Assembly (NCBI RefSeq): GCF_003863365.1
Contig: NZ_RQXT01000031.1
Location: 1-64,000, forward strand
Direction of reading: 5' to 3'
Origin: Mesorhizobium tamadayense
GTDB taxonomy: Bacteria > Pseudomonadota > Alphaproteobacteria > Rhizobiales > Rhizobiaceae
DNA length: 64,000 bases
Position 1 is the first letter of the stretch. Each line of letters opens with the position of its first letter. The notes below the pieces were generated by a model, which did not search any database, was not told where the DNA came from, and saw only the letters and a program-made list of their open reading frames with translations. Positions 1-64,000 of the stretch are shown here, piece after piece. Both the position numbers and the translations under genes were made by a program.

Positions 1-160
1 GAATCCTGCCGCACTCGCCTGTCAATGGATCGCCGTGACAGCAGGCCGGCGGATAGGTCCAGCCGCTATCTGCATTGTGCGCAAACGCAGAAACATTCTG
101 AAGCGCTGCAGCCGTGGCGATCACGCCTGTTGCCATGCGTCGTTTTCCGACCGCGTGCAC
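1..160 (-). CDS. small secreted Cys-rich protein, cut by the left edge
   Basis: This reading frame runs off the window on its 3' side; 53 codons are visible. A GTG at 160 gives a short basic n-region (HAVGKRR) followed by a hydrophobic stretch and AFAH, a good signal peptide; an in-frame ATG lies at 136. A G-rich stretch lies about 10 nt before the GTG. After the predicted cleavage site comes SGWTYPPACCHG with a further Cys about 10 residues on, a pattern I recognise from small secreted rhizobial proteins of unknown role. The rest is outside the window. That it is a real gene rests on the signal peptide and the Cys motif together; the start codon is uncertain. Confidence 0.6.
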   Translation of the reverse strand, partial: MHAVGKRRMATGVIATAAALQNVSAFAHNADSGWTYPPACCHGDPLTGECGRI

Positions 161-197
161 CGAACAGCCCCAAGGCCCAATGGCGAAGTTGGAGCTA

Positions 198-228
198 CTA
201 TATATTATTCGCAATTGCTAATATATAG
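198..228. promoter_or_regulatory. perfect 10-bp inverted repeat, operator-like
   Basis: CTATATATTA at 198-207 is exactly mirrored by TAATATATAG at 219-228, with an 11-nt centre that itself holds the palindrome GCAATTGC. It is the most AT-rich spot in the neighbourhood. It lies 38 bp upstream of the leftward small secreted gene and 41 bp past the end of the creatininase-family gene. No T-run follows on either strand, so a regulator site for the leftward gene is more likely than a terminator. The binding protein is unknown; FadR/GntR-type regulators often use AT-rich dyads. Confidence 0.5.
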
Positions 229-269
229 ACGAACGTGGCTTCCTGATGTCGGGCTCGAAAGGGCACCAG

Positions 270-1013
270 CTAACCCGTAAGCGTCGTGCGCAGATGCTCG
301 AGGATCATCGCGACGCCCTTCTGCCCCAACTCGGCCGAGGCTTCCGGGGCGCTCTTCGTGTACCAGCCCGTATTGTCCGCGAAATGCGCCGCGTCCACCG
401 CCTCGGGGCATAGCGCCAGCATCAGCGATGTCTCGCCGATGCCGGCATGGTCGAATGGATACTTGCCGTTCATCGCGGCCGGCATCAGCGGATGCACCTG
501 CACCCAGTTGAAGACATTGTCACCCTCGGCATGGCCGGCATAGTAGTCGGCCATCTTGTCGGAGCCCCACCAGCCCTCGCCGCGCTCCATTTCCAGGAAG
601 CGGAAGATCGCCTGCCGGCCGCCGGACTTGAAGGCGAGATCGGTCGGCATGCCGGCGACAAAATTCTCGGTCTGGTGATGGATGATGGCGTGGATGTTGC
701 GGAAACCGATGCGCAGCAGGCCGTAAAACAGCTCCTCGGCGAAGGGCGCGAGCACAGGGCCGCCGACCTGCACCGAGCCGCTGCCTTCCGGCGGCGCCAC
801 GGCATAGCTCGCCGCGCCATAGTAGAAGGGCGGCAGCATGACGATGTCCCTCTCCTTCTCGAAGAGTTCCAGCGTCTTGATGACGGCCAGCGTGTCCATG
901 CCGACCGCCATGTGCTCGCCATGGTATTCCAGCACGCCGAGCGGCAGCGCGACCGGCCAGTTCTCCTGGATCGCCTTGCGGATCTGGTGCGGCAGCATCA
1001 ACTCGTAGCGCAT
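270..1013 (-). CDS. creatininase-family amidohydrolase (247 aa)
   Basis: The product belongs to the creatininase superfamily, metal-dependent enzymes that open cyclic amides or related rings. The N-terminal metal motif is clear: GVLEYHGEHMAVGMD at about residues 26-40 supplies E29, H31 and D40. H112/H113 and E116 in AIIHHQTE sit where the second metal-binding block is expected, although the usual NGHGGN is altered. Length is typical. It starts 4 bp after the SIS gene ends, so the two are probably co-transcribed. The altered second motif and the sugar-isomerase neighbour argue against a true creatininase; a ring-opening hydrolase in sugar or inositol breakdown (the 3-dehydro-scyllo-inosose hydrolase type) fits the context better. 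Substrate unproven. Confidence 0.8.
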   Translation of the reverse strand: MRYELMLPHQIRKAIQENWPVALPLGVLEYHGEHMAVGMDTLAVIKTLELFEKERDIVMLPPFYYGAASYAVAPPEGSGSVQVGGPVLAPFAEELFYGLLRIGFRNIHAIIHHQTENFVAGMPTDLAFKSGGRQAIFRFLEMERGEGWWGSDKMADYYAGHAEGDNVFNWVQVHPLMPAAMNGKYPFDHAGIGETSLMLALCPEAVDAAHFADNTGWYTKSAPEASAELGQKGVAMILEHLRTTLTG

Positions 1014-1017
1014 TGAC

Positions 1018-1584
1018 CTACTCCATGTTGGTGTGCCGGGCGCGCATCGCCTCCGGCGTCGCGCCGGTCAGCGCCTTGAGCTTCAGCACCATCACCTCGA
1101 ACAGCAGGAACAGCGCGCCCTCGAACAGCGAGCCCATCGGCAGCACCGAGGTTCTGGCGGCGCCGTGGTCGCTGGCCATGGTCTGGGCCGGAATGAGCAG
1201 CGTGAAGTCGGCAAGCTTCGCGGCGCTGCTTGCCGGCTCGGCCGTCAGCAGCAGCACCTTGGCGCCGGCGTCGCGCGCGACACGCATCAGGGTCAGCACC
1301 GTCGTGGTCTCGCCCGGTCCGGAACTGACGAGGAAGATGTCGCCCTTACCCAGCGGCGGTGTGGTCATGTCGCCGACCACCGCGACAGGCAGGCCGAGAT
1401 GGAAGAGCCGCATCGCGAAGCCTTTGACCTGCAGCGCTTCGCGGCCGCAGCCATAGACGACGATCCTGCGGGCGCCGGTGAGCATTTCGCAGGCGGCGTC
1501 GGCCCTGCCGTCGTCGATGCGCCCCACCACGGCGCCAAGCTCGTCGAGCGCCGTGACAAACATCCCTGATCCGGCTTTGGTCAT
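1018..1584 (-). CDS. SIS-domain sugar-phosphate isomerase, 6-phospho-3-hexuloisomerase-like (188 aa)
   Basis: A single SIS (phosphosugar-binding) domain fills the protein. The phosphate-binding VYGCGREA loop is near residues 43-50 and the SSGPGETTT loop near 87-95, as in 6-phospho-3-hexuloisomerases, which interconvert hexulose 6-phosphate and fructose 6-phosphate. No hexulose-phosphate synthase is visible beside it, so the true substrate is open. It is the first gene of a leftward pair with the creatininase-family gene and is divergent from the aldo/keto reductase. The shared 186-bp intergenic region carries palindromes that could bind a common regulator. Confidence 0.75.
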   Translation of the reverse strand: MTKAGSGMFVTALDELGAVVGRIDDGRADAACEMLTGARRIVVYGCGREALQVKGFAMRLFHLGLPVAVVGDMTTPPLGKGDIFLVSSGPGETTTVLTLMRVARDAGAKVLLLTAEPASSAAKLADFTLLIPAQTMASDHGAARTSVLPMGSLFEGALFLLFEVMVLKLKALTGATPEAMRARHTNME

Positions 1585-1668
1585 GATGGTTCACCCGTCT
1601 GCCGAGGGTTCGAATGGGCTGCGGATTTTGCGATCGCGCTTCCCGCGAAACACTTGTTTTCGTTCATG

Positions 1669-1732
1669 CTATCACCGCGAAAATTGGTGTCCAATGAGCC
1701 TCGGCGCTTTTGCTGTGCCACCGGCGTGATAG
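1669..1732. promoter_or_regulatory. palindromes in the SIS / aldo-keto reductase divergent promoter region
   Basis: ATTGG-TGT-CCAAT at 1683-1695 is a perfect dyad. It lies inside a wider pair of 7-bp inverted arms, CTATCAC at 1669-1675 and GTGATAG at 1726-1732. The region separates two divergent catabolic genes, the usual place for a local repressor or activator. No regulator gene lies within the visible locus. Confidence 0.4.
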
Positions 1733-1770
1733 TGTCACGTCAGACAAATCGATCCGGGACATCTGAGGAT

Positions 1771-2793
1771 ATGAAGACACGGCATTTCGACCGCATCGGC
1801 AATGGCGGGATCACTTTCACCGAGCTCGGTTTCGGCACCGCGCCGCTCGGCAATCTTTACCGCCCCGTCTCCGACGAGGATGCCAATGCCACGCTGGAAG
1901 CGGCATGGCAGACCGGCTGCCGCTACTTCGACACCGCTCCGCTCTACGGCCTCGGCCTCTCCGAAACCCGGCTAAACCCCTTTTTGCGCGGCAAGAGGCG
2001 TGACGACTATGTGCTGTCGAGCAAGGTCGGCCGCCTCATGCGCGTCTCTCCGCCCGACCAGCGCACCGGCATCGGCAAGTTCTTCGAGACGCCCTCGCGC
2101 CGGGAAGTCTACGACTACAGCTATGACGGCGTTATGCGCTCCTTCGAGGCGTCGCTGGAGCGTCTCGGCGTCGATCGCATCGACATCCTGTATGTGCACG
2201 ACGTGGACATCTTCACCCACGGCAGCAAGGAGGCGTCGGACCGGCGCATCGAGGAGTTCATGTCTTCCGGCTACTACCGGCTGCTTTCGCTGCGCGACCA
2301 GGGCGTGATCAAGGCGTTCGGCGGCGGTATCAATGAATGGCAGGTCTGCCAGACGCTCGCCGAGCGCGGCGATTTCGACCTCTTCCTGCTCGCCGGCCGC
2401 TATACGCTGCTCGAACAGGAAGCGCTTGCTACCTTCCTACCGCTCTGCGAGAAGCGCGGCATCGGCATCGTTCTTGGCGGCCCTTACAATTCCGGCATCC
2501 TGGCGACGGGGCCGAAGCCGGGCGCTTTCTACAACTACACCGAGGCGCCAAAAGACGTGCTCGACCGCGTTGCGCGCATCGAGGCGGTCTGCAAGCGCCA
2601 CGGCGTGCGGCTGATCGAAGCCGCGCTGCAGTTCCCGCTGCGGCATCCTTGCGTGATGTCGGTTATCCCCGGCGGCCAACGGCCGGCCGAGGTCGAAAGC
2701 AACCGCGCGCTGCTCGACGTCAGGATCCCGGCGGCCTTGTGGGCGGATCTCAAGCAGGAAGGCCTGATGCGCGCCGACGCGCCGACCGCCTGA
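1771..2793 (+). CDS. aldo/keto reductase, D-threo-aldose 1-dehydrogenase type (340 aa)
   Basis: This is an NAD(P)-dependent aldo/keto reductase with the full catalytic tetrad: D54 and Y59 in FDTAPLYG, K85 in SSKVG and H143 in YVHD. The GFGTAPLGNLY N-terminus and the overall layout resemble the D-threo-aldose 1-dehydrogenase / pyridoxal 4-dehydrogenase branch, which oxidises sugars such as L-fucose to lactones. The ATG at 1771 was chosen because MKTRHFDRIG starts the family-typical first strand; the frame stays open upstream for 39 codons, but that stretch is unlike the family. It is divergent from the SIS/creatininase pair, so the three may form one carbohydrate-breakdown locus (inference). 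Confidence 0.85.
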   Translation: MKTRHFDRIGNGGITFTELGFGTAPLGNLYRPVSDEDANATLEAAWQTGCRYFDTAPLYGLGLSETRLNPFLRGKRRDDYVLSSKVGRLMRVSPPDQRTGIGKFFETPSRREVYDYSYDGVMRSFEASLERLGVDRIDILYVHDVDIFTHGSKEASDRRIEEFMSSGYYRLLSLRDQGVIKAFGGGINEWQVCQTLAERGDFDLFLLAGRYTLLEQEALATFLPLCEKRGIGIVLGGPYNSGILATGPKPGAFYNYTEAPKDVLDRVARIEAVCKRHGVRLIEAALQFPLRHPCVMSVIPGGQRPAEVESNRALLDVRIPAALWADLKQEGLMRADAPTA

Positions 2794-2829
2794 ATGCACA
2801 TGCCCTGCCGGCGCAGGGCGCAAAAGGAA

Positions 2830-2849
2830 GAGCCGGGCAAGCCCGGCTC
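2830..2849. terminator. hairpin between the aldo/keto reductase and hupB
   Basis: GAGCCGGGC-AA-GCCCGGCTC forms a 9-bp GC-rich stem with a tiny loop between the convergent ends of the reductase and hupB. On the minus strand it is followed by TTCCTTTT, so it can end hupB transcription; it may also act on the plus strand. Its core stem AGCCGGGC is the same as that of the hairpin after lon. Confidence 0.65.
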
Positions 2850-2873
2850 ATCTGATCTTAAAAGAAAAAGGTC

Positions 2874-3146
2874 TTAGTTGACCGCGTCCTTGAGGCCCTT
2901 ACCGGCCGAAAACTTCGGCACGGTGCGCGCCGGAATCTTCACTTCCGCGCCGGTCTGCGGGTTACGGCCGGTCGAAGCAGCGCGTTTTGACACGGTGAAA
3001 TTTCCGAAGCCGACGAGCCGGACATCGCCGCCCTTCTTCAATTCGCCGGTGATCACGGAAAACACCGCATCGACGGCGGACTGCGCATCAGCCTTCGAAA
3101 TGCTTGCGGAGTCGGCGACAGCGGACACCAGTTCGTTCTTGTTCAT
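2874..3146 (-). CDS. hupB: HU family nucleoid DNA-binding protein (90 aa)
   Basis: A small basic histone-like protein that dimerises, bends DNA and compacts the nucleoid. MNKNELVSAVA opens the family-typical helix, VRLVGFGNF is the conserved core turn, and the arm GRNPQTGAEVKIPARTVPKF reaches into the minor groove. The ATG at 3146 has GAAGGGAA 6-13 nt upstream; a TTG one codon earlier adds a spurious Met. The gene follows lon in the same direction, but a strong hairpin lies between them, so hupB probably uses its own promoter in the roughly 145-bp gap. Confidence 0.97.
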   Translation of the reverse strand: MNKNELVSAVADSASISKADAQSAVDAVFSVITGELKKGGDVRLVGFGNFTVSKRAASTGRNPQTGAEVKIPARTVPKFSAGKGLKDAVN

Positions 3147-3290
3147 CAAAATTCCCTTCCATGAGAAAACCGGAACTTACGACTCATCCGGCAGGAGACG
3201 GACTTTAGAAAGAAGCGTTCCGGAACCCAAGCCGAAAACCGCAGAATTCCGGGCTTTTTTCCACTTTTCGGAGCTTTTTTCACATGAAAA

Positions 3291-3311
3291 AGCCGGGCTT
3301 GAAGCCCGGCT
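3291..3311 (-). terminator. intrinsic terminator after lon
   Basis: AGCCGGGCT-TGA-AGCCCGGCT is a 9-bp stem 32 bp past the lon stop. Read on the minus strand it is followed by TTTTT, a classic intrinsic terminator. It separates lon from hupB. Confidence 0.8.
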
Positions 3312-3342
3312 CTCTCTTTGTGCGTCGCAATATTAGAAGATC

Positions 3343-5754
3343 CTAATGAGCCAATGGCTTGCCGGCATCGTCGACGGCGTCCACGCTGGCCGGCGGATTC
3401 ACCGGCTCGACCCACTCGATCGGCTCCGGCATCCTGACCAGCGCGTGCCTCAGCACCTCGCCGACCCGCGAGACCGGAATGATCTCCATGTTGTTCTTCA
3501 CATTGTCCGGAATCTCCGCCAGATCCTTGGCGTTGTCTTCCGGGATCAGCACTTTCTTGATGCCGCCGCGCAAGGCGGCAAGCAGCTTCTCCTTGAGGCC
3601 GCCGATCGGCAGCACCCTGCCGCGCAACGTGATCTCGCCGGTCATCGCTACATCGGCCTTGATCGGAATGCCGGTCAAGACTGAGATGATTGCAGTCGCC
3701 ATCGCGACGCCCGCCGACGGTCCGTCCTTGGGCGTCGCGCCCTCGGGCACGTGGACGTGGATGTCGCGCTTGTCGAACAGAGGCGGCTCGACGCCGAAAT
3801 CGATGGCGCGCGAGCGGACATAGGAGGCCGCCGCCGAGATCGATTCCTTCATCACGTCGCGCAAATTGCCGGTCACCGTCATGCGGCCCTTGCCGGGCAT
3901 CATGACACCTTCGACGGTCAGCAGCTCGCCGCCGACTTCCGTCCAGGCAAGTCCGGTGACGACGCCGACCTGATCATTGGCTTCGACCTGGCCGAAGCGG
4001 AAGCGCGGAACACCGAGATAATCGGCAAGGTTGTCCGCCGTGATCTTGACCGTCTTCTTCTTCGTCTTCAGGATCTCGGTCACCGCCTTGCGCCCGAGCT
4101 TCATCAGCTCGCGCTCCAGGCTTCTGACGCCAGCTTCACGGGTGTAGGTCTGGATGATGCCGCGGATCGCGTCCTCGCCGACCGAGAATTCGTTCGGCTG
4201 CAGCGCATGATCGCGGATCACCTTGGGCATCAGGTGACGCTTGGCGATCTCGATCTTCTCGTCCTCGGTGTAGCCGGCGATACGGATGATCTCCATGCGG
4301 TCCATCAGCGGCGCAGGGATGTTCAGCGTGTTCGCCGTCGTCACAAACATCACGCTCGACAGGTCGTATTCGACCTCGAGGTAATGGTCCATGAACGTCG
4401 AGTTCTGCTCCGGATCGAGCACCTCGAGCAGGGCCGACGACGGATCGCCGCGGAAGTCCTGGCCCATCTTGTCGATCTCGTCGAGCAGGAAGAGCGGGTT
4501 GGACTTCTTGGCCTTCTTCATCGACTGGATGACCTTGCCGGGCATCGAGCCGATATAGGTCCGCCTGTGGCCTCGGATCTCGGCCTCGTCACGTACGCCG
4601 CCGAGCGCCATGCGGATGAACTCGCGCCCCGTGGCCTTGGCGATCGACTTGCCGAGCGAGGTCTTGCCGACGCCGGGCGGGCCGACGAGGCACAGGATCG
4701 GCCCCTTGATCTTCTTCTGGCGGCTCTGCACGGCGAGATACTCGACGATGCGCTCCTTGACCTTGTCGAGGCCGAAATGATCGGCGTCGAGCACGTCCTG
4801 GGCGAAGGCGAGATCCTGCTTGACCTTGGAGTTCTTGCCCCACGGGATCGACAGCAGCCAGTCGAGGTAGTTGCGCACGACGGTCGATTCAGCCGACATC
4901 GGCGACATCGACCGCAGCTTCTTCAGCTCGGCTTCCGCCTTCTCGCGGGCCTCCTTGGAAAGCTTGGTCTTCTTGATGCGCGCCTCGATCTCGGCGGCCT
5001 CGTCGCGGCCGTCCTCGCCCTCGCCGAGCTCCTTCTGGATCGCCTTCATCTGCTCGTTGAGGTAGTACTCGCGCTGCGTCTTCTCCATCTGGCGCTTGAC
5101 TCTGCTGCGGATGCGCTTCTCCACCTGGAGCACGGAGATCTCGGCTTCCATGAAGCCCATCGCCTTCTCGAGACGCTCCTTGATGGAGAGCGTGGCGAGC
5201 ATCTCCTGCTTCTCGGGGATCTTGATGGCCAGATGCGAGGCAACCGTGTCGGCGAGCTTGGAATAGTCGTCGATCTGGCTGGCGGCACCCACCACTTCGG
5301 GCGAGATCTTCTTGTTCAGCTTGACGTAATTTTCGAAGTCGGTGACGACCGAGCGGGCGAGCGCCTCGATCTCGACCTCTTCCTCCTCCGGCTCGACCAG
5401 CGCCGTGGCGCGGGCCTCGTGGAAGTCGGCACGATCGGTGAACGAGACGATCTTGGCGCGCGACGCGCCCTCGACCAGCACCTTCACGGTGCCGTCGGGA
5501 AGTTTCAGGAGCTGCAGCACATTGGCGAGCGTGCCGATGTCGAAGATGGCACCTGGCTCGGGATCGTCGTCGGCTGCGTTCATCTGGGTGGCAAGCAGGA
5601 TTTGCTTTTCCTGACCCATCACTTCTTCCAGCGCCTTGATCGACTTTTCACGCCCGACAAAGAGCGGAACGATCATGTGCGGAAACACGACGATGTCGCG
5701 CAGTGGGAGGACTGCAAAGACGCCGTCGCCGGAAGCCCTGGATATTTTGGCCAT
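3343..5754 (-). CDS. lon: ATP-dependent Lon protease (803 aa)
   Basis: Cytoplasmic AAA+ serine protease that degrades misfolded and short-lived regulatory proteins. The LonN substrate-binding domain ([19 protein letters not shown]) comes first, then a long coiled coil at about residues 190-290. The AAA+ module follows, with Walker [10 protein letters not shown] near residue 355 and Walker [11 protein letters not shown]. The protease domain has the catalytic Ser in [10 protein letters not shown] and the Lys in [10 protein letters not shown]. The ATG at 5754 is preferred because AAAGGT lies 8-13 nt upstream; an in-frame ATG at 5769 has no ribosome site. Length is normal. It sits in the conserved clpP-clpX-lon-hupB order. 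Confidence 0.98.
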
Positions 5755-5976
5755 TGTCCAACCTTTCATATCGCGGCCGCTAATTGAGCCAACCGCGAAT
5801 CTTATATTAACGACCGAGTGTCGTTCCGCCTACCACTGTTTGTGACGGGAGTTTTACAGCACAGAATGCAGCGCTTCGGCCTTCCGCTGTTAGGTGGATG
5901 CGGGCGGGGCAAAGATCAAGGGTTAACATGGTCCGCTCATCCACTCCATTACCAGGCGGCGCATTCCTTATAGCAA

Positions 5977-5999
5977 AACGGCGCCACACGGGCGCCGTT
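5977..5999 (-). terminator. intrinsic terminator after clpX
   Basis: AACGGCGCC and GGCGCCGTT form a 9-bp stem with a 5-nt loop, 31 bp beyond the clpX stop. On the minus strand the stem ends in TTTTGC. It isolates lon from clpX read-through. Confidence 0.75.
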
Positions 6000-6029
6000 C
6001 CATGAAAAATTGCCGGATCAGCGGGCATG

Positions 6030-7304
6030 TCAGGCGCTGACGTTGCCCTTCTTTTCCTTCTGCTCGGAATAGATGTAGAGCGGCCGGGCGTTGCCCGAGA
6101 CCACCTCTTCCGAGATCACCACCTCGCGCACGCCTTCCAGGGCCGGAAGCTCGAACATGGTGTCGAGCAGGATCGCCTCCATGATGGAGCGCAGGCCGCG
6201 CGCGCCGGTCTTGCGCTCGATGGCGCGCTTGGCGATCGCCGACAGCGCGTTCTCGTGGAAGGTCAGGTCGACATTCTCCATCTCGAACAGCCGCTGATAC
6301 TGCTTGACCAGCGCGTTCTTCGGCTCGGTCAGGATCTGGATCAGCGCCGGTTCGTCGAGGTCCTCGAGCGTCGCCAGGACCGGCAGACGGCCGACGAATT
6401 CCGGGATCAGGCCGAATTTCAACAGGTCTTCGGGCTCGACCTGGCGGAAGATGTCGCCGGTGCGGCGATCCTCGGGCGAAGCCACGGTAGCGCCAAAGCC
6501 GATCGAGGTCTTGCGTCCGCGATCCGAGATGATCTTGTCCAGCCCCGCGAAGGCGCCGCCGCAGATGAACAGGATGTTGGCGGTGTCGACCTGCAGGAAT
6601 TCCTGCTGCGGATGCTTTCGGCCGCCCTGCGGCGGCACGGAGGCGACCGTGCCTTCCATGATCTTCAAGAGCGCCTGCTGCACGCCCTCGCCCGACACGT
6701 CGCGAGTGATCGAGGGGTTGTCGGACTTGCGCGAGATCTTGTCGATCTCGTCGATATAGACGATGCCGCGCTGGGCGCGCTCGACATTGTAGTCGGCCGA
6801 CTGCAACAGCTTCAGGATGATGTTCTCGACGTCCTCGCCGACATAACCGGCCTCGGTCAGCGTCGTGGCGTCGGCCATGGTGAAGGGCACGTCGATGATG
6901 CGGGCGAGCGTCTGCGCGAGCAGCGTCTTGCCGCAACCGGTCGGACCGATCAGCAGGATGTTCGATTTCGCCAGCTCGACGTCGTTGCTCTTGCCGGCAT
7001 GCGCGAGGCGCTTGTAGTGGTTGTGGACGGCCACCGACAGCACCCGCTTGGCGTAGGGCTGGCCGATGACATAGTCGTCGAGGACCTTGAGGATTTCCTG
7101 CGGGGTCGGCACGCCCTCGCGCGACTTGACCATCGAGGTCTTGTTCTCCTCGCGGATGATGTCCATGCAGAGTTCGACGCATTCGTCGCAGATGAAGACG
7201 GTCGGACCGGCGATCAGCTTGCGCACTTCGTGCTGGCTTTTGCCGCAAAACGAGCAATATAGCGTGTTCTTTGAATCACCGCCGTTGTTGCTAACCTTGC
7301 TCAT
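6030..7304 (-). CDS. clpX: ClpX ATPase subunit of ClpXP protease (424 aa)
   Basis: AAA+ unfoldase that recognises tagged substrates and feeds them to ClpP; in alphaproteobacteria it also drives turnover of cell-cycle regulators. The N-terminal zinc-binding domain has C17, C20, C39 and C42 (YCSFCGK and [10 protein letters not shown]). Walker A GPTGCGKT, Walker [10 protein letters not shown] and the sensor-2 region GARGLR are intact. Length is standard. It lies downstream of clpP in the same direction with a gap of about 295 bp, so it may have its own promoter as well as read-through from clpP. Confidence 0.98.
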
Positions 7305-7599
7305 TTTTTTGTCCTTTCACCGCCTGCCCGCCGATGGTCTGGCCGCATTGGCGTCTCACCAATCTATCGCGGGAATCCGCAGCTGCCAGTGTCTTGGCTC
7401 ACACAGCGCATTCCGTACGAAACACAATCAGAAAACGCGACAATGATTCGCAGCAACCCCATGCAAAGCTAAGCCGTCGAAAATCAACATAGCCTTAACG
7501 TAGGCAATCCCGGCTCTTGAGGGAACAGGCAATTGTGGCCGAAATGCCGCAAGCCGCGCCAAAAGCGCGTTATCCCGCCATTCAGCTGCCAGCCGGGGC

Positions 7600-8229
7600 C
7601 TACGCGGTGACGGTTTCGCTCAGCTCGCGCGTCGAGATGACCTTGTCGATCAGACCAAAGTCCTTGGCCTCGTCGGCGGTCATGAAATGATCGCGGTCGA
7701 GCGTCCGCTCGATCTCGTCATAGCTCTTGCCGGTATGCTTGACATAGACCTCGTTGAGGCGGCGCTTCAGCTTGATGATGTCCTGCGCATGACGTTCGAT
7801 ATCTGACGCCTGGCCCTGGAAGCCGCCCGACGGCTGATGCACCATGATGCGGGCGTTCGGCGTGGCAAAGCGCATGTCCTTGTGGCCGGCGCAAAGCAGC
7901 AGCGAGCCCATCGAGGCCGCCTGGCCAATGCAGAGCGTCGACACCGCCGGCTTGATGAACTGCATGGTGTCGTAGATCGCCAGGCCGGATGTGACCACAC
8001 CGCCCGGCGAGTTGATGTAGAGGTTGATTTCCTTCTTGGGGTTCTCCGCCTCGAGGAACAAAAGCTGTGCACAAACCAGCGTCGCCATGCCGTCCTCGAC
8101 CGGGCCGGTGATGAAGATGATGCGCTCCTTCAAAAGGCGGGAGAAAATGTCGTAAGCGCGCTCGCCGCGGTTGGTCTGCTCGACCACCATCGGAACGAGG
8201 TTCATGTAGGTTTCGACGGGGTTCTTCAT
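7600..8229 (-). CDS. clpP: ClpP peptidase subunit (209 aa)
   Basis: Serine peptidase that forms the tetradecameric chamber of ClpXP/ClpAP. The triad is S106 (GQAASMG), H131 (MVHQPSGG) and D180 (LDRDHFMT). The oxyanion-hole segment SPGGVVTSG at about 74-82 and the closing LIDKVI helix are present. The first residues [24 protein letters not shown] are the usual short propeptide and start for the family. First gene of the leftward clpP-clpX-lon-hupB cluster. Confidence 0.98.
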
Positions 8230-8571
8230 GGGCTACCCTTGTTGGATGGATTCCGGCGCCGTGAAAATATGGGCAATCGGGCGGAATCGGTTCTGGATCG
8301 TTAGATCCTAAATAGGATGCCGGCTCACCCTAGCGCAAGGCCGCCCCTCCTAGCCATCTGGTTAAGTCGAATCAAGCGCCAAAGCCAGGGAAAGGACCAC
8401 GACCGGGCTCGGCGAAATGCCCTCGTCCGAATGGTGAGCTGAATATGTCCCGCGAAGGTAGCATTTTCTTAACCGCGCCGCTTAACGACAAGCCCTGAAA
8501 CAGCTTTGCCGGGTTGGACCTTCCGCTACACTCCTGTGTTGAACCGGCGTCCTTTTCAACGGGGGAATGTC
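8230..8571. promoter_or_regulatory. divergent intergenic region upstream of clpP
   Basis: This 342-bp stretch separates clpP from a rightward secreted-protein gene and holds no convincing ORF. The one clear signal is a 14-bp dyad ATCCTA-AA-TAGGAT at 8305-8318, about 76 bp upstream of the clpP start and suitably placed for a regulator. No heat-shock promoter match could be assigned with confidence. The plus-strand gene has a very purine-rich ribosome site, GGGGGAA, at 8561-8567. Confidence 0.4.
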
Positions 8572-9159
8572 ATGATCCGCAAGACTTCCGCATCCTTGGC
8601 CGCGGTCGCGATGCTTGCCGGCGTGTCCGAAACCGCCGCCGGCGGCCATGCGCTCGAATGCTACGAACCCATCCACAGGGCGGCTCTCTACGACACCTCC
8701 TATGAGGACGTAATGGTGAGCCCCGGCGGCCAGCTCGTCGACTATGATCCACCGATCTACGGCACGCGCGAGAGCATGGAACAGATCGCGCCGCCTCGCG
8801 TCACCTATGAGATCGTGCCCGCCTTGACGCGCACCGTCTACCACACGGTCAAGGTCGATGACGGCGGCTATGCCTGGGAATGGCGCATCATCCATGGCCG
8901 CAAGGTGCTGTGCAAGGTGTGGCGCAAGGCCCGCTACGCGCGGCTCGCCGAAACGGTGATCGTCGAGCCGGAGCGCGTCCGGCGCGTCGTCCTTCCGGCC
9001 GAATATGAAAGTGTTGCCCGCGAAGTGATGGTGCGGCCCGAGCTGCGGCTCGTCACTGAAATCCCGCCCTCATACCGTACGGTGGCGCGTCGGGTGATGG
9101 TGCGGGAAGGCTCGACCGGCTGGCGGCGGGTGCATATCCCGCGGCACTGCGTGAACTAG
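8572..9159 (+). CDS. secreted protein with repeated VMV/Y-x2-V motifs, function unknown (195 aa)
   Basis: An N-terminal signal peptide (MIRKTSASLAAVAMLAGVSETAAGG) directs the product to the periplasm or beyond. The body has a rhythmic pattern: YEIVPALTRTVYHTVKV, TVIVEPERVRRVVLPAEYESVAREVMVRPEL and then YRTVARRVMVREG. Short beta strands of the form Y-x-x-V-x-x-x-V-x-V repeat about every 25-30 residues. Similar periodic segments occur in envelope-linked alphaproteobacterial proteins, but I recognise no named family. Only two Cys in the middle and one near the C-terminus (HCVN) are present. The start is set by GGGGGAA 5 nt upstream. It stands alone, divergent from clpP. Confidence 0.7.
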   Translation: MIRKTSASLAAVAMLAGVSETAAGGHALECYEPIHRAALYDTSYEDVMVSPGGQLVDYDPPIYGTRESMEQIAPPRVTYEIVPALTRTVYHTVKVDDGGYAWEWRIIHGRKVLCKVWRKARYARLAETVIVEPERVRRVVLPAEYESVAREVMVRPELRLVTEIPPSYRTVARRVMVREGSTGWRRVHIPRHCVN

Positions 9160-9265
9160 CGGTCGACCGGAATTGTTGCATCCGCGGACAGGAAGCCGAT
9201 CTTTCGGCATTTCGCCTGGCCTGCCCTGTGGTAGCTTTGACGTCTAACTGCCAGGAATCCGAAGA

Positions 9266-10165
9266 ATGCAGCTTTCAGACATCCCCGTCGTCGGTATGCT
9301 GCTGGCCGGCGACAGATCGTATCCGAGCTTCGGCTCTTTCTGCGGCGCGATCAGGGAACTGGGCTACGAGGACGGTGAAACCATCCAGATCGAGCCCCGC
9401 TTTGCCGACGGGCATCTCGATCGCCTTCCAAGCCTTGCCGCTGAGCTTGTTCAGCGTCGAGCCAAGATCATCGTCGTCATTGGAGCAGTGAGCTACTGGG
9501 CTGCTCGCGAAGCGGCGCCCGATTTGCCGATCGTCTTTGCCATCGTGCTCGATCCGGTATCGGCGAAAATCGTCCAGAGTGCCGAGTGGCCCGGTGGCCA
9601 CACAACGGGAGGTACGAACTTCGACCCTGGCCAGATCGGCGAGCAAGTGCGTTTGTTGAAGCAGGTGGTGCCGAGCCTGAGATGCTTGGCGGTTTTGGGC
9701 GACGCTGGGGTTCCAGACATTCTGCCGAGGCTTTCGAAGGCGGCCACCGAAGCGGAAGGCCTCGACATCTCCGTTCAGCTGCTTGGTCGCGAGGGAGACC
9801 TGGAGGCGGCCTTCGCCGCATTCGCGGCCGCCAAGGCGAACGGTCTTCTGTGCTTAGAAGTTCCGCGAACCACGACATACGGGGCCAAGATCGTCGAGAT
9901 GGCGAACGCCGCGCGGCTGCCGGCCATCTTCGGCAGGGATCATGCAAGATATGCTCCGCTGATGGCCTACGGCACGAGCCTTGCCTTTGCCGCGCGTCGA
10001 ATGGCCAGCCAGGTCGATATCATCCTCAAGGGGGCCGACGCCGGCAAGCTTGCAGTCGAATATGTCCGCCGGCCCGAGTTGATCGTGAATTTGAACGCTG
10101 CGCGGAAAATGGCTGTCACATTGCCCGACCGTCTCCTGAGGTCGGCCAGCGAGATCGTTGGATAG
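9266..10165 (+). CDS. ABC-type substrate-binding protein (ABC_sub_bind family) lacking a signal peptide (299 aa)
   Basis: The protein matches the TrpX/YtrF-like binding-protein family: VVGMLLAG at the start, a conserved LGYEDGETIQIEPRFADG-type block (residues about 32-50), LAAELVQRRAKIIVVIG, and the late PAIFGRDHARYAPLMAYGTS segment. Family members normally carry a Tat or Sec signal peptide ahead of the first strand. Here translation starts right at that strand, and an in-frame stop lies 21 nt upstream, so no leader is possible. No permease or ATPase gene is adjacent. It may be a decayed transport gene or a cytoplasmic ligand-binding protein. AGGAA lies 9 nt before the ATG. Confidence 0.8.
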   Translation: MQLSDIPVVGMLLAGDRSYPSFGSFCGAIRELGYEDGETIQIEPRFADGHLDRLPSLAAELVQRRAKIIVVIGAVSYWAAREAAPDLPIVFAIVLDPVSAKIVQSAEWPGGHTTGGTNFDPGQIGEQVRLLKQVVPSLRCLAVLGDAGVPDILPRLSKAATEAEGLDISVQLLGREGDLEAAFAAFAAAKANGLLCLEVPRTTTYGAKIVEMANAARLPAIFGRDHARYAPLMAYGTSLAFAARRMASQVDIILKGADAGKLAVEYVRRPELIVNLNAARKMAVTLPDRLLRSASEIVG

Positions 10166-10332
10166 CTGCCGGCATGGGCGCGCAACACGGCTTAAGCCAC
10201 CCCTCCGCTCGCAGCCTTCTTCGATTTGATTTGAGAACGTCGCCGCTGGGTTGGTCGCAGGAGGCTCGACCAACTGGAGGGCACATATCCGGCAGCATTG
10301 CCGGACCAGGCAGCAAGTCGCTGGGAGCCGGC

Positions 10333-10536
10333 TCAGGCCAGATCGACGTCGAGGATCGCCATCGAGAAATTATAGTCGCCTTCGTCCTCGTCCTTGAAGA
10401 CGATGCCCAAAAACTCGTCGCCGACATAGACCTCGGCCGAGTCTTCCTTGCGCGGACGCGCCTTCACCTGCAGCTTCGGGTTCTGGAAGACGCGCTTGAA
10501 ATAGGCGTCAAGTTTTCTGATCTCGTCCGGCTTCAA
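10333..10536 (-). CDS. DUF3126 family protein (67 aa)
   Basis: A short acidic protein of the alphaproteobacterial DUF3126 family, role unknown. MKPDEIRKLDAYFKRVF and the closing YNFSMAILDVDL are the conserved ends. It lies downstream of cysE in the same direction with a gap of about 114 bp, an arrangement I recognise from rhizobial genomes, which hints at a link to sulfur or cysteine metabolism but proves nothing. No membrane segment or Cys residues. Confidence 0.88.
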   Translation of the reverse strand: MKPDEIRKLDAYFKRVFQNPKLQVKARPRKEDSAEVYVGDEFLGIVFKDEDEGDYNFSMAILDVDLA

Positions 10537-10650
10537 AAGTCTTCTCCGAAATGTCGGCCTAGTTCGTTGGACGCGCTTCTGACACGCCGACGATGGCGAT
10601 GTAAAGGCAAGCCGGCGGGATATTGCGGCCGTCGGTGGTGACGGCCGGAT

Positions 10651-11499
10651 TCAGATGTCGAAGCTGACGACGTGGTCCATCGTCTGCGAGGGCAGGAGCT
10701 GATCCATCTGTCGCGAAGGCTGGTCGCAGCCGGTCTCGCCGACGACACGCGCCGGCACGCCGGCGACCGTCTTGTTGTGCGGCACGGGCGACAGCACCAC
10801 CGAGCCGGCAGCGATCTTCGAGCAATGGCCGATCTCGATATTGCCGAGGATCTTGGCGCCGGCGCCAATCAGCACGCCGCGGCGGATCTTCGGATGACGG
10901 TCGCCGCTCGCCTTGCCGGTGCCGCCGAGCGTCACGCCGTGCAGGATCGAAACGTCGTCCTCGATGACGGCGGTCTGGCCGACCACCAAGCCTGTGGCGT
11001 GGTCGAGGAAGATGCCCTTGCCGATGCGGGCGGCCGGATTGATGTCGGTCTGGAACACCGAGGACGAGCGGCTCTGCAGGTAGAGCGCGAAGTCCCTGCG
11101 GCCCTGGTTCCACAGCCAATGCGCCAGCCGGTGCGTCTGGATGGCGTGAAAACCCTTGAAATAGAGCACCGGCATGATGAAGCGGTCGCAGGCGGGGTCG
11201 CGATCGTAGTAGGCCTGGATGTCGACGCGCACTGTCGTGCTCCACTCCGGATCGTCGGCAAGCATGGCCTTGAAGGTCTGCCGGATGAGGTCGGAGCCGA
11301 TGTCCTGATGCGCCAGACGCTCGGCCAGCCGGTGGATTACCGCTTCTTCCAGGCTCTCCTGGTTGAGGATGGTCGAATAGAGGAACGCGGCAAGCAGCGG
11401 ATCGCGGTTCACCGCTTCCATCGCCTCATCGCGGATCGATCGCCAGATTGGATCGACCGGCTGCACCATGCTAGGGCGGGCTATCGTAACGCTGTTCAT
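10651..11499 (-). CDS. cysE: serine O-acetyltransferase (282 aa)
   Basis: Transfers acetyl from acetyl-CoA to L-serine, giving O-acetylserine for cysteine synthesis in the cytoplasm. The all-helical SATase N-domain (residues about 20-150, with WSTTVRVDIQAYYDRDPAC) is followed by the left-handed beta-helix. Hexapeptide repeats run through AARIGKGIFLDHATGLVVGQTAVIEDDVSILHGVTLGG, with the catalytic H/D pair in LDHATG. The long C-terminal tail after VVGETGCDQP is typical of the rhizobial enzyme and carries a possible cysteine-feedback segment. Single gene, followed by DUF3126. Confidence 0.95.
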   Translation of the reverse strand: MNSVTIARPSMVQPVDPIWRSIRDEAMEAVNRDPLLAAFLYSTILNQESLEEAVIHRLAERLAHQDIGSDLIRQTFKAMLADDPEWSTTVRVDIQAYYDRDPACDRFIMPVLYFKGFHAIQTHRLAHWLWNQGRRDFALYLQSRSSSVFQTDINPAARIGKGIFLDHATGLVVGQTAVIEDDVSILHGVTLGGTGKASGDRHPKIRRGVLIGAGAKILGNIEIGHCSKIAAGSVVLSPVPHNKTVAGVPARVVGETGCDQPSRQMDQLLPSQTMDHVVSFDI

Positions 11500-11620
11500 C
11501 GGCGGTCTCCGGCCTGCTCATTCATCCGGCGGCACATATAGGCCACATCATAACACGGTTGAACTCAATTTTCCTTAGTGCTTTGTCAAATGGACTTGGT
11601 TCATCGAAATTCAAGCGGCG

Positions 11621-12232
11621 ATGGAAAACGAACCCTTGATCGGCAGGAGCCTGAAAAGCGAGCTTTCCGCGCTTTATCGGGCTGAAGATCGGCATTACCA
11701 TAGCCTCGCCCATGTCGAGGCCATGCTAGCGCTGGCCGACGAATACCGACACCTGCTCCACGACCCGGACGCCGTCGAGGCGGCGATCTGGTTCCACGAC
11801 GCCGTCTATGACAGCCGCGCCAAGGACAATGAGGCCAAAAGCGCGGCGTTGGCCGAGCAAAAGCTCGCCGGCCGCGCCGATGCCGAGCGCCTCGCCCGCA
11901 TCGCTGGGATGATCATCGCCACCGCCACGCACGAACTGCCGCACTCTGATGACGACAATTTCGTCCGCGACGCCGCGCTTTTCCTCGACATGGACCTTTC
12001 GATCCTGGGTGCCGCGCCCGATGCTTTCGATGCCTATGAGCAGGCGATCCGTCAGGAATACCGATGGGTCGAGGAGCCGATGTGGCGCGCGGGTCGCGGC
12101 GCTGTCCTGAAGAGCTTCCTCACCCGCCCGCATATCTTCCACACCAGGGAGTTCCGGCAGCGTTTCGAAGCCCAGGCCAGAGAAAACCTGGCGCGGTCGC
12201 TTCAGCAACTCGGGCAAGATCCAGAACCCTAA
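11621..12232 (+). CDS. predicted HD-superfamily metal-dependent phosphohydrolase (203 aa)
   Basis: The pattern H27..H31..H59-D60 (HYHSLAHVEAML then AIWFHDAVYD) is the HD-fold metal site as used in the COG4339 family. MIIATATHELPH near residues 97-108 and FLDMDLSILG near 129-138 complete the domain; the latter supplies a late Asp. The substrate is unknown, perhaps a nucleotide or phosphoester. Divergent from cysE. Its stop codon overlaps that of the convergent GNAT gene. Confidence 0.85.
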   Translation: MENEPLIGRSLKSELSALYRAEDRHYHSLAHVEAMLALADEYRHLLHDPDAVEAAIWFHDAVYDSRAKDNEAKSAALAEQKLAGRADAERLARIAGMIIATATHELPHSDDDNFVRDAALFLDMDLSILGAAPDAFDAYEQAIRQEYRWVEEPMWRAGRGAVLKSFLTRPHIFHTREFRQRFEAQARENLARSLQQLGQDPEP

Positions 12233-12729
12233 TCGGGAAACGTCTCCATCTGCTGCGCATATGGTCTGAACCCCGCGCGCTTGTAGACCGACTGCGCTCT
12301 CGGATGATCGTAAGTGTCGGTGTGGAGCCACAGCCTTTCGGGCCCATACGACCAGACGGCGCGAAGCGATTGATCGAGCAGGAACGGCCCGAGCCTGCGG
12401 CCCTGGAAGTTGGGAACGAGCCCGAAATGGGTGAGCTCGACGACCCGTTCGCCGACGCCGCTGAACTCGCACAAGCCAGCGGCCTCGCCATCGACGCGAA
12501 GAACATTGATGAGCATCGACGGGTGAGCAAGCAGCCGGGCGAGTTCCGCCGAATTCATTCGCAGCCGCTGGTCCCACTGCACCGGAGCGCCGACGGCACG
12601 GTAAAGGTCGACATAGGCCGGGAGATCAAGCACTTCGCGCGCCACCGTCGCGCCCGGTATCGGGACCGAAAGCTCGTCACCAGGCGGCGGCGCGGTCATC
12701 TCCATGTAGGTGACGAGAAGTTCTACCAT
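12229..12729 (-). CDS. GNAT family N-acetyltransferase (166 aa)
   Basis: A single GNAT domain. The acetyl-CoA pyrophosphate loop is VPNFQGRRLGPFLLDQ (residues about 104-119), and the last strand holds LWLHTDTYDHPRAQSVYKRAGFRPY, typical of small-molecule or protein acetyltransferases. The substrate cannot be told. The gene is convergent with the HD-domain gene, the two stops sharing the CTA(A) at 12229-12232, so no terminator fits between them. Confidence 0.85.
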   Translation of the reverse strand: MVELLVTYMEMTAPPPGDELSVPIPGATVAREVLDLPAYVDLYRAVGAPVQWDQRLRMNSAELARLLAHPSMLINVLRVDGEAAGLCEFSGVGERVVELTHFGLVPNFQGRRLGPFLLDQSLRAVWSYGPERLWLHTDTYDHPRAQSVYKRAGFRPYAQQMETFPD

Positions 12730-12814
12730 GGCAACTCTGGGCAGGCTCGAGGCTGGGACTTACTGGCAAGCGCGCCTGGATCAGTAGCGGCCTCTGGACC
12801 GGGAAGCCGCCAGT

Positions 12815-13582
12815 TCAGAGCGGGTTTTCTGCGTAGAATTCCAGCACGCGCTGCTTGAAGCTCTTATCGCCGACGGCGAGCATGTGGTCGCGGCCCTCGA
12901 TGTGAAAGGCTTTTGCGTTGGGCATCAGCGCGGCCAGTTCGTCGGGCGAGCCGGCGATGTCGTCCCTGGTCCCGACGGCGATCAAGGTCGGCTGGGCAAT
13001 GCGCGCGACATCGTCCTCGCTCATGGATGCGCGCGAGCCGACGATGCAGACGGCGAGCGCCCGGCGATCGCTGCGCGTCTGGTCGGCGAAGGCGCGAAAC
13101 GAACGGCCGCGCGCATGGCCGATCGTACCGGGATCCTCGGCCAGAAGCGCGCCAGCGATCGGATCCCAATCGCCGACGCCGTCGACAAGGCCGATGCCGA
13201 GCCCGCCGAACACCAGCGTCGCCACCTTGTCCGGATCGGACAAGGCCATGAATGCGGATACCCGCGCCCCCATCGAATAGCCCATGACGTGGGCGCGTTC
13301 GATGCCCAGGCGATCGAGCAGCGCGGCGGCGTCCGAAGCCATCCTGGCCGGCGTGTAGTCGGCCTCCTCGTAACTCTTCGTCGAAGAGCCGTGGCCGCGA
13401 TTGTCGAAGGCGATGGCGCGGTAGCCGGCGTCGTTCAGCGTCTTGAACCAGCCGGGCGAGACCCAGTTGACGTAGTGGCTGGAGGCGAAGCCGTGGATCA
13501 TCAGCACCGGATCGCCCTGCCCGGACGCCGGCTGGCGGTCGAGGTAAGCGAGTTCGAAGCCGTCGTGGGAAAAGTATTGCAT
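12815..13582 (-). CDS. alpha/beta hydrolase (255 aa)
   Basis: Cytoplasmic alpha/beta hydrolase. The oxyanion motif MIHGFASSHYVNW is at about 28-40, the nucleophile elbow GYSMG near residue 101, the acid D in VGTRDD and the catalytic H in EGRDHML near the C-terminus. FDNRGHGSS is the family-typical strand-4 loop. No signal peptide. It is 14 bp downstream of the DUF192 gene in the same direction, so the two probably share a transcript. Substrate unknown, likely an ester. Confidence 0.88.
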   Translation of the reverse strand: MQYFSHDGFELAYLDRQPASGQGDPVLMIHGFASSHYVNWVSPGWFKTLNDAGYRAIAFDNRGHGSSTKSYEEADYTPARMASDAAALLDRLGIERAHVMGYSMGARVSAFMALSDPDKVATLVFGGLGIGLVDGVGDWDPIAGALLAEDPGTIGHARGRSFRAFADQTRSDRRALAVCIVGSRASMSEDDVARIAQPTLIAVGTRDDIAGSPDELAALMPNAKAFHIEGRDHMLAVGDKSFKQRVLEFYAENPL

Positions 13583-13596
13583 CGGCGCCGCCGCAG

Positions 13597-14109
13597 TCAG
13601 TTGGAACCGGCGCCCGACGCCTTGGCGATCACTGGATGGCGTAGGAGGTCGCCGTCCTTGAGACCGTCCCTGGCGGCCGTTCCCGCCTTCAGCTCGAGCA
13701 CGAAGTTTACGGGCTGTCCCGGCGAGATGATCGCCTCCGATTCCGGTTCACCGCGTTTGATGGCCTTGATCCGGCCGTCCTGGCCGATGAAGACTAGGTC
13801 GAGCGGCAGCGGCGTGTTCTTCATCCAGAAATTCACCTCGCCGGGCCTGTCGAACACGAACAGCATGCCGTGATCGTCGGCCATGTTCTTGCGGAACATC
13901 AGCCCGGCCTCACGCTCTTCGGAAGTGTCGGCGATCTCGATGGAAAAGGAATGCCCGCCGGAGCCGGTCACCGCGACAAGCGGCGTCGGATCGACCGGCA
14001 GCATCATGGCCTGGCCATCCGCCGAACTCGGTTTCAAGGCGCTGAAAGTGGCGGCCAAAACGATGGCGACGCAAAACGCGCCTGCAGTCAGCCAGTTGCG
14101 GTGAGCCAT
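13597..14109 (-). CDS. DUF192 family exported protein (170 aa)
   Basis: An N-terminal hydrophobic segment (WLTAGAFCVAIVLAATFSAL) is a signal peptide or anchor. The DUF192 domain follows: SIEIADTSEEREAGLMFRKNMADDHGMLFVFD, then NFWMKNTPLPLDLVFIGQDGRI, and VNFVLELKAG near the end. The family is small, periplasmic or extracellular and has no known activity. It heads a leftward pair with the alpha/beta hydrolase. Confidence 0.88.
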   Translation of the reverse strand: MAHRNWLTAGAFCVAIVLAATFSALKPSSADGQAMMLPVDPTPLVAVTGSGGHSFSIEIADTSEEREAGLMFRKNMADDHGMLFVFDRPGEVNFWMKNTPLPLDLVFIGQDGRIKAIKRGEPESEAIISPGQPVNFVLELKAGTAARDGLKDGDLLRHPVIAKASGAGSN

Positions 14110-14137
14110 ATGATACCTCGTCCAGGCCCTGTCCTAG

Positions 14138-14180
14138 ACCATGATCCGGGCGAGTGGAACCCGGTTTTCGGACAAGATTG
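14138..14180. repeat. dispersed rhizobial palindromic repeat, degenerate copy
   Basis: ACCATGATCCGGGCGAGTGG followed by ACCCGGTTTTCGGACAAGAT matches, with changes, a short intergenic repeat I recall from Mesorhizobium and relatives (ATGATCCGG...CCGGTTTTCGGA..AGAT). CCGG/CCGG cores give it dyad symmetry. It lies between the DUF192 gene and the cold-shock gene. Confidence 0.5.
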
Positions 14181-14209
14181 GCCTTGCACCGGACAGGTGT
14201 CGGGAAGCC

Positions 14210-14803
14210 CTAGTGCGAGACCGGCAAGGTGCCCACATCAGGGTGAATTTCGGCCGCCATAAGGCCTTTGTCGCCGCGTCCGAAGCGAACCAGCACGACC
14301 TGGCCGGGTCTCAGCTCGGTGATGCCGTAGCGCCGCAGCGTTTCCATGTGGACGAAGATGTCCTCGGTGCCCTCGCCCCGGGTCAGGAAGCCGAAGCCCT
14401 TGGTGCGGTTGAACCACTTCACCAGCGCCCGCTCGAGCCCGCTCTCCGCCGTCACGGTGACATGCGTGCGCTGCTCCTGCTCCGCCGGATGCACCGCGGT
14501 CGAGGCATCCATCGAAAGAACGCGGAACGCTTGCAAGCCGCGCTCGCCCTGCTTGACGAGGCAGACGACGCGGGCGCCTTCCAACGCGGTCTGGAAGCCG
14601 TCCCTTCGAAGACATGTCACATGGAGGAGAATATCACCCGAGACGCCGTCGTCCGGAAGAATGAAGCCGTAGCCCTTGGCCACGTCGAACCATTTGATAG
14701 CGCCGGCGATTTCGACAAACTCGGCGGTCTCGCCGCCACTGTCTCGCGTCAAGGCGTCGTCAAGGCTTCCGTCCCGCCTCGTGAAAGAGGCCTTTTCCCC
14801 CAT
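14210..14803 (-). CDS. cold-shock protein with two CSD domains (197 aa)
   Basis: Two cold-shock domains in one chain. The first is [34 protein letters not shown] at about residues 31-64. The second is [33 protein letters not shown] at about 122-154. Both keep the aromatic RNA-binding face (KGYGFI and DILLH; KGFGFL and DIFVH). Such paired-CSD proteins are usual in Rhizobiales and act as RNA chaperones. The ATG at 14803 follows AAGGGGG at a good distance; an upstream extension of 15 codons lacks this. The leader is acidic and poorly conserved. Confidence 0.92.
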
Positions 14804-15061
14804 AAGAATGCCCCCTTTTCCAACTGCAACCGCTGCTGATTCTTGCAATCAGATTAACACTGCGGCTTCCGGGGTGTGCAAGACCTGACGTGCCTTTTTT
14901 CACCGTTGAGCACCGGAAAGCCTTAATTGTTGTTTGCCGGCACCACTTGACGCGCGACGGTGCGGCCTGGAATCGACCGATCCGTCCGTTTTGTCGGACG
15001 ATTGCCCTTTGGCGGAGCGGCTCCTATGTTGCGCCGCACGCAACGTTCCGAGGAGTCCGAT

Positions 15062-15502
15062 ATGCGCTATCTCCACACCATGGTCCGCATCGCCGACATC
15101 GATCAATCGCTCGATTTCTACTGCAACAAGCTCGGCCTCAAGGAAGTGCGTCGCTATGAGAACGAGCAGGGACGCTACACGCTGATCTTCCTCGCCGCGC
15201 CCGAGGACGAACAAAGCGGCATCAGCCAGAAGGCGCCGCTGATCGAGCTGACCTACAATTGGGATCCGGAAGAGTACAAGGGCGGCCGCAATTTCGGCCA
15301 CCTCGCCTATGAGGTCGACGACATCTACGCCACCTGCCAGAAGCTGATGGACAACGGCGTCACCATCAACCGGCCGCCGCGCGACGGCAACATGGCCTTC
15401 ATTCGATCGCCGGATGGCATCTCGATCGAGCTCTTGCAGAAAGGCCCGGCCAAGGCGAAGGCCGAGCCGTGGGCATCGATGCCGAACACGGGAAGCTGGT
15501 AG
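15062..15502 (+). CDS. gloA: lactoylglutathione lyase, glyoxalase I (146 aa)
   Basis: Converts the methylglyoxal-glutathione hemithioacetal to S-lactoylglutathione in the cytoplasm. [31 protein letters not shown] and LIELTYNW are the first metal-ligand blocks (H5, E60-61), and [15 protein letters not shown] and [10 protein letters not shown] supply the second H and E. The length is that of the bacterial enzyme. The ATG at 15062 follows GAGGAG. It is followed by a DUF2218 gene in the same direction after about 120 bp. Confidence 0.95.
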
Positions 15503-15621
15503 GGGCGTCAGCCCGTCCGAGGATTTGGCCGGCCGGTCTATGGCGTTTCGCCGGAGGCTGCCTATCTATCCGGTTATGGCGCCAGCCTGCTCAGGCTGGC
15601 GTTTTCCGCCAGGAGAATTTC

Positions 15622-15909
15622 ATGCCGACCAGCCGCACCGACGTCGCCACCGAACACGCCAGCCGTTATCTGCAGCAGCTTTGCAAGCATTGGGCACACA
15701 AGTTCCCGGTCGAGTTCGACCCGCATCACGGCGCCATCCAGCTTTCGCTCGGCCGCACCGTGATGGATGCCGACGACAAGGCTCTTCACATTGCGGTTGC
15801 CGCTGACGACGCTGCCTCGCTCGAGCGCCTGGAAGCCGTGGTCGCCGACCACATCAAGCGCTTCGCCTTCCGCGAGGAACTGACCTTCGACTGGCAGCAG
15901 GCCGCCTGA
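15622..15909 (+). CDS. DUF2218 family protein (95 aa)
   Basis: A small soluble protein of the DUF2218 family. TDVATEHASRYLQQLCKHWAHKF and LEAVVADHIKRFAFREEL are the conserved ends. Members often lie near siderophore or iron-related genes in other bacteria, but nothing of that kind is next to this copy. The start is fixed by AGGAGAA at 15611-15617. Convergent with the DUF1697 gene. Confidence 0.88.
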   Translation: MPTSRTDVATEHASRYLQQLCKHWAHKFPVEFDPHHGAIQLSLGRTVMDADDKALHIAVAADDAASLERLEAVVADHIKRFAFREELTFDWQQAA

Positions 15910-15921
15910 GCGTGTTGATCG

Positions 15922-16479
15922 TCAACCGCCGGCCCTGCCCGCCATCTCGAGCAGAGCAAGGACGCTTCGCCAGTTGCGCGCGGTGCCCGGCACCTTGAGC
16001 GTGCGCGGCATGAGGTTGGCGAACACCGACTTGCCGAGCCCCTCCGGCGCATGCAGGTAAAGCACGTCGCCCTTGATGTCGAACCGCTCCGGGCCGGTGC
16101 ATTTTTCCGCCAACCGCTTGATCTCTTCCGCGGCCGGCTCGCGCTCCAGGGCATAGGCATGCAGCTTGGTCGGCTCGCCGGCCACTTCCGGATAGGGATT
16201 GTCTGCCACCAGCCGCTCGAACCAGCCGGCATCGCGCAGCATGATGCGCGAGTTGAACCCCCACTTCTTCTCGAAGGCCGCTTCTAGCTGCTTCGTCAGC
16301 GACGCCGCATCGCCCTTTTTCGCGCGAAACACAACGTTGCCGCTCTGCACATACGTCGCGACGTCGGTGAATCCCAAGTCCTCGAAGAACGACCTCAACT
16401 CCGCCATCTTGACGATGCGGTTGCCGCCGACATTGATGCCGGAAAACAGCGCCACGAAGACTGTTCCCTTGCCGCTCAT
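15922..16479 (-). CDS. DUF1697 family protein (185 aa)
   Basis: Matches the DUF1697 family: FVALFSGINVGGNRIVKMAELRSFFEDLGFTDVATYVQSGNVVF is the diagnostic N-terminal block, and the C-terminus ends with ARNWRSVLALLEM. Structure-known members have a ferredoxin-like fold with no agreed activity. The ATG overlaps the ilvA stop (ATGA at 16476-16479), so it is translationally coupled to ilvA. Whether it aids amino-acid metabolism is unknown. Confidence 0.9.
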   Translation of the reverse strand: MSGKGTVFVALFSGINVGGNRIVKMAELRSFFEDLGFTDVATYVQSGNVVFRAKKGDAASLTKQLEAAFEKKWGFNSRIMLRDAGWFERLVADNPYPEVAGEPTKLHAYALEREPAAEEIKRLAEKCTGPERFDIKGDVLYLHAPEGLGKSVFANLMPRTLKVPGTARNWRSVLALLEMAGRAGG

Positions 16480-17732
16480 ATGATGAACCCCGCCAATGTC
16501 TCGTTGTCGGTGATGTCCTGATACTGCACGCCCTCGGTATCGAAATTGGCCTTGAGCAAATCGAAATTGCGCCGGTCCTTGGTCTCGATGCCGATCAGCA
16601 CCGAACCGAAATTGCGCGCCGACTTCTTCAGATACTCGAAGCGGGCGATGTCGTCGTCCGGACCAAGCATCTCGAGGAAATCGCGAAGCGCGCCCGGCCG
16701 TTGCGGGAAGCGGATGATGAAATATTTCTTCAGCCCCTCGAAACGCAGTGCCCGCTCCTTGACGTCCGGCAGGCGCTCGAAATCGAAATTGCCGCCGGAG
16801 ACGACCGCGACGACGGTCTTGCCCCTGATCTCCTTGCGCGAAAAATCCTTGAGCGCGTCGATCGCCAGCGCGCCGGCCGGCTCCAGAACCACGCCCTCGA
16901 CATTGAGCATCTCGATCATCGTCGCGCAAAGGCGGTTTTCCGGGACGAGCCGGACAGCGTCGGCGGCGAACTCCTTGAGATGGCGCAGCGGCTCGCGGCC
17001 GATCTCGGCCACCGCCGCGCCGTCGACGAAATTGTCGACCTTGGCGAGCCTGACCCGCTTGCCGCTGGACAGGCTCTCGCTGAGGCTCGGCGCGCCCGCC
17101 GGCTCGCAGAACACGAAGCGCGCGTCGCGGTGCTGGTCGGCGAAATAATGCGTCACCCCGGCCGCAAGGCCGCCGCCGCCCACCGGCAGCATGACGATAT
17201 CCGGCATGCGCCCGCCGGGCATCTGGGCCGCGATCTCATAGGCGACCGTCGCCTGGCCCTCGATGATGTCCTTGTGGTCGAAGGGCGGCACCATATGCGC
17301 GCCGGCGCTCTCGGTGAATTCGAAGGCGGCGCGATAGCAATCGTCGAAGAAGTCGCCGACCAGCCTGATCTCGACGAAATCGCCGCCGAACAGCCGCGTC
17401 TTGTCGATCTTCTGCTGCGGCGTCGTCACCGGCATGAACACAACGCCTCGTTTGCCGAAATGCCGGCAGACGAACGCAAAGCCCTGGGCGTGATTGCCGG
17501 CCGATGCGCAGACGAACAGCCCCGCATTATTGCCGGCGGCAAGCGCCTTGCGGAAGAAATTGAAGGCGCCCCTGATCTTGTAGGAACGAACCGGGGTCAG
17601 GTCCTCGCGCTTCAGAAGGATGCGGGCTCCGGTCTTCTTCGACAGGTAGTCGTTCTCCTGCAGCGGCGTTTGCGGAAAGATCTCGCGGATCGCCTCCGCG
17701 GCGGCGGCGACGCGGGAAGAAAAACTGTTCAT
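16476..17732 (-). CDS. ilvA: threonine ammonia-lyase (418 aa)
   Basis: PLP enzyme that deaminates threonine to 2-oxobutanoate, the first step of isoleucine synthesis. The PLP lysine is K52 in SYKIRGAF, the phosphate loop is the GGGGL run in MLPVGGGGLAAG, and the cofactor segment SAGNHAQGFA is present. The C-terminal part (FIIRFPQRPGALRDFLEML onward) is one ACT-like regulatory domain, the short single-domain form. The ATG at 17732 has AAGGG about 11 nt upstream; an ATG 8 codons earlier looks weaker. Coupled to the downstream DUF1697 gene. Confidence 0.93.
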   Translation of the reverse strand: MNSFSSRVAAAAEAIREIFPQTPLQENDYLSKKTGARILLKREDLTPVRSYKIRGAFNFFRKALAAGNNAGLFVCASAGNHAQGFAFVCRHFGKRGVVFMPVTTPQQKIDKTRLFGGDFVEIRLVGDFFDDCYRAAFEFTESAGAHMVPPFDHKDIIEGQATVAYEIAAQMPGGRMPDIVMLPVGGGGLAAGVTHYFADQHRDARFVFCEPAGAPSLSESLSSGKRVRLAKVDNFVDGAAVAEIGREPLRHLKEFAADAVRLVPENRLCATMIEMLNVEGVVLEPAGALAIDALKDFSRKEIRGKTVVAVVSGGNFDFERLPDVKERALRFEGLKKYFIIRFPQRPGALRDFLEMLGPDDDIARFEYLKKSARNFGSVLIGIETKDRRNFDLLKANFDTEGVQYQDITDNETLAGFII

Positions 17733-17954
17733 GGCGCCATTACCCTTTGGGATCACGCGGTTGCGCCGAGCCTATTGCACAATCCGTCGCTTGCGGCCAC
17801 CGGTTCGGCCCCAGCCAAGGCTTCGATACCTCCTGCCGCCGTCTTGGCTTTCGCGCAACAGTGCCCCGGCCGTCGTCGGCCGCTGACCGAAATTCCGCTG
17901 GACACGACTTACTTCCGCCGCACTTCCCCTGTCCGGGAGACTTCGCGGAGGCAG

Positions 17955-19064
17955 ATGGCCAATTGCGGCCGGAACGGAATTTTCGACGTGCACTTGAAGA
18001 CGATTTGCATCATTGCCCTGGCGCTGCTGGTTGCGGGCTGCGCGGGAACGCAGACACAGGAAATCCTGGGCAGCATCGTCGTGCCGACGACGGCGACCGA
18101 GATCGCCGGCAACCACTCGATCTTCATCACCACCACTCGCAAGCGCTCCGACGACCCGAACAAGGTTTTTGACGGCGAGCGCTCGGCCACCCTCAATTAC
18201 GCCCGCGTCAACGTCACCGTCCCGCCGGTTCACGAGACCGGTCAGATCGAGCGGCGCTCGCGCGGCAAGTCGAACGACCCGACCAAATATTTCATGGCTT
18301 CCGAGGTGGTCGGCTACGACACGCAGCCAAAATTCACCAGCGCGCTCAATGCCGACATCGCCGCGCGCGGCGGCCGTGTCATGGTCTTCGTCCATGGCTA
18401 CAACACCGGCTTCGACGACGCCGTCTACCGGCTGACCCAGATCGTCCATGATTCCGGCTATCCGGGCACGCCGGTGCTTTTTTCGTGGGCTTCGGGCGCC
18501 AAGACCACCGACTATGTCTATGACAAGGAAAGCGCCAGCGCGGCCCGCGACCAGTTGGAAGTGACGCTGCGCATGCTCGCGCAGAGCGGCGCGCGGCGCA
18601 TCGACATCGTCGCGCATTCGATGGGGACCTGGGTGACGATGGAGACGCTGCGTCAGCTCGCGATCACCGGCGACCGCGACCTCGGCGGCAAGCTCGGCGA
18701 CGTCGTTTTGGCCTCGCCGGACATCGATGTCGATGTCTTCAAGAGCCAGATGCGCCGCTACGGCAAGCCCGACAAGCCTTTCATCCTGCTGCTGTCGGAC
18801 GACGACCGCGCGCTCCGGCTCTCGGGCCTGATCGCCGGTTCGCGGCCGCGCGTCGGCGACTACAGGGACGCCGCCGATCTCGCCTCCTACGGCGTCTCGG
18901 TCGTCGACCTTTCCAAGGTGAAGGGCAACGACAGCTTCAACCACACCAAATTCGCCGACAACCCTGTGCTGGTGAAGATGATCGGCCAGCGGCTGCGCGA
19001 GGACGATGGCTTTGCCAGCGACCGCGACGTCACCGACCGCATCAGCCAGCTCGGCACCCAGTAA
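17955..19064 (+). CDS. alpha/beta hydrolase lipoprotein, DUF900 type, copy 1 (369 aa)
   Basis: LKTICIIALALLVAGC is a lipoprotein signal with lipobox LVAGC, so the protein is probably anchored at the envelope. The DUF900 hydrolase core follows: HSIFITTTRKRSDDP and FDGERS, then the oxyanion strand VMVFVHGYNTGFDDAVYRL, and the nucleophile elbow IVAHSMGTW. SPDIDVDVFK supplies an acidic block and SFNHTKFADNP a late His. Substrate unknown. The ATG has GGAGG close upstream; a GTG 12 codons later gives a tighter signal peptide and may be the real start. It is followed by a close paralogue in tandem. Confidence 0.85.
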   Translation: MANCGRNGIFDVHLKTICIIALALLVAGCAGTQTQEILGSIVVPTTATEIAGNHSIFITTTRKRSDDPNKVFDGERSATLNYARVNVTVPPVHETGQIERRSRGKSNDPTKYFMASEVVGYDTQPKFTSALNADIAARGGRVMVFVHGYNTGFDDAVYRLTQIVHDSGYPGTPVLFSWASGAKTTDYVYDKESASAARDQLEVTLRMLAQSGARRIDIVAHSMGTWVTMETLRQLAITGDRDLGGKLGDVVLASPDIDVDVFKSQMRRYGKPDKPFILLLSDDDRALRLSGLIAGSRPRVGDYRDAADLASYGVSVVDLSKVKGNDSFNHTKFADNPVLVKMIGQRLREDDGFASDRDVTDRISQLGTQ

Positions 19065-19170
19065 CCGTGTTCGCGCGGTTGCTGCCCTGCACCGACTTTG
19101 AACTGGACCGGGCCGCCCTCTGGCTTTATCGAAGTAGCCTGAGAGGTTTGCCGCCCTTGGGGGACCCCGG

Positions 19171-20334
19171 GTGATCGTGCGTTCTAGGATCGCCTTTGGC
19201 CCTGCCTTTGCGCTTGCCCTGACGGGCTGCGCCGGGCAGAGCGCGCATGACCTGCTCAACCGGACGGCCGTTACGGTGCCCGCATCGGACATAGCGGCCA
19301 AGCACGAGATCTTCGTCGCCACGACCCGCCAGCAGGCGACCAAGGACCCGCGGCAGGTTTTCGACGGCGACCGTTCGCTGACCACCAGCTACGCCCGTGT
19401 CGATGTCACGGTTCCAAAGATCCATCAGGTTGGCGCGATCGAGCGCGCCAAGGGCTCGGCCGACAGCAATCCGGCCAAGCAGTTCACCGCCACCGATGTC
19501 GTCCACTACGGGGACGCCTCGCAATTCGCCAAGGCCGTCGGCGCCGATATTGCCATACGCGGCGACCGCGCCCTGGTCTTCGTGCACGGCTTCAACAACG
19601 GCTTCGATGACGGTGTCTATCGCCTGACGCAGATCGCGCATGACACGAATTATCCCGGCACGGCGGTGCTGTTCTCTTGGGCTTCGAGCGCGAAGACGAC
19701 CGGCTATATCTATGACAAGGACAGCTCCACCGCCGCGCGCGACGACCTCGAGGCGACGCTGAGGATGCTTGCCAAGTCACGCGCCAAAAGCATCGACATA
19801 ATCGCCCATTCGATGGGGACCTGGCTGACGATGGAAGCTTTGCGTCAGCTCGCCATCACCGGCGACCGCGATCTCAACGGCAAGCTCGGCTACGTCATCC
19901 TCGCCTCCCCCGACATCGACGTCGATGTCTTCAAGAAGCAGATGATCCGCTACGGCAAGCCCGACAGGCCGTTCGCCATCCTGCTTTCCGGTGACGACCG
20001 GGCGCTCAAGCTGTCCAGCTTCATTTCCGGCGACAAGCCGCGCGTCGGCGACTACGGCAACGCTGCTGATCTCGCCAATTACGGCGTGACGGTTGTCGAT
20101 CTGAGCCAAATCAAGGGCGGTGACCGGTTGAACCATGCCAAGTTCGCCGACAATCCGATCCTGGTGCAATTGCTGGGCAACAGGCTGCGCACGCCTGCCG
20201 GTCTTGCCTCCGATGAGCCCGATCCGACGCAGCTCAACAATATCGGTCAGGGTCTCGGCAAAGCCGTCGGCTCGATCGCCGAGGTGGTCATCACCACGCC
20301 GTTCAAGGTGCTGACCATCGCCACCGGCGGATGA
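19171..20334 (+). CDS. alpha/beta hydrolase lipoprotein, DUF900 type, copy 2 (387 aa)
   Basis: Tandem paralogue of the preceding gene with the same architecture. It has a signal sequence ending in LALTGC (lipobox), then KHEIFVATTRQQATKDPRQVFDGDRS, ALVFVHGFNNGFDDGVYRLTQIAHD and the elbow IIAHSMGTW. Long stretches are identical between the two copies, for example around EALRQLAITGDRD and VFK-QM-RYGKPD. This copy has an extra C-terminal tail of about 30 residues (GLGKAVGSIAEVVITTPFKVL) that may touch the membrane. The GTG at 19171 is the start that yields a complete lipoprotein signal. The gap from copy 1 is about 106 bp. Confidence 0.83.
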   Translation: MIVRSRIAFGPAFALALTGCAGQSAHDLLNRTAVTVPASDIAAKHEIFVATTRQQATKDPRQVFDGDRSLTTSYARVDVTVPKIHQVGAIERAKGSADSNPAKQFTATDVVHYGDASQFAKAVGADIAIRGDRALVFVHGFNNGFDDGVYRLTQIAHDTNYPGTAVLFSWASSAKTTGYIYDKDSSTAARDDLEATLRMLAKSRAKSIDIIAHSMGTWLTMEALRQLAITGDRDLNGKLGYVILASPDIDVDVFKKQMIRYGKPDRPFAILLSGDDRALKLSSFISGDKPRVGDYGNAADLANYGVTVVDLSQIKGGDRLNHAKFADNPILVQLLGNRLRTPAGLASDEPDPTQLNNIGQGLGKAVGSIAEVVITTPFKVLTIATGG

Positions 20335-20353
20335 TCAACTGACGCCGGACCGC

Positions 20354-22171
20354 TCACACAAAAAGTTCGACCTTCTGGAACGTCGTCACGTCGACGAGGC
20401 CGACATCCGAGATCCTAAGCTCCGGGATCACCACCAGCGCCAGCAGCGAATGCTGCATGTAGGCGTTGTTGAGCGAGCAGCCGACCTTGCGCATCGCTTC
20501 CGTCAACTGCTCGGCCTTGGCCGCGACGATCTCGGCGCGCTCGTCGGACATCAGCCCGGCGATCGGCATTTCGACCAGCGCCAGTTCCTTGCCCTTGCAG
20601 TAAAGCACCACGCCGCCGCCAACCTCGCCTAGCCGGTTGACCGCCAAAGCCATGTCCTCCTTGCTGGTGCCGACGACGATGATGTGGTGCGAGTCATGCG
20701 CCACGCTCGAGGCCATCGCGCAGTCTTCCATGTAGCCGAAGCCGGAGACGAAGGCGTTGGTGACGCCGCCGGTGCCCCGGTGACGTTCCACCAGGGCGAT
20801 CTGGCAAATGTCGTTGCGGCGGTCCATGGCGACAAGGCCGTCCTCGACCGGCAGATCGGCCTCCAGCGCCCGCGTCGGCGCCTGGTTCTCGATCACGCCG
20901 ATCACCCGCGCCCGGACCTCGTTGGCGCCTTGGGGCGCCGCGATGTCGAAATCGGCGGCCCTGAGTCTCTTGCCGAGCCTGACGGTGTTCTTCGCCGTCT
21001 GCGGATAGTCATAGGCCGGAATGTCGATTTCGAGCTTGCCGGCCTTCGCCAGCCTGATGCCACGGCCATAGACCTCGTCTATGGCCATCTGGGCGAGATC
21101 GGAGACGATCAAAAAATCGGCCCGCCGCCCCGGCGCGATCGAGCCGATCTCGCGCTCCAGCCCGAAATGCTGCGCGGTGTTGAGCGTCGCCATCTGGATC
21201 GCCGTCACCGGCTTCAGGCCCTGGCCGATGGCGTGCCGCACCACGCGGTCCATATGGCCTTCATGCACCAGCGTGCCGGAATGGCTGTCGTCGGTGCACA
21301 GGATGAAGTTGCGCGGATCGATGCCGCCTTCCGTCACAGCCTTGATCTGCGCCGCGACGTCGTACCAGGCGGAGCCAAGCCTAAGCATCGCCTTCATGCC
21401 CTGGCGCACGCGGGCGATCGCATCCTCCGCACGCGTGCCCTCGTGGTCGTCCTCGGCGCCGCCGGCGACATAGCCGTGGAACGGCAGACCGAGATCGCGC
21501 GAGGCATAATGGCCGCCGACCGTCTTGCCGGCCTTGACCGTCTCGGCGATCTCGCCCGACATCACCGGATTGTTCGCGGCGACCCCCGGAAAATTCATCA
21601 CTTCGCCAAGGCCGATGATGTTTTCCCAAGTCATCGCCTCGGCAACGTCGGCGACCGTGAGCTCCGCGCCGGCATGCTCCAGGCCAGGCGCCGAAGGCAC
21701 GCAGGACGGCATCTGCACATGCACGTTGACCGGCATCGCGACGGCCTCGTCATGCATCAGCCGAACGCCCGGCAGGCCCAGCACATTGGCGATCTCATGC
21801 GGGTCGATGAACATCGAGGTGGTGCCGTGCGGGATCACCGCGCGGCAGAACTCCGTCACCGTCACCATGCCGCTCTCGACATGCATGTGCGCGTCGCACA
21901 GGCCCGGCACCAGATAGCGGCCGCCGGCATCGACCACTTTCGTCCCCTGCCCGATGGCATGGCCGGCATTCGGCCCGCAATAGGCGAAGCGCCCGGCGGC
22001 GATGGCGATGTCGGTGCCCGGAATGATCTCGCCCGAATGGACATTCACCCAGCGCCCGTTGCGGATGACCAGATCGGCGGGCTTGCGTCCCATTGCGACG
22101 TCGACCAGATGCGTCGCCACCTCGGTCCAGGGCTTGGGTTTTGCGGCGCTTGTCGGTTTGGTGTTCGTCAT
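20354..22171 (-). CDS. ade: adenine deaminase (605 aa)
   Basis: Converts adenine to hypoxanthine and ammonia for purine salvage. The amidohydrolase metal motif is DAHMHVESG, followed by HGTTSMFIDPHEIANVLG, HYASRDLGLPFHGYVAGGAEDDHEG (His block) and FILCTDDSHSG (late Asp). The C-terminal segment with VNRLGEVGGGVVLYCKGKELALVEMPIAGLMS is the Ade-specific domain. Length is normal for the family. It is convergent with the lipoprotein hydrolase pair and stands alone; gpt, another purine salvage gene, lies about 9 kb away. Confidence 0.95.
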   Translation of the reverse strand: MTNTKPTSAAKPKPWTEVATHLVDVAMGRKPADLVIRNGRWVNVHSGEIIPGTDIAIAAGRFAYCGPNAGHAIGQGTKVVDAGGRYLVPGLCDAHMHVESGMVTVTEFCRAVIPHGTTSMFIDPHEIANVLGLPGVRLMHDEAVAMPVNVHVQMPSCVPSAPGLEHAGAELTVADVAEAMTWENIIGLGEVMNFPGVAANNPVMSGEIAETVKAGKTVGGHYASRDLGLPFHGYVAGGAEDDHEGTRAEDAIARVRQGMKAMLRLGSAWYDVAAQIKAVTEGGIDPRNFILCTDDSHSGTLVHEGHMDRVVRHAIGQGLKPVTAIQMATLNTAQHFGLEREIGSIAPGRRADFLIVSDLAQMAIDEVYGRGIRLAKAGKLEIDIPAYDYPQTAKNTVRLGKRLRAADFDIAAPQGANEVRARVIGVIENQAPTRALEADLPVEDGLVAMDRRNDICQIALVERHRGTGGVTNAFVSGFGYMEDCAMASSVAHDSHHIIVVGTSKEDMALAVNRLGEVGGGVVLYCKGKELALVEMPIAGLMSDERAEIVAAKAEQLTEAMRKVGCSLNNAYMQHSLLALVVIPELRISDVGLVDVTTFQKVELFV

Positions 22172-22318
22172 CGCGAGTCCTCTGTTGGGCCCACTCTCGC
22201 AAATGTCGGCCTGCGGAGCCAGAGCGTCCCTCCGGCATCAAGCCCAGAAGCTGAGCTTGTTGACTATTCCAGGCGAAAAGCGATGCTGACCGTCGAAACG
22301 AACCGTCGGAGGGGAAAG

Positions 22319-23170
22319 ATGACCCGTTTCTGGAAAGCGTTCGCCACCATCATCCTGTTCGCCGCATCGTCCGCCCTCGCCACCGCCGAGGAGCGCTGGC
22401 AGACCTTGCCGGAGCCGGCCGCGATGCCCAAAGCCGACGAAAGCGGCTACGCGCCGGTCAACGGCATCCAGATGTACTACGCCGTTTTCGGCAAGGGCGA
22501 CCCGGTCCTGCTCATCCATGGCGGCCTCGGCCATGCCGATATCTGGGCAAGCCAGGTGGTCACCCTCTCCAAGACCCATAAGGTCATCGTTGCCGACAGC
22601 CGCGGCCATGGCCGCTCGACGCGCACCGGCGAGCCCTATGGCTACGATCTCATGGCCTCGGACTATCTGGCGCTGCTGGACTTTCTCAAGATCGACAAGA
22701 CCGCCCTGGTCGGCTGGAGCGACGGCGGCATCATCGGCATCGACATCGCGCTTCATCATCCCGAGCGGCTGACGAGGCTCTTCGCGCAGGCTGCCAATGT
22801 CACCACGGATGGCGTCGATCCAGGCGTCATGACCAACAAGACGTTTGCCGCCCACATCGAACGCTCGGGCCGCGACTACAAGAAAATGTCGAAGACGCCT
22901 GACCAGTATGACGCCTTCGTCGCGCAGATCAGCCATATGTGGGAATCGCAGCCGGCCTGGACGAAGGAGGAGCTCGGCAAGATCACCACGCCGACCGCCA
23001 TCGTCGCCGGCGACCACGACGAGGCGATCAAACGGGCTCACACGGAATATATGGCCTCCGCCATACCGGGCGCGAGGCTGATCATCCTGCCAAACGCCAG
23101 CCATTTCGCGATGCTGCAGGCGCCGGACGAGTACAGCCAGGCGGCGCTCGATTTCATCGACGCCAAATAG
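22319..23170 (+). CDS. exported alpha/beta hydrolase (283 aa)
   Basis: A signal peptide (MTRFWKAFATIILFAASSALATAEE) precedes an alpha/beta hydrolase domain. The oxyanion motif is LLIHGGLGHADIW, the DSRGHGRST loop is conserved, the nucleophile elbow is GWSDGG, the acid D lies in VAGDHDE and the His in LPNASHFAML. The elbow with Asp in place of Ser (W-S-D-G-G reads G-x-S-D-G, with Ser as the nucleophile) is common in this branch. Likely periplasmic; substrate unknown. GGAGG sits 6 nt before the ATG. Confidence 0.88.
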   Translation: MTRFWKAFATIILFAASSALATAEERWQTLPEPAAMPKADESGYAPVNGIQMYYAVFGKGDPVLLIHGGLGHADIWASQVVTLSKTHKVIVADSRGHGRSTRTGEPYGYDLMASDYLALLDFLKIDKTALVGWSDGGIIGIDIALHHPERLTRLFAQAANVTTDGVDPGVMTNKTFAAHIERSGRDYKKMSKTPDQYDAFVAQISHMWESQPAWTKEELGKITTPTAIVAGDHDEAIKRAHTEYMASAIPGARLIILPNASHFAMLQAPDEYSQAALDFIDAK

Positions 23171-23240
23171 CCGGCGCGTGAGCGAGCAAGCACCAATGCT
23201 CGCTGCCTAATCATCCGGATAGCGCAAGGTGGCGCAGACA

Positions 23241-23441
23241 ATGAGGATCGCGATCTTCATGCTGTCGGCAGCCTTGGCCGGCCTGACCTTCTTCGCGTTG
23301 CAATCATTCTGGGCGTGGGCCGGGCCGATTGCAATCTTCGCCGTCGGCTCATTACTCGCAGAGTACGCTTTCAGCCGGCTGGCCTCGCTCGAGGAGAAGC
23401 AGCGCGATCTGGAAGACCGCGTGCGAAATCCACCGACGTAA
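23241..23441 (+). CDS. small two-helix membrane protein (66 aa)
   Basis: MRIAIFMLSAALAGLTFFALQSFWAWAGPIAIFAVGSLLAEYAF gives two closely spaced hydrophobic helices, followed by a charged, coiled-coil-like tail (LASLEEKQRDLEDRVRN). This tail would face the cytoplasm if both helices cross the membrane. No family recognised. The ATG at 23241 has AAGGTGG at 23226-23232; a GTG four codons earlier is less likely. It follows the exported hydrolase by 70 bp. Confidence 0.6.
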   Translation: MRIAIFMLSAALAGLTFFALQSFWAWAGPIAIFAVGSLLAEYAFSRLASLEEKQRDLEDRVRNPPT

Positions 23442-23532
23442 ACCACTGTTGCAGGAATGCAATTCCGTTTCTCGGCGAATAACGCTAGGTTGCGTTGAAG
23501 AGTCTTTCGAAACCGCCATTTCGGAGAGTTCG

Positions 23533-24198
23533 ATGCGTCGCTTGACGCTTGCCAGTGTCGGCTTTCTTGCGTTGCTGTCCTGGCCGGCCTTGGCTGCCGA
23601 CGCAGGCGTCGACCTGCCCATGACCGCGCCCGGCTTCGACTGGACGGGCTACTATGCCGGCCTGCAGGCCGGCTATGGCTGGGGCTCCTCCGACATCTCC
23701 GGCACGGAAGGCGAGCCGTTCGCCGCTTCGCCCGATCTCGATGGCGGCTTTGTTGGCGGCCATGTCGCCGGCCTTTGGCAGTTCAACCAGGCGGTGCTCG
23801 GCGCGCGGGGCGAGCTCAACTATTCCTCGATCGACGGTTCGGCCCTGCTGGGCCCCGGAAATTCTGTCGGCACCGACATCAAATGGTTCGGATCGGTCAA
23901 TGCCGAGGCCGGCTTGGCGGTCGATCGCTGGCTGATCTACGGCGTCGGCGGCGTCGCCTTCGCCGGCATCGAGACCTCGCAAGATGCCGGGACCAGCTTC
24001 GCCAAGACAAGCACAAGCGCCGGCTGGACGATCGGCGCCGGGATCGACTATGCGCTCGGCAACAATATCATCGTCGGCGCGCAGTATCGCTACTACGATT
24101 TCGGCAAGGAGCATTTCGACGTCCCGGACGACTTCTCCGACCGCGACCAGGACGTGAAGCTGCACACGCTGGGCGTGAACTTCAGCTATAAATTCTGA
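23533..24198 (+). CDS. outer-membrane beta-barrel protein, Omp25/RopB type (221 aa)
   Basis: The signal peptide MRRLTLASVGFLALLSWPALAAD is followed by DWTGYYAGLQAGYGWG, the usual opening of rhizobial Omp25/RopB-like eight-stranded barrels. Alternating aromatic strands continue (GGFVGGHVAGLWQF, VGAQYRYYDFG), and the chain ends in LGVNFSYKF with a C-terminal Phe, the barrel-assembly signal. It probably forms a small structural barrel in the outer membrane. No partner gene is adjacent. Confidence 0.9.
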   Translation: MRRLTLASVGFLALLSWPALAADAGVDLPMTAPGFDWTGYYAGLQAGYGWGSSDISGTEGEPFAASPDLDGGFVGGHVAGLWQFNQAVLGARGELNYSSIDGSALLGPGNSVGTDIKWFGSVNAEAGLAVDRWLIYGVGGVAFAGIETSQDAGTSFAKTSTSAGWTIGAGIDYALGNNIIVGAQYRYYDFGKEHFDVPDDFSDRDQDVKLHTLGVNFSYKF

Positions 24199-24456
24199 GA
24201 GGAATGAAGACGGCCGACGCCCGCAGGGGGCGGGGGGAATGGGTAGGGCCTGATGGACGCCGGCCGCGGCAGATCAAATCTGTCGCGTGAATTAGCCTAG
24301 CGCGCGCCTCCCGAGGCGTAATTCCGTGATCACACCACTATCCAGATCAAGCCGAAATGGTCTTGCCCGCCGGCATTTCCGCGAGGCACTCCTCGCATCA
24401 CATCGCCAGTTTTGCGCTGTCGTGCTCCACGGAAAGACCGCCCCGGCTAAACATGG

Positions 24457-24485
24457 CTTGACGGCTTGCGGCTGGCATCTGAAAA
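24457..24485 (+). promoter_or_regulatory. candidate promoter of tRNA-Leu
   Basis: CTTGAC at 24457-24462 matches the rhizobial -35 element and is followed after 17 nt by TGAAAA at 24480-24485, a weak -10. Transcription would begin only a few bases before the tRNA at 24496. Good -35 and spacing, poor -10. Confidence 0.4.
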
Positions 24486-24495
24486 GGACTCGCCT

Positions 24496-24581
24496 GCGGA
24501 CGTGGCGGAATTGGTAGACGCAAGGGACTTAAAATCCCTCGATCTCTGATCGTGCGGGTTCGATCCCCGCCGTCCGCACCA
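24496..24581 (+). tRNA. tRNA-Leu (anticodon UAA), CCA encoded
   Basis: The acceptor stem GCGGACG (24496-24502) pairs with CGTCCGC (24571-24577). The anticodon arm AGGGA-CTTAAAA-TCCCT puts TAA at 24530-24532. A class II variable arm GATC-TCT-GATC follows, then the T-arm GCGGG-TTCGATC-CCCGC. The 3' CCA is encoded at 24579-24581. Long variable arm and anticodon agree on leucine. Confidence 0.97.
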
Positions 24582-24719
24582 CCCTTCGCTCTTCGAGCTT
24601 CGGTGGCAGGCCACCTGAGGCTCGATGGATAGAGGAGTGTCCTCCGAAAGCCTTGGCGAGGCAGGCTGTTGCTGCTGCAACCTGCTGCTGGATTAAGGGC
24701 GCAAAAATGTCGCTGCGGC

Positions 24720-25298
24720 TCAAGCCTTGATCGGATTGAGCTTGAGATGCTGGATCAGGATGATGGTCTTGGCGTCGATGATACGGCCGTCGACAATGCC
24801 GGCCAGCGCCTCGTCGAGCGGCATCTCCAGAACCTCGATGTCCTCGCCCTCCTCCGGTGCTCCGCCGCCGTCGGAGATGCGGTCGCCAGGTGAATAGCGC
24901 GCGGTAAAGAACCAGAGCCGTTCCGTCACGCTGCCGGGGCTCATGTAAGGCGAAAACAGCCGCTCAACGTCCTTCAGACGATAGCCGAGCTCCTCTTCCG
25001 CTTCCTTGCGGATGCAGGTTTCCGGATCGTTTTCGTCGAGCAGGCCGGCGCAGGCCTCGATCAGCGGCTCGCGATGGCCGGTGACATAGGCCGGATAGCG
25101 GAACTGCCGCACCAAAAGCACCGTCGAGCGGTCGGGATCGTAGGGCAGGATCACCGCGCCGTCGCCGCGGTCGTAGGTCTGGCGGGTCTGCGTTTCCCAG
25201 CGCCCGTCGCGGCGGCGATAGTCGAGCACTGTCTTCTTCAGCACCGCCCAATCATCGGACAGGACTTCTTCAGAACGGACGCGCACGCGATCTTCCAT
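24720..25298 (-). CDS. Nudix hydrolase, NudK-like GDP-mannose/ADP-ribose pyrophosphatase (192 aa)
   Basis: The Nudix helix reads GLLDENDPETCIRKEAEEELGY, with Lys where the consensus Arg stands; NudK of E. coli has the same CIRKEA segment. VLLVRQFRYPAYVTGHREPLIEACAG and YMSPGSVTERLWFF flank it, and EGEDIEVLEMPLDEAL and GRIIDAKTIILIQHL at the C-terminus are typical of the NudK branch. Enzymes of this group cleave GDP-mannose or ADP-ribose to monophosphates. Its 3' end faces the tRNA-Leu gene. Confidence 0.85.
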   Translation of the reverse strand: MEDRVRVRSEEVLSDDWAVLKKTVLDYRRRDGRWETQTRQTYDRGDGAVILPYDPDRSTVLLVRQFRYPAYVTGHREPLIEACAGLLDENDPETCIRKEAEEELGYRLKDVERLFSPYMSPGSVTERLWFFTARYSPGDRISDGGGAPEEGEDIEVLEMPLDEALAGIVDGRIIDAKTIILIQHLKLNPIKA

Positions 25299-25330
25299 GA
25301 TGAGCTCCTTGCTGCCGGCGACAAGGGTTA

Positions 25331-25384
25331 GAGCAATTCCAGGAAAAGTGTGAAACGGTTTTCCGTCCGGAATTGCGTCAAAAC
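25331..25384 (+). repeat. dispersed nested-palindrome repeat, copy A
   Basis: The element begins GAGCAATTCCAGGAAAAGTG and ends CCGTCCGGAATTGCGTCAAA. AATTCC/GGAATT and GGAAAA/TTTTCC arms nest around a short centre. Four more copies occur in this window (35439, 35497, 42504, and inverted at 61159). All lie between genes. This one separates nudK-like and namA-like genes that are divergent, so it sits in their shared promoter region. Confidence 0.8.
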
Positions 25385-25516
25385 AAAAGAGATAGAGCGA
25401 ACAGGATCGTGCGCAATGTGCCGAAGCCGCTGGCCCAGCAGACTCTCACCGTCTCTTGTCTGGCGCGAAGCACCGCGGGTGCCTAGATACCGATATCTCT
25501 CCCAGGAGCCCGTCTC

Positions 25517-26620
25517 ATGACATCATCGCTTTTCCAGCCGATCACCCTCGGCGGCCTCACCTTCCCCAACCGCATCGCGGTGGCGCCAATGTGCCAGTAT
25601 TCGGCCGAGGACGGTTCCGCTAGCGACTGGCATCTTCACCACTGGATGAACCTGGCCATGTCCGGCGCCGGCATGGTGACAGTCGAGATGACCGACGTCG
25701 AGCGGCGCGGCCGCATCTCGCATGGCTGCCTTGGCCTCTACTCCGACGACAACGAGGCGGCGGCCAAGCGCACGCTCGATGCCGCCAGGCGCGTCGCCGC
25801 GCCCGCCACCAAATTCGGCGTCCAGCTCGCCCATGCCGGCCGCAAGGCCTCGTGTCAGCGCCCGTGGGAAGGCGGCGGGCCGCTGAAGCCGGACCAGGAT
25901 CCCTGGCCGATCGTGTCGGCCTCGGCGATCGCCTACGATACGGGCTGGCAGGTGCCCCACGCCCTGGAAGAGGATGAGATACAGCAAGTCATCGGACGTT
26001 TCGCCGAGGCGGCCGGGCGGGCTGAGCGCGCCGGCTTCGATTTCATCGAGCTGCACGCCGCACACGGCTATCTGATCTTCCAGTTCTTGTCGCCGCTCTC
26101 CAACCAGCGCACCGACCGCTGGGGCGGCTCGCTGGAAAACCGCATGCGCTTCGCCGTCGAGATCGCCAGGGCGGTGAAGAAGGCCGCGCCGGCCTTGATG
26201 ATGGGGGCGCGCCTTTCGGTGAAGGAATGGGTCGACGGCGGCTTCGAGGTCGAAGACGCGATCGAAGTGGCCAAGGCGCTGAAGGCGGAAAGCGTCGCCT
26301 ATCTGTGCTGCTCCAGCGGCGGCAATTCGCCATTGCAGCAGCTGCCCGGCGGTCCCGGTTACCAGGTGCATCTGGCCGAAGCCGTGCGCAAGGGTGCCGA
26401 CATTCCGACGCGCGCCGTGGGCCTGATCGACGATCCGCAGCAGGCCGAGGCGATTTTGGCCGATGGCCGCGCCGACATGGTGGCGCTGGCGCGCGCCTTC
26501 CTTGCCGATCCGCGCTGGGGCTGGCGCGCGGCCGCGACGTTCGGCGAGGAGATCCGTCCGGCGCCGCAGCTGGCGCGCTCGGTCACGACGATGCGGCACT
26601 GGATGAAGGCGGCCGGCTGA
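25517..26620 (+). CDS. NADH:flavin oxidoreductase, YqjM/NamA-type Old Yellow Enzyme (367 aa)
   Basis: FMN-dependent TIM barrel that reduces activated C=C bonds or nitro groups. The opening LFQPITLGGLTFPNRIAVAPMCQYSAEDG is the OYE signature of the YqjM class, with the redox Cys in PMCQYSAEDG. QLAHAGRKAS, the active-site FIELHAAHGYLIFQFLSPLSNQRTDRWGGS block, and late ALARAFLADPRWGWRAA support it. Length is normal. Alone downstream of repeat copy A. The natural substrate is unknown. Confidence 0.93.
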   Translation: MTSSLFQPITLGGLTFPNRIAVAPMCQYSAEDGSASDWHLHHWMNLAMSGAGMVTVEMTDVERRGRISHGCLGLYSDDNEAAAKRTLDAARRVAAPATKFGVQLAHAGRKASCQRPWEGGGPLKPDQDPWPIVSASAIAYDTGWQVPHALEEDEIQQVIGRFAEAAGRAERAGFDFIELHAAHGYLIFQFLSPLSNQRTDRWGGSLENRMRFAVEIARAVKKAAPALMMGARLSVKEWVDGGFEVEDAIEVAKALKAESVAYLCCSSGGNSPLQQLPGGPGYQVHLAEAVRKGADIPTRAVGLIDDPQQAEAILADGRADMVALARAFLADPRWGWRAAATFGEEIRPAPQLARSVTTMRHWMKAAG

Positions 26621-26716
26621 ACCGGCTATCTCCGCAGGTGACGCAGGGGCTGAGACCTTTGGGCGCAGGCGTCCCGCCACGATTGCAACCAAATTGGCCG
26701 TTTTGCGTTGGCGGCC

Positions 26717-26995
26717 ATGACAGACAGCAAGCCATTTGAAAAGCCGGTGGTGGTCGAGCTCGGCCAAGTCGGCAAATATCGCCAGATCCGCAGCACCCGC
26801 GAAGCCGCCGAGTGCCTGATGACCGTGTGGCCGCTCAATCGCGGCCAGCGGCATCGTGATGCCCTCGACACTTGCCTCAAAGCGCTGGAAGGTTATCGTT
26901 CGACGGCGGACGCACGCCGCGCGTTGATCGAGGCAGCCGAAGAATCCGAAGTGCTGGTTCCCGAAGACAGGTTGCCTGACGAAAAGCTGCATTGA
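26717..26995 (+). CDS. DUF982 family protein (92 aa)
   Basis: A short protein of the DUF982 family, abundant in Rhizobiales and often in many copies per genome, role unknown. REAAECLMTVWPLNRGQRHRDALDTCLKALEG and ADARRALIEAAEESEVLV are the diagnostic segments. The ATG at 26717 was chosen over a TTG three codons upstream. A DUF2188 gene follows after 31 bp. Confidence 0.88.
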   Translation: MTDSKPFEKPVVVELGQVGKYRQIRSTREAAECLMTVWPLNRGQRHRDALDTCLKALEGYRSTADARRALIEAAEESEVLVPEDRLPDEKLH

Positions 26996-27026
26996 GCAAG
27001 CAAGGGTTTCTCGACCGGAGGATTCC

Positions 27027-27266
27027 ATGGCGAAACTGACTTACAAGATCGTCGAGCATGACGGCGGGTGGGCCTACAAGGTCGGCTCGACTTTTTCAGA
27101 AACGTTTCCCACGCACCAGGACGCGCTGCGCGCCGCCGAAATTGCCTCGGCCGAGCAACAGGTCGCCGGCGCCACGGACGGCATCCAGTATGAGGATTCC
27201 GAGGGTGTCTGGCATGACGAACTGGCCGACGGCCGCGACCGGCCACAGACCGAAGTTTCCGATTAG
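27027..27266 (+). CDS. DUF2188 family protein (79 aa)
   Basis: KIVEHDGGWAYKVGSTFSETFPTHQDALRAAEIASAEQ is the DUF2188 pattern: a short three-strand, one-helix unit that often occurs in small stress-related proteins. The acidic tail (VWHDELADGRDRPQTEVSD) is variable. GACCGGAGG lies just before the start. It is likely co-transcribed with the DUF982 gene. Confidence 0.88.
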   Translation: MAKLTYKIVEHDGGWAYKVGSTFSETFPTHQDALRAAEIASAEQQVAGATDGIQYEDSEGVWHDELADGRDRPQTEVSD

Positions 27267-27333
27267 TTCTTCACGCCCGCGCCGCGACCGACCATGCCCC
27301 TGCCTTCATGCCGGCCGCTGGCGGACGCGTCGG

Positions 27334-27621
27334 TTATTTGCCGCAGTACTGGTCGTTGACGTTCTGCCCGGAATTGGCGTCGGGTCCGGGCGTATCCGAG
27401 GCGCATGGGCCGATGGGGCCTGGATTGCCGAGGCTGTTAAGGCCGGTGGCTTCGATGCTCGAAGAGATACTGCCTGTGGTGTAAGGATCGACGGGCTCGA
27501 CCCGTTCGTTCGAGACCGGACGATCACGGTGCCACCACGACCACATGTCCGAGGACTGCGCCATTGCTGAGGTTGCCATGCCCAGCATGAGCGCGGAGGC
27601 TGCAAGAACTTTCATAAGCAT
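27334..27621 (-). CDS. small secreted protein, unknown (95 aa)
   Basis: MLMKVLAASALMLGMATSAMAQ is a clean signal peptide with AMAQ cleavage. The mature part begins SSDMWSWWHRDRPVSNERVEPVDPYTTGS and ends with two Cys (IGPCASDTPG, NDQYCGK) that could form a disulfide. Proline- and glycine-rich; no family recognised. GGAG stands before the ATG at 27621; a second in-frame ATG follows at 27615. Convergent with the DUF2188 gene. Confidence 0.65.
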   Translation of the reverse strand: MLMKVLAASALMLGMATSAMAQSSDMWSWWHRDRPVSNERVEPVDPYTTGSISSSIEATGLNSLGNPGPIGPCASDTPGPDANSGQNVNDQYCGK

Positions 27622-27792
27622 CGGACTCCATTTCGCTGATCGCCGAAGCGTTCCCGGCGACGCGAATGAAACCCAGGGTTGGGTGCAAAAGTTCCAAGGC
27701 AAAATCTGCGTAGAGCAAGAAGTGCGACACATTTTTGTGACGAGGCCGTGAGCCGCCCCGCAACATGGGACTTGGCAGGTCACCCTCGAAAT

Positions 27793-28767
27793 TCAGGCCG
27801 CGCCTGCGAACGCACGTGTAGCGATGCGTCGGATGAAGGCGACCACGCGTTCCGGATCCACGAATTGCGGCATGTGCCCGAGCCCTTGTACCCGTTCGAA
27901 GTCGAGCTCCTCGATCTTGCCCGGCATCGGCTCGCCATGCGCCGCGATGCCGATGACCCGGTCCTCCGCGCCGAACAGGATGCCGGCCGGCATCGCGATC
28001 TCGCCATAGCGCTGCTCCAGGCGGCCGAGATCCTCTTCCACCGCCACGAAGTCCGACGACGTCGCATGGAAATGGGCGGGCCGCAGCCCGAGCCACCCGC
28101 CTCCGGCGATCATGTAATCCCCGGGTACCGCTTGCGGCGCGAAGATGAATTTCATCGTGGGCTCCGCATATTTCAGGCTGGCCGGTATCGCTACCGTGTG
28201 GGCCAAGACCCGGCGCCACAGGCGTGAAGGCACATAGAGCAGGTCGAATTTCTGGCGCACCCTCGCCTCCAGATGTGTCAGCGGCGCGAGCAGCGCGATG
28301 CCTGAAATCGCCGCCGGATGCTCGATCGCGAGCGCAAGCGCGATAGCGCCGCCGAGCGAATGGCCGACGATCAAGGGCCGCTCCAACTCGAGCTCCTCGA
28401 TGAAACGCCACACCGCTTCCGCCTGTTCGGGCAGGCGGCCGCTCGCCCCGGCTGCCCGCACCGAGTATCCCGAACCCGGCCGGTCGAGAGCGATCAGCCG
28501 GTAGCCGGCACCGAAGCGTCCGAACAGCGTATGCCGGAAATGGTGGAACTGCCCGCCGAGGCCGTGCAGGAAGACGATCGGTCTACCCTCGCCTTCTTCG
28601 ACATAGTGGATGCGGTTGCCGTCGATCTCGACGAACTTGCCGCAAGCCGGCACCAGCCTTTCAGCCCTGGCCGCGATCCACCATGTTGCAAGCATAGAGC
28701 CGAGCACGACGACTGCCGCCGCAACGAGCAGGCCGCCGACCAGCCACGACAAAACCGATATCAGCAT
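27793..28767 (-). CDS. membrane-anchored alpha/beta hydrolase (324 aa)
   Basis: An N-terminal helix, LISVLSWLVGGLLVAAAVVVLGSMLATWW, anchors the protein. The hydrolase core is complete: oxyanion motif FLHGLGGQFHHF, DRPGSGYS loop, nucleophile elbow GHSLGG, acid D in FGAEDRVI and His in QGLGHMPQFV. A cap region of about 70 residues lies after APLTHLEARVRQ. The catalytic domain would face the periplasm if the helix is a simple signal anchor. Substrate unknown. Confidence 0.88.
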   Translation of the reverse strand: MLISVLSWLVGGLLVAAAVVVLGSMLATWWIAARAERLVPACGKFVEIDGNRIHYVEEGEGRPIVFLHGLGGQFHHFRHTLFGRFGAGYRLIALDRPGSGYSVRAAGASGRLPEQAEAVWRFIEELELERPLIVGHSLGGAIALALAIEHPAAISGIALLAPLTHLEARVRQKFDLLYVPSRLWRRVLAHTVAIPASLKYAEPTMKFIFAPQAVPGDYMIAGGGWLGLRPAHFHATSSDFVAVEEDLGRLEQRYGEIAMPAGILFGAEDRVIGIAAHGEPMPGKIEELDFERVQGLGHMPQFVDPERVVAFIRRIATRAFAGAA

Positions 28768-28894
28768 CTTCCACCCCGACCGGACCGGCGCACCTTACCC
28801 ACAACCGCCTCTGCCACAAGAGCCCGCCCCGCCTGCGCATTGCAGCCGGCTGACTGCCGCGTTATCTCAGGCGACCTTGTTCCCGGAGCCAGCC

Positions 28895-29635
28895 ATGTCT
28901 GAAATCGTTACCGCCGCCATGCTCGTCATCGGCGATGAGATCCTCTCCGGCAGGACCAAGGACAAGAACATCGGTCATCTCGCCGATATCATGACGGCGA
29001 TCGGCATCGATCTGAAAGAAGTCCGCATCGTTCCCGACGAGGAGGACGAGATCGTCGCCGCCGTCAACGCGCTCCGCGCCCGCCACACCTATGTCTTCAC
29101 CACCGGCGGCATCGGCCCCACGCATGACGACATCACCGCCGATTCGATAGCCAAGGCCTTCGGCGTGCCCTGCGAATACGATGCCAAGGCCTACGCCATG
29201 CTGGAGGCAAGCTATGCCAAGCGTGGCATCGAATTCACCGCGGCGCGCAAGCGCATGACGCGCATGCCGCGCGGCGCCGACCACATCGACAACCCGGTAT
29301 CGATCGCGCCGGGCTTCCGAATCGGCAACGTTCACGTGATGGCCGGCGTGCCGTCGATCTTCCAGGCGATGCTCGACAATGTGGTGCCGACACTGAAGAC
29401 CGGCACCAAGATGCTGTCGGCTGCAGTGCACTGCCCGTTCGGCGAAGGCCTGATCGGCGGACCGCTGGCCGACATCCAGAAGGCGCATCCCGACACCATC
29501 ATCGGCTCCTACCCGAAATATGGCGACGGCAAGTTCTGGACCGAGCTTGTGGTGCGCGCCCGCAGCGAAGGGGCTCTCGAGGTCGCGCGCAAAGACGTTG
29601 AGGCCATGGTGGCGGGCCTGTCGGCCGCGAGTTGA
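28895..29635 (+). CDS. CinA N-terminal / molybdopterin-binding (MoCF-like) protein (246 aa)
   Basis: TAAMLVIGDEILSGRTKDKNIGHLADIMTAIGIDLKEVRIVPDEEDEI and VFTTGGIGPTHDDITADSIAKAFG are the MoaB/MogA-like fold of the COG1058 family, which in CinA pairs with a C-terminal amidase. Here only this domain is present, plus a family-typical tail (AHPDTIIGSYPKYGDGKFWTELVVRA). Related stand-alone proteins act in nucleotide-pyrophosphate turnover; true competence function is unlikely. GGAG precedes the ATG at 28895. Confidence 0.9.
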   Translation: MSEIVTAAMLVIGDEILSGRTKDKNIGHLADIMTAIGIDLKEVRIVPDEEDEIVAAVNALRARHTYVFTTGGIGPTHDDITADSIAKAFGVPCEYDAKAYAMLEASYAKRGIEFTAARKRMTRMPRGADHIDNPVSIAPGFRIGNVHVMAGVPSIFQAMLDNVVPTLKTGTKMLSAAVHCPFGEGLIGGPLADIQKAHPDTIIGSYPKYGDGKFWTELVVRARSEGALEVARKDVEAMVAGLSAAS

Positions 29636-29673
29636 TCCCGGAACCAGAACGGGCGCACCGGCGTTTCTGGCAT

Positions 29674-29719
29674 GGCACTTTCGTGCCGGCCATTTGATGG
29701 CCGGAGGCGCGCTTGCGCC
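29674..29719 (+). promoter_or_regulatory. three consecutive hairpins before the Usp gene
   Basis: GGCAC-TTTC-GTGCC (29674-29687), GGCCAT-TTG-ATGGCC (29688-29702) and GGCGC-GCTT-GCGCC (29706-29719) are three perfect stems, almost without spacers, 21 nt before the Usp start codon. No T-run follows. They could shape the leader of the Usp mRNA, protect the 3' end of the upstream message, or be a REP-like element. Confidence 0.5.
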
Positions 29720-29740
29720 GACAAATTTGAGGGACCTGTC

Positions 29741-30574
29741 ATGCGCTTCAAGACGATCGTCGCCATTCTGCAGAACGAACAGGACGCCGAGCGCGTGCTC
29801 GACTGCGCCATCCCGCTCGCCGAGCGGTTCGAGAGCCACCTCGTCGGCATCCATGCGGAGGCGCTTCCGGTCCCCTACACGTCGGCCACCGGTTTCCCCG
29901 ACACTGAATTCCTGCAGGTCTCGGCCGAGATGAACAAGGAGCGAGCCGATAAGCTGCGGGCGGTCTTTCTCAGACGCATGGAGGATTCCGGCCTGTCCTT
30001 CGAGTGGCGCAGCCTCGAAAGCTTCTCCGGCGACAGCGCGCTGACCGGCATATCTAGCGTGCGGGCGGCTGACCTGATCATCGCCGCGCAGCGCGATACC
30101 GGAGGCGATCCGGGCGCCGATGTCGACACGCTGGTCTACGACGCCGGCCGGCCGGTGCTTGTCGTTCCGCATGCCGGGCCGCTCGTCACCACCTTCAGGC
30201 GCGTGCTGCTCGCCTGGAACGGCAGCAGGGAGGCCGCGCGCGCCGCATTCGACGCCCTGCCCTTCATCAGCGAAGCGGACAAGACCGACATTCTCGTCAT
30301 CGACCCGCCGGAGACGCTTGACGAGGCTCCCGAGGCGGCGGGCGCCGAGATCGCGGCGGCCTTATCCCGCCACGGCGCCAATGTCAGCGTCTCCGTGCAG
30401 AAATCGGCCGGAGCCTCGGTCGACGACATTATCCAGGAAAGGATCACGGAATCCGGAACCGACCTGCTGGTGCTCGGCGCCTACAGCCACTCCTGGCTGC
30501 GCCAGCTACTGTTCGGCGGCGTCACCCGCACTGTGCTGCGCACGGCAAACATAGCGGCCTTCCTGTCGAGATAA
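29741..30574 (+). CDS. universal stress protein with two Usp-like domains (277 aa)
   Basis: Two tandem UspA-like folds. The first is FKTIVAILQNEQDAERVLDCAIPLAERFESHLVGIHAEALP to about residue 145. The second is FRRVLLAWNGSREAARAAFDALPFI onward, ending LLVLGAYSHSWLRQLLFGGVTRTVLRTANIAAFLSR, in which the G-x2-SHSWLRQLLFGGVT block resembles the nucleotide-binding G-2x-G-9x-G(S/T) motif. Such proteins help survive starvation or envelope stress; the ligand (ATP or not) is uncertain. GAGGGAC precedes the ATG at 29741. Confidence 0.88.
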   Translation: MRFKTIVAILQNEQDAERVLDCAIPLAERFESHLVGIHAEALPVPYTSATGFPDTEFLQVSAEMNKERADKLRAVFLRRMEDSGLSFEWRSLESFSGDSALTGISSVRAADLIIAAQRDTGGDPGADVDTLVYDAGRPVLVVPHAGPLVTTFRRVLLAWNGSREAARAAFDALPFISEADKTDILVIDPPETLDEAPEAAGAEIAAALSRHGANVSVSVQKSAGASVDDIIQERITESGTDLLVLGAYSHSWLRQLLFGGVTRTVLRTANIAAFLSR

Positions 30575-30688
30575 GTTCACAGCCATCATTGGCTGCCACC
30601 TTGCCAAGGCTGGCGCTTTCCGGCTAATTCCGCCCGCATTCCATTGTATCTCGCGCGCCGCGGCGCGCGCTTGCGGAGTGCGCGAACC

Positions 30689-31189
30689 ATGTCCCTTCCC
30701 GAAAAAGCCTTTCCGGTCTCCTGGGACCAGTTCCACCGCGATGCCCGCGCGCTCGCCTGGCGGCTTTCCGGCGCCAACAAAGGCCAGTGGAAGGCGATCG
30801 TCTGCATCACCAGGGGCGGCCTGGTGCCCGCCGCGATCATTTCGCGCGAGCTTGGCATCCGCGTCATCGAGACGGTCTGCGTCGCCTCCTATCACGACTA
30901 CACGAGCCAGGGTCAGTTGCAGGTGCTGAAGGAGATCTCCCCTTCGCTTCTTGTCGAAGACGGCGCCGGCGTCCTGATCATCGACGACCTCACCGATACC
31001 GGCAAGACGGCCGGCATCGTGCGCGCCATGATGCCGAAGGCGCATTTCGCCACCGTCTATGCGAAGCCGAAGGGCAGGCCCCTGGTCGATACATTCGTCA
31101 CCGAGGTCAGTCAGGACACCTGGATATACTTCCCGTGGGACATGGGCTTCACCTACCAGAAGCCGATCGCCGATGATCACGCCGGCTGA
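30689..31189 (+). CDS. gpt: xanthine phosphoribosyltransferase (166 aa)
   Basis: Purine salvage enzyme that makes XMP or GMP from xanthine or guanine and [23 protein letters not shown] opens the family; [23 protein letters not shown] is the first substrate loop, and [13 protein letters not shown] is the PRPP-binding motif. The C-terminal [10 protein letters not shown] is typical of Gpt. The ATG at 30689 has GGAG upstream at about 10 nt; earlier in-frame starts lack it. Length matches E. coli Gpt plus a few residues. Confidence 0.93.
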
Positions 31190-31399
31190 TTCGTCGGAAG
31201 CCGCTATTTCTGTCCAGAGCCGCCGACGAACACTGTTTGCTCACAACTGAAGGCAGTCGGGCACGATATTTGCCCCAAATTAACCCGCCCGGGTCGAACT
31301 TAACCAATCCGAGTGAAGTTTTTTACTTTTATTGTCTACGATACGTCGTAAGATTCGTTTGACGGCAAACGATTCCGGAGGCTGAGGGCAGCTTCTACG

Positions 31400-31888
31400 A
31401 TGTTGACGAGGCCAACGACGCACAACCAAATGGCCGAAAGAGTCCGACGGCTCTTCGGCAATGCGCCATGCCGCCTGCAGGTTGCAGCCTTGCCTTGGCG
31501 CGAGAATGAGAACGGCGTCGAGATCATGCTGATCACCAGCCGCGATACCGGGCGCTGGGTGCTGCCGAAAGGCTGGCCGGAGGCCAGGGAGCCTCTATGC
31601 AAAGCCGCTGCCCGCGAGGCTGGCGAGGAGGCCGGACTGCGCGGCACCGTTTCCCATCTCGAGGCCGGCCGCTATTTCTACGCCAAGGTCCTGGCATCCG
31701 GCGAGGAAGTGCCGTGCGAGGTCCTGGTATTCCCGCTCAAGGTCGACCGCGTCGCCGACCGCTGGAAGGAGAAGCGCGCGCGCACCCGCAAATGGGTCGT
31801 CTCCGCCGAGGCCGTCCGCATGGTCAACGAGCCCGATCTTTGTCAGATCATCGCCTATTTCTGCGCCGATCCGGATAAATTCGTCTGA
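31400..31888 (+). CDS. Nudix hydrolase, diphosphoinositol/Ap5A-like (162 aa)
   Basis: A canonical Nudix box is present: GWPEAREPLCKAAAREAGEEAG, with G, E, REU and EE at their consensus spacing. CRLQVAALPWRENENGVEIMLITSRDTGRWVLPKG precedes it, similar to the DIPP/APS1 group that cleaves diadenosine or diphosphoinositol polyphosphates. The C-terminal LCQIIAYF helix is normal. A 7-bp hairpin TCGTTTG-ACGG-CAAACGA lies at 31355-31372 in the upstream region. The start may instead be the ATG at 31430. Convergent with the broken ABC gene. Confidence 0.85.
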   Translation: MLTRPTTHNQMAERVRRLFGNAPCRLQVAALPWRENENGVEIMLITSRDTGRWVLPKGWPEAREPLCKAAAREAGEEAGLRGTVSHLEAGRYFYAKVLASGEEVPCEVLVFPLKVDRVADRWKEKRARTRKWVVSAEAVRMVNEPDLCQIIAYFCADPDKFV

Positions 31889-31986
31889 ATCATCGATCTC
31901 ATAACCGCATATGCAGCCAGACGAGCGTGCCGCGCATTGCGGTGCGCAAGTATCGGTGCTTTGTTGTCGTTGCAATGCCGATTCGG

Positions 31987-32421
31987 CTAATCGAGCGCCC
32001 ACATGCCCCGTGTGACCTTGCGCACGGTCGAGTCGGCGAAGCTGTCGGCGTGCCAGTCGGTCGAGAAGCGCTGGACGCGGTGGAAAGCATCGGCCGCGAT
32101 GTCCGACATCATCAACGTCAATTCGACGATGCCCATGAAGGCGGCGTTGCGCAGCACGACGCCGGCCAACGCCAGCGCCATCAGCATGGAGAACGCCGTC
32201 ATTGCTGCGTGCCACGCGAGCTCATCGGCGCCGGCGCTGCTGGCGACCGCGTCGACCAGCCGGCCGGAATAGAGCGGCGTCAGCACGTCGGCGAGCGTCG
32301 AGAGCAGGAACGCGCCCATGATGAGCGACAGCCGCCATGGCTGACGGCGCCAGTGGCCGGGCGTGAAGCCGAGCACGCTGCGAAAGGCGCTCGCGCGCAG
32401 ATCGATCTTGAAACGAGCCAT
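31987..32421 (-). pseudogene. ABC exporter (ABCB/MsbA type), 3'-truncated remnant (144 codons)
   Basis: The 144 residues match the start of a half-size ABC exporter: PWRLSLIMGAFLLSTLADVLTPLYSGRLVDAV is the first transmembrane helix and loop, another hydrophobic helix follows (AAMTAFSMLMALALAGVVLR), and ADAFHRVQRFSTDWHADSFADSTVRKVTRGMWALD leads into coupling-helix territory. The frame ends in TAG right after WALD. The remaining transmembrane helices and the whole ATPase (Walker A, signature motif) are missing; the next 100 bp in any frame do not continue the family. So more than 1 kb has been lost. The 5' control region is intact. Confidence 0.75.
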
Positions 32422-32429
32422 GATGTCAT

Positions 32430-32594
32430 CCGGGCGCAGAAAGGCCCGGTCCCGGTAAAGTCAAATTGGAAAACCGCGTCGACGCCCTATGGCGCCCTCT
32501 AAAAGCGGGAGGTTCAGTATGGCGCCCGCCCGGAGGCGGCGACCGGCAGCGGCAAATGCCTGTTCTGCGTGTGGCTTTCCGAAAGAGTTTCGGA
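32430..32594 (-). promoter_or_regulatory. hairpin-rich leader of the broken ABC exporter gene
   Basis: Read on the minus strand, TCCGAAA-CTC-TTTCGGA (32594-32578) folds 14 nt after the leader-ORF stop. Two GGCGCC palindromes flank a CCTC/GAGG stem around 32490-32525, and CCGGGC/GCCCGG (32449-32444 and 32435-32430) folds just before the exporter ATG, covering its weak ribosome site. ACCGGC near the leader stop can also pair with GCCGGT further on. Mutually exclusive pairings of this kind suit translation-coupled control. Confidence 0.45.
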
Positions 32595-32608
32595 CGGCCG
32601 GTGCAGAC

Positions 32609-32650
32609 CTAGGCTTCGCGGCCACGCATAACGATGTCAGTTCCTGCCAT
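32609..32650 (-). CDS. 13-residue leader peptide upstream of the ABC exporter gene
   Basis: MAGTDIVMRGREA, ended by TAG, is preceded by GGGAGG at the ideal distance, a stronger ribosome site than that of the exporter. It lies 35-40 nt from a very good promoter and is followed by stacked hairpins. This resembles leader ORFs in which a stalled ribosome refolds the RNA and opens a downstream gene, as known for drug-exporter and rRNA-methylase genes. I do not recognise the peptide itself. Translation is inferred from the signals only. Confidence 0.55.
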   Translation of the reverse strand: MAGTDIVMRGREA

Positions 32651-32684
32651 ACGGTCCTCCCGGGAGGGAATCGCGGAGAGGCCC

Positions 32685-32713
32685 TTATAGAGGCGCCTCA
32701 CCACCTCGCCAAG
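32685..32713 (-). promoter_or_regulatory. sigma-70 promoter of the leader/ABC exporter transcript
   Basis: On the minus strand CTTGGC (32713-32708), a 17-nt spacer and CTATAA (32690-32685) match the rhizobial housekeeping consensus CTTGAC-N17-CTATAT closely. The start point would be near 32678, giving a leader of about 28 nt before the small ORF and about 255 nt before the exporter ATG. Confidence 0.65.
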
Positions 32714-32801
32714 GCAGGCTGTCCCCAAAAAGGCATCTGGTCCAAGCAGTGCGATGAATTTGCAACAACGGCGGGTTGTGGCCGCCCGGGCATTCGGGCG
32801 C

Positions 32802-34481
32802 CTAGCCGCGGTCCCGAAACCGGTTGGTGATCGGGTATCGACGGTCGCGGCCGAAGTTCTTCTTCGTGATCTTCACGCCGGGCGCCGCCTGGCGGCGCTT
32901 GTATTCGGCGATGTAGAGCAGGTGCTCGACGCGCGTCACCGTCGCCCGGTCATGGCCGCGCGCGACGATGTCGTCGACACCCATCTCGTTCTCCACCAGG
33001 CACTCAAGGATGTCGTCCAGCACCGGATAGGGCGGCAGCGAATCCTGGTCGGTCTGGTTCTCGCGCAGCTCCGCCGACGGCGCCTTGTCGATGATGTTCT
33101 TCGGAATGACCTCGCCCGATGGGCCGAGCGCACCCGGCGGCACATGCGCATTGCGCCAGCGCGACAGCGCGTAGACCTGCATCTTGTAGAGGTCCTTGAT
33201 CGGATTGAAGCCGCCGTTCATGTCGCCATAGAGCGTGGCGTAGCCGACCGACATCTCGCTCTTGTTGCCGGTGGTGACCACCATCGAGCCGAACTTGTTG
33301 GAGATCGCCATCAGGATCGTGCCGCGCGCGCGGCTTTGCAGGTTTTCCTCGGTGATGCCTTCCTGGGTGCCTTCGAAAAGCTGGGTGAGCGCATGCCGGA
33401 AACCTTCGACCGGCTCGGAGATCGGCACGATGTCGTAGCGGCAGCCGAGCGCGCGGGCGCAGTCCTCGGCGTCCTTCAGCGAGTCCTTCGACGTGTAGCG
33501 ATAGGGCATCATGACGGTGCGCAGCCGCTCCTCGCCGAGCGCGTCGACGGCCAACGCAGCGCAGATCGCGGAATCGATGCCGCCGGAGAGGCCGAGCACC
33601 ACGTTCTTGAAGCCGTTCTTGTTGACGTAGTCGCGCAGCCCGAGCATGCAGGCCCTATAGTCGGCCTCGTCCCGGTCGGGAATTTTCGACATCGGGCCTT
33701 CCGAGCAGACCCAATGGTCGCCTTTTCTCTTCCAGGTGGCGACGTCGACCGCCTCCTCGAACTGGCTCATCTGGAAGGCGAGCGTCTTATCGGCGCCGAT
33801 GGCAAACGACGCGCCGTCGAAGATAAGCTCGTCCTGGCCGCCGAGCTGGTTGGCGTAGATCATCGGCAAGCCGGTTTCGATGACCTGGCGGATGACGACC
33901 TGGTGACGGACGTCGATCTTGGCGCGGTAGTAGGGCGAGCCGTTCGGCACCAAAAGGATCTCGGCACCGCTTTCGGCCAGCGTCTCGCAGACCGCGATGT
34001 CGCCCCAGATGTCCTCGCAGATCGGGATACCGATGCGCACGCCGCGGAAATTCACCGGCCCCTGCAGCTCCGGCCCGGCCTGGAAGACACGCTTTTCGTC
34101 GAACTCGCCATAGTTCGGCAGGTCGAGCTTGTAGCGCTCGGCGACGATCTTGCCGCCATCGGCGAAGACGATCGAATTATGCGTGCCGCTCTTGCGCTTC
34201 AGCGGCGTGCCGATGATGACGCCGGGACCGCCGTCGGCGGTGTCCTTGGCGAAATCCTCAGCCGCCTTTTCGCAGGCTTTCAGGAAGGACGGCTTCAGCA
34301 CCAGATCTTCCGGCGGATAGCCGGCAAGGAACAGCTCCGTGAAGAGCACGAGGTCGGCGCCCTGGCGGGCTGCATCCGCCCTCGCCTCGCGCGCCTTGGC
34401 GAGATTGCCGGCGACGTCGCCGACGGTCGGATTGAGCTGGGCGACGGCGATGCGAAGGATGTCTGGAGCGGTCTGGGTCAT
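32802..34481 (-). CDS. nadE: glutamine-dependent NAD+ synthase (559 aa)
   Basis: Last step of NAD synthesis: amidates deamido-NAD+ using glutamine and ATP. The N-terminal nitrilase-type glutaminase has E49 (FTELFLAGY), K118 (YKLDLPNYGEFDEKR) and C155 (GIPICEDIWG). The synthetase domain has the PP-loop VLGLSGGIDSA near residues 295-305, VTTGNKSEMSVGYATLYGDMNGGFNPIKDL, and the C-terminal ITKKNFGRDRRYPITNRF. The length fits the glutamine-dependent form. Its 5' region contains a 22-bp tandem repeat. Confidence 0.96.
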   Translation of the reverse strand: MTQTAPDILRIAVAQLNPTVGDVAGNLAKAREARADAARQGADLVLFTELFLAGYPPEDLVLKPSFLKACEKAAEDFAKDTADGGPGVIIGTPLKRKSGTHNSIVFADGGKIVAERYKLDLPNYGEFDEKRVFQAGPELQGPVNFRGVRIGIPICEDIWGDIAVCETLAESGAEILLVPNGSPYYRAKIDVRHQVVIRQVIETGLPMIYANQLGGQDELIFDGASFAIGADKTLAFQMSQFEEAVDVATWKRKGDHWVCSEGPMSKIPDRDEADYRACMLGLRDYVNKNGFKNVVLGLSGGIDSAICAALAVDALGEERLRTVMMPYRYTSKDSLKDAEDCARALGCRYDIVPISEPVEGFRHALTQLFEGTQEGITEENLQSRARGTILMAISNKFGSMVVTTGNKSEMSVGYATLYGDMNGGFNPIKDLYKMQVYALSRWRNAHVPPGALGPSGEVIPKNIIDKAPSAELRENQTDQDSLPPYPVLDDILECLVENEMGVDDIVARGHDRATVTRVEHLLYIAEYKRRQAAPGVKITKKNFGRDRRYPITNRFRDRG

Positions 34482-34549
34482 GCAGTGGATTTAGCGTGGC
34501 GGAAATCGCCGGGCAATGCCGATCGCTTGTGCCAAACAGGATCGATCGC

Positions 34550-34640
34550 AGATCGTATCCTGATCGATCTTAGATCATATCCTGATCGATCGTAGATCGT
34601 ATCCCGATCGACGGACGCAGATCGTATCCCGATCGACCGT
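34550..34640. repeat. GATC-rich tandem repeat upstream of nadE (four 22-25 bp units)
   Basis: Units start AGATCGTATCCTGATCGATC at 34550, 34572 and 34594, and again at 34619; the third is 25 bp and the others 22. Changes are few (T/C at one site, G/A at another). A partial unit lies at 34538-34549. The repeats begin 68 bp upstream of the nadE ATG and end 20 bp after the stop of the glycosylase gene, so they fill the nadE 5' region. Confidence 0.85.
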
Positions 34641-34659
34641 GATATCTCGCCCATCAGGC

Positions 34660-35373
34660 CTAGTCGTTCATGTACTCGCTTAGCGCTTCCACGGAGCGGT
34701 TTTCGCCGATCGACATTGCCAGGATGCGCGAGATGTGCCGGCGCGGCAGCCCGGTTTCCGCGGCCCATTGGTTGATCTGGGCCTGGATTTTGTCGAGGTC
34801 CCTCTTCGAGGCCGGGCATTCGGCGATATCGAGGCCGGCGTCGCGCAACGCCGCCGCCATGTCGGCCGAAACGACGAACGCATCCCACTCCAGCCATCTG
34901 AGGAAATACTGGCCGGTGTTGCCGCCGAGCCGGCTGCCATGCTTGCCGAGATAGGCGGTCAGTCCGACCTGATCGTCGGCCGGCCAAGTGGCGAGGAATT
35001 TGCCGAAGCCGCCATGCTCCTTCGAGACGCGGTCGACAAAGGCCGCGTTGTCGCGCACCGATCTGATCTTCTGCGGGTTGCGCACGATACGCTTGTCGGA
35101 AGCCAGCTCGTGCCAGAAATCGTCCGGCTGGAACAAAAGCCGCTTCGGCTCGAAGCCGAGGAAAGCCTCCTCGAAACCCGGCCATTTCTGCTCAATGACA
35201 CGCCAGACGAATCCGGCGGCAAAGATGCGCTCGGCCATGGTGGAGAGGATGCGGTCGTCGGGGATTTTCGCCACCGCCGCATTATCGGGCATCGGTCCAA
35301 GCAGCGACGCCAGCGCCTCTTCCCCGCCCTTGCGCTTTGCCGCCCGGGCATGAATTTTCTGGAAGTCAGCCAT
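34660..35373 (-). CDS. DNA-3-methyladenine glycosylase I family (237 aa)
   Basis: A HhH-superfamily base-excision enzyme of the Tag group (COG2818). ILSTMAERIFAAGFVWRVIEQKWPGFEEAFLGFEPKRLLFQPDDFWHELASDKRIVRNPQKIRSV carries the Tag-like core, and GGNTGQYFLRWLEWDAFVVS follows. The zinc-binding Cys/His of classical Tag are not obvious, so this is the divergent branch. The ATG at 35373 follows GAGGGCAGAG. Likely removes alkylated adenine; co-oriented with nadE but separated by the repeat array. Confidence 0.85.
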   Translation of the reverse strand: MADFQKIHARAAKRKGGEEALASLLGPMPDNAAVAKIPDDRILSTMAERIFAAGFVWRVIEQKWPGFEEAFLGFEPKRLLFQPDDFWHELASDKRIVRNPQKIRSVRDNAAFVDRVSKEHGGFGKFLATWPADDQVGLTAYLGKHGSRLGGNTGQYFLRWLEWDAFVVSADMAAALRDAGLDIAECPASKRDLDKIQAQINQWAAETGLPRRHISRILAMSIGENRSVEALSEYMND

Positions 35374-35438
35374 CTCTGCCCTCGCCTGTTCGGAGCAATC
35401 TATCACTTCCCGTACGGGCCGGTAGCCTCTACCTCTAT

Positions 35439-35491
35439 GAGCAATTCCAGGAAAAGTGCGTAGCGGTTTTCCGTCAGGAATTGCGTGAAAC
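35439..35491 (+). repeat. dispersed nested-palindrome repeat, copy B
   Basis: GAGCAATTCCAGGAAAAGTG followed by GCGGTTTTCCGTCAGGAATT; one of two copies in direct tandem separated by 5 bp, between the divergent glycosylase and DUF1003 genes. Confidence 0.8.
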
Positions 35492-35496
35492 CATAT

Positions 35497-35553
35497 GAGC
35501 AATTCCAGGAAAAGTGCATTGCGGTTTTCCACCCGCATTTGCGCGGGAACAAA
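35497..35553 (+). repeat. dispersed nested-palindrome repeat, copy C (diverged 3' half)
   Basis: The first half matches copy B base for base (GAGCAATTCCAGGAAAAGTG); after GCGGTTTTCC the sequence changes to ACCCGCATTTGCGCGGGAAC, which makes a different CCCGC/GCGGG stem. It lies 27 bp before the DUF1003 start codon, so it is probably transcribed. Confidence 0.75.
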
Positions 35554-35580
35554 TATGCAGGCCTGAGGGATGGAGCGACC

Positions 35581-36144
35581 ATGAACAGGACGATCGACGA
35601 TCTGGCAAATCGCTGGCTGAAGCGGAAACCTGACGGTCTCACGGCCATGGAAAGCCGCGTTCTGCAAAGCGCGCTCGACCGCACCACGGTTACACGGGAC
35701 ACCAACAAAGCCGTCGCCTTCCACCAGACCTATGGCGACCGCGTCGCCGACACCATCGCCCGTATCGGCGGCTCCTGGACCTTCATCCTCGGCTTCATCG
35801 CTTTCCTGATCCTGTGGACCTCCGGCAATGCCTGGCTTTTGTCGCGCGACGCCTTCGACCCCTACCCCTTCATCTTCCTCAACCTCGTGCTCTCCATGAT
35901 CGCGGCCCTGCAGGCGCCGGTGATCATGATGTCGCAGAACCGCCAGACCGAGCGCGACCGCATCGATGCCGCCCATGACTACGAGGTCAACCTGAAGGCG
36001 GAGATCGAGATCATGGCTCTGCATGAGAAGCTCGACGAATTGCGCCACAGCGAGATCGTCGGTATGCGCGACGAGATCCTGCGCATGGCCGAGCAGATCA
36101 GGCGGATCGACGAGAAACTGACTGCGGGGTCGGCGACCCGATGA
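35581..36144 (+). CDS. DUF1003 family membrane protein (187 aa)
   Basis: Two transmembrane helices (GSWTFILGFIAFLILWTSGNAW and YPFIFLNLVLSMIAALQAPVIMMSQNRQ) are flanked by DRVADTIARIGGS and RDRIDAAHDYEVNLKAEIEIMALHEKLDELR, the DUF1003 pattern. The C-terminal half is a coiled coil. Role unknown. GGAG precedes the ATG. Its stop overlaps the start of the DedA gene (ATGA), so the two are translationally coupled. Confidence 0.9.
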   Translation: MNRTIDDLANRWLKRKPDGLTAMESRVLQSALDRTTVTRDTNKAVAFHQTYGDRVADTIARIGGSWTFILGFIAFLILWTSGNAWLLSRDAFDPYPFIFLNLVLSMIAALQAPVIMMSQNRQTERDRIDAAHDYEVNLKAEIEIMALHEKLDELRHSEIVGMRDEILRMAEQIRRIDEKLTAGSATR

Positions 36145-36749
36145 CCGAGGTCATCCACCGTCTCATCGAGCAATACGGGCTGATCGCAGTCTTCCTCGGC
36201 TGCGTCGCAGAGGGTGAAAGCGCCGCCATCCTCGGCGGCTTCTTCGCGCATCAGCAGGTTTTCGTGCTCTGGCAGGCTTTCCTGGCTGCCTTTCTCGGCG
36301 CCTTCGCCGGCGATACCTTGTTCTTCACCCTCGGCCGCAGCTTTGCCGACCATCCCTATGTCGTCAGGTTGCGCAAGCGGCCTGGTTTCAGCCACGCCTA
36401 CCGGCTGCTCAACACCCATCCCAACATTTACGTGCTGACGAACCGCTACATCTACGGGATGCGCCTTGTTGGCGGCATCGCCGCCGGGCTTTCGACCGTG
36501 TCGGTGCCGCGCTTCGTCATCCTGAACGCGATCTCATCGGCAGTCTGGGCGGCCCTGTTCGGCACCGTCGGTTATGTCTTCGGATTGGGCGCGGAACGCA
36601 TGGTCGGCCAGGCGTTTGCCCACCACGAGCGCCTGCTCATCGCACTGGCCGTTGGTCTCAGCGTCGCGGTGCTTGCCTGGCTGGTCGCCCACCACTTCGC
36701 CGGAAAGGAGCGCGCAAAGGATGCAAACGAGGGTGGGGCGGAATCCTAA
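36141..36749 (+). CDS. DedA family membrane protein (202 aa)
   Basis: DedA/SNARE-associated (VTT) family, inner-membrane proteins tied to envelope integrity and lipid-carrier flipping. IEQYGLIAVFLGCVAEGESAAILGGFFAHQ, GAFAGDTLFFTLGRSFA, and NRYIYGMRLVGGIAAGLSTVSVPRFVILNAISSAVWAALFGTVGYVFG contain the family Glu, Gly-Arg and Arg-x3-Gly features. Four to five hydrophobic segments. Coupled to DUF1003 by a 4-bp overlap. Confidence 0.9.
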   Translation: MTEVIHRLIEQYGLIAVFLGCVAEGESAAILGGFFAHQQVFVLWQAFLAAFLGAFAGDTLFFTLGRSFADHPYVVRLRKRPGFSHAYRLLNTHPNIYVLTNRYIYGMRLVGGIAAGLSTVSVPRFVILNAISSAVWAALFGTVGYVFGLGAERMVGQAFAHHERLLIALAVGLSVAVLAWLVAHHFAGKERAKDANEGGAES

Positions 36750-36773
36750 AGCTGGCCGATCCGTGCTTACGGA

Positions 36774-37133
36774 TCAGATCGGCGCGCCAATGATGCGCTC
36801 GATTATGGCGATGCCCCAGACCCCGCCTGCGATCACGATCGAAATCAGCACGGCCAGCGAGCCGCAATCCTTGGCGAGTTGTATGTCGATGTGGAACTCG
36901 CGGGAAATGGCGTCGCACGCCGCCTCGATGCCGGTGTTGAGCACCTCGACCATAATCAGGAGCAGGACCGCGCCGACCAGCAAGGCATAGCCGCGCCAGG
37001 AGACCGAGATGAACCAGCCGGCCGGCAGGGCAAGCGCGAGCAGCAACAGCTCCTGCTGGAATGCTGTCTCCGTGGCGGCCAGCCTACGGAAGGCCCGCAC
37101 CGAATTGACGAAAGCATCGACCAGCCGCTGCAT
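36774..37133 (-). CDS. dgkA: diacylglycerol kinase (119 aa)
   Basis: Small integral-membrane kinase that recycles diacylglycerol to phosphatidate. Three membrane helices are seen, and the conserved active segment LLIMVEVLNTGIEAACDAIS, with E and N placed as in E. coli DgkA, lies in the middle. FHIDIQLAKDCGSLAV is the second conserved block. The ATG at 37133 follows GAGGGCAGGAA; the frame stays open 30 codons further upstream without a family match. Convergent with the DedA gene. Confidence 0.92.
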   Translation of the reverse strand: MQRLVDAFVNSVRAFRRLAATETAFQQELLLLALALPAGWFISVSWRGYALLVGAVLLLIMVEVLNTGIEAACDAISREFHIDIQLAKDCGSLAVLISIVIAGGVWGIAIIERIIGAPI

Positions 37134-37209
37134 TTCCTGCCCTCTTCGAGTCCTCGGCAGGGGATATCGCAATGGCCGGATCAAGGGAATAAGGCAGCCG
37201 TCCCAAAAA

Positions 37210-37629
37210 TCATTCATTCGCAACCTTGATCGATGGCGTCGACTTCTCGAACTGCGGCAGTCCGTCGTCGATGGCGTAGTAGTCGCCCTTATCGCCGACG
37301 AAGATGTGGCTTTCGGCCGAAAGACCGGTTGGCTTGTCGAACGACCCGGCCATGATCGAGATGGTGTCCAGTTCGCTATGCTTCCAGAAAAGCACCGAGC
37401 CGCAATTACGGCAGAAGCCGCGTTTCGCCACGCCGGATGCGCCGTACCAGCTAAGCGCGTCGGCTCCTTCTATGTCGATCTCGGCATCCTTTGAGGAGGT
37501 CGCGGCAACGAAATGGCCGGTTTGCTTGCGGCATTGCGAGCAATGGCAATAGATCACCCCGCGCAACGGCCCTCTCGTCCTGAAGCGCACCGCTCCACAC
37601 AGGCACGATCCACTGTGACTTTCGTCCAT
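37210..37629 (-). CDS. GFA-family zinc protein (139 aa)
   Basis: Glutathione-dependent formaldehyde-activating (GFA/CENP-V) fold. Zinc ligands lie in SCLCGAVRF, CHCSQCRKQTG and RGFCRNCGSVLFW. Many such proteins have no proven formaldehyde activity, and no formaldehyde dehydrogenase is adjacent. The ATG at 37629 is chosen because AAGGAGG sits 6 nt before it; the earlier in-frame ATG at 37647 would overlap that site. Confidence 0.9.
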   Translation of the reverse strand: MDESHSGSCLCGAVRFRTRGPLRGVIYCHCSQCRKQTGHFVAATSSKDAEIDIEGADALSWYGASGVAKRGFCRNCGSVLFWKHSELDTISIMAGSFDKPTGLSAESHIFVGDKGDYYAIDDGLPQFEKSTPSIKVANE

Positions 37630-37945
37630 CCCGGCCTCCTTCGACATCGTTCGCCTCGATCGTTGCCGGACAAGATTCCAGTTTTGCGCTCGCCCGGCAT
37701 GGGCAAATGCGACACCGAAGAGCCGCTATTCGAAAGCCGTTTCTGCACCGAATTGCACCCTGTGGTAGCGGAAACGATGAAATGCAGGATATTAAGGAAA
37801 CTTTAGCGCGACTGCATCTATGACTCCTGCAAGCGATGGTCGTATTGGGGACGCGCCCTCGCATTCGCAATTCTGATTCAATCCCCGTGTTGGCGGCTCC
37901 CGGCGTGGCAGGTCTCCGGTCGCACTGAAGGGTAGTGAACAGACT
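37630..37945. other. intergenic region upstream of the GGDEF gene
   Basis: This 316-bp divergent gap between the GFA gene and the GGDEF gene has no supported ORF. An AT-rich patch around 37784-37806 (ATTAAGGAAACTTTAGC) is flanked by TGCA at 37782 and 37812. GAAGGG at 37927-37932 serves as a somewhat distant ribosome site for the GGDEF start. Nothing else stands out. Confidence 0.4.
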
Positions 37946-39016
37946 ATGCAGCCGGCAGCCGTCCCGACCGACACGAATAGCGACATCGCCAGCACCGTTG
38001 TGGCGACCATGCGCCAGCTCGGCGTGCTCGGCCTGCCTCGCAACTATGAAATCTTCTATGAGGCGCTCAGCGGCAGCAATCACGAGCTCAGCCTTGCCGT
38101 TGTCTCATTGAGCAACCGGCCGACGCAGGAGGAGCTCGATCGCATCGGGCGCACCTTCGTCCCGCAGCACCATGGGCCCGCCATAGTCGAGCACGCCCGC
38201 GATGTGATCGCCAAGGAGCTGGAGGATGTGGCAGCGCTGCTGCGGAGCGAACGCACCCATGTCGAGAAATACGGCCGCATCCTCGACGAGACGTCGAGCG
38301 GGCTGAGCAATCGCAGCCTGCTTTCGCAGGAGCTGCTGCACAAGATTGCCGGCGCCATGTCGGCCGCCACCAATTCGACCCTCGATCACAACCGGCAAAT
38401 CTCCAGCACGCTCAGCGAGAAGACGGCCGAGCTTGAGAGCGTCAAATCGAAGCTGGAGGAATACAAGCGGCTCGCCGACACCGATCCGCTGACGCAGATC
38501 TGGAATCGCCGCGCCTTCGATAAGCAAATCACGCGCATCTACAACAGCAACCGCGGGATCCTGTTCAACGCGCTGATCCTTGCCGATATTGACCGTTTCA
38601 AGGACATCAACGACCGTTACGGCCATCCGGTCGGCGACAAGATCATCCAGATCATCGCCGAGATATTCCAATCCAGCATTCGCGCCGACATGTTCGTGGC
38701 CCGCACCGGCGGCGAGGAGTTCGCGCTGATTGTCGAGGGCGCCAGCGAGGATACTACCTACGAGATCGCCGAGCGCCTCCGCGTGCTGATCGAGCAGACG
38801 CCGTTCACCAGCAGCCAGACGGGCACGAACTACGGCACCGTGACCGTCTCGATGGGCATCTGCATGGCCTCCGAGGCCGACACCCCCGAAGACCTCTACA
38901 CCAAGGCCGACAGCGCGCTTTATCGCTCCAAAGTCGGCGGCCGCAACCGGGTCACCAGGCATTCCACCATGGCCGGCCGTGCCGGCAAGGGTTGGCTGCT
39001 CTACAAGAAAGACTGA
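37946..39016 (+). CDS. diguanylate cyclase, GGEEF type (356 aa)
   Basis: Makes the second messenger c-di-GMP from two GTP. The N-terminal 170 residues are helical with a coiled coil just before the catalytic domain, and no membrane segment. The GGDEF domain starts at TDPLTQIWNRRAF (about 179) with metal Asp in LADIDRFKDIND and the signature GGEEF at 255-259 (RTGGEEFALI). The product-inhibition site upstream reads R246-A-D-M249, so the RxxD Asp is missing. Expected to be active but not feedback-inhibited in the usual way. The input signal is unknown. Confidence 0.93.
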   Translation: MQPAAVPTDTNSDIASTVVATMRQLGVLGLPRNYEIFYEALSGSNHELSLAVVSLSNRPTQEELDRIGRTFVPQHHGPAIVEHARDVIAKELEDVAALLRSERTHVEKYGRILDETSSGLSNRSLLSQELLHKIAGAMSAATNSTLDHNRQISSTLSEKTAELESVKSKLEEYKRLADTDPLTQIWNRRAFDKQITRIYNSNRGILFNALILADIDRFKDINDRYGHPVGDKIIQIIAEIFQSSIRADMFVARTGGEEFALIVEGASEDTTYEIAERLRVLIEQTPFTSSQTGTNYGTVTVSMGICMASEADTPEDLYTKADSALYRSKVGGRNRVTRHSTMAGRAGKGWLLYKKD

Positions 39017-39100
39017 ATTTACGCGGGCGCATCCAGGCAGATCCCTTTCCAAATGAATTTTTGTGGACTATATTTTCCACAGAAATGAAAGGGTGCGCTC

Positions 39101-39478
39101 ATGCAACGTCCAGTCGCCGCCGCGACGGCGGCGGAGAATGCCGTCATCACCAAGGCCACGCTGCGCGCGGCCGACCTGCTCGACATCACCGCGAGAACGC
39201 TGGCGCTGGTCATCGGCGTCTCGGAAGCGACGGTCTCGCGCATGCGCAAGCAGGAATTCCTGCTCGAGCGCGGCACCAAGCCGTTCGAGCTTGCGGTGCT
39301 CTTCGTCCGGCTGTTCCGCTCGCTCGACGCTATCGTCGGCGGCGACAAGACCGTCGCCCGGGCATGGCTGAAGAACCCGAACACGGCGCTCGACGGCACG
39401 CCGCTCGAAAGAATCCTGACCATTGCCGGACTTGTCGATGTCATCGCCTACCTGGACTCCCGACGCGCTCTCGTCTGA
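39101..39478 (+). CDS. antitoxin, Xre/MbcA/ParS type (125 aa)
   Basis: An N-terminal helical DNA-binding part (LRAADLLDITARTLALVIGVSEATVSRMRKQEFLLERG) is followed by the toxin-binding MbcA/ParS-like domain (ELAVLFVRLFRSLDAIVGGDKTVARAWLKNPNTALDGTPLERILTIAGLVDVIAYLDSRRALV). It would neutralise the RES toxin encoded downstream and probably represses its own promoter. The 3' end overlaps the toxin start by about 41 bp, the usual coupling in these pairs. Confidence 0.92.
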   Translation: MQRPVAAATAAENAVITKATLRAADLLDITARTLALVIGVSEATVSRMRKQEFLLERGTKPFELAVLFVRLFRSLDAIVGGDKTVARAWLKNPNTALDGTPLERILTIAGLVDVIAYLDSRRALV

Positions 39479-40205
39479 GGCCGTCAGGCTCGAAGGCAAG
39501 TATTGGCGGATGGTCGAGGCGCAGCATCGCGTCTCGACGCTGAAGCTCGTCGACACGCTCGACGAGCAGGGCCTGCTCGAGGATCTCATCGAGGAGACCA
39601 AGCTGCAGATCCCGCTCGAGTGCCGCCACCTTCATTATCTTCTGGCGACGCCCTTCCGCTACGGCTCGATCTATCCGTACGGCTCGCGCTTCCGCCGCGC
39701 GGGCAAGACGAAAGGCGTCTACTACGCCGCCGAGACGGTGCTGACGGCGGTGGCAGAAATGGCCTTCTACCGCCTGCTGTTCTTCGCTGAATCGCCACAG
39801 ACGCAATGGCCGAACGATGCAGCCGAATACACCGCCTTTGCGGCTTCGATCAAATGCGACAAGGCCGTCGACCTCACCCGGCCGCCGCTCGACCGCGACG
39901 AGAAGACATGGACGCATCCGACCGACTACGCCGCCTGCCAGGCCATCGCCGATGTGGCGCGCGAGGCCGAGATGCAGGCGATCCGCTACCGCTCGGCGCG
40001 CGATCCGAAAGGCGCCAACATCGCGCTCCTAACGTGCAGGGGCTTTGCCAAGGCCAAGCCGCTGGAACCTCACACCTGGCGCATCCGCATCGGCTCGTTC
40101 GGCATCCAGGCGATCTGCGAATTCCCGGACAGGCGGCTCGAATTCTCGCGGACCGCGTTTGCGGATCCGCGGCTGGCGGACATGCGCTGGGAGCGCGGCC
40201 GCTAG
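39438..40205 (+). CDS. RES-domain toxin (255 aa)
   Basis: RES toxins deplete NAD+ in the cell when freed from their antitoxin. RYGSIYPYGSRFRRAGKTKGVYYAAETVLTAVAEMAFYRL is the RES core with the conserved Arg, the GVYYAAE segment and the following acidic residues. The C-terminal part (IALLTCRGFAKAKPLEPHTWRIRIG) fits the long RES subtype common in rhizobia. The ATG at 39438 lies inside the antitoxin gene; a TTG at 39423 is an alternative. The reading frame is intact, so the toxin is likely functional. Confidence 0.9.
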   Translation: MSSPTWTPDALSSEAVRLEGKYWRMVEAQHRVSTLKLVDTLDEQGLLEDLIEETKLQIPLECRHLHYLLATPFRYGSIYPYGSRFRRAGKTKGVYYAAETVLTAVAEMAFYRLLFFAESPQTQWPNDAAEYTAFAASIKCDKAVDLTRPPLDRDEKTWTHPTDYAACQAIADVAREAEMQAIRYRSARDPKGANIALLTCRGFAKAKPLEPHTWRIRIGSFGIQAICEFPDRRLEFSRTAFADPRLADMRWERGR

Positions 40206-40222
40206 TTTCAGCGCGACTCGCT

Positions 40223-40927
40223 TTAAGCGAGAATATTCACGGCACGTGCTGCTACCAGCGCGATGGTCAGCAACGAGATCATCGCTTCGGCCATCATCAA
40301 AAGCTTGGCGCGCTGGGTGAGCGGCAAGGTGTCGGTTGGCGAGAACGCCGTCGCGTTGGTGAAGGCCAGGAAGACGTAGTCGACGAAGCCGGGTAGCCAG
40401 TCGCGCGTCTCGCGATCGGGCAGCGTCATCTGCGGAAACAGGAAGTCCGCATGCGCGCGCTTGACCAGGCCGCAGGTCGGCGGTCCGCCGCGATCGGTGC
40501 TCCAGAACCACAGCGCGAAGACGATGACGTTGGTCACCCAGATGTTCAGCGCATCGACAAGCAGCGTCGTGCCGGCGCCGGCATGGCCTTCGAGCAAAGC
40601 TCGAACCAGCAAGACCAGAGATCCGCAATTCATGATGCTGATGACCCCGGTCATGACCAGGGCGGTGCGGCGGATGAAGACGCGAAACCGGCCGATCGCG
40701 TACCAATGCTCGTGGTCGACGGCTTTCTGCGTCGCCATTTGCGTCCAGGCCGTTGCGATCGACAGCGGCATGAGCAGCGCCGCCTCGATTACGGGAGCCA
40801 GCCAGCGCGGACCGAACGACAGGTCGTTGATGACGAGAAGCTGCAGGCAGATGACGACAAGCACCGCCGCCCGCGCCGACCAGAAGTCGATCGCGCGGTG
40901 GTGGATGATGGCATGCTCGTGACGCAT
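40223..40927 (-). CDS. integral membrane protein, ion-channel-like C-terminus (234 aa)
   Basis: Five hydrophobic segments are visible: AAVLVVICLQLLVI, WLAPVIEAALLMPLSIATAW, TALVMTGVISIMNCGSLVLLVRAL, WVTNVIVFALWFWS and the final AEAMISLLTIALVAARAVNIL. Before the last comes VDYVFLAFTNATAFSPTDTLPLTQRAKLLMMAE, which resembles the pore loop and inner helix of two-TM channels but lacks the T-V-G-Y-G filter. Role unknown. The ATG at 40927 begins MRHEHAIIHHRAIDFWSARA; the frame is open 12 codons further upstream. Convergent with the RES toxin gene. Confidence 0.75.
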   Translation of the reverse strand: MRHEHAIIHHRAIDFWSARAAVLVVICLQLLVINDLSFGPRWLAPVIEAALLMPLSIATAWTQMATQKAVDHEHWYAIGRFRVFIRRTALVMTGVISIMNCGSLVLLVRALLEGHAGAGTTLLVDALNIWVTNVIVFALWFWSTDRGGPPTCGLVKRAHADFLFPQMTLPDRETRDWLPGFVDYVFLAFTNATAFSPTDTLPLTQRAKLLMMAEAMISLLTIALVAARAVNILA

Positions 40928-41055
40928 GATAACCGGGGAAGCGGGTTGGCGTGGGGCGCGCACGCTTCACGCCAATCTTGGTTTTGCAATGGTCGCGAGC
41001 GGACACATTTTCGTAATCGCTCATGTGACCGGCATGTCCCAGCTCCTGAATCGAA

Positions 41056-41079
41056 AAGCGCCGGATTTCTCCGGCGCTT
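41056..41079 (-). terminator. intrinsic terminator after the DAHP synthase gene
   Basis: AAGCGCCGG and CCGGCGCTT form a 9-bp stem with a 6-nt loop, 27 bp past the stop of the DAHP synthase. On the minus strand it is followed by TTTTCG. Confidence 0.8.
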
Positions 41080-41106
41080 GATCGACAAATCAGATTGGAA
41101 GCGGGC

Positions 41107-42480
41107 TCAGGCGTTGGCGGCCTGCTTGTGCTGGACCGGATGGCTCTTCTTGAGCAGGTCCGAGACCAGGAAGGCCAGCTCGATCGCCTGGTCGGCGTTG
41201 AGGCGCGGATCGCAATGGGTGTGATAGCGGTCCTGCAGGTCTTCCGCCGTGATGGCGCGGGCGCCGCCCGTGCACTCGGTGACGTTCTTGCCGGTCATCT
41301 CGACATGGATGCCGCCGGGATGCGTGCCTTCGGCGCGATGCACCTCGAAGAAGGTCTGCACTTCCTTGAGAATGCGGTCGAACGGCCGCGTCTTGTAGCC
41401 GGCTGCCTCGATCGTGTTGCCATGCATCGGGTCGGAAGACCACACCACGTTGCGGCCTTCCATCTTCACCGCCCGCACCAGCTGCGGCAGATGCTCGGCG
41501 ACCTTGTCGGAGCCGAAACGCGCGATCAGCGTCAGCCGGCCGGGCTCGTTCTCGGGGTTGAGCAGGTCGATGAGTTCCAGCAGGCCGTCCGGCGTCAGCG
41601 ACGGACCGCATTTCAGGCCGAGCGGGTTCTCGATGCCGCGGCAATATTCGACATGCGCATGGTCGGGCTGGCGCGTGCGGTCGCCGATCCAGATCATGTG
41701 GCCAGAGGTCGCATACCAGTCGCCGGAGGTCGAATCGACGCGCGTCAGGGCCTCTTCATAACCCAGCAGCAGCGCCTCGTGGCTGGTGTAGAAATCGGTC
41801 TCGCGCAGCGCGAAATTGGTTTCGGAGGTGATGCCGACCGCGCGCATGAAATCCATCGTCTCGGTAATGCGGTTGGCCAGCGCACCGTATTTCTCGCCCT
41901 GCGGGCTGTCGGCGACGAAGCCCAGCATCCAGCGATGCACATTTTCCAGGCTGGCATAGCCGCCCTGCGCGAAGGCGCGCAGAAGATTGAGCGTCGCGGC
42001 AGACTGGCGGTAGGCCATTTCCTGCCGCGCCGGATCCGGGATGCGCGACGCGGCGTCGAACTCGATGCCGTTGATGATGTCGCCGCGGTAGCTCGGCAGC
42101 GTCACGCCGGCCTTGGTCTCGTTGTCGGACGAGCGCGGTTTGGCGAACTGGCCGGCGACGCGGCCGACCTTCACCACCGGCTGCGCGCCGGCGAAGGTGA
42201 GCACGACCGACATCTGCAGGAAGACGCGGAAGAAATCGCGAATGTTGTCCGCGCCGTGCTCGGCAAAGCTCTCCGCGCAATCGCCGCCCTGGAGCAGGAA
42301 GGCCTCGCCGGCGGCGACCGCCGCCAGTTGCTTCTTCAACTTGCGCGCCTCGCCGGCAAAAACCAGCGGCGGATAGGTGGCGAGCCGCGCCTCCGTGGTC
42401 TGCAGCGCCGCAAGGTCCGGGTAGGCCGGCACCTGCTTGATCGGCTTTGCCCTCCACGAATTCGGCGACCATTTCGTCAT
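41107..42480 (-). CDS. 3-deoxy-7-phosphoheptulonate synthase, class II (457 aa)
   Basis: First step of the shikimate pathway, joining phosphoenolpyruvate and erythrose 4-phosphate. It is the plant-like class II enzyme: [19 protein letters not shown] near the start, the metal Cys in [69 protein letters not shown] and [19 protein letters not shown]. The C-terminus holds [20 protein letters not shown]. Length is usual. The ATG at 42480 begins MTKWSPNSW, as in relatives. Expected to be a single-gene unit. Confidence 0.95.
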
Positions 42481-42503
42481 CGCTGCACCCAAACGCCCTT
42501 TCA

Positions 42504-42557
42504 GAGCAATTCCAGGAAAAGCGCGAAGCGGTTTTCCGTCCGGAATTGCGTCAAACA
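42504..42557 (+). repeat. dispersed nested-palindrome repeat, copy D
   Basis: GAGCAATTCCAGGAAAAGCG followed by GCGGTTTTCCGTCCGGAATT. It lies 24 bp upstream of the DAHP synthase start codon, between that gene and mfd, and is probably in the 5' leader of the DAHP synthase mRNA. Confidence 0.8.
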
Positions 42558-42674
42558 AACAAGCAGGCGCCCTCGCCTGCAAATCTACCCTGTATCAGGA
42601 TCGCGGCTCCTTACACGAAGCCGATTTCCTATTCTAGCCGGGAATTTCAGCAGTGGCGAATGGCTTCACCTGCC

Positions 42675-45600
42675 TTAGGCGGCTTTGTCGACCAACCGCG
42701 CCAATTGCGTCATTACCACCGCCGAGCCGGCCAGGCGTTTCTCCGCATTCGGCCAGTCGCGGATGAACACCACGCTGTGGTCGGCCCTGATCTTGGCCAG
42801 CGAGCCCTGCTCGCCGATGAACTTGACCAGCCCGACCGGATTGGGGAATTCGCGCTTGCGGAAATGGACGACGACGCCCTTGGGGCCGGCATCGAGCTTC
42901 TCGACATTGGCTTTGCGGCAAAGCATTTTGATGAAGACGATCTTCAACAGATGCGTCACCTCCTCCGGCAGCGGCCCGAAACGGTCGATCAACTCGGCGC
43001 CGAAGCCGTCGATTTCCTCGGTGGTTTCGAGGTCGCCAAGGCGGCGGTAGAGCGCCATCCTGAGCTGCAGGTCCGGCACATAGCTTTCCGGGATCATCAC
43101 GGCGGTGCCCACCGCGATCTGCGGCGACCAGCCGCCGTCCTGCGCCTCGCCCGAATCCTTCACCTCGGCCACCGCCTCTTCCAGCATCTGCTGGTAGAGC
43201 TCGAAACCGACCTCCTTGATGTGCCCGGACTGTTCCTCGCCGAGGAGATTGCCGGCGCCTCGGATATCGAGGTCGTGGCTGGCAAGCTGGAAGCCGGCAC
43301 CGAGCGTGTCGAGCGACTGCAGCACCTTCAGCCGGCGCTCGGCCGTGTCGGTGAGCTTGCGTTTGGCCGGCAGCGTGAACAGCGCATAGGCGCGCACCTT
43401 CGAGCGGCCGACGCGGCCGCGCAGCTGGTAGAGCTGGGCCAGACCGAACATGTCGGCGCGGTGAATGATCAGCGTGTTGGCGGTCGGGATGTCGAGGCCG
43501 GACTCGACGATGGTGGTCGAAAGAAGTACGTCGTACTGGCCGTCGTAGAAGGCGTTCATGATGTCGTCGAGCTCGCCGGCCGGCATCTGGCCGTGGGCGA
43601 CCGCCACCTTCAGCTCCGGCACGGATTCCTTCAGGAAATCATGGATTTCCGAAAGATCGCTGATGCGCGGCACGACATAGAAGGAATGCCCGCCGCGATA
43701 GCGTTCGCGCAGCAGCGTCTCGCGGATGACCAGCGGATCAAAGGGCGAGATGAAGGTGCGCACCGCCATGCGGTCGACCGGCGGCGTGGCGATCAGCGAC
43801 AGCTCGCGCACGCCCGTCAGCGCCAGCTGCAGCGTACGCGGGATCGGCGTCGCCGACAGCGTCAGCACATGCACGTCGTTCTTCAGCTCCTTCAGCCGCT
43901 CCTTGTGCTTGACGCCGAAATGCTGCTCTTCGTCGATGATCAGCAGGCCAAGATTCTTGAACGAGATCGAGCTGCCGAGCAGCGCATGCGTGCCGACGAC
44001 GATGTCGATCGTGCCGTCGGCAACCCCCTTCTTGGTCTCGGCCAATTCCTTGGAGCCGACCAGGCGCGAAGCCTGCCCAATGCGGATCGGCAGGCCGGAG
44101 AAACGTTGCGAGAAGGTCTTGAAGTGCTGCCGCGACAGCAGCGTCGTCGGTACGACCACCGCAACTTGGAACCCTTCCATCGCAGCGATGAAGGCGGCGC
44201 GCAGCGCCACTTCCGTCTTACCGAAGCCGACGTCACCGCAGATCAGCCGGTCCATCGGCTTGCCTGCGCCGAGATCGTCCGTGACGGAATCGATTGCTGT
44301 CTGCTGGTCGTCGGTTTCCTCATAAGGGAAGCGCGCCGCGAACTCGCCATAGAGGCCGTCGGCCGGGATCATGGCCGGCGCGGCGCGCATCTGCCGCTCG
44401 GCGGCGATGCGGATCAATTGTCCTGCCATGTCGAGCAGGCGGCGCTTCAGCCGCGCCTTGCGCGCCTGCCAGGCGCCGCCGCCGAGCTTGTCGAGCGTCG
44501 CTTCCGCCGAATCCGAGCCGTAGCGCGACAGGAGCTCGATATTTTCGACCGGCAGGAACAGCCGGTCGTCGCCGGCATAGTGGATCTCCAGGCAGTCATG
44601 CGGTGCGCCGACCGCCTCGATGGTGCGCAGGCCGATGAAGCGGCCGATGCCGTGATCGGCATGGACGACGATATCGCCCGAGGACAGCGACGTGGCCTCG
44701 GCAATGAAGTCGGAAGCCTTCTTTTTGCGTTTCGAACGGCGGATCAGCCTGTCGCCGAGAATGTCCTGCTCGGCGACGACCACCATATCGTCGGTTTCGA
44801 AGCCGGATTCGAGCGGCAGCACGGCGAGCCCCGCCTGCCCCGGCCCGAGCTTTTCGACCTCGGCAAGCGTGGCGACGGGCTTGAGGTTGCCGAGATGGTG
44901 CTCGGCGAGGATCTGGCTGAGACGGTCGAGCGAGCCTTCGGTCCAGCCGGCGACGATGACGCGGCGGCGCGCGGCGCGCTCGTCGGCAATGTGCTTTACG
45001 ACCACATCGAAGACATTGATGGCGGGATCGGCGCGCTGCTCGGCGAAGCTGCGGCCATGCCGCGAGCCCGCGTGGAAGACTCGTCTGCCCCCGACATCGG
45101 GCGCATCGAAGACGGTGAAGTCGATGTCCTCGCGCGGCCCGAGCGAAGCTTTGAGATTTTCCGGCGAGAGATAGAGCAGATCCGGCGCCACCGGCTTGTA
45201 GGGCACCGCATCCTTCAATGCGCTGTCGGCCTGCTTCCGGCGGGCCTCATAGTGGTCGAGGATCAGCGTGTGGCGCTCGGCCAGCGCCTCATGCGCCAGA
45301 TGGTCGAAGACCACAGGCGCATCCGGCAGATAGTCGAACACCGTCTCCAAGCGCTCGTAGAAGAACGGCAGCCAATGCTCCATGCCGGCAAAGCGTCGGC
45401 CCTCGCTGACCGCCGCATAGAGCGCGTCGTCGCGCGATGGCGCGCCGAAAGCCTCGATATAGGAGCGGCGGAAGCGGCTGATCGTCTCCGGCGTCAGCGC
45501 CACCTCGCTCATCGCCTGCAGCGCCATCGACTTGCGCTGACCGGTTGTGCGCTGGGTCGCCACGTCGAAGACGCGGATCGATTCCAGAGTGTCGCCGAAG

Positions 45601-46172
45601 AAGTCGAGCCTCAGCGCCTCGCTCCAGCCGGGCGCGAACAGGTCGAGGATGCCGCCGCGCACCGCGAACTCGCCGACGTCGCGCACCGTCGGCACGCGCT
45701 CGAAACCGGAATTCTCCAGCCGCGCGATCAACACGTTCATGTCGATCTGGTTGCCGGGCTTGGCATGGAAAGTCTGCGCTTCGATCAGCCCGGCCGGCGG
45801 AATGCGCTGCAGGAGCGCGTTGGCGGTGGTGAGGATCACGGCGCGATGCGGCTTCCTGGCGAGCGCAATGATGGCGGAAAGCGCGTCGCGCCGTCGCGCC
45901 GCAGCGTCCGCGCCCGGTGAGACACGGTCGTAAGGCAGGCAATCCCAGGCAGGCAGTTCCAGCACCGGCAGTCCGGGCGCCGCGAAGGCGAGCGCATCGA
46001 TGATCGCCGGCAGCCGCTGTCCGTCGCGCGCGACGAACAGCACTGGCTTGTCGGGCGCGATCTCGTGCGCCGTTTGCACCAGCGCGAAGGCTTCGTAGCC
46101 GTCGGCGACACCGTCGACGATGAACTGGCCGGCGCGGCCTTTCGGCAGGCCGATGGAGGGAATGAGGCTCAT
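42675..46172 (-). CDS. mfd: transcription-repair coupling factor (1165 aa)
   Basis: Removes stalled RNA polymerase from lesions and recruits UvrA. The UvrB-homology region is at the N-terminus (VADGYEAFALVQTAHEIAPDKPVLFVARD). The RNA-polymerase-interaction (CarD-like) part follows at about 480-560 (SGDIVVHADHGIGRFIGL). The motor has Walker A GDVGFGKTE, DEEQHFGVKHKERLK (motif II) and VGRSKVRAYALFTLP late motifs. The TRCF domain ends the chain. Length is normal. It starts 14 bp after sdhE, so both are in one transcript. Confidence 0.97.
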   Translation of the reverse strand: MSLIPSIGLPKGRAGQFIVDGVADGYEAFALVQTAHEIAPDKPVLFVARDGQRLPAIIDALAFAAPGLPVLELPAWDCLPYDRVSPGADAAARRRDALSAIIALARKPHRAVILTTANALLQRIPPAGLIEAQTFHAKPGNQIDMNVLIARLENSGFERVPTVRDVGEFAVRGGILDLFAPGWSEALRLDFFGDTLESIRVFDVATQRTTGQRKSMALQAMSEVALTPETISRFRRSYIEAFGAPSRDDALYAAVSEGRRFAGMEHWLPFFYERLETVFDYLPDAPVVFDHLAHEALAERHTLILDHYEARRKQADSALKDAVPYKPVAPDLLYLSPENLKASLGPREDIDFTVFDAPDVGGRRVFHAGSRHGRSFAEQRADPAINVFDVVVKHIADERAARRRVIVAGWTEGSLDRLSQILAEHHLGNLKPVATLAEVEKLGPGQAGLAVLPLESGFETDDMVVVAEQDILGDRLIRRSKRKKKASDFIAEATSLSSGDIVVHADHGIGRFIGLRTIEAVGAPHDCLEIHYAGDDRLFLPVENIELLSRYGSDSAEATLDKLGGGAWQARKARLKRRLLDMAGQLIRIAAERQMRAAPAMIPADGLYGEFAARFPYEETDDQQTAIDSVTDDLGAGKPMDRLICGDVGFGKTEVALRAAFIAAMEGFQVAVVVPTTLLSRQHFKTFSQRFSGLPIRIGQASRLVGSKELAETKKGVADGTIDIVVGTHALLGSSISFKNLGLLIIDEEQHFGVKHKERLKELKNDVHVLTLSATPIPRTLQLALTGVRELSLIATPPVDRMAVRTFISPFDPLVIRETLLRERYRGGHSFYVVPRISDLSEIHDFLKESVPELKVAVAHGQMPAGELDDIMNAFYDGQYDVLLSTTIVESGLDIPTANTLIIHRADMFGLAQLYQLRGRVGRSKVRAYALFTLPAKRKLTDTAERRLKVLQSLDTLGAGFQLASHDLDIRGAGNLLGEEQSGHIKEVGFELYQQMLEEAVAEVKDSGEAQDGGWSPQIAVGTAVMIPESYVPDLQLRMALYRRLGDLETTEEIDGFGAELIDRFGPLPEEVTHLLKIVFIKMLCRKANVEKLDAGPKGVVVHFRKREFPNPVGLVKFIGEQGSLAKIRADHSVVFIRDWPNAEKRLAGSAVVMTQLARLVDKAA

Positions 46173-46186
46173 GGGTTAAGCGTTTT

Positions 46187-46474
46187 TCAAAAGGTCTTGG
46201 TCCGTCGCGACGCCAGGATCTTCTGCAGCACCGCGCAATCGATATCAGGCGGAACCGGGCGTTCACCGGTGATCATCGGCAGGAATTCGGTGTCGGGGAT
46301 TTCGAGAAGCATTTCATATTGGTCGATTTCATCGCCGGTCAAGGCGCCGATCTCGGCATCGGCGAAGGAACCAAGGATGAGGTCCATCTCGCGCATGCCG
46401 CGATGCCGGGAGCGGAACAGCAGCTTACGCCGGCGGGCGTCGAGCCCCTCGCTTGATCGCTGCGTTCCGGTCAT
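46187..46474 (-). CDS. sdhE: FAD assembly factor SdhE (95 aa)
   Basis: Helps insert covalent FAD into succinate dehydrogenase. The small helical SdhE/DUF339 fold is clear: LDARRRKLLFRSRHRGMREMDLILGSFAD with the key R25-G-x-x-E29 motif (RGMRE), then LTGDEIDQYEMLLEIPDTEFLPMITG. No Cys or membrane segment. It lies directly upstream of mfd in the same direction and divergent from recG, a conserved rhizobial arrangement. Confidence 0.93.
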   Translation of the reverse strand: MTGTQRSSEGLDARRRKLLFRSRHRGMREMDLILGSFADAEIGALTGDEIDQYEMLLEIPDTEFLPMITGERPVPPDIDCAVLQKILASRRTKTF

Positions 46475-46567
46475 CGTGCCGCGTCCCTGTTCGAAGCGGC
46501 GCATATAGCGTGGATAGAAGACGGTGTCAGCCTTTGCGCTGCGCCCGTCGCGACATAAGCTGACAAG

Positions 46568-48676
46568 ATGCGTCCCTCCGTCCTCGATCCCCTGTTCGTC
46601 CCGATCACCTCGCTTGCCGGCGTCGGCCCGAAAGTCGGGACGCTGATCGAAAGGGTCGTGCCAGCCGATCTCGGCGACCGTCCCGCACGCGCCGCCGACC
46701 TTCTGTTCGTCTTGCCCAACACGGTGATCGACCGGCGCAACCGCCCCGGCATAGCGCTTTCCGCCGAAGGCCAGATCGTCACGCTCGAGGTGCGGGTCGA
46801 CCGCCATCAGCCGCCGCCGCGCGGCAACAGGTCCGTGCCCTACCGGGTCTACGCCCATGACGACACCGGCGAGATCGCGCTGACCTTCTTCCACGCCCAC
46901 GCCGCCTATCTGCAGAAGATGCTGCCGGAAGGCGAGCGCGTCGTGATCTCCGGCCGCATGGAATGGTTCAACGGCCGCCCAACCATGGTCCATCCCGACC
47001 ATATCGCACCGATCGACGAGGCCGAGGGCCTGCCGCTGGTCGAGCCGGTCTATCCGCTCACCGCCGGCCTGTCGGCCAAGGTGCTGCGCCGCGCCATCGG
47101 ACAAGCGCTGGGCCGCCTGCCGGAATTTCCGGAATGGCAGGACGACGCCTTCATGCGCCGACACACCTTTCCGTCCTTCGGCGACGCGCTCGCCCGCATT
47201 CACAACCCGAAGGACCCGCTCGACGTCGCGGTCGAGGGTTCGGCCTGGCGTCGCCTTGCCTATGACGAGTTCCTGGCCGGCCAAGTGTCGCTGGCGCTGG
47301 TGCGGGCCAAGATCCGCCGTCTGTCGGGCCGGCCGCTGGTCGGCGACGGCCGCATCGTCGAGAAACTGCGCGAAGCCCTGCCCTACAAGCTCACGCCTAG
47401 TCAGGAATTTGCGCTCGGCGAAATCAATGCCGATCTGGCCGATCCCGAACGCATGCTGCGCCTGCTGCAGGGCGATGTCGGCTCCGGCAAGACGGTGGTG
47501 GCGCTGCTTGCCATGGGACGCGCGGTCGAGGCCGGCGGCCAGGCGGCGCTGATGGCGCCGACCGAAATACTTGCGCGCCAGCACCTGTCGACCATCGCGC
47601 CGCTGGCAGAAAAAGCCGGCCTGCGCGTCGCCATCCTGACCGGCCGCGAGAAGGGCCGCGAGCGCAGCGAAACGCTGGAGGGCCTTACCAGCGGTGCGAT
47701 CGACATCGTCGTCGGCACCCACGCACTGTTCCAGGAAACGGTGACCTTCCACGATCTCGTGCTTGCCGTCGTCGACGAGCAGCATCGGTTCGGCGTCCAC
47801 CAGCGGCTTGCCATCACCGCCAAGGGCGACGCGCCGGATATGCTGGTGATGACGGCGACACCGATCCCGCGCACGCTGGTGCTGACCGCCTTCGGCGATA
47901 TGGACGTCTCGAAGCTCACCGAGAAACCCGCCGGCCGCCAGCCCATCCGCACCGTCACCTTGCCGCTGGAGCGGCTGGACGAACTGGTCGAGCGCATGCG
48001 CGATGCGGTGGCCGAAGGCCAGAAAATCTACTGGATCTGCCCGCTGGTCGAGGAATCCGAAGAAATCAAGCTGATGTCGGCGGAAGACCGTTTTGCTTCG
48101 CTGAAGCCGCTGTTCGGCGACCGGATCGGCCTGGTGCATGGGCGCATGAAGGGCGCGGAAAAGGACGAAGCGATGCGCGCTTTCAAGCAAGGCGAGACGC
48201 GCATATTGATCGCCACCACCGTCATCGAGGTCGGCGTCGACGTGCCGGACGCCACGATCATGGTCATCGAGCATGCCGAGCGTTTCGGCCTTGCGCAGTT
48301 GCACCAGCTGCGCGGCCGGGTCGGGCGCGGCGACCGGTCCTCCTCCTGCGTGCTGCTCTACAAGGACCCGCTAGGCGAGACGGCAAAACGGCGGCTTTCG
48401 GTGATGCGCGAGACCGAAGACGGCTTCCGCATCGCCGAGGAGGATCTGAAGCTGCGCGGCGAAGGCGAGTTGCTGGGCACCCGCCAATCCGGCACGCCGG
48501 GCTTCCAGGTGGCGCGCATCGAATTCCATGCCGACCTGCTCGAGGCCGCCCGCGACGATGCCAGGCTCATCCTGTCGCGCGACCCGGAGCTGCAGTCCGA
48601 ACGCGGCCAGGCGCTTCGCCTCTTGCTCTACCTGTTCGGGCGCGATGAAGCGGTGCGCTTGCTGCGCGCCGGCTGA
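46568..48676 (+). CDS. recG: ATP-dependent DNA helicase RecG (702 aa)
   Basis: Reverses stalled forks and processes Holliday junctions. The N-terminal wedge/OB domain (LPLTSLAGVGPKVGTLIE-like start, here FVPITSLAGVGPKVGTLIERV, to about residue 180) precedes the SF2 motor: Walker A GDVGSGKT near 300, DEQHRFGVHQR (motif II), TATPIPRTL (III), ATTVIEVGVDVPDA (V) and HQLRGRVGRGDRSS (VI). The C-terminus is standard. Its last 49 bp overlap the convergent DUF502 gene. Confidence 0.97.
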   Translation: MRPSVLDPLFVPITSLAGVGPKVGTLIERVVPADLGDRPARAADLLFVLPNTVIDRRNRPGIALSAEGQIVTLEVRVDRHQPPPRGNRSVPYRVYAHDDTGEIALTFFHAHAAYLQKMLPEGERVVISGRMEWFNGRPTMVHPDHIAPIDEAEGLPLVEPVYPLTAGLSAKVLRRAIGQALGRLPEFPEWQDDAFMRRHTFPSFGDALARIHNPKDPLDVAVEGSAWRRLAYDEFLAGQVSLALVRAKIRRLSGRPLVGDGRIVEKLREALPYKLTPSQEFALGEINADLADPERMLRLLQGDVGSGKTVVALLAMGRAVEAGGQAALMAPTEILARQHLSTIAPLAEKAGLRVAILTGREKGRERSETLEGLTSGAIDIVVGTHALFQETVTFHDLVLAVVDEQHRFGVHQRLAITAKGDAPDMLVMTATPIPRTLVLTAFGDMDVSKLTEKPAGRQPIRTVTLPLERLDELVERMRDAVAEGQKIYWICPLVEESEEIKLMSAEDRFASLKPLFGDRIGLVHGRMKGAEKDEAMRAFKQGETRILIATTVIEVGVDVPDATIMVIEHAERFGLAQLHQLRGRVGRGDRSSSCVLLYKDPLGETAKRRLSVMRETEDGFRIAEEDLKLRGEGELLGTRQSGTPGFQVARIEFHADLLEAARDDARLILSRDPELQSERGQALRLLLYLFGRDEAVRLLRAG

Positions 48677-49386
48677 GGTCCGGCGCCGAGCGGCGGGTTG
48701 GCGAGCGGTCCTTTGATCGCCTCGCCGTTCAGCGCCACTATCTCGGGCATGACCTCAGGCGCCACCAAGCCGGCCGAAACGATCAGCTTGGCGCCGTCCT
48801 CGATGGTCATGTCGAGCAGCACGATCTCGGATTTAGGCACATACATCAGGAAGCCAGTGGTCGGGTTCGGCGTGCACGGCATGAACACCGCGATCAGCGG
48901 ATCGCCTTCCTGGTCGAGCTTCTGGTTGATCTCGGTTTCCTTCTCGCTGGCCACGAAGACCAGCGACCACACCCCTTTTCGCGGATATTCCACCAGCCCG
49001 ACCTGGCGGAACATGTCGCCCTTGTTCGACAGCACTGTCTGGAAGATCTGTTTCAGCGAGCCATAGATGCCTCGCACCAGCGGCATGCGGCCGAGCAGCC
49101 GCTCGCCGAAATTGACGATGGCGCGACCGACGATGTTTGCGGTCATGAAGCCGATGAAGGTGATCAGCACAAGCGCGACGATCAGCCCGAAGCCGGGAAC
49201 CGGGAAAGGCAGGTAGGTATCGGGGTTGTAGCGCGCGGGAATGTAGGGCTTCACCCAGGAATCGACCCAGCCGATCAAGGACCAGGCGATATAGGCAGTG
49301 ATCGCCAGCGGCGCGCAGACGACGAAGCCGGTCAGGAAATAGTTCCTCAGCCGGGTCATGCCTGAGGTCTTGGAAGCATCCGACAT
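48628..49386 (-). CDS. DUF502 family membrane protein (252 aa)
   Basis: Two transmembrane helices, LTGFVVCAPLAITAYIAWSLIGWV and FPVPGFGLIVALVLITFIGFMTANIVGR, precede a conserved DUF502 domain (LLGRMPLVRGIYGSLKQIFQTV, VAVFMPCTPNPTTGFLMYVPKSEIVLLDMTIEDGAKLIVSAG). A charged tail, GAGPQPARSKRTASSRPNR, is encoded opposite the end of recG. Function unknown; plant homologues affect plastid structure. The overlap implies convergent transcription without a dedicated terminator. Confidence 0.9.
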   Translation of the reverse strand: MSDASKTSGMTRLRNYFLTGFVVCAPLAITAYIAWSLIGWVDSWVKPYIPARYNPDTYLPFPVPGFGLIVALVLITFIGFMTANIVGRAIVNFGERLLGRMPLVRGIYGSLKQIFQTVLSNKGDMFRQVGLVEYPRKGVWSLVFVASEKETEINQKLDQEGDPLIAVFMPCTPNPTTGFLMYVPKSEIVLLDMTIEDGAKLIVSAGLVAPEVMPEIVALNGEAIKGPLANPPLGAGPQPARSKRTASSRPNR

Positions 49387-49533
49387 GGTTCACCGCGGCG
49401 CAGGTTGCGACGCCAGATTAATAAACCGCGAGCCGGTTTGGAATTGCGAAGTTTTTAAAGAACGTTCGTCATGCCCACGACTCCCAAGCAACAAAATCCG
49501 CTTCCGTTCGCGATTGGCCGGAACATCCTTCCC

Positions 49534-49605
49534 TTCGTCATCCACGGGCGGAGCAGGCGCGAAGCGACTGCGCAGACCCGAGGATCCATTCCGTGACGTC
49601 TGCCG
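49534..49605 (+). repeat. 72-bp inverted repeat, left arm (REP-like)
   Basis: The arm runs from TTCGTCATCCACGGGCGGAG to CCATTCCGTGACGTCTGCCG. The right arm at 49975-50046 is its reverse complement with only 3 mismatches out of 72. Within the arm ATCC-A-CGGG pairs with CCCG-A-GGAT around a GC-rich centre, so each arm is itself hairpin-forming, like a REP element. The pair brackets the GIY-YIG gene. Confidence 0.9.
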
Positions 49606-49660
49606 AAGAATACAACATCTCGGGATGGCTGCCTGATCGTCTGGCCGTTATCCTTCTTTC

Positions 49661-49947
49661 ATGACAGGTTATGTCTATATGACTGCGAGCCGAAAGCGCG
49701 GCACTATCTATATCGGTGTCACAAACGATCTCGGCCGCCGAATGCCAGAGCACAAATCCGGTGCCGGCGCCCGCTTAACCAGACGGTACGGCGTAGAGCG
49801 CTTGGTTTGGTACGAAGAGTATTTCGACATTCGTGATGCGACCCAGCGCGAGAAGTCACTAAACGCTGGCCGCGCCAATGGAAGATCGAATTGATCGAAA
49901 AGACGAATCCGGAGTGGTTCGAGCTTTTCCGCGGCACCGGGTGGTAG
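49661..49947 (+). pseudogene. GIY-YIG nuclease (UPF0213/YhbQ type), frameshifted
   Basis: MTGYVYMTASRKRGTIYIGVTNDLGRRMPEHKSG is an intact GIY-YIG core with the catalytic Tyr pair (YVY and YIG), the Arg in GRR and the His in EHKSG. GARLTRRYGVERLVWYEEYFDIRDATQREKSL continues normally. At about 49860-49864 the run CTAAACGC lacks one base relative to the CTAAAACGC expected from the family, so translation leaves the frame and stops at 49894. The family tail KRWPRQWKIELIEKTNPEWFELFRGTGW, with the late catalytic Glu, is encoded in the next frame up to a stop at 49945-49947. The gene lies between the two 72-bp inverted repeats. Confidence 0.8.
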
Positions 49948-49974
49948 TGCCTAATTCTGCACGGCTTTGATCCG

Positions 49975-50046
49975 CCGCAAACGTCACGGAATGGATCCTC
50001 GGGTCTGCGCAGTCGCTTCGCTCCTGCTCCGCCCGTGGATGACGAA
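49975..50046 (-). repeat. 72-bp inverted repeat, right arm (REP-like)
   Basis: Reverse complement of the left arm with 3 mismatches in 72. It starts 27 bp after the true end of the GIY-YIG coding region; the left arm ends 55 bp before its start codon. The two arms and the gene form a unit of about 513 bp. Confidence 0.9.
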
Positions 50047-50135
50047 ACAAGGGCCAGCGGCAACTGCATTTCGAATGCTAGGCGCGAAACAAGCAACTCG
50101 GCACGTCACCCGCAGCCTTTCTACCGCAACGAATT

Positions 50136-51959
50136 CTATTCCACCGTCACCGACTTCGCCAGATTGCGCGGCTGGTCGACATCGGTGCCCATGAACACGG
50201 CTGTGAAATAGGCGAGCATCTGGATCGGCAGCGCGTAGATGATTGGCGAGATGATTTCCGGCACGTCGGGCAGGATGATCGTCTCCATCGTCTTGATGCC
50301 CGCCTGGGCAGCGCCCTTGGCGTCGGTGATCAGGATGATCTTGCCGCCGCGCGCCGCCACCTCCTGCATGTTCGACACGGTCTTTTCGAAGATGCGGTCA
50401 TGCGGGGCGATGACGATGACCGGCATATTCTCGTCGATCAGCGCGATCGGTCCGTGCTTCAGCTCGCCGCCGGCATAGCCTTCGGCATGGATATAGGAGA
50501 TTTCCTTGAGCTTCAGCGCCCCTTCCATGGCTAAAGGGAAATTGGTGTCGCGGCCGAGATAGAGCACGTCCTTGTAACGGGAGAGCTCGCGCGCGATGCG
50601 TTCGATCTGCTCGTCGAGCTTCAGCACCTGGGTGGCGAAGCGCGGCGCCTCGGAAAGCTCGCGCACCAGACGCCTCTCCTCGTCGCGCGAGATCGTGCCG
50701 CGCGCCACGCCGGCGCGCACCGCCAGCGCAGCGAGAACGGACAACTGGCAGGTGAAGGCCTTGGTCGAGGCGACGCCGATTTCCGGCCCGGCCAGCGTCG
50801 GCAGGACGACATCGGATTCGCGCGCCATGGTCGATTCGCGCACATTGACGACGGCGCCGATCTTCATGCCGGCTTGGCGGCAATAGCGCAGCGAGGCCAG
50901 CGTGTCGGCGGTCTCGCCCGATTGCGAGATGAAGATGGCCGCGTCGTTCGCCGACAGCGGCATCTCGCGATAGCGGAATTCCGAGGCGACATCGATGTCG
51001 ACCGGCAGTCGCGCGTAGCGCTCGAACCAGTATTTGCTGATCAGCCCGGCCAGATAGGCGGTGCCGCAGGCCGAGAGCGCCAGCCGGCCGATCTTGGCAA
51101 AATCGAAGGGCAGCTCCAGCGGCTTCGAGACGCCGGAGACGAAATCGACGTAGTGCGCCAGCGTGTGGGAGATCACCTCCGGCTGCTCATGGATTTCCTT
51201 TTCCATGAAGTGGCGGCGATTGCCCTTGTCGACCATGAAGCTGGTCGACAGCGACTGCTGGCGCTTGCGGTCGACCTGGTTGCCGTCGATATCGTAAATC
51301 GCGACGCTGTTGCGGCGCACCACAGCCCAGTCGCCGTCTTCCAGATAGGTGATGGAATTGGTGAAGGGTGCCAGCGCGATGGCGTCGGATCCCAGGAACA
51401 TTTCGCCGTCGCCATGGCCGACAGCCAATGGCGGACCGTTGCGGGCGCCGACGATCAGGTCCTCGTCGCCCTTGAACATGATCGCCAGCGCGAAGGCGCC
51501 CGAGAGCCGCTTCAATGCCTGGTGCGCGGCCTCGACCGGCTTCAGCCCCTTGGCCAATTCGCGCGCCACCAGATGCGCGACAACCTCGGTGTCGGTCTGC
51601 GAGGAGAATTTGTAGCCGTCACGGACAAGCTCGTCGCGCAGCTCGGCGAAATTCTCGATGATGCCGTTGTGGACGATGGCGACGCCGTCGGAAAAATGCG
51701 GATGCGCATTGGTCTCGTTGGGCACGCCATGCGTCGCCCAGCGCGTGTGGCCGATGCCGATCGTGCCGTCCAGCGGCTCTTCCTTCAGCCGCCGCTCGAG
51801 GTTGATCAGCTTGCCTTCGGCGCGGCGGCGCCCGAGCTGGCCATTCTCGATGGTGGCGACGCCGGCGGAGTCATAGCCGCGATATTCCAGCCGCTTCAGC
51901 GCGTCGACGATGAGCGGCGCCACCTGTTGCTGGCCGACAATTCCGACGATACCGCACAT
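50136..51959 (-). CDS. glmS: glucosamine-fructose-6-phosphate aminotransferase (607 aa)
   Basis: Makes glucosamine 6-phosphate from fructose 6-phosphate and glutamine for peptidoglycan and LPS. MCGIVGIVGQQQV puts the glutaminase Cys at position 2; GHTRWATHG, NEDNAHPH-like NETNAHPHFSDG and SGAFALAIM follow. Two SIS domains (LSACGTAYLAGLISKYW, ISQSGETADTL, ASTKAFTCQ) form the isomerase half, ending in QPRNLAKSVTVE. Full length. No glmS ribozyme fits the upstream region. Confidence 0.97.
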   Translation of the reverse strand: MCGIVGIVGQQQVAPLIVDALKRLEYRGYDSAGVATIENGQLGRRRAEGKLINLERRLKEEPLDGTIGIGHTRWATHGVPNETNAHPHFSDGVAIVHNGIIENFAELRDELVRDGYKFSSQTDTEVVAHLVARELAKGLKPVEAAHQALKRLSGAFALAIMFKGDEDLIVGARNGPPLAVGHGDGEMFLGSDAIALAPFTNSITYLEDGDWAVVRRNSVAIYDIDGNQVDRKRQQSLSTSFMVDKGNRRHFMEKEIHEQPEVISHTLAHYVDFVSGVSKPLELPFDFAKIGRLALSACGTAYLAGLISKYWFERYARLPVDIDVASEFRYREMPLSANDAAIFISQSGETADTLASLRYCRQAGMKIGAVVNVRESTMARESDVVLPTLAGPEIGVASTKAFTCQLSVLAALAVRAGVARGTISRDEERRLVRELSEAPRFATQVLKLDEQIERIARELSRYKDVLYLGRDTNFPLAMEGALKLKEISYIHAEGYAGGELKHGPIALIDENMPVIVIAPHDRIFEKTVSNMQEVAARGGKIILITDAKGAAQAGIKTMETIILPDVPEIISPIIYALPIQMLAYFTAVFMGTDVDQPRNLAKSVTVE

Positions 51960-52262
51960 GCGCTGCCCCCGATTCCCCGCGGAAACCCAGCGCTATCTAG
52001 GGATTGCCGGTCTGCCGCGAAAGTCACTTTGCGTTTCGTTCCGTGTCAGCGGAACGGTTTTTGGTCATGCAACATGACAGGCCGCTCTTGCAATCCCGTT
52101 ACTCGAATTGCTCGGCTTTTCAGGCCCCTTGGATTCCGATCGTTCATCTTTGCGGCCGCAAATCCATTGTTGGCGCTCGGCCGCACTCCATCTACGACAC
52201 TTGGCAGACGGCATCCAAGCGAGCGGCGGCTATGTCTGACAAACTGACGAAGGGGATCCAAG
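51960..52262. other. glmS-MAPEG divergent intergenic region
   Basis: This 303-bp region holds no supported ORF. Its main feature is a plus-strand terminator-like hairpin at 52037-52062, listed separately. GACGAAGGGGATCCAAG precedes the MAPEG start. No clear promoter for glmS could be picked out. Confidence 0.4.
52037..52062 (+). terminator. orphan plus-strand intrinsic terminator upstream of glmS
   Basis: CGTTCCG-TGTCAG-CGGAACG is a 7-bp stem followed by GTTTTT on the plus strand. It lies 78 bp upstream of the glmS start and in antisense orientation to glmS. No plus-strand gene ends nearby, so it may end an antisense or small RNA, or be a leader hairpin of glmS instead. Confidence 0.5.
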
Positions 52263-52664
52263 ATGGAGCAATATTACCCGGTGGCGATCGTCACGCTTTT
52301 GTGCGGTCTGACTATATTCGGCATGGCGCTGGCGGTAGCCCGAACGCATTCCAAGACCGGGATCCTTGCGCCGACCATGACAGGAGACCCTCGGCTCGAA
52401 CGGGCCATCCGCGCGCATTTGAACACGATCGAGTGGCTGCCGATCTTCCTGCCGGCTATGTGGCTGTTCGCCATCTATTGGAGCCCGGGCTGGGCCGCCG
52501 GTCTCGGCCTTTTGTGGCTGATCGGCCGCATCGCCTACTTCGTCGGATATCTGTCCGCGCCGCTGAGGCGATATCCCGGATTCCTCATCCAGTCGTTGGC
52601 GGCCTTTGCGTTGCTGCTCGGCGCTCTTGGGAGGATCGTCTATCTATGGTTTGCGCAGCCCTGA
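52263..52664 (+). CDS. MAPEG family membrane protein (133 aa)
   Basis: Four hydrophobic helices of the MAPEG fold (membrane-associated proteins in eicosanoid and glutathione metabolism). LERAIRAHLNTIEWLPIFLPAMWLFA is the signature with the conserved R-x-x-x-N-x-x-E-W/N, followed by GRIAYFVGYLSAPLRRYPGF. Bacterial members may act as glutathione transferases or peroxidases on lipids. It stands alone in opposite orientation between glmS and glmU. Confidence 0.9.
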   Translation: MEQYYPVAIVTLLCGLTIFGMALAVARTHSKTGILAPTMTGDPRLERAIRAHLNTIEWLPIFLPAMWLFAIYWSPGWAAGLGLLWLIGRIAYFVGYLSAPLRRYPGFLIQSLAAFALLLGALGRIVYLWFAQP

Positions 52665-52670
52665 CCCAAA

Positions 52671-54038
52671 CTACTCAGCCGCCTTCTTCCTCGCCGCCGC
52701 TGCCGAAGCAAAACGTTCCCGCAATTCCTTGCCCTTGCCGGGCAGCGTCTTCTGGCGGGCGCGGCCAAAGGCCAGCGCATCGTCCGGCACGCTCTCGGTG
52801 ATCACGCTGCCCGAGGCGATGTAGCCGCCCTTGCCGATCGTGACAGGCGCGACCAGCGAGGAGTTCGAGCCTACGAAAGCGCCTTCGCCGATGTCGGTGA
52901 AGAATTTCGAGTAGCCATCATAGTTGCAGGTGATGGTGCCGGCACCGATGTTTGCCGCCGCGCCGACGCGCGCGTCGCCGATATAGGTCAGGTGGTTGAC
53001 CTTGGCGCCTTCCTCGATCGTCGCCTGCTTGACCTCGCAGAAATTGCCGACCTTGGCTTTTTGCCTGAGATCGGCGCCCGGCCGCAGCCGCGCGAACGGC
53101 CCGACATCGCAATTGGACGCGATCGTCGCGCCCTCGATATGGCTGAAAGCGTGGATCTTGGCGCCTGACGCAATCTTGACGCCAGGTCCGAACCAGACAT
53201 TCGGCTCGACGATCGTATCGGCGCCGATTTCGGTGTCGTGCGAGAAATAGACCGTTTCCGGCGCGATCAGCGTCACGCCCGCAAGCATCGCCTCGCGCCG
53301 CCGGCGCGCCTGCCAGATGGCTTCCGCCTCGGCGAGCTCGGCCCGGTTGTTGATGCCGAGCGCGCTCTCCAAACCGGCTTCCGTGGCGACCACTTCGAGG
53401 CCCTTCTCGCCGGCGATCTCGACGATGTCGGTCAGATAGAACTCGCCCTTGGCATTCCGGTTGCCGACCTGATCGAGCAGTTCGAGCGCGTACTTGCCGG
53501 CCACCGCCATCATCCCGGCATTGCAGAAGCCGATCGTCTTCTCCTCTTCGGAGCAGTCCTTCTCCTCGCGGATGGCGACGAGCCGGCCACCCTTCTCGAT
53601 CAGCCGGCCGTAGCCGGTCGGATCGGGCGGCCGGAAACCGATGACCGCGACGGCAGCGCCCTCCGCCAGCTTCTGCCGCGCGGTCGCCAGCGCTTCCGCA
53701 TCGATCAGCGGTGTGTCGCCGAACATGACGAGAATATCGTCGTAACCCTTTGATATCGCTTCGCGCGCGGCAAGCACGGCATGCGCGGTGCCAAGCCGCT
53801 TCTCCTGCACGAAGGTTTCCGCTTTCGGCGCGAATTTCTGTGCCGCCTTGCGCATCTCCTCGGCGCCATGGCCGATCACCAGCGCCAGACCCGTCGCCCC
53901 GGCGGCCTCGGCGGCCTTCACCACGTGCGCCACCATCGGCAGCCCGGCAATGGCGTGCAGCACCTTCGGCAGCGCGCTCTTCATGCGAGTGCCTTCGCCG
54001 GCGGCGAGGATGACGGACAGGCAGGATCTCTGGCTCAT
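52671..54038 (-). CDS. glmU: bifunctional N-acetylglucosamine-1-phosphate uridyltransferase / acetyltransferase (455 aa)
   Basis: Makes UDP-GlcNAc. The N-terminal pyrophosphorylase has [22 protein letters not shown] and MFGDTPLID. The C-terminal left-handed beta-helix has hexapeptide repeats ([42 protein letters not shown]) with the catalytic His in [10 protein letters not shown], and [13 protein letters not shown]. Full length. In relatives glmU and glmS are usually neighbours; here the MAPEG gene lies between them in the opposite direction. Confidence 0.97.
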
Positions 54039-54118
54039 GAAAGGGCAACCGTATGAACAGCGTTTGAATCAAAGCATGCTAGCAGCGGCGTCATGCTGCA
54101 CCAATGCGGTTAAATTCC

Positions 54119-54189
54119 GGTGAGATGGCGAAGCCGCTGACTCTTAATCAGCGGGTCCACGGTTCGATCCTGACAAGACTACCCCAGCT
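54119..54189 (+). pseudogene. tRNA-Lys(CUU)-like remnant
   Basis: A perfect anticodon arm CCGCTGA-CTCTTAA-TCAGCGG at 54134-54154 shows anticodon CTT. A spacing-correct T-loop TTCGATC follows at 54163-54169. The T-stem pairs only partly (CACGG against CTGAC), no acceptor stem can be formed with the 5' side, and the D-arm region is unlike a real one. So this looks like a decayed or partial tRNA gene. It ends against the 3' end of the CcdA gene. Confidence 0.45.
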
Positions 54190-54925
54190 GTCCCAGCGCG
54201 GGGAAATTCTCCAGCAACCAGTACGACGCGCTTTGCATCCCGCCGGTCAGGAAAAACACGCCGGCGACGACCAGCAGCGCGCCGATCGCTTTTTCGACGC
54301 GACCGAGATGGACACGGAATTTTCCCAGGAAGCGCATGAAGGCGCCTGAAAACAGCGCAGCGATCAGGAAGGGAATGCCGAGGCCGAGCGAATAGGCGGC
54401 GAGCAGCAGCGCACCCTCGCCCACCGTCTCGCGCCCACCGGCCAGCGTCAGGATCGGCCCGAGCACCGGACCGATGCACGGCGTCCAGCCGAAGGCGAAG
54501 GCCAGCCCCATGACATAGGCGGCGATCATGCTGGCTGGCTTGCCCCGCGACCGGAAGCGCGCCTCGCGCGACAAAAGCGGAATGCGCAGGATACCGAGGA
54601 AGTTCAGCCCCATGATGATGATCAGCGCACCGGCGACTATCGCCAGTTGTTCCTGCCAGACCCGCAGGAGGTGGCCGATGGTCGATGCGCCGGCGCCAAG
54701 CGCGACGAAGACGGTGGAGAAGCCGAGCACGAAGGCTAAAGAGGCATAGAGCAGCGCGCCACGCGCGCCTTCGCGCGCTGTCAGGCCCTGATTGCCGCGG
54801 AAATCGTCGACGGACACGCCGGCCATGTAGCAGAGATAGGGCGGCACCAGCGGCAGCACGCAAGGCGACAGGAACGAGATCGCCCCTGCTCCGACCGCGC
54901 TGACATAGCCGACGTCCAATGCCAT
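54179..54925 (-). CDS. CcdA-type cytochrome c biogenesis / thiol-disulfide transporter (248 aa)
   Basis: Six-helix inner-membrane protein that passes electrons from thioredoxin to the periplasm. The two redox Cys lie in FLSPCVLPLVPPYLCYMAG and FGWTPCIGPVLGPIL. Other helices (SLAFVLGFSTVFVALGAGAS, AIVAGALIIIMGLNFLGIL, SLGLGIPFLIAALFSGAF, AIGALLVVAGVFFLTGG) are as in the family. The ATG at 54925 begins MALDVGYVSAVGAG; an earlier in-frame start 25 codons upstream is unlikely. Gene product may serve cytochrome c or periplasmic reductases. Confidence 0.93.
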   Translation of the reverse strand: MALDVGYVSAVGAGAISFLSPCVLPLVPPYLCYMAGVSVDDFRGNQGLTAREGARGALLYASLAFVLGFSTVFVALGAGASTIGHLLRVWQEQLAIVAGALIIIMGLNFLGILRIPLLSREARFRSRGKPASMIAAYVMGLAFAFGWTPCIGPVLGPILTLAGGRETVGEGALLLAAYSLGLGIPFLIAALFSGAFMRFLGKFRVHLGRVEKAIGALLVVAGVFFLTGGMQSASYWLLENFPALGQLG

Positions 54926-55092
54926 TTCATGAGGCCCTGATTGTGCTGGCGCCGATATAGCGATGCGTGAGCCTCCATGCCAATCACCATTGTGTGGCAC
55001 GAGGTAGCCCAGCCGAGGAAGAAACGGCCTCCCTTACGCGTTGATTGGACGGCGCGCGATTGCCGCGTGCTCGTTCTCAGGGAGAGATTGTC

Positions 55093-55470
55093 ATGAAATC
55101 GATTGCACTCGGGCTCGCGGCCCTGTTACTCGGCACCGTTGCATCCCACGCCGCCGAGGCGTGGAAGGAGGCCGAAGTCGGCGGCAAGAAAATCTATACT
55201 GATGCCATGGGCATGACGCTTTACACCTATGACAAGGACGAGAAGGGCAAGTCCAACTGCTACGACAAATGCGCCGCCAACTGGCCGCCGCTGAAGGCCG
55301 AGGCCGGCGCCAAGGCCGATGACGAATGGACGATCGTCGAGCGCACCGACGGCACCAGGATGTGGGCCTATGACGGCAAGCCGGTCTATACCTTCGTCAA
55401 GGACAAGAAGGCTGGCGACATGACCGGCGAGGGCGTCGCCGGCGCCTGGCACGTCGTGGCGGCCGACTGA
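55093..55470 (+). CDS. secreted COG4315-type protein with Y-x-[FWY]-x-x-D repeats (125 aa)
   Basis: A signal peptide (MKSIALGLAALLLGTVASHAAE) precedes two copies of the repeat that defines the family: MTLYTYDKDEKGKSNCYDKCAANWPPL and MWAYDGKPVYTFVKDKKAGD. The C-x3-C pair (NCYDKCAANWPP) is conserved. Members are small periplasmic proteins of unknown role, sometimes linked to redox or metal stress. GGAGAGA precedes the ATG. Divergent from the CcdA gene, so a thiol-redox link is possible but unproven. Confidence 0.9.
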   Translation: MKSIALGLAALLLGTVASHAAEAWKEAEVGGKKIYTDAMGMTLYTYDKDEKGKSNCYDKCAANWPPLKAEAGAKADDEWTIVERTDGTRMWAYDGKPVYTFVKDKKAGDMTGEGVAGAWHVVAAD

Positions 55471-55483
55471 ATTTTCCCAGACT

Positions 55484-55512
55484 GGCTGCCGGATATCTGT
55501 CTGCCGGCAGCC
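55484..55512 (+). terminator. possible terminator after the COG4315 gene
   Basis: GGCTGCCGG and CCGGCAGCC pair over 9 bp with an 11-nt loop, 13 bp past the stop. The downstream sequence (GGCCCGTTTGC) has only a short T-run, so termination may be weak. The rest of 55513-55801 contains no supported gene. Confidence 0.45.
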
Positions 55513-55645
55513 GGCCCGTTTGCATCGCCGGCGGCGTCCGCCTCGATATTGGTTCTGTCGCTCGGTCGACTCGCGTCGGTAATCCGATCGTCTTCCGGTG
55601 GTTCAAGACACGAACCGCCACGTCCCGAAAAATGTGATCTTCGCC

Positions 55646-55664
55646 ATACACTCTAAGAGTGTAT
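55646..55664. promoter_or_regulatory. 19-bp palindrome upstream of topA
   Basis: ATACACTCT-A-AGAGTGTAT is a perfect dyad with 9-bp arms, 137 bp before the topA start in otherwise gene-free DNA. No T-run follows, and the short one-base centre argues for a protein-binding operator, not an RNA hairpin. The regulator is unknown; supercoiling-linked control of topA or an unseen small gene are options. Confidence 0.55.
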
Positions 55665-55801
55665 CGATCGCGCCGACTCCGCAAATTGGCTCCTTCCCCT
55701 TGACCGATCGCAAAAGCACGGCCATGTGAGCGACGAAAAGAGTGGGATTTCGTCGTGCGCCGCGGAGTTCTTCCGCCGCCTCACAGCAGATAAGAGACCT
55801 C

Positions 55802-58369
55802 ATGGACGTCGTCGTCGTCGAATCGCCGGCCAAGGCGAAGACAATCAACAAATATCTGGGCAAGAACTATAAGGTTCTGGCCTCGTTCGGCCATGTCCGC
55901 GACCTGCCGGCCAAGGACGGCTCGGTGCGCCCGGACGAGGACTTTGCCATGTCCTGGTCGGTCGACACCGCCTCGGGCAAGCGGCTTGCCGACATCGCCA
56001 AGGCGGTCAAGGACGCCGATGGGCTAATCCTCGCGACCGACCCGGATCGCGAGGGCGAGGCGATCTCCTGGCATGTGCTGGAAGTGCTGAAGCAGAAGCG
56101 CGCGCTGAAGGACAAATCCGTCAGCCGTGTCGTCTTCAACGCCATCACCAAGGCTTCGGTGCTGGAGGCGATGGCCAATCCGCGCCAGATCGATGCGCCG
56201 CTGGTCGATGCCTATCTCGCTCGCCGCGCGCTCGATTATCTCGTCGGCTTCACGCTCTCGCCTGTGCTGTGGCGCAAGCTGCCGGGCGCCCGCTCCGCCG
56301 GCCGCGTGCAGTCGGTGGCGCTGCGCCTCGTCAGCGACCGCGAATCCGAGATCGAGCGCTTCATCCGCGAGGAATACTGGCAGATCGCCGCCATCCTCGG
56401 CACGCCGCGCAACGACAGCTTCGAGGCGCGGCTGACCGCCTATGACGGCAAGAAGCTGCAGAAGCTCGACATCGCCAATAAGGCGCAGGCCGACGACATC
56501 AAGGCAATGCTGGAAGGCGCGACCTTCAAGGCGCTGTCGGTCGAAGCCAAGCCCACCAAGCGCAATCCTGGTCCGCCCTTCACAACCTCGACGCTGCAGC
56601 AGGCCGCCTCCTCCGGGCTCGGCTTCACAGCCAACCGCACCATGCAGGTGGCGCAGAGGCTCTATGAGGGCATGGATGTCGGCGGCGAGACGGCCGGCCT
56701 CATCACCTATATGCGAACCGACGGCGTGCAGATGGCGCCGGAGGCGATCGAGGCCGCGCGCGATGCCATCGTGAGCGAATTCGGCGCAAAATACCTGCCT
56801 GAAAAGCAGCGTTTTTACACGACCAAGGCCAAGAACGCCCAAGAGGCCCACGAAGCTATCCGCCCGACCGATTTCAAGCGCACGCCGGCATCGGTGCGGC
56901 AATATCTCGATGCCGACCAGGCGCGTCTCTACGAGCTGATCTGGAAGCGCGCCATCGCCAGCCAGATGCAGCCGGCAGAGATCGAGCGCACCACGGTCGA
57001 GATCGAGGCGGTCAATGGCGGCCGCACCGCCGAGCTTCGCGCGGTCGGTTCGGTCGTGCGCTTCGACGGCTTCATCGCCGCCTATACCGACCAGAAGGAG
57101 GAGGATGCGGAGGACGAGGAAAGCCGCCGTCTGCCCGAGATCCGCGCCGGCGAGCAGCTTGCCCGCCAAGCGATCAACGCCACCCAGCACACGACCGAGC
57201 CGCCGCCGCGCTACTCCGAGGCGTCGCTGATCAAGAAGCTGGAAGAGCTCGGCATCGGCCGGCCGTCGACCTATACGGCGATCCTGAAGACGCTCGAGGA
57301 CCGCGACTACGTCACGATCGACCGCCGCAAGCTGGTGCCGCAGGCCAAGGGCCGGCTGCTCTCGGCCTTCCTCGAAAGTTTCTTCGAGCGCTATGTCGAA
57401 TATGACTTCACCGCTTCGCTCGAGGAGAAGCTCGACGAGATCTCCGATGGCAAGCTCGCATGGAAGGACGTGCTGCGCGATTTCTGGAAGGATTTTTCCG
57501 GGGCGGTCGACGACATCAAGGAACTGCGCGTCACGGACGTTCTCGACGCCCTCAACGACGAGCTGGCGCCGCTGGTGTTTCCGGCGCGCGAGGACGGCTC
57601 GAACCCGCGCATCTGCCCGAAATGCGGCTCGGGCAACCTGTCCCTGAAGCTCGGCAAGTTCGGCGCCTTCGTCGGCTGCTCGAACTATCCGGAATGCTCC
57701 TACACCCGCCAGCTCGGCGATGCCGCCAATCCCAATGGCGAGAACGGCAATGGCGAGGACGGCGTCAGGCTGCTCGGCAAGGATCCGTACACGGCCGAGG
57801 AGATCACGCTGCGCAGCGGCCGCTTCGGCCCCTATATCCAGCGCGGCGAAGGCAAGGACGCCAAGCGATCGAGCCTGCCCAAGGGCTGGACCGCGGAATC
57901 GATCGACCATGAAAAGGCGCTGGCCCTGCTGGCGTTGCCCCGCGACGTCGGCAAGCACCCGGAGACCGGCAAGATGATCTCGGCCGGTCTTGGGCGCTAC
58001 GGACCCTTCGTGCTGCACGACGGCACCTATGCCAATCTCGAAAGCATCGAGGACGTGTTCTCGATCGGGCTGAACCGAGCAGTCTCGGTGATCGCCGAGA
58101 AGCAGCAGAAGGGCAAGGCCGGCCGCAACGGCGCGACGCCCGCAGCGTTAAAGGAAATTGGTGAGCACCCCGACGGCGGCGGCAAGATCGTCGTGCGCGA
58201 CGGCAAATACGGCCCCTATGTCAATTACGGCAAGGTCAATGCGACGCTGCCGAAGGGCAAGGACCCGCAATCGGTGACGATGGAAGAGGCAATCGCCCTG
58301 ATTGCCGAGAAGGAAGCCAAGGGCGGAGGCGGCAAGAAGCCCTTCCGCAGGGCGGCTAAGAAAGGCTAG
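55802..58369 (+). CDS. topA: DNA topoisomerase I (855 aa)
   Basis: Type IA enzyme that relaxes negative supercoils. The Toprim domain opens with MDVVVVESPAKAKTINKYLGKNYKVLASFGHVRDLP and holds ILATDPDREGEAISWH. The nucleophilic Tyr is in GLITYMRTDGVQM near residue 300. One intact four-Cys zinc finger (CPKCGSGNLSLKLGKFGAFVGCSNYPECSY) lies near 610-640, followed by further Topo_C_Rpt-like segments (FGPYIQRGEG, RYGPFVLHDG, YGPYVNYGK) and a Lys-rich tail. The ATG at 55802 starts the conserved strand. rnr follows after 6 bp. Confidence 0.97.
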   Translation: MDVVVVESPAKAKTINKYLGKNYKVLASFGHVRDLPAKDGSVRPDEDFAMSWSVDTASGKRLADIAKAVKDADGLILATDPDREGEAISWHVLEVLKQKRALKDKSVSRVVFNAITKASVLEAMANPRQIDAPLVDAYLARRALDYLVGFTLSPVLWRKLPGARSAGRVQSVALRLVSDRESEIERFIREEYWQIAAILGTPRNDSFEARLTAYDGKKLQKLDIANKAQADDIKAMLEGATFKALSVEAKPTKRNPGPPFTTSTLQQAASSGLGFTANRTMQVAQRLYEGMDVGGETAGLITYMRTDGVQMAPEAIEAARDAIVSEFGAKYLPEKQRFYTTKAKNAQEAHEAIRPTDFKRTPASVRQYLDADQARLYELIWKRAIASQMQPAEIERTTVEIEAVNGGRTAELRAVGSVVRFDGFIAAYTDQKEEDAEDEESRRLPEIRAGEQLARQAINATQHTTEPPPRYSEASLIKKLEELGIGRPSTYTAILKTLEDRDYVTIDRRKLVPQAKGRLLSAFLESFFERYVEYDFTASLEEKLDEISDGKLAWKDVLRDFWKDFSGAVDDIKELRVTDVLDALNDELAPLVFPAREDGSNPRICPKCGSGNLSLKLGKFGAFVGCSNYPECSYTRQLGDAANPNGENGNGEDGVRLLGKDPYTAEEITLRSGRFGPYIQRGEGKDAKRSSLPKGWTAESIDHEKALALLALPRDVGKHPETGKMISAGLGRYGPFVLHDGTYANLESIEDVFSIGLNRAVSVIAEKQQKGKAGRNGATPAALKEIGEHPDGGGKIVVRDGKYGPYVNYGKVNATLPKGKDPQSVTMEEAIALIAEKEAKGGGGKKPFRRAAKKG

Positions 58370-58375
58370 CAGGAC

Positions 58376-60682
58376 GTGGCGCGCAGGATCTCCGGAAGAA
58401 GCCACGGCGATCCGCGCGGCGCCGACACCAGGGCCAAGGTGGTCAAGGACGACTACCGGCCCTCGCGCGACGAAATCCTGCGCTACATCGCCGAGAATCC
58501 CGACCGTTCCGGAAAGCGCGAGATCGCCAAGGCTTTCGCTCTGCGCGGCCAAGACCGCATCTGGCTGAAGGATCTGTTGCGCGACCTGCAGGACGAAGGC
58601 CTGCTGACCAAGAAACGTAAGCACCTCACCCGCGCCGGCGCCGTGCCTCATGTCGCCGTGCTCGACATTGTCGGCCGCGATGCCGACGGCGTGCTCTTGG
58701 CCAATCCGAGCGAATATACCGGCCCTGGCTCGCCGCCCGTCATCGCCATCCGCATCTCGCGCGGCGCCAGCCCTGTTCCCGGCATCGGCGACCGCGTGCT
58801 CGCCAAGACCTTCCCGACCGATGATCCGTCCGCCCCTGCTTACACCGGCCGGGTGATGAAGATCTTCGAGAAGCGCAGCGAGGCGGTGCTCGGCATATTC
58901 CGCGTATTGAAGGACGGCACCTTCCGCATCGAGCCGGTGGAACGCCGCCAGCCTGAGCTGATCGTCGACAAGGAATTCCAGAACGGCGCCAAGAACGGCG
59001 ATCTGGTCGAGGTCGAGCCGGCGCGGGCTTCGCGCTACGGCCTGCCGCGCGCCAAGGTGCTGGCGGTTCTGGGTTCGCTGACCAGCGAGAAGGCGGTCTC
59101 GATGATCGCCATCCACGCCCACGACATCCCGCATGTCTTTCCGGCCGATGTGATCGCCGAAGCCGATGCGATGAAGCCGGCGGCGCTTGCCGGCCGGGAG
59201 GACTGGCGCGATCTGCCGCTGATCACCATCGATCCGGCCGATGCCAAGGACCATGACGACGCCGTTTTCGCCACGCCCGACGCCGACGAGAAGAACCCCG
59301 GCGGCGTCACCGTCACCGTGGCGATCGCCGATGTCGCGGCCTACATCCGCTACGGCACGCCGCTCGACCGCGAGGCGCTGAAGCGCGGCAACTCGGTTTA
59401 TTTCCCGGACCGCGTCGTGCCGATGCTGCCCGAGCGCATCTCCAACGATCTTTGTTCGCTGCGCGAAGGCGAGGACCGGCCGGCCATCGCCGTGCGCATG
59501 ACTTTCTCCGCGGAAGGCCGCAAGCTCAGGCATTCCTTCCACCGCGTCATGATGAAGTCGGCAGCCAAGCTCGCCTATCCGCAGGCGCAGGCAGCGATTG
59601 ACGGCGTGCCCGACGACAAGACGGGGCCGATCCTCGACACCGTTCTCAAGCCGCTATGGGACGCCTATGCGGTGCTCAAGCGCGGACGCGACAGCCGCCA
59701 GCCGCTCGAACTGGAGCTGCCGGAACGCAAGATCCTGCTCAAGCCGGACGGCACCGTCGACCGTGTCGTCGTGCCGGAGCGCCTCGACGCCCACAAGCTG
59801 ATCGAGGAGTTCATGATCCAGGCCAATGTCGCGGCAGCCGAGACGCTTGAGGGCAGGAAAGAGCCTCTCGTCTACCGCATCCACGACGCGCCTTCGCTCG
59901 CCAAGCAGGAATCGCTGCGCGAATTTCTGCACACGCTCAGCCTGTCGCTGGCGCGCGGCGCGCAGATGCGGCCGAGCCAATTCAACGGCATCCTGGAACG
60001 GGTGCGCGGCGCCGACAACGAGGCGCTGGTCAACGAAGTGGTGCTGCGCACGCAGAGCCAGGCCGAGTACTCGCCGAAGAACATCGGCCATTTCGGCCTC
60101 AACCTGAAACGCTACGCGCATTTCACCTCGCCGATCCGGCGCTATGCCGATCTGATCGTGCATCGCGGCCTGATCGCAGCGCTCGGCCTCGGTCCCGGCG
60201 GCCTGACGCAGGCGGAAGCCGACCGGCTGGAGGAAGTCGCAGCGCTTATCTCCGCCACCGAACGCCGCGCCATGGCCGCCGAACGCGACACGGTCGACCG
60301 GCTGATCGCCGGCTATCTCGCCGAGCGCATCAACGACACCTTCGACGCGCGCATCTCCGGCGTCACCAAGGCGGGACTATTTGTCCAATTGCCGCAATAC
60401 GGCGCGGATGGTTTTATCCCGGTGTCAAGTTTGGACGGCGATTACTATATCTACGACGAAACCGCCCGGACGCTGTTCGGGGAACGCACCGGCAAAGGTT
60501 ATCAGCTTGCCGACCGCGTCGAGGTTCGACTGCTCGAGGTCGCGCCGATGGCCGGCGCGATGCGGTTCGAGATGCTGAGTGACCCGAAGCCGCTGCCTGG
60601 CTCGCGACGGTCGTTCCACAAGGCCAAAGGCCGCTCCCGCGCGTCGCAATCGCGCGTCGGGCCGCGAGGCAGGAGAAGATGA
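58376..60682 (+). CDS. rnr: ribonuclease R (768 aa)
   Basis: 3'-5' exoribonuclease that degrades structured RNA. A winged-helix-like N-part (DEILRYIAENPDRSGKREIAKAFAL), cold-shock domains, the RNB catalytic domain (PADAKDHDDAVFATPDA with the metal Asp cluster, CSLREGEDRPAIAVRM, YAHFTSPIRRYADLIVHRGL) and a C-terminal S1 domain (ARISGVTKAGLFVQL) follow in order. The tail is very basic. No good ATG exists near the 5' end; the GTG at 58376 is the best start. It is 6 bp after topA, and its end overlaps the DUF983 start. Confidence 0.96.
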   Translation: MARRISGRSHGDPRGADTRAKVVKDDYRPSRDEILRYIAENPDRSGKREIAKAFALRGQDRIWLKDLLRDLQDEGLLTKKRKHLTRAGAVPHVAVLDIVGRDADGVLLANPSEYTGPGSPPVIAIRISRGASPVPGIGDRVLAKTFPTDDPSAPAYTGRVMKIFEKRSEAVLGIFRVLKDGTFRIEPVERRQPELIVDKEFQNGAKNGDLVEVEPARASRYGLPRAKVLAVLGSLTSEKAVSMIAIHAHDIPHVFPADVIAEADAMKPAALAGREDWRDLPLITIDPADAKDHDDAVFATPDADEKNPGGVTVTVAIADVAAYIRYGTPLDREALKRGNSVYFPDRVVPMLPERISNDLCSLREGEDRPAIAVRMTFSAEGRKLRHSFHRVMMKSAAKLAYPQAQAAIDGVPDDKTGPILDTVLKPLWDAYAVLKRGRDSRQPLELELPERKILLKPDGTVDRVVVPERLDAHKLIEEFMIQANVAAAETLEGRKEPLVYRIHDAPSLAKQESLREFLHTLSLSLARGAQMRPSQFNGILERVRGADNEALVNEVVLRTQSQAEYSPKNIGHFGLNLKRYAHFTSPIRRYADLIVHRGLIAALGLGPGGLTQAEADRLEEVAALISATERRAMAAERDTVDRLIAGYLAERINDTFDARISGVTKAGLFVQLPQYGADGFIPVSSLDGDYYIYDETARTLFGERTGKGYQLADRVEVRLLEVAPMAGAMRFEMLSDPKPLPGSRRSFHKAKGRSRASQSRVGPRGRRR

Positions 60683-61110
60683 TGGAAGAACAGCTTTTCG
60701 GCGGCGAGCATCATTCGGGCCGCGTCGCGCGTCCGCTGTGGACGGCCGTCAAGCGCGGCATGCTTGGCCGCTGCCCGCATTGCGGCGAAGGCAAGCTGTT
60801 CGGTGCCTTCACCAAGCCCGTCGACAAATGCGGCATCTGCGGCGAGGAGCTTCATCACCATCGCGCCGACGACCTTCCCGCCTATCTGGTGATCGTCATC
60901 GTCGGCCACATTGTGGTTGGCGCCTTTATGACCGTGGAGGCCGCCACCACACTTTCGATCTGGCAGCACGCGCTGATTTGGGTGCCGCTGACCATTACTC
61001 TGGCCGTCGCGCTGTTGCAGCCGGTCAAAGGCGCCGTCATCGGCCTGCAATGGGCGCTCTATATGCACGGCTTCGGCGGCGAGAAGGACGAGTTTGAACC
61101 GCATCCCTAA
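60679..61110 (+). CDS. DUF983 zinc-ribbon membrane protein (143 aa)
   Basis: RGMLGRCPHCGEGKLFGAFTKPVDKCGICGEELHHHRADDLPAYLVIVIVGHIVVG is the DUF983 pattern: two CxxC knuckles (CPHC, CGIC) followed by two transmembrane helices (LVIVIVGHIVVGAFMTV and LIWVPLTITLAVALLQPV) and a terminal amphipathic helix. Role unknown. ATG overlaps the rnr stop, so translation is coupled to rnr; the pair is conserved in Rhizobiales. Confidence 0.92.
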   Translation: MMEEQLFGGEHHSGRVARPLWTAVKRGMLGRCPHCGEGKLFGAFTKPVDKCGICGEELHHHRADDLPAYLVIVIVGHIVVGAFMTVEAATTLSIWQHALIWVPLTITLAVALLQPVKGAVIGLQWALYMHGFGGEKDEFEPHP

Positions 61111-61158
61111 GCCTGGAGCGGTTCTGCCTTTGATAGAAACAACGACCATCTCCAAGCA

Positions 61159-61218
61159 TTTGTTTTTATACGATTCCGGAGGGAAAACCGCCGCGCGCGT
61201 TTTTCCTCGAATTCCTCC
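61159..61218 (-). repeat. dispersed nested-palindrome repeat, copy E (inverted, diverged)
   Basis: Reads as the reverse of the other copies: a TTTGTTTT lead, ATTCCGGAGGGAAAACCG, a changed centre, then TTTTTCCTCGAATTCCTCC. It lies between the DUF983 and Nudix genes, 88 bp before the latter. Confidence 0.6.
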
Positions 61219-61305
61219 AGCAGCGGCGTTTCGTCCGGGGCTGGAGCAAAGTTCCGGACACGCAAGCCACTTTCGCATTCGAGAAGTTTCCGCTAGGTCG
61301 AGCGC

Positions 61306-62046
61306 ATGGAAGGAATGACCAAGGCGGACGTCGACAAGCTCGATAAAGGCTTGGCCGTGCACGGCGGCCGGCCGCTTCGCCCGCGCGATGCCGCGACCTT
61401 GATCCTGCTTGACCGGAGCGGCAGCGACGTTCTGGTGCTGATGGGCAGGCGCCATGCAGGGCACGCCTTCATGCCCGGAAAATTCGTCTTCCCCGGCGGC
61501 CGCACCGATCCTGCCGACAGCCGCATTCCGGTGGCTGCGCCGCTGCACGCCAAGGACGAGGCAAGGCTTGCTGGCGGCCCCGGCCGCGCGAGCGTCGCGC
61601 GGGCGCGCGCCATCGCCTTGTCGGCAATCCGTGAGACCTACGAGGAAGCCGGCCTGCTGATCGGCCGCAAAGGTCCGTTCGCGACCGCCAAGCGCGACTG
61701 GCAGGGTTTCGTCGAGCACGGCGTGGCACCGTCGCTGGATGCCTTGCGTTTCATCGCCCGCGCCATCACCCCGCCCAACCGCGTGCGCCGTTTCGACACA
61801 CGCTTCTTCAGCGCATGGCGCGATGATGTTGCCGTGGAATTGCCGGATGGCGGCCCGACCAACGAGTTGCAAGAGCTCGTCTGGCTGCCGCTCGCCGAAG
61901 CGCGCAAGGCCGACATTCCCGACATCACCCGCATGATCCTGGAAGAGCTGGAAAAGCGGCTCGCCCACGATCCCTTGCTGCGTCCGGGCGGTGCCGTGCC
62001 GTTCTTCCGGCTCATCCGAAACCGCTTCGTCCGCGAAGTCCTTTAG
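61306..62046 (+). CDS. Nudix hydrolase, NUDT7/NUDT19-like (246 aa)
   Basis: The Nudix fold starts at DAATLILLDRSGSDVLVLMGRRHAGHAFMPGKFVFPGGRTDPADS. A 45-residue insert follows before ALSAIRETYEEAGLLIG, which holds the REUxEE core (RETYEEAG). That split box is the layout of coenzyme A / NUDT19-like enzymes. The C-terminal half ends with FFRLIRNRFVREVL. Substrate unknown. Same direction as the MFS gene 20 bp downstream. Confidence 0.87.
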   Translation: MEGMTKADVDKLDKGLAVHGGRPLRPRDAATLILLDRSGSDVLVLMGRRHAGHAFMPGKFVFPGGRTDPADSRIPVAAPLHAKDEARLAGGPGRASVARARAIALSAIRETYEEAGLLIGRKGPFATAKRDWQGFVEHGVAPSLDALRFIARAITPPNRVRRFDTRFFSAWRDDVAVELPDGGPTNELQELVWLPLAEARKADIPDITRMILEELEKRLAHDPLLRPGGAVPFFRLIRNRFVREVL

Positions 62047-62066
62047 AAGCAGAGCATCCATATCCC

Positions 62067-63242
62067 ATGACGGTCGATACCCGGCAAAAGGGCGACGAAC
62101 GCGTACACTGGCTGCCGATGATCGCGGCGATCTCCTCGATCAGCGTCGTTGGCATCGCCATCGGCCTCGGCATGCCGCTGCTCAGCGTCATCCTCGAAAC
62201 GCGCGGCCACTCGGCCTCGATGATCGGCCTCAACACCGCGGTCGCCGGCCTCGCCTCGATCGCCGGCGCGCCGCTGGCCACGCCGCTCGCCATGCGGCTC
62301 GGCGTCGCCTGGACCATGCTTTTGATGATCGCCGCCGGCGCGCTCGCCTTCGTCGGCTTCCACTTCGCGCCGTATTTCTGGATGTGGTTCCCACTGCGCG
62401 TCGCGCTGCACATCTCGCTGACGGTGCTCTTCATCCTGTCGGAATTCTGGATCAGCACCTCGGCGCCGCCGCATCGCCGCGGCCTTGTGCTCGGGATCTA
62501 CGCCACGGTGCTTTCGCTGGGGTTCGCCGCCGGGCCGTGGCTGTTCGCCCATCTCGGCTCGGGCGGCTTCCTGCCGTTCGGCGTCACCATTGCGCTGGTG
62601 ACGCTCGCGGCCATTCCGGTGCTAGCCGCCCGCAACGAGAGCCCGGCGATCGTCGCCGACGGCGAAACCAGCCATTTCCTGCGCTATATCTGGATGGTGC
62701 CGACCGCAACCTTCGCGGTGCTGGTGTTCGGCGCCGTCGAGACCGGCGGCTTCTCGCTGTTCCCGGTCTACGGCAACCGCATCGGCTATTCGGAGGCCGA
62801 CGCCGCGCTGCTGCTGACGATGATCGGCCTTGGCAATGTGCTCTTGCAGATACCGATCGGCATGATCAGCGACCGCGTTTCCGACCGCCGCTACCTGCTT
62901 CTGGCCTGCGCCACGGTCGGTCTCATCGGAACCGTGTTCATGCCGTTCTTCGCCCAGAACTGGCACCTGATGGCGGCCCTTTTGTTCGTCTGGGGCGGCG
63001 TGGTCGCGGCCATGTACACGATCGGCCTTGCGCATCTGGGTTCCCAGCTCTCCGGTCACGAGCTGGCCTCCGCCAATGCCGCCTTCGTGCTCTGCTACGG
63101 CGTCGGCATGGTGATGGGCCCACAGGCGATCGGCATCGGCATGGACGCCTTCGGCCCCTCCGGCTTCGGCTGGTCGCTCGCGCTGTTCTTTGCCGCCTAC
63201 ATGCTCCTGATCTGCGTCAGGCTGGTGCGGAAGATTCTCTAA
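62067..63242 (+). CDS. MFS transporter (391 aa)
   Basis: Twelve hydrophobic helices. IGLNTAVAGLASIAGAPLATPLAMRLG and LLLTMIGLGNVLLQIPIGMISDRVSDRRYLL are the two half-repeat blocks with the MFS loop motif (GMISDRVSDRR in the second half). No gene nearby hints at the substrate. It may be in a two-gene unit with the Nudix gene just upstream (gap 20 bp). The family is too broad to name a function. Confidence 0.9.
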   Translation: MTVDTRQKGDERVHWLPMIAAISSISVVGIAIGLGMPLLSVILETRGHSASMIGLNTAVAGLASIAGAPLATPLAMRLGVAWTMLLMIAAGALAFVGFHFAPYFWMWFPLRVALHISLTVLFILSEFWISTSAPPHRRGLVLGIYATVLSLGFAAGPWLFAHLGSGGFLPFGVTIALVTLAAIPVLAARNESPAIVADGETSHFLRYIWMVPTATFAVLVFGAVETGGFSLFPVYGNRIGYSEADAALLLTMIGLGNVLLQIPIGMISDRVSDRRYLLLACATVGLIGTVFMPFFAQNWHLMAALLFVWGGVVAAMYTIGLAHLGSQLSGHELASANAAFVLCYGVGMVMGPQAIGIGMDAFGPSGFGWSLALFFAAYMLLICVRLVRKIL

Positions 63243-63343
63243 CACGCAAATGTCGCCAAGGCCTGAGGTATCCTGACATCACCGTGTCAGCAGGTCCCCT
63301 GCTATATCCTCGCTCAAATGCAGGCATAGCGAGGAGAGATCGG

Positions 63344-63829
63344 ATGATCGACAGCGGCTTTGAAACCAAATCCCTCCGGATGGAACTGCTTCTGCTCGTC
63401 ACCTTCCAGGCGCCGTCGGCCGATGTAGAGCGCATCATGGAGGCGGTGGTGGCAATCACGCCGCTGCGCATGGGCAAGTATGACGGCAATGCCTACCAGT
63501 CGGCGCAAGGCATCGAGCGCTACCAGCCTCTGGAAGGTGCTGCCGCGGGCGCCGAGACCGAGTTGCGCAGGCGGCCGGGCACGGTCGAGGTGTCGTTCGA
63601 ATTGCCGGACGACCAGGCGCTTGCCGCGCGCGTCGTCGAGGCCATATTCCAGGCTCACTCCTATCAGGAGCCGGTTATCCGCATCCAGCCACTGCTGACC
63701 AGCCGCTCCAAGGGCCTCGACGACCGCGCCAATCCGAACCGCTGGTGGAACACGACAGGCGATTGCAAGACGGCCGATCAGGATCGGCTCGACAAGGTGC
63801 CGCGGCGGGAATCGGTCGCGGCGGAGTGA
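63344..63829 (+). CDS. conserved hypothetical, NIF3/PII-like fold (161 aa)
   Basis: LLLLVTFQAPSADVERIMEAVVAITPLRMGKYDGNAYQSAQGIERYQP resembles the PII-like insert of NIF3/YqfO proteins, in which a ferredoxin-like unit has the GxY-x3-x6 ... P-x-G pattern; AHSYQEPVIRIQPLL matches the closing strand (H-x-Y-E-E-P). There is no other NIF3 domain, so this is a stand-alone unit. The C-terminal 40 residues are polar. GAGGAGAGA precedes the ATG. Function unknown. Confidence 0.7.
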   Translation: MIDSGFETKSLRMELLLLVTFQAPSADVERIMEAVVAITPLRMGKYDGNAYQSAQGIERYQPLEGAAAGAETELRRRPGTVEVSFELPDDQALAARVVEAIFQAHSYQEPVIRIQPLLTSRSKGLDDRANPNRWWNTTGDCKTADQDRLDKVPRRESVAAE

Positions 63830-63862
63830 TGCCGAAGCCTGGTAGCGTTTGGGAAGTCGCCC

Positions 63863-64000
63863 ATGAATGACGAGGCAAACCGTAGGCCGGCACGCGATCC
63901 CCAGGATCTGGCGCGTTTCTTGGTTTCTCGCCAGCAGGCCGGAGACGCGGAAGGCATGGCTGCTCTCTATGAGCCCGACGCCATCCTCGATATCGGTGGC
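63863..64000 (+). CDS. SnoaL/ketosteroid-isomerase-like protein, cut by the right edge
   Basis: 46 codons are visible. ARFLVSRQQAGDAEGMAALYEPDAILDIGG is the opening of an NTF2-fold SnoaL-like or SgcJ-like domain (RxxAGDxxGMxALYxPDAxLxxG). GGGAAG precedes the ATG. The frame runs off the window and function is unknown. Confidence 0.75.
   Translation, partial: MNDEANRRPARDPQDLARFLVSRQQAGDAEGMAALYEPDAILDIGG

Follow-up and report, generated by a model that had tools for sequence, protein, structure and literature searches.

A small GIY-YIG nuclease gene between inverted CGTC-type REPs in Mesorhizobium tamadayense, probably a broken copy of a mobile element

The GIY-YIG gene and its arms

In the 64-kb stretch of DNA analysed here (64,000 nt, hereafter the window), a small gene of the GIY-YIG nuclease family lies between two inverted copies of a 70-nt repeat. 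These arms are 97% identical and 373 nt apart, and they form the only inverted pair of this kind that the repeat search found in the window (Table 1). The element is flanked by two minus-strand frames that, following a first-pass annotation of this DNA, we take to be DUF502 and glmS. The same annotation had described near-perfect inverted arms framing a GIY-YIG gene, and this was borne out, the gene matching Pfam family PF01541 at 7.5e-15. Its size of about 513 bp for the unit was correct in geometry and becomes 507 bp when the element is measured from GTCAT to ATGAC. The sequence on the outer right side of the element is GAAA. Further arms were not found in the 64-kb window: when up to 3 mismatches were allowed, there were 9 matches, with 7.2 expected, and the only exact matches were the two arms.

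Table 1. Features of the element and of its surroundings (positions in the window)
Feature	Position	Strand	Remarks
Flanking frame, presumably DUF502	48628..49386	-	
CTTC immediately outside the left arm	49533..49536	+	
Left arm	49534..49603	+	CGTC-type REP (GTCATCCACGGG...CCCGAGGATCCATTCCGTGAC); GTCAT on the outer side, CCA tail pointing to the gene
Whole element, GTCAT to ATGAC	49537..50043	.	507 bp
Left inner end, presumed promoter	49604..49660	+	In relatives, similar to half of a REP dimer without the gene, as far as the centre CAGAAT
Small GIY-YIG nuclease gene	49661..49947	+	Open frame 49661-49894 (77 aa); one-base frameshift near 49861-49864; former stop 49945-49947
Right inner end	49948..49976	.	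ATTCTG at 49954-49959; similar to the remaining half of the dimer centre
Right arm	49977..50046	-	Inverted copy of the REP; 68/70 bases the same
Flanking frame, presumably glmS	50136..51959	-	

The first-pass annotation had also stated that each arm can form a hairpin. Folded singly, the two arms gave -18.1 kcal/mol (z -2.9) and -13.9 kcal/mol (z -1.8) in comparison with shuffled DNA, which upholds the claim to a moderate degree only. The stem of the window arms includes one fixed A-A mismatch, a feature common to 15 of the 160 arms from the genus.

The assignment of the gene to the GIY-YIG family was correct, but the one-base frameshift had been overlooked. The usual C-terminus of the protein (KRWPRQWKIELIEKTNPEWFELF...) runs on one base out of frame to the former stop codon. 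The window copy is not intact, being either a recent pseudogene or the product of a sequence error. In the same genome, the PF01541 family was identified in two places, the window gene and a site inside a 752-aa frame, which we take to be UvrC.

Comparison of 13 diverse proteins showed that residues Y7, Y18, R28, H32, E65 and N84 are invariant; across 59 proteins, Y18, R28, H32, E65 and N84 remain invariant and Y7 is conserved in at least 90%. The conserved Tyr, Arg, His, Glu and Asn residues of GIY-YIG enzymes have catalytic roles. A predicted structure of one of the proteins (model pLDDT 96.6) was ranked by fold closest to UPF0213 BH0048 (E 2.6e-4), followed by SLX1 (E 9e-3) and then UvrC; a sequence comparison was also run. 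Judged by its conserved residues and by this model, the protein has the residues and the predicted fold of a GIY-YIG nuclease. Its size and fold equal those of the UPF0213/YhbQ-YazA proteins (E. coli YhbQ, BH0048 and EF2693). It shares the fold of UvrC and of SLX1, a cutter of branched DNA, but it consists of a single Pfam domain of 95 aa, without any further SLX1 or UvrC domain. The NCBIfam search for the nuclease gave only matches below the cut-off. The median dN/dS of the nuclease is 0.07 (1289 pairs), indicating that purifying selection on the protein is strong.

Arms and elements in the genome and the genus

REPs have been sorted into the GTAG and CGTC superfamilies (Di Nocera et al. 2013, PMC3733652). 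In that paper, CGTC REPs are defined by a tag that reads CGTC or TGTC, by a stem of 8-9 bp with AT at its start and by a CCA tail, and they are arranged mostly as head-to-head dimers. Their loop is usually 4-5 nt, with other loops allowed in Bradyrhizobium and two other species. The superfamily includes the Neisseria dRS3 and the Rickettsia RPE-4 and RPE-6 repeats, and the 2013 survey placed CGTC-type REPs in five phyla (PMC3733652). The arms of the window and of the genus agree with this definition in their CGTC tag, in a 9-bp stem that follows GTC and begins with AT, and in their CCA tail. They differ in their loops, which in the genus are much longer than 4-5 nt; short loops were observed in other genera.

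The genome to which the window belongs (7.53 Mb in 303 contigs) was searched for arm copies by BLAST alone. The search returned 41 places at E<=10 and 30 at E<=0.0015, two of which are the window element. The arms are thus not unique to this locus; uniqueness would have refuted the first-pass annotation, as would a genome-wide occurrence without association with GIY-YIG genes. An inverted partner was present within 200 bp at 20 of the 28 other places, which corresponds to the head-to-head dimers of the CGTC superfamily; 5 of the remaining 8 resemble single symmetrical hairpins. The gene-less dimers consist of an arm, about 60 bp and a second arm, many of them with the centre CAGAATTCTG. Among gene-bearing elements, the readable left inner ends contain CAGAA or CAGGA in 81% of 70 cases, and the readable right inner ends contain CAGAA in 63% of 67. 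Alignment of inner ends with dimer halves scored 7.6 on the left (5.3 for shuffled sequences, 6.0 for a mid-gene control) and 9.2 on the right (5.2 for shuffled sequences). This support, which rests on alignment scores, is modest. Since the inner ends of the elements resemble dimer halves up to the centre, the gene appears to occupy the place of the middle of a dimer. Additionally, three loci (L026, L027 and L030) are mixed dimers of one short-loop arm (CCTCGGGCTTGACCCGAGG or similar) and one long-loop arm.

The RAYT/REPtron/REPIN systems likewise combine a single enzyme gene between inverted REPs with inverted dimers that lack the gene and are scattered through the genome. The enzyme here, however, is of the GIY-YIG family (PF01541) and not an HUH/Y1 protein (PF01797), and the tag is CGTC instead of GTAG. 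For GTAG-type REPs, the enzymes are known to be RAYTs, which are Y1 tyrosine transposases (PMC3733652), and Y1 genes are present in 24 of 146 genomes of the genus; a RAYT could be imagined to move the REPs described here, with the GIY-YIG gene as a passenger. We give this explanation almost no credence. No PF01797 match at E<=0.1 was found in the genome of the window. Of 32 places listed, 20 Y1 loci were checked; a single arm-like site was present within 1.2 kb in 4 of them, and an inverted pair in none. The number of arm candidates does not follow the presence of Y1 genes (medians 53 vs 43, p 0.15), and the accessible part of Di Nocera et al. reports no CGTC REPs at tyrosine transposase genes (PMC3733652). 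In L429 and L430, the distance between an arm-like site and the middle of a stop-containing Y1 locus is about 66-110 bp; the site is perhaps a REP inserted in that locus.

A match to the gene at E<=0.001 was obtained in 83 of the 146 genus genomes, including that of the window, with 1-10 matches in each; a number of these matches are truncated or contain stops. We analysed 90 loci drawn from the better matches, one of which (L059) lies at a contig edge and could not be tested. A copy was considered framed when inverted arms with an alignment score of at least 18 were present within 260 bp on each side of the gene. By this criterion, 88 of the 89 testable copies are framed, the sole failure being L160, compared with none of 177 control windows.

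Structural statistics were obtained from the 84 genus elements in which both arms could be delimited by pattern. The uninterrupted 95-codon frame is kept in 69 of them, and element lengths cluster at 505-506 and 517-522 bp. Outward from GTCAT, on both sides, the successive bases are C (99-100%), T (100%), T (90-94%) and C (74-82%). Grouping of the 84 elements by their flanks gives 26 groups when agreement of both flanks is required and 16 when one is enough, indicating that the elements occupy many sites, several of which were inherited by several species.

The low divergence between the two arms had been taken as a sign of recent copying or gene conversion. Of the 89 other genus loci, 7 share the flanks of the window element, 6 of these on both sides, indicating that the insertion is not recent. 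The recency of copying was thus not sustained, and the low divergence is more likely due to constraint or to gene conversion, which remains possible.

Nine stem positions are paired in 143-160 of the 160 genus arms. Compensating pair changes occur at three stem positions, above every shuffle, and the A-A mismatch of the window arm type is at one of these. This covariation shows a pairing constraint on the stems. Additionally, when each protein was compared with its nearest protein from a site with unrelated flanks, the stem class agreed in 57 of 76 cases (shuffled mean 33.6, maximum 44). Linked inheritance alone could yield part of this correlation between arm and protein. The number of arm candidates per genome, a crude first-look count used as a proxy, increases with the number of gene copies, for which 11 weak gene matches (E above 1e-10) were set to zero (Spearman 0.55, n=146); the median of the arm candidates is 33 in genus genomes without the gene and 58.5 in those with it.

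Framing outside the genus

Three further samples were analysed; the samples overlap in some genomes. In the class sample, 159 of 385 genomes match the gene at E<=0.001; of the 29 best loci, 14 are framed at a score of at least 18 and 15 fail, whereas none of 54 controls is framed. The cross-phylum set was drawn from species genomes, in which one conserved pattern gave 580 confirmed matches; the best 80 of these were kept, a biased choice, and framing was observed at 57 of the 80 loci vs 2 of 809 controls. The phylum sample was fairer. A profile of 59 proteins was compared with 398 genomes, 111 of which matched at 1e-12, and one locus per genome was evaluated in 82 genomes outside the genus, comprising the 30 best loci and 52 others, the remainder being unlisted or at an edge. 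Here, inverted-repeat framing was found at 53 of the 82 loci, with 29 failures.

A second test was based on the presence of CGTC-REPs on both sides of the gene with their tails toward it. This two-sided motif was identified at 77/89 loci in the genus, 13/29 in the class sample, 59/80 in the cross-phylum set (best 80 of 580) and 37/82 in the phylum sample, and in none of the respective control windows (0/177, 0/32, 0/1285 and 0/286). One or the other test was passed by 60 of the 82 phylum-sample loci, 22 failing both, and the 286 controls of that sample were negative in both tests. The REPs in the phylum-sample flanks include 97 oriented tail-to-gene and 58 head-to-gene, both orientations being expected for arrays. 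With framing near-complete at the genus loci and common across phyla, and with arms that are repeated, the suggestion of a REP-like system in which a GIY-YIG gene stands in the place of a RAYT, possibly as a small mobile element, was supported.

It could be argued that a host or selfish gene merely favours REP-rich intergenic spots, or that the REPs serve as terminators, without any functional link between gene and repeats. REPs are indeed intergenic, and in REP-rich genomes one-sided matches arise by chance: the motif is present on at least one side in 53 of the 1285 cross-phylum control windows, and at 73 of the 80 gene loci (best 80 of 580). The complete absence of the two-sided motif from three sets of controls (0/1285, 0/177 and 0/286), compared with its frequency beside the gene in the same samples, makes the lack of a link very unlikely, and the arm type tracks the protein. 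The controls were windows and not a named set of small genes. As for the REP as a plain terminator, the compensating changes in the arms and the two-sided framing argue against this being the whole story.

The arms of other groups vary in sequence and mostly share the pattern GTCA(T/C)-stem-TCCA. An example is CGTCATTCCCGCGAAAGCGGGAATCCA in a Nitrospira MAG (L284), which is near-identical in Rhodanobacter (L290). Twelve named records of a plasmid collection were also compared, without window controls. Clearly framed copies were observed in Shinella, Sphingobium, Novosphingobium, S. meliloti and Aeromonas, those of S. meliloti and Shinella being located within longer REP arrays. In the one N. 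gonorrhoeae record, dRS3-like repeats form a run that includes the gene. Scores of 17-18 were obtained for Sinorhizobium C101, Spirosoma and Planktothrix, and the repeat in Planktothrix is of a different kind. In this comparison, no REP framing was found for the Rhizobium tumorigenes gene or for E. coli yhbQ, which was included as a control; in this respect yhbQ differs from the gene described here, despite the similarity of the proteins. Since many loci, including these two, are unframed, the element accounts for only part of the protein family. At 2.2-4.9 Mb, three of the records labelled as plasmids (NZ_CP119140.1, NZ_AP026896.1 and CP090106.1) are probably chromosomes. In the Planktothrix agardhii plasmid (L302), the neighbours of the small GIY-YIG gene are an MmeI-like restriction-modification gene on one side and the DISARM gene drmA on the other, and the inverted repeat is a different one.

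Site comparisons and the proposed element

Three sites were compared between genomes, with 30, 30 and 16 loci, respectively (76 rows), and their states were classified by a simple-rule script. At the third site (that of L143), 16 of 30 loci could be placed, and 14 were left out because a flank had no match within reach. A full gene is present in 8 rows, a gene remnant in 6, including the window copy, a single-hairpin scar in 5 and one arm in 2. One row has a gene-less dimer of a different REP type (L113), 37 are empty and 17 contain other DNA without arms. Empty DUF502-glmS junctions, which the first-pass annotation had proposed to look for in relatives, were found at 14 of 30 loci, the window's own locus being among the 30. 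Filled and empty versions were thus observed at all three sites, in comparisons between species; no movement within one species was caught.

The scars examined, in G003 and G081 at one site and in G075 and G103 at another, are single symmetrical GTCAT...ATGAC hairpins. They retain the outer CTTC and GAA, the gene and the tails are gone, and the joint is within the half-stem common to both arms. At the site shared by G003 and G081, G060 is empty, and CTTC is followed there by GATGGGG.

Scars of this kind show that elements collapse, which would also suit an enzyme that trims REP hairpins for genome protection, or a phage-defence enzyme located near REPs for another reason. The SLX1-like fold and the annotation of E. 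coli YhbQ as a DNA damage response nuclease are compatible with such a role. In Caulobacter, XRE regulators of both host and phage origin are reported to repress two GIY-YIG genes, CCNA_00744 and CCNA_01405, which have been suggested to play a part in phage infection; the accessible part of that paper makes no mention of REPs (PMC10688885), and REP framing of the two genes is unestablished. On the other hand, the copies of the gene are patchy, multicopy and decaying, and they are found at changing sites; where gene copies are many there are more, not fewer, arm candidates; and the PADLOC scan gave only a weak match (PDC-S14, E 0.015) in one of two proteins. We consider either role highly improbable.

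Based on these observations, we propose that the locus is probably a broken copy of a mobile element of roughly 0.5 kb, formed by a single small GIY-YIG gene of SLX1/UvrC fold between inverted CGTC-type REPs, with REP cleavage and movement inferred. As part of this proposal, the gene-less REP dimers and single hairpins of the same genome would be its non-autonomous and collapsed derivatives. The SLX1-like nuclease would be the dedicated enzyme of CGTC REPs, in a unit analogous to, not homologous with, the RAYT/REP elements. CGTC REPs, by contrast, were described as repeats that "apparently lack a dedicated transposase" (PMC3733652).

In the mechanism that we envisage, the nuclease would recognise the CGTC-tagged hairpin of its own REP type when this is extruded, on the lagging strand or as a cruciform, and would cut near the CGTC foot of the hairpin. 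Repair might then copy or move the arm-gene-arm unit, or an arm-arm unit in trans, into a new intergenic place, so that gene-less dimers would ride along with the enzyme. Pairing of the repeated half-stems could delete the gene and leave one hairpin as a scar. The analysis established only anatomy, distribution and selection; cutting, the order of the steps and the choice between homing and movement of the whole unit are our inferences. To our knowledge, there is no cleavage assay for the enzyme. Besides this and the lack of any movement caught within one species, the points that weigh against the proposal are the unframed loci, the head-to-gene REPs in the phylum-sample flanks, the arm candidates in genus genomes that lack the gene, the 2-nt direct repeat beside the elements, the part that linkage may have in the arm-protein correlation, and the modest scores of the inner ends.

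A different order of events would be that of a homing endonuclease, in which REP dimers already present are cut by the nuclease and gene conversion between the arms copies the nuclease gene into their centre, the REPs being a target that something else spreads. The gene is located where the dimer centre CAGAAT/ATTCTG would be, arm candidates are present in genomes without the gene, and in S. meliloti and Shinella the copies are surrounded by longer REP arrays. GIY-YIG is, moreover, a classic homing-enzyme fold (PMC1564403). The catalytic domain and the mobile context are thus shared with GIY-YIG homing endonucleases and Penelope elements, but no intron or intein was seen here, the 95 aa contain no additional DNA-binding or reverse-transcriptase domain, and hairpin REPs lie at both ends. 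Homing enzymes usually have DNA-binding modules, which are missing from this bare domain. A gene-less dimer, the substrate that homing requires, was encountered only once in the 76 rows, and it was of another REP type. The 37 rows that are empty of arms suit insertion of the whole arm-gene-arm unit and therefore favour it over homing, although most of the genomes are not close relatives. Homing is consequently an unlikely explanation, yet one that retains some weight.

Regarding the wider significance of the mobile element proposed above, we see about an even chance that it represents an unrecognised class distributed over several phyla, with a lone GIY-YIG nuclease, CGTC-tagged hairpin ends and no known transposase, and that this class is the source of bacterial CGTC REPs, including Neisseria dRS3 and the GTCATTCCCGCGAAAGCGGGAATCCAG-type palindromes. 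A search of the open-access literature, which leaves out subscription papers and preprints, yielded two papers that hold either CGTC-REP terms or GIY-YIG together with REP or RAYT terms in a bacterial setting, and neither was seen to tie the nuclease to the repeats: the accessible text of PMC3733652 does not mention GIY-YIG, and in that of PMC9465073 the two words occur only as separate entries of a gene table. A REP with a dedicated enzyme is already known in kind; as far as the open-access literature goes, what is new is an enzyme unrelated to RAYT. CGTC REPs are widespread and their enzyme was left open by the 2013 survey; with a consistent partner gene, the question can be put to the test using a single small protein and a single hairpin. 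If movement is proven, the element would constitute a separate class of mobile element. Additionally, if the proposal is true, bacteria would have a second, unrelated route to REP populations, based on a nuclease and hairpin ends and not on a tyrosine transposase. Many of the small genes whose only annotation is GIY-YIG family protein, excinuclease ABC subunit C or hypothetical protein would then gain a role as well.

The sequences outside the arms were also inspected. Direct repeats of at least 3 nt beside the 84 elements showed no clear excess over shuffled flanks, that is, there is no clear target duplication of this length, of the kind that would be expected for a classical IS or MITE with a DDE transposase. 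A 2-nt direct repeat at offset 5 was above the shuffled level (15/84 vs 5.9). In some elements, the inverted similarity extends beyond the arms; in L036, L173 and L182, it does so for about 18-40 nt in a site-specific manner, as if the flank had been copied inverted. A box near GATTRGCCGAA is located about 25-30 nt outside many arms (L001, L006, L016-L018, L034 and L036) and could be an element end or a preferred target. Finally, another intergenic repeat, about 180-220 nt long (CTCCCCC...GGGGGAGATGTCCGGCAGGACAGAGGGGGG), is present at the same intergenic sites in relatives (L186, L189, L195, L197, L199, L202, L204 and L316), and it sometimes abuts the arms (L038, L173 and L177).
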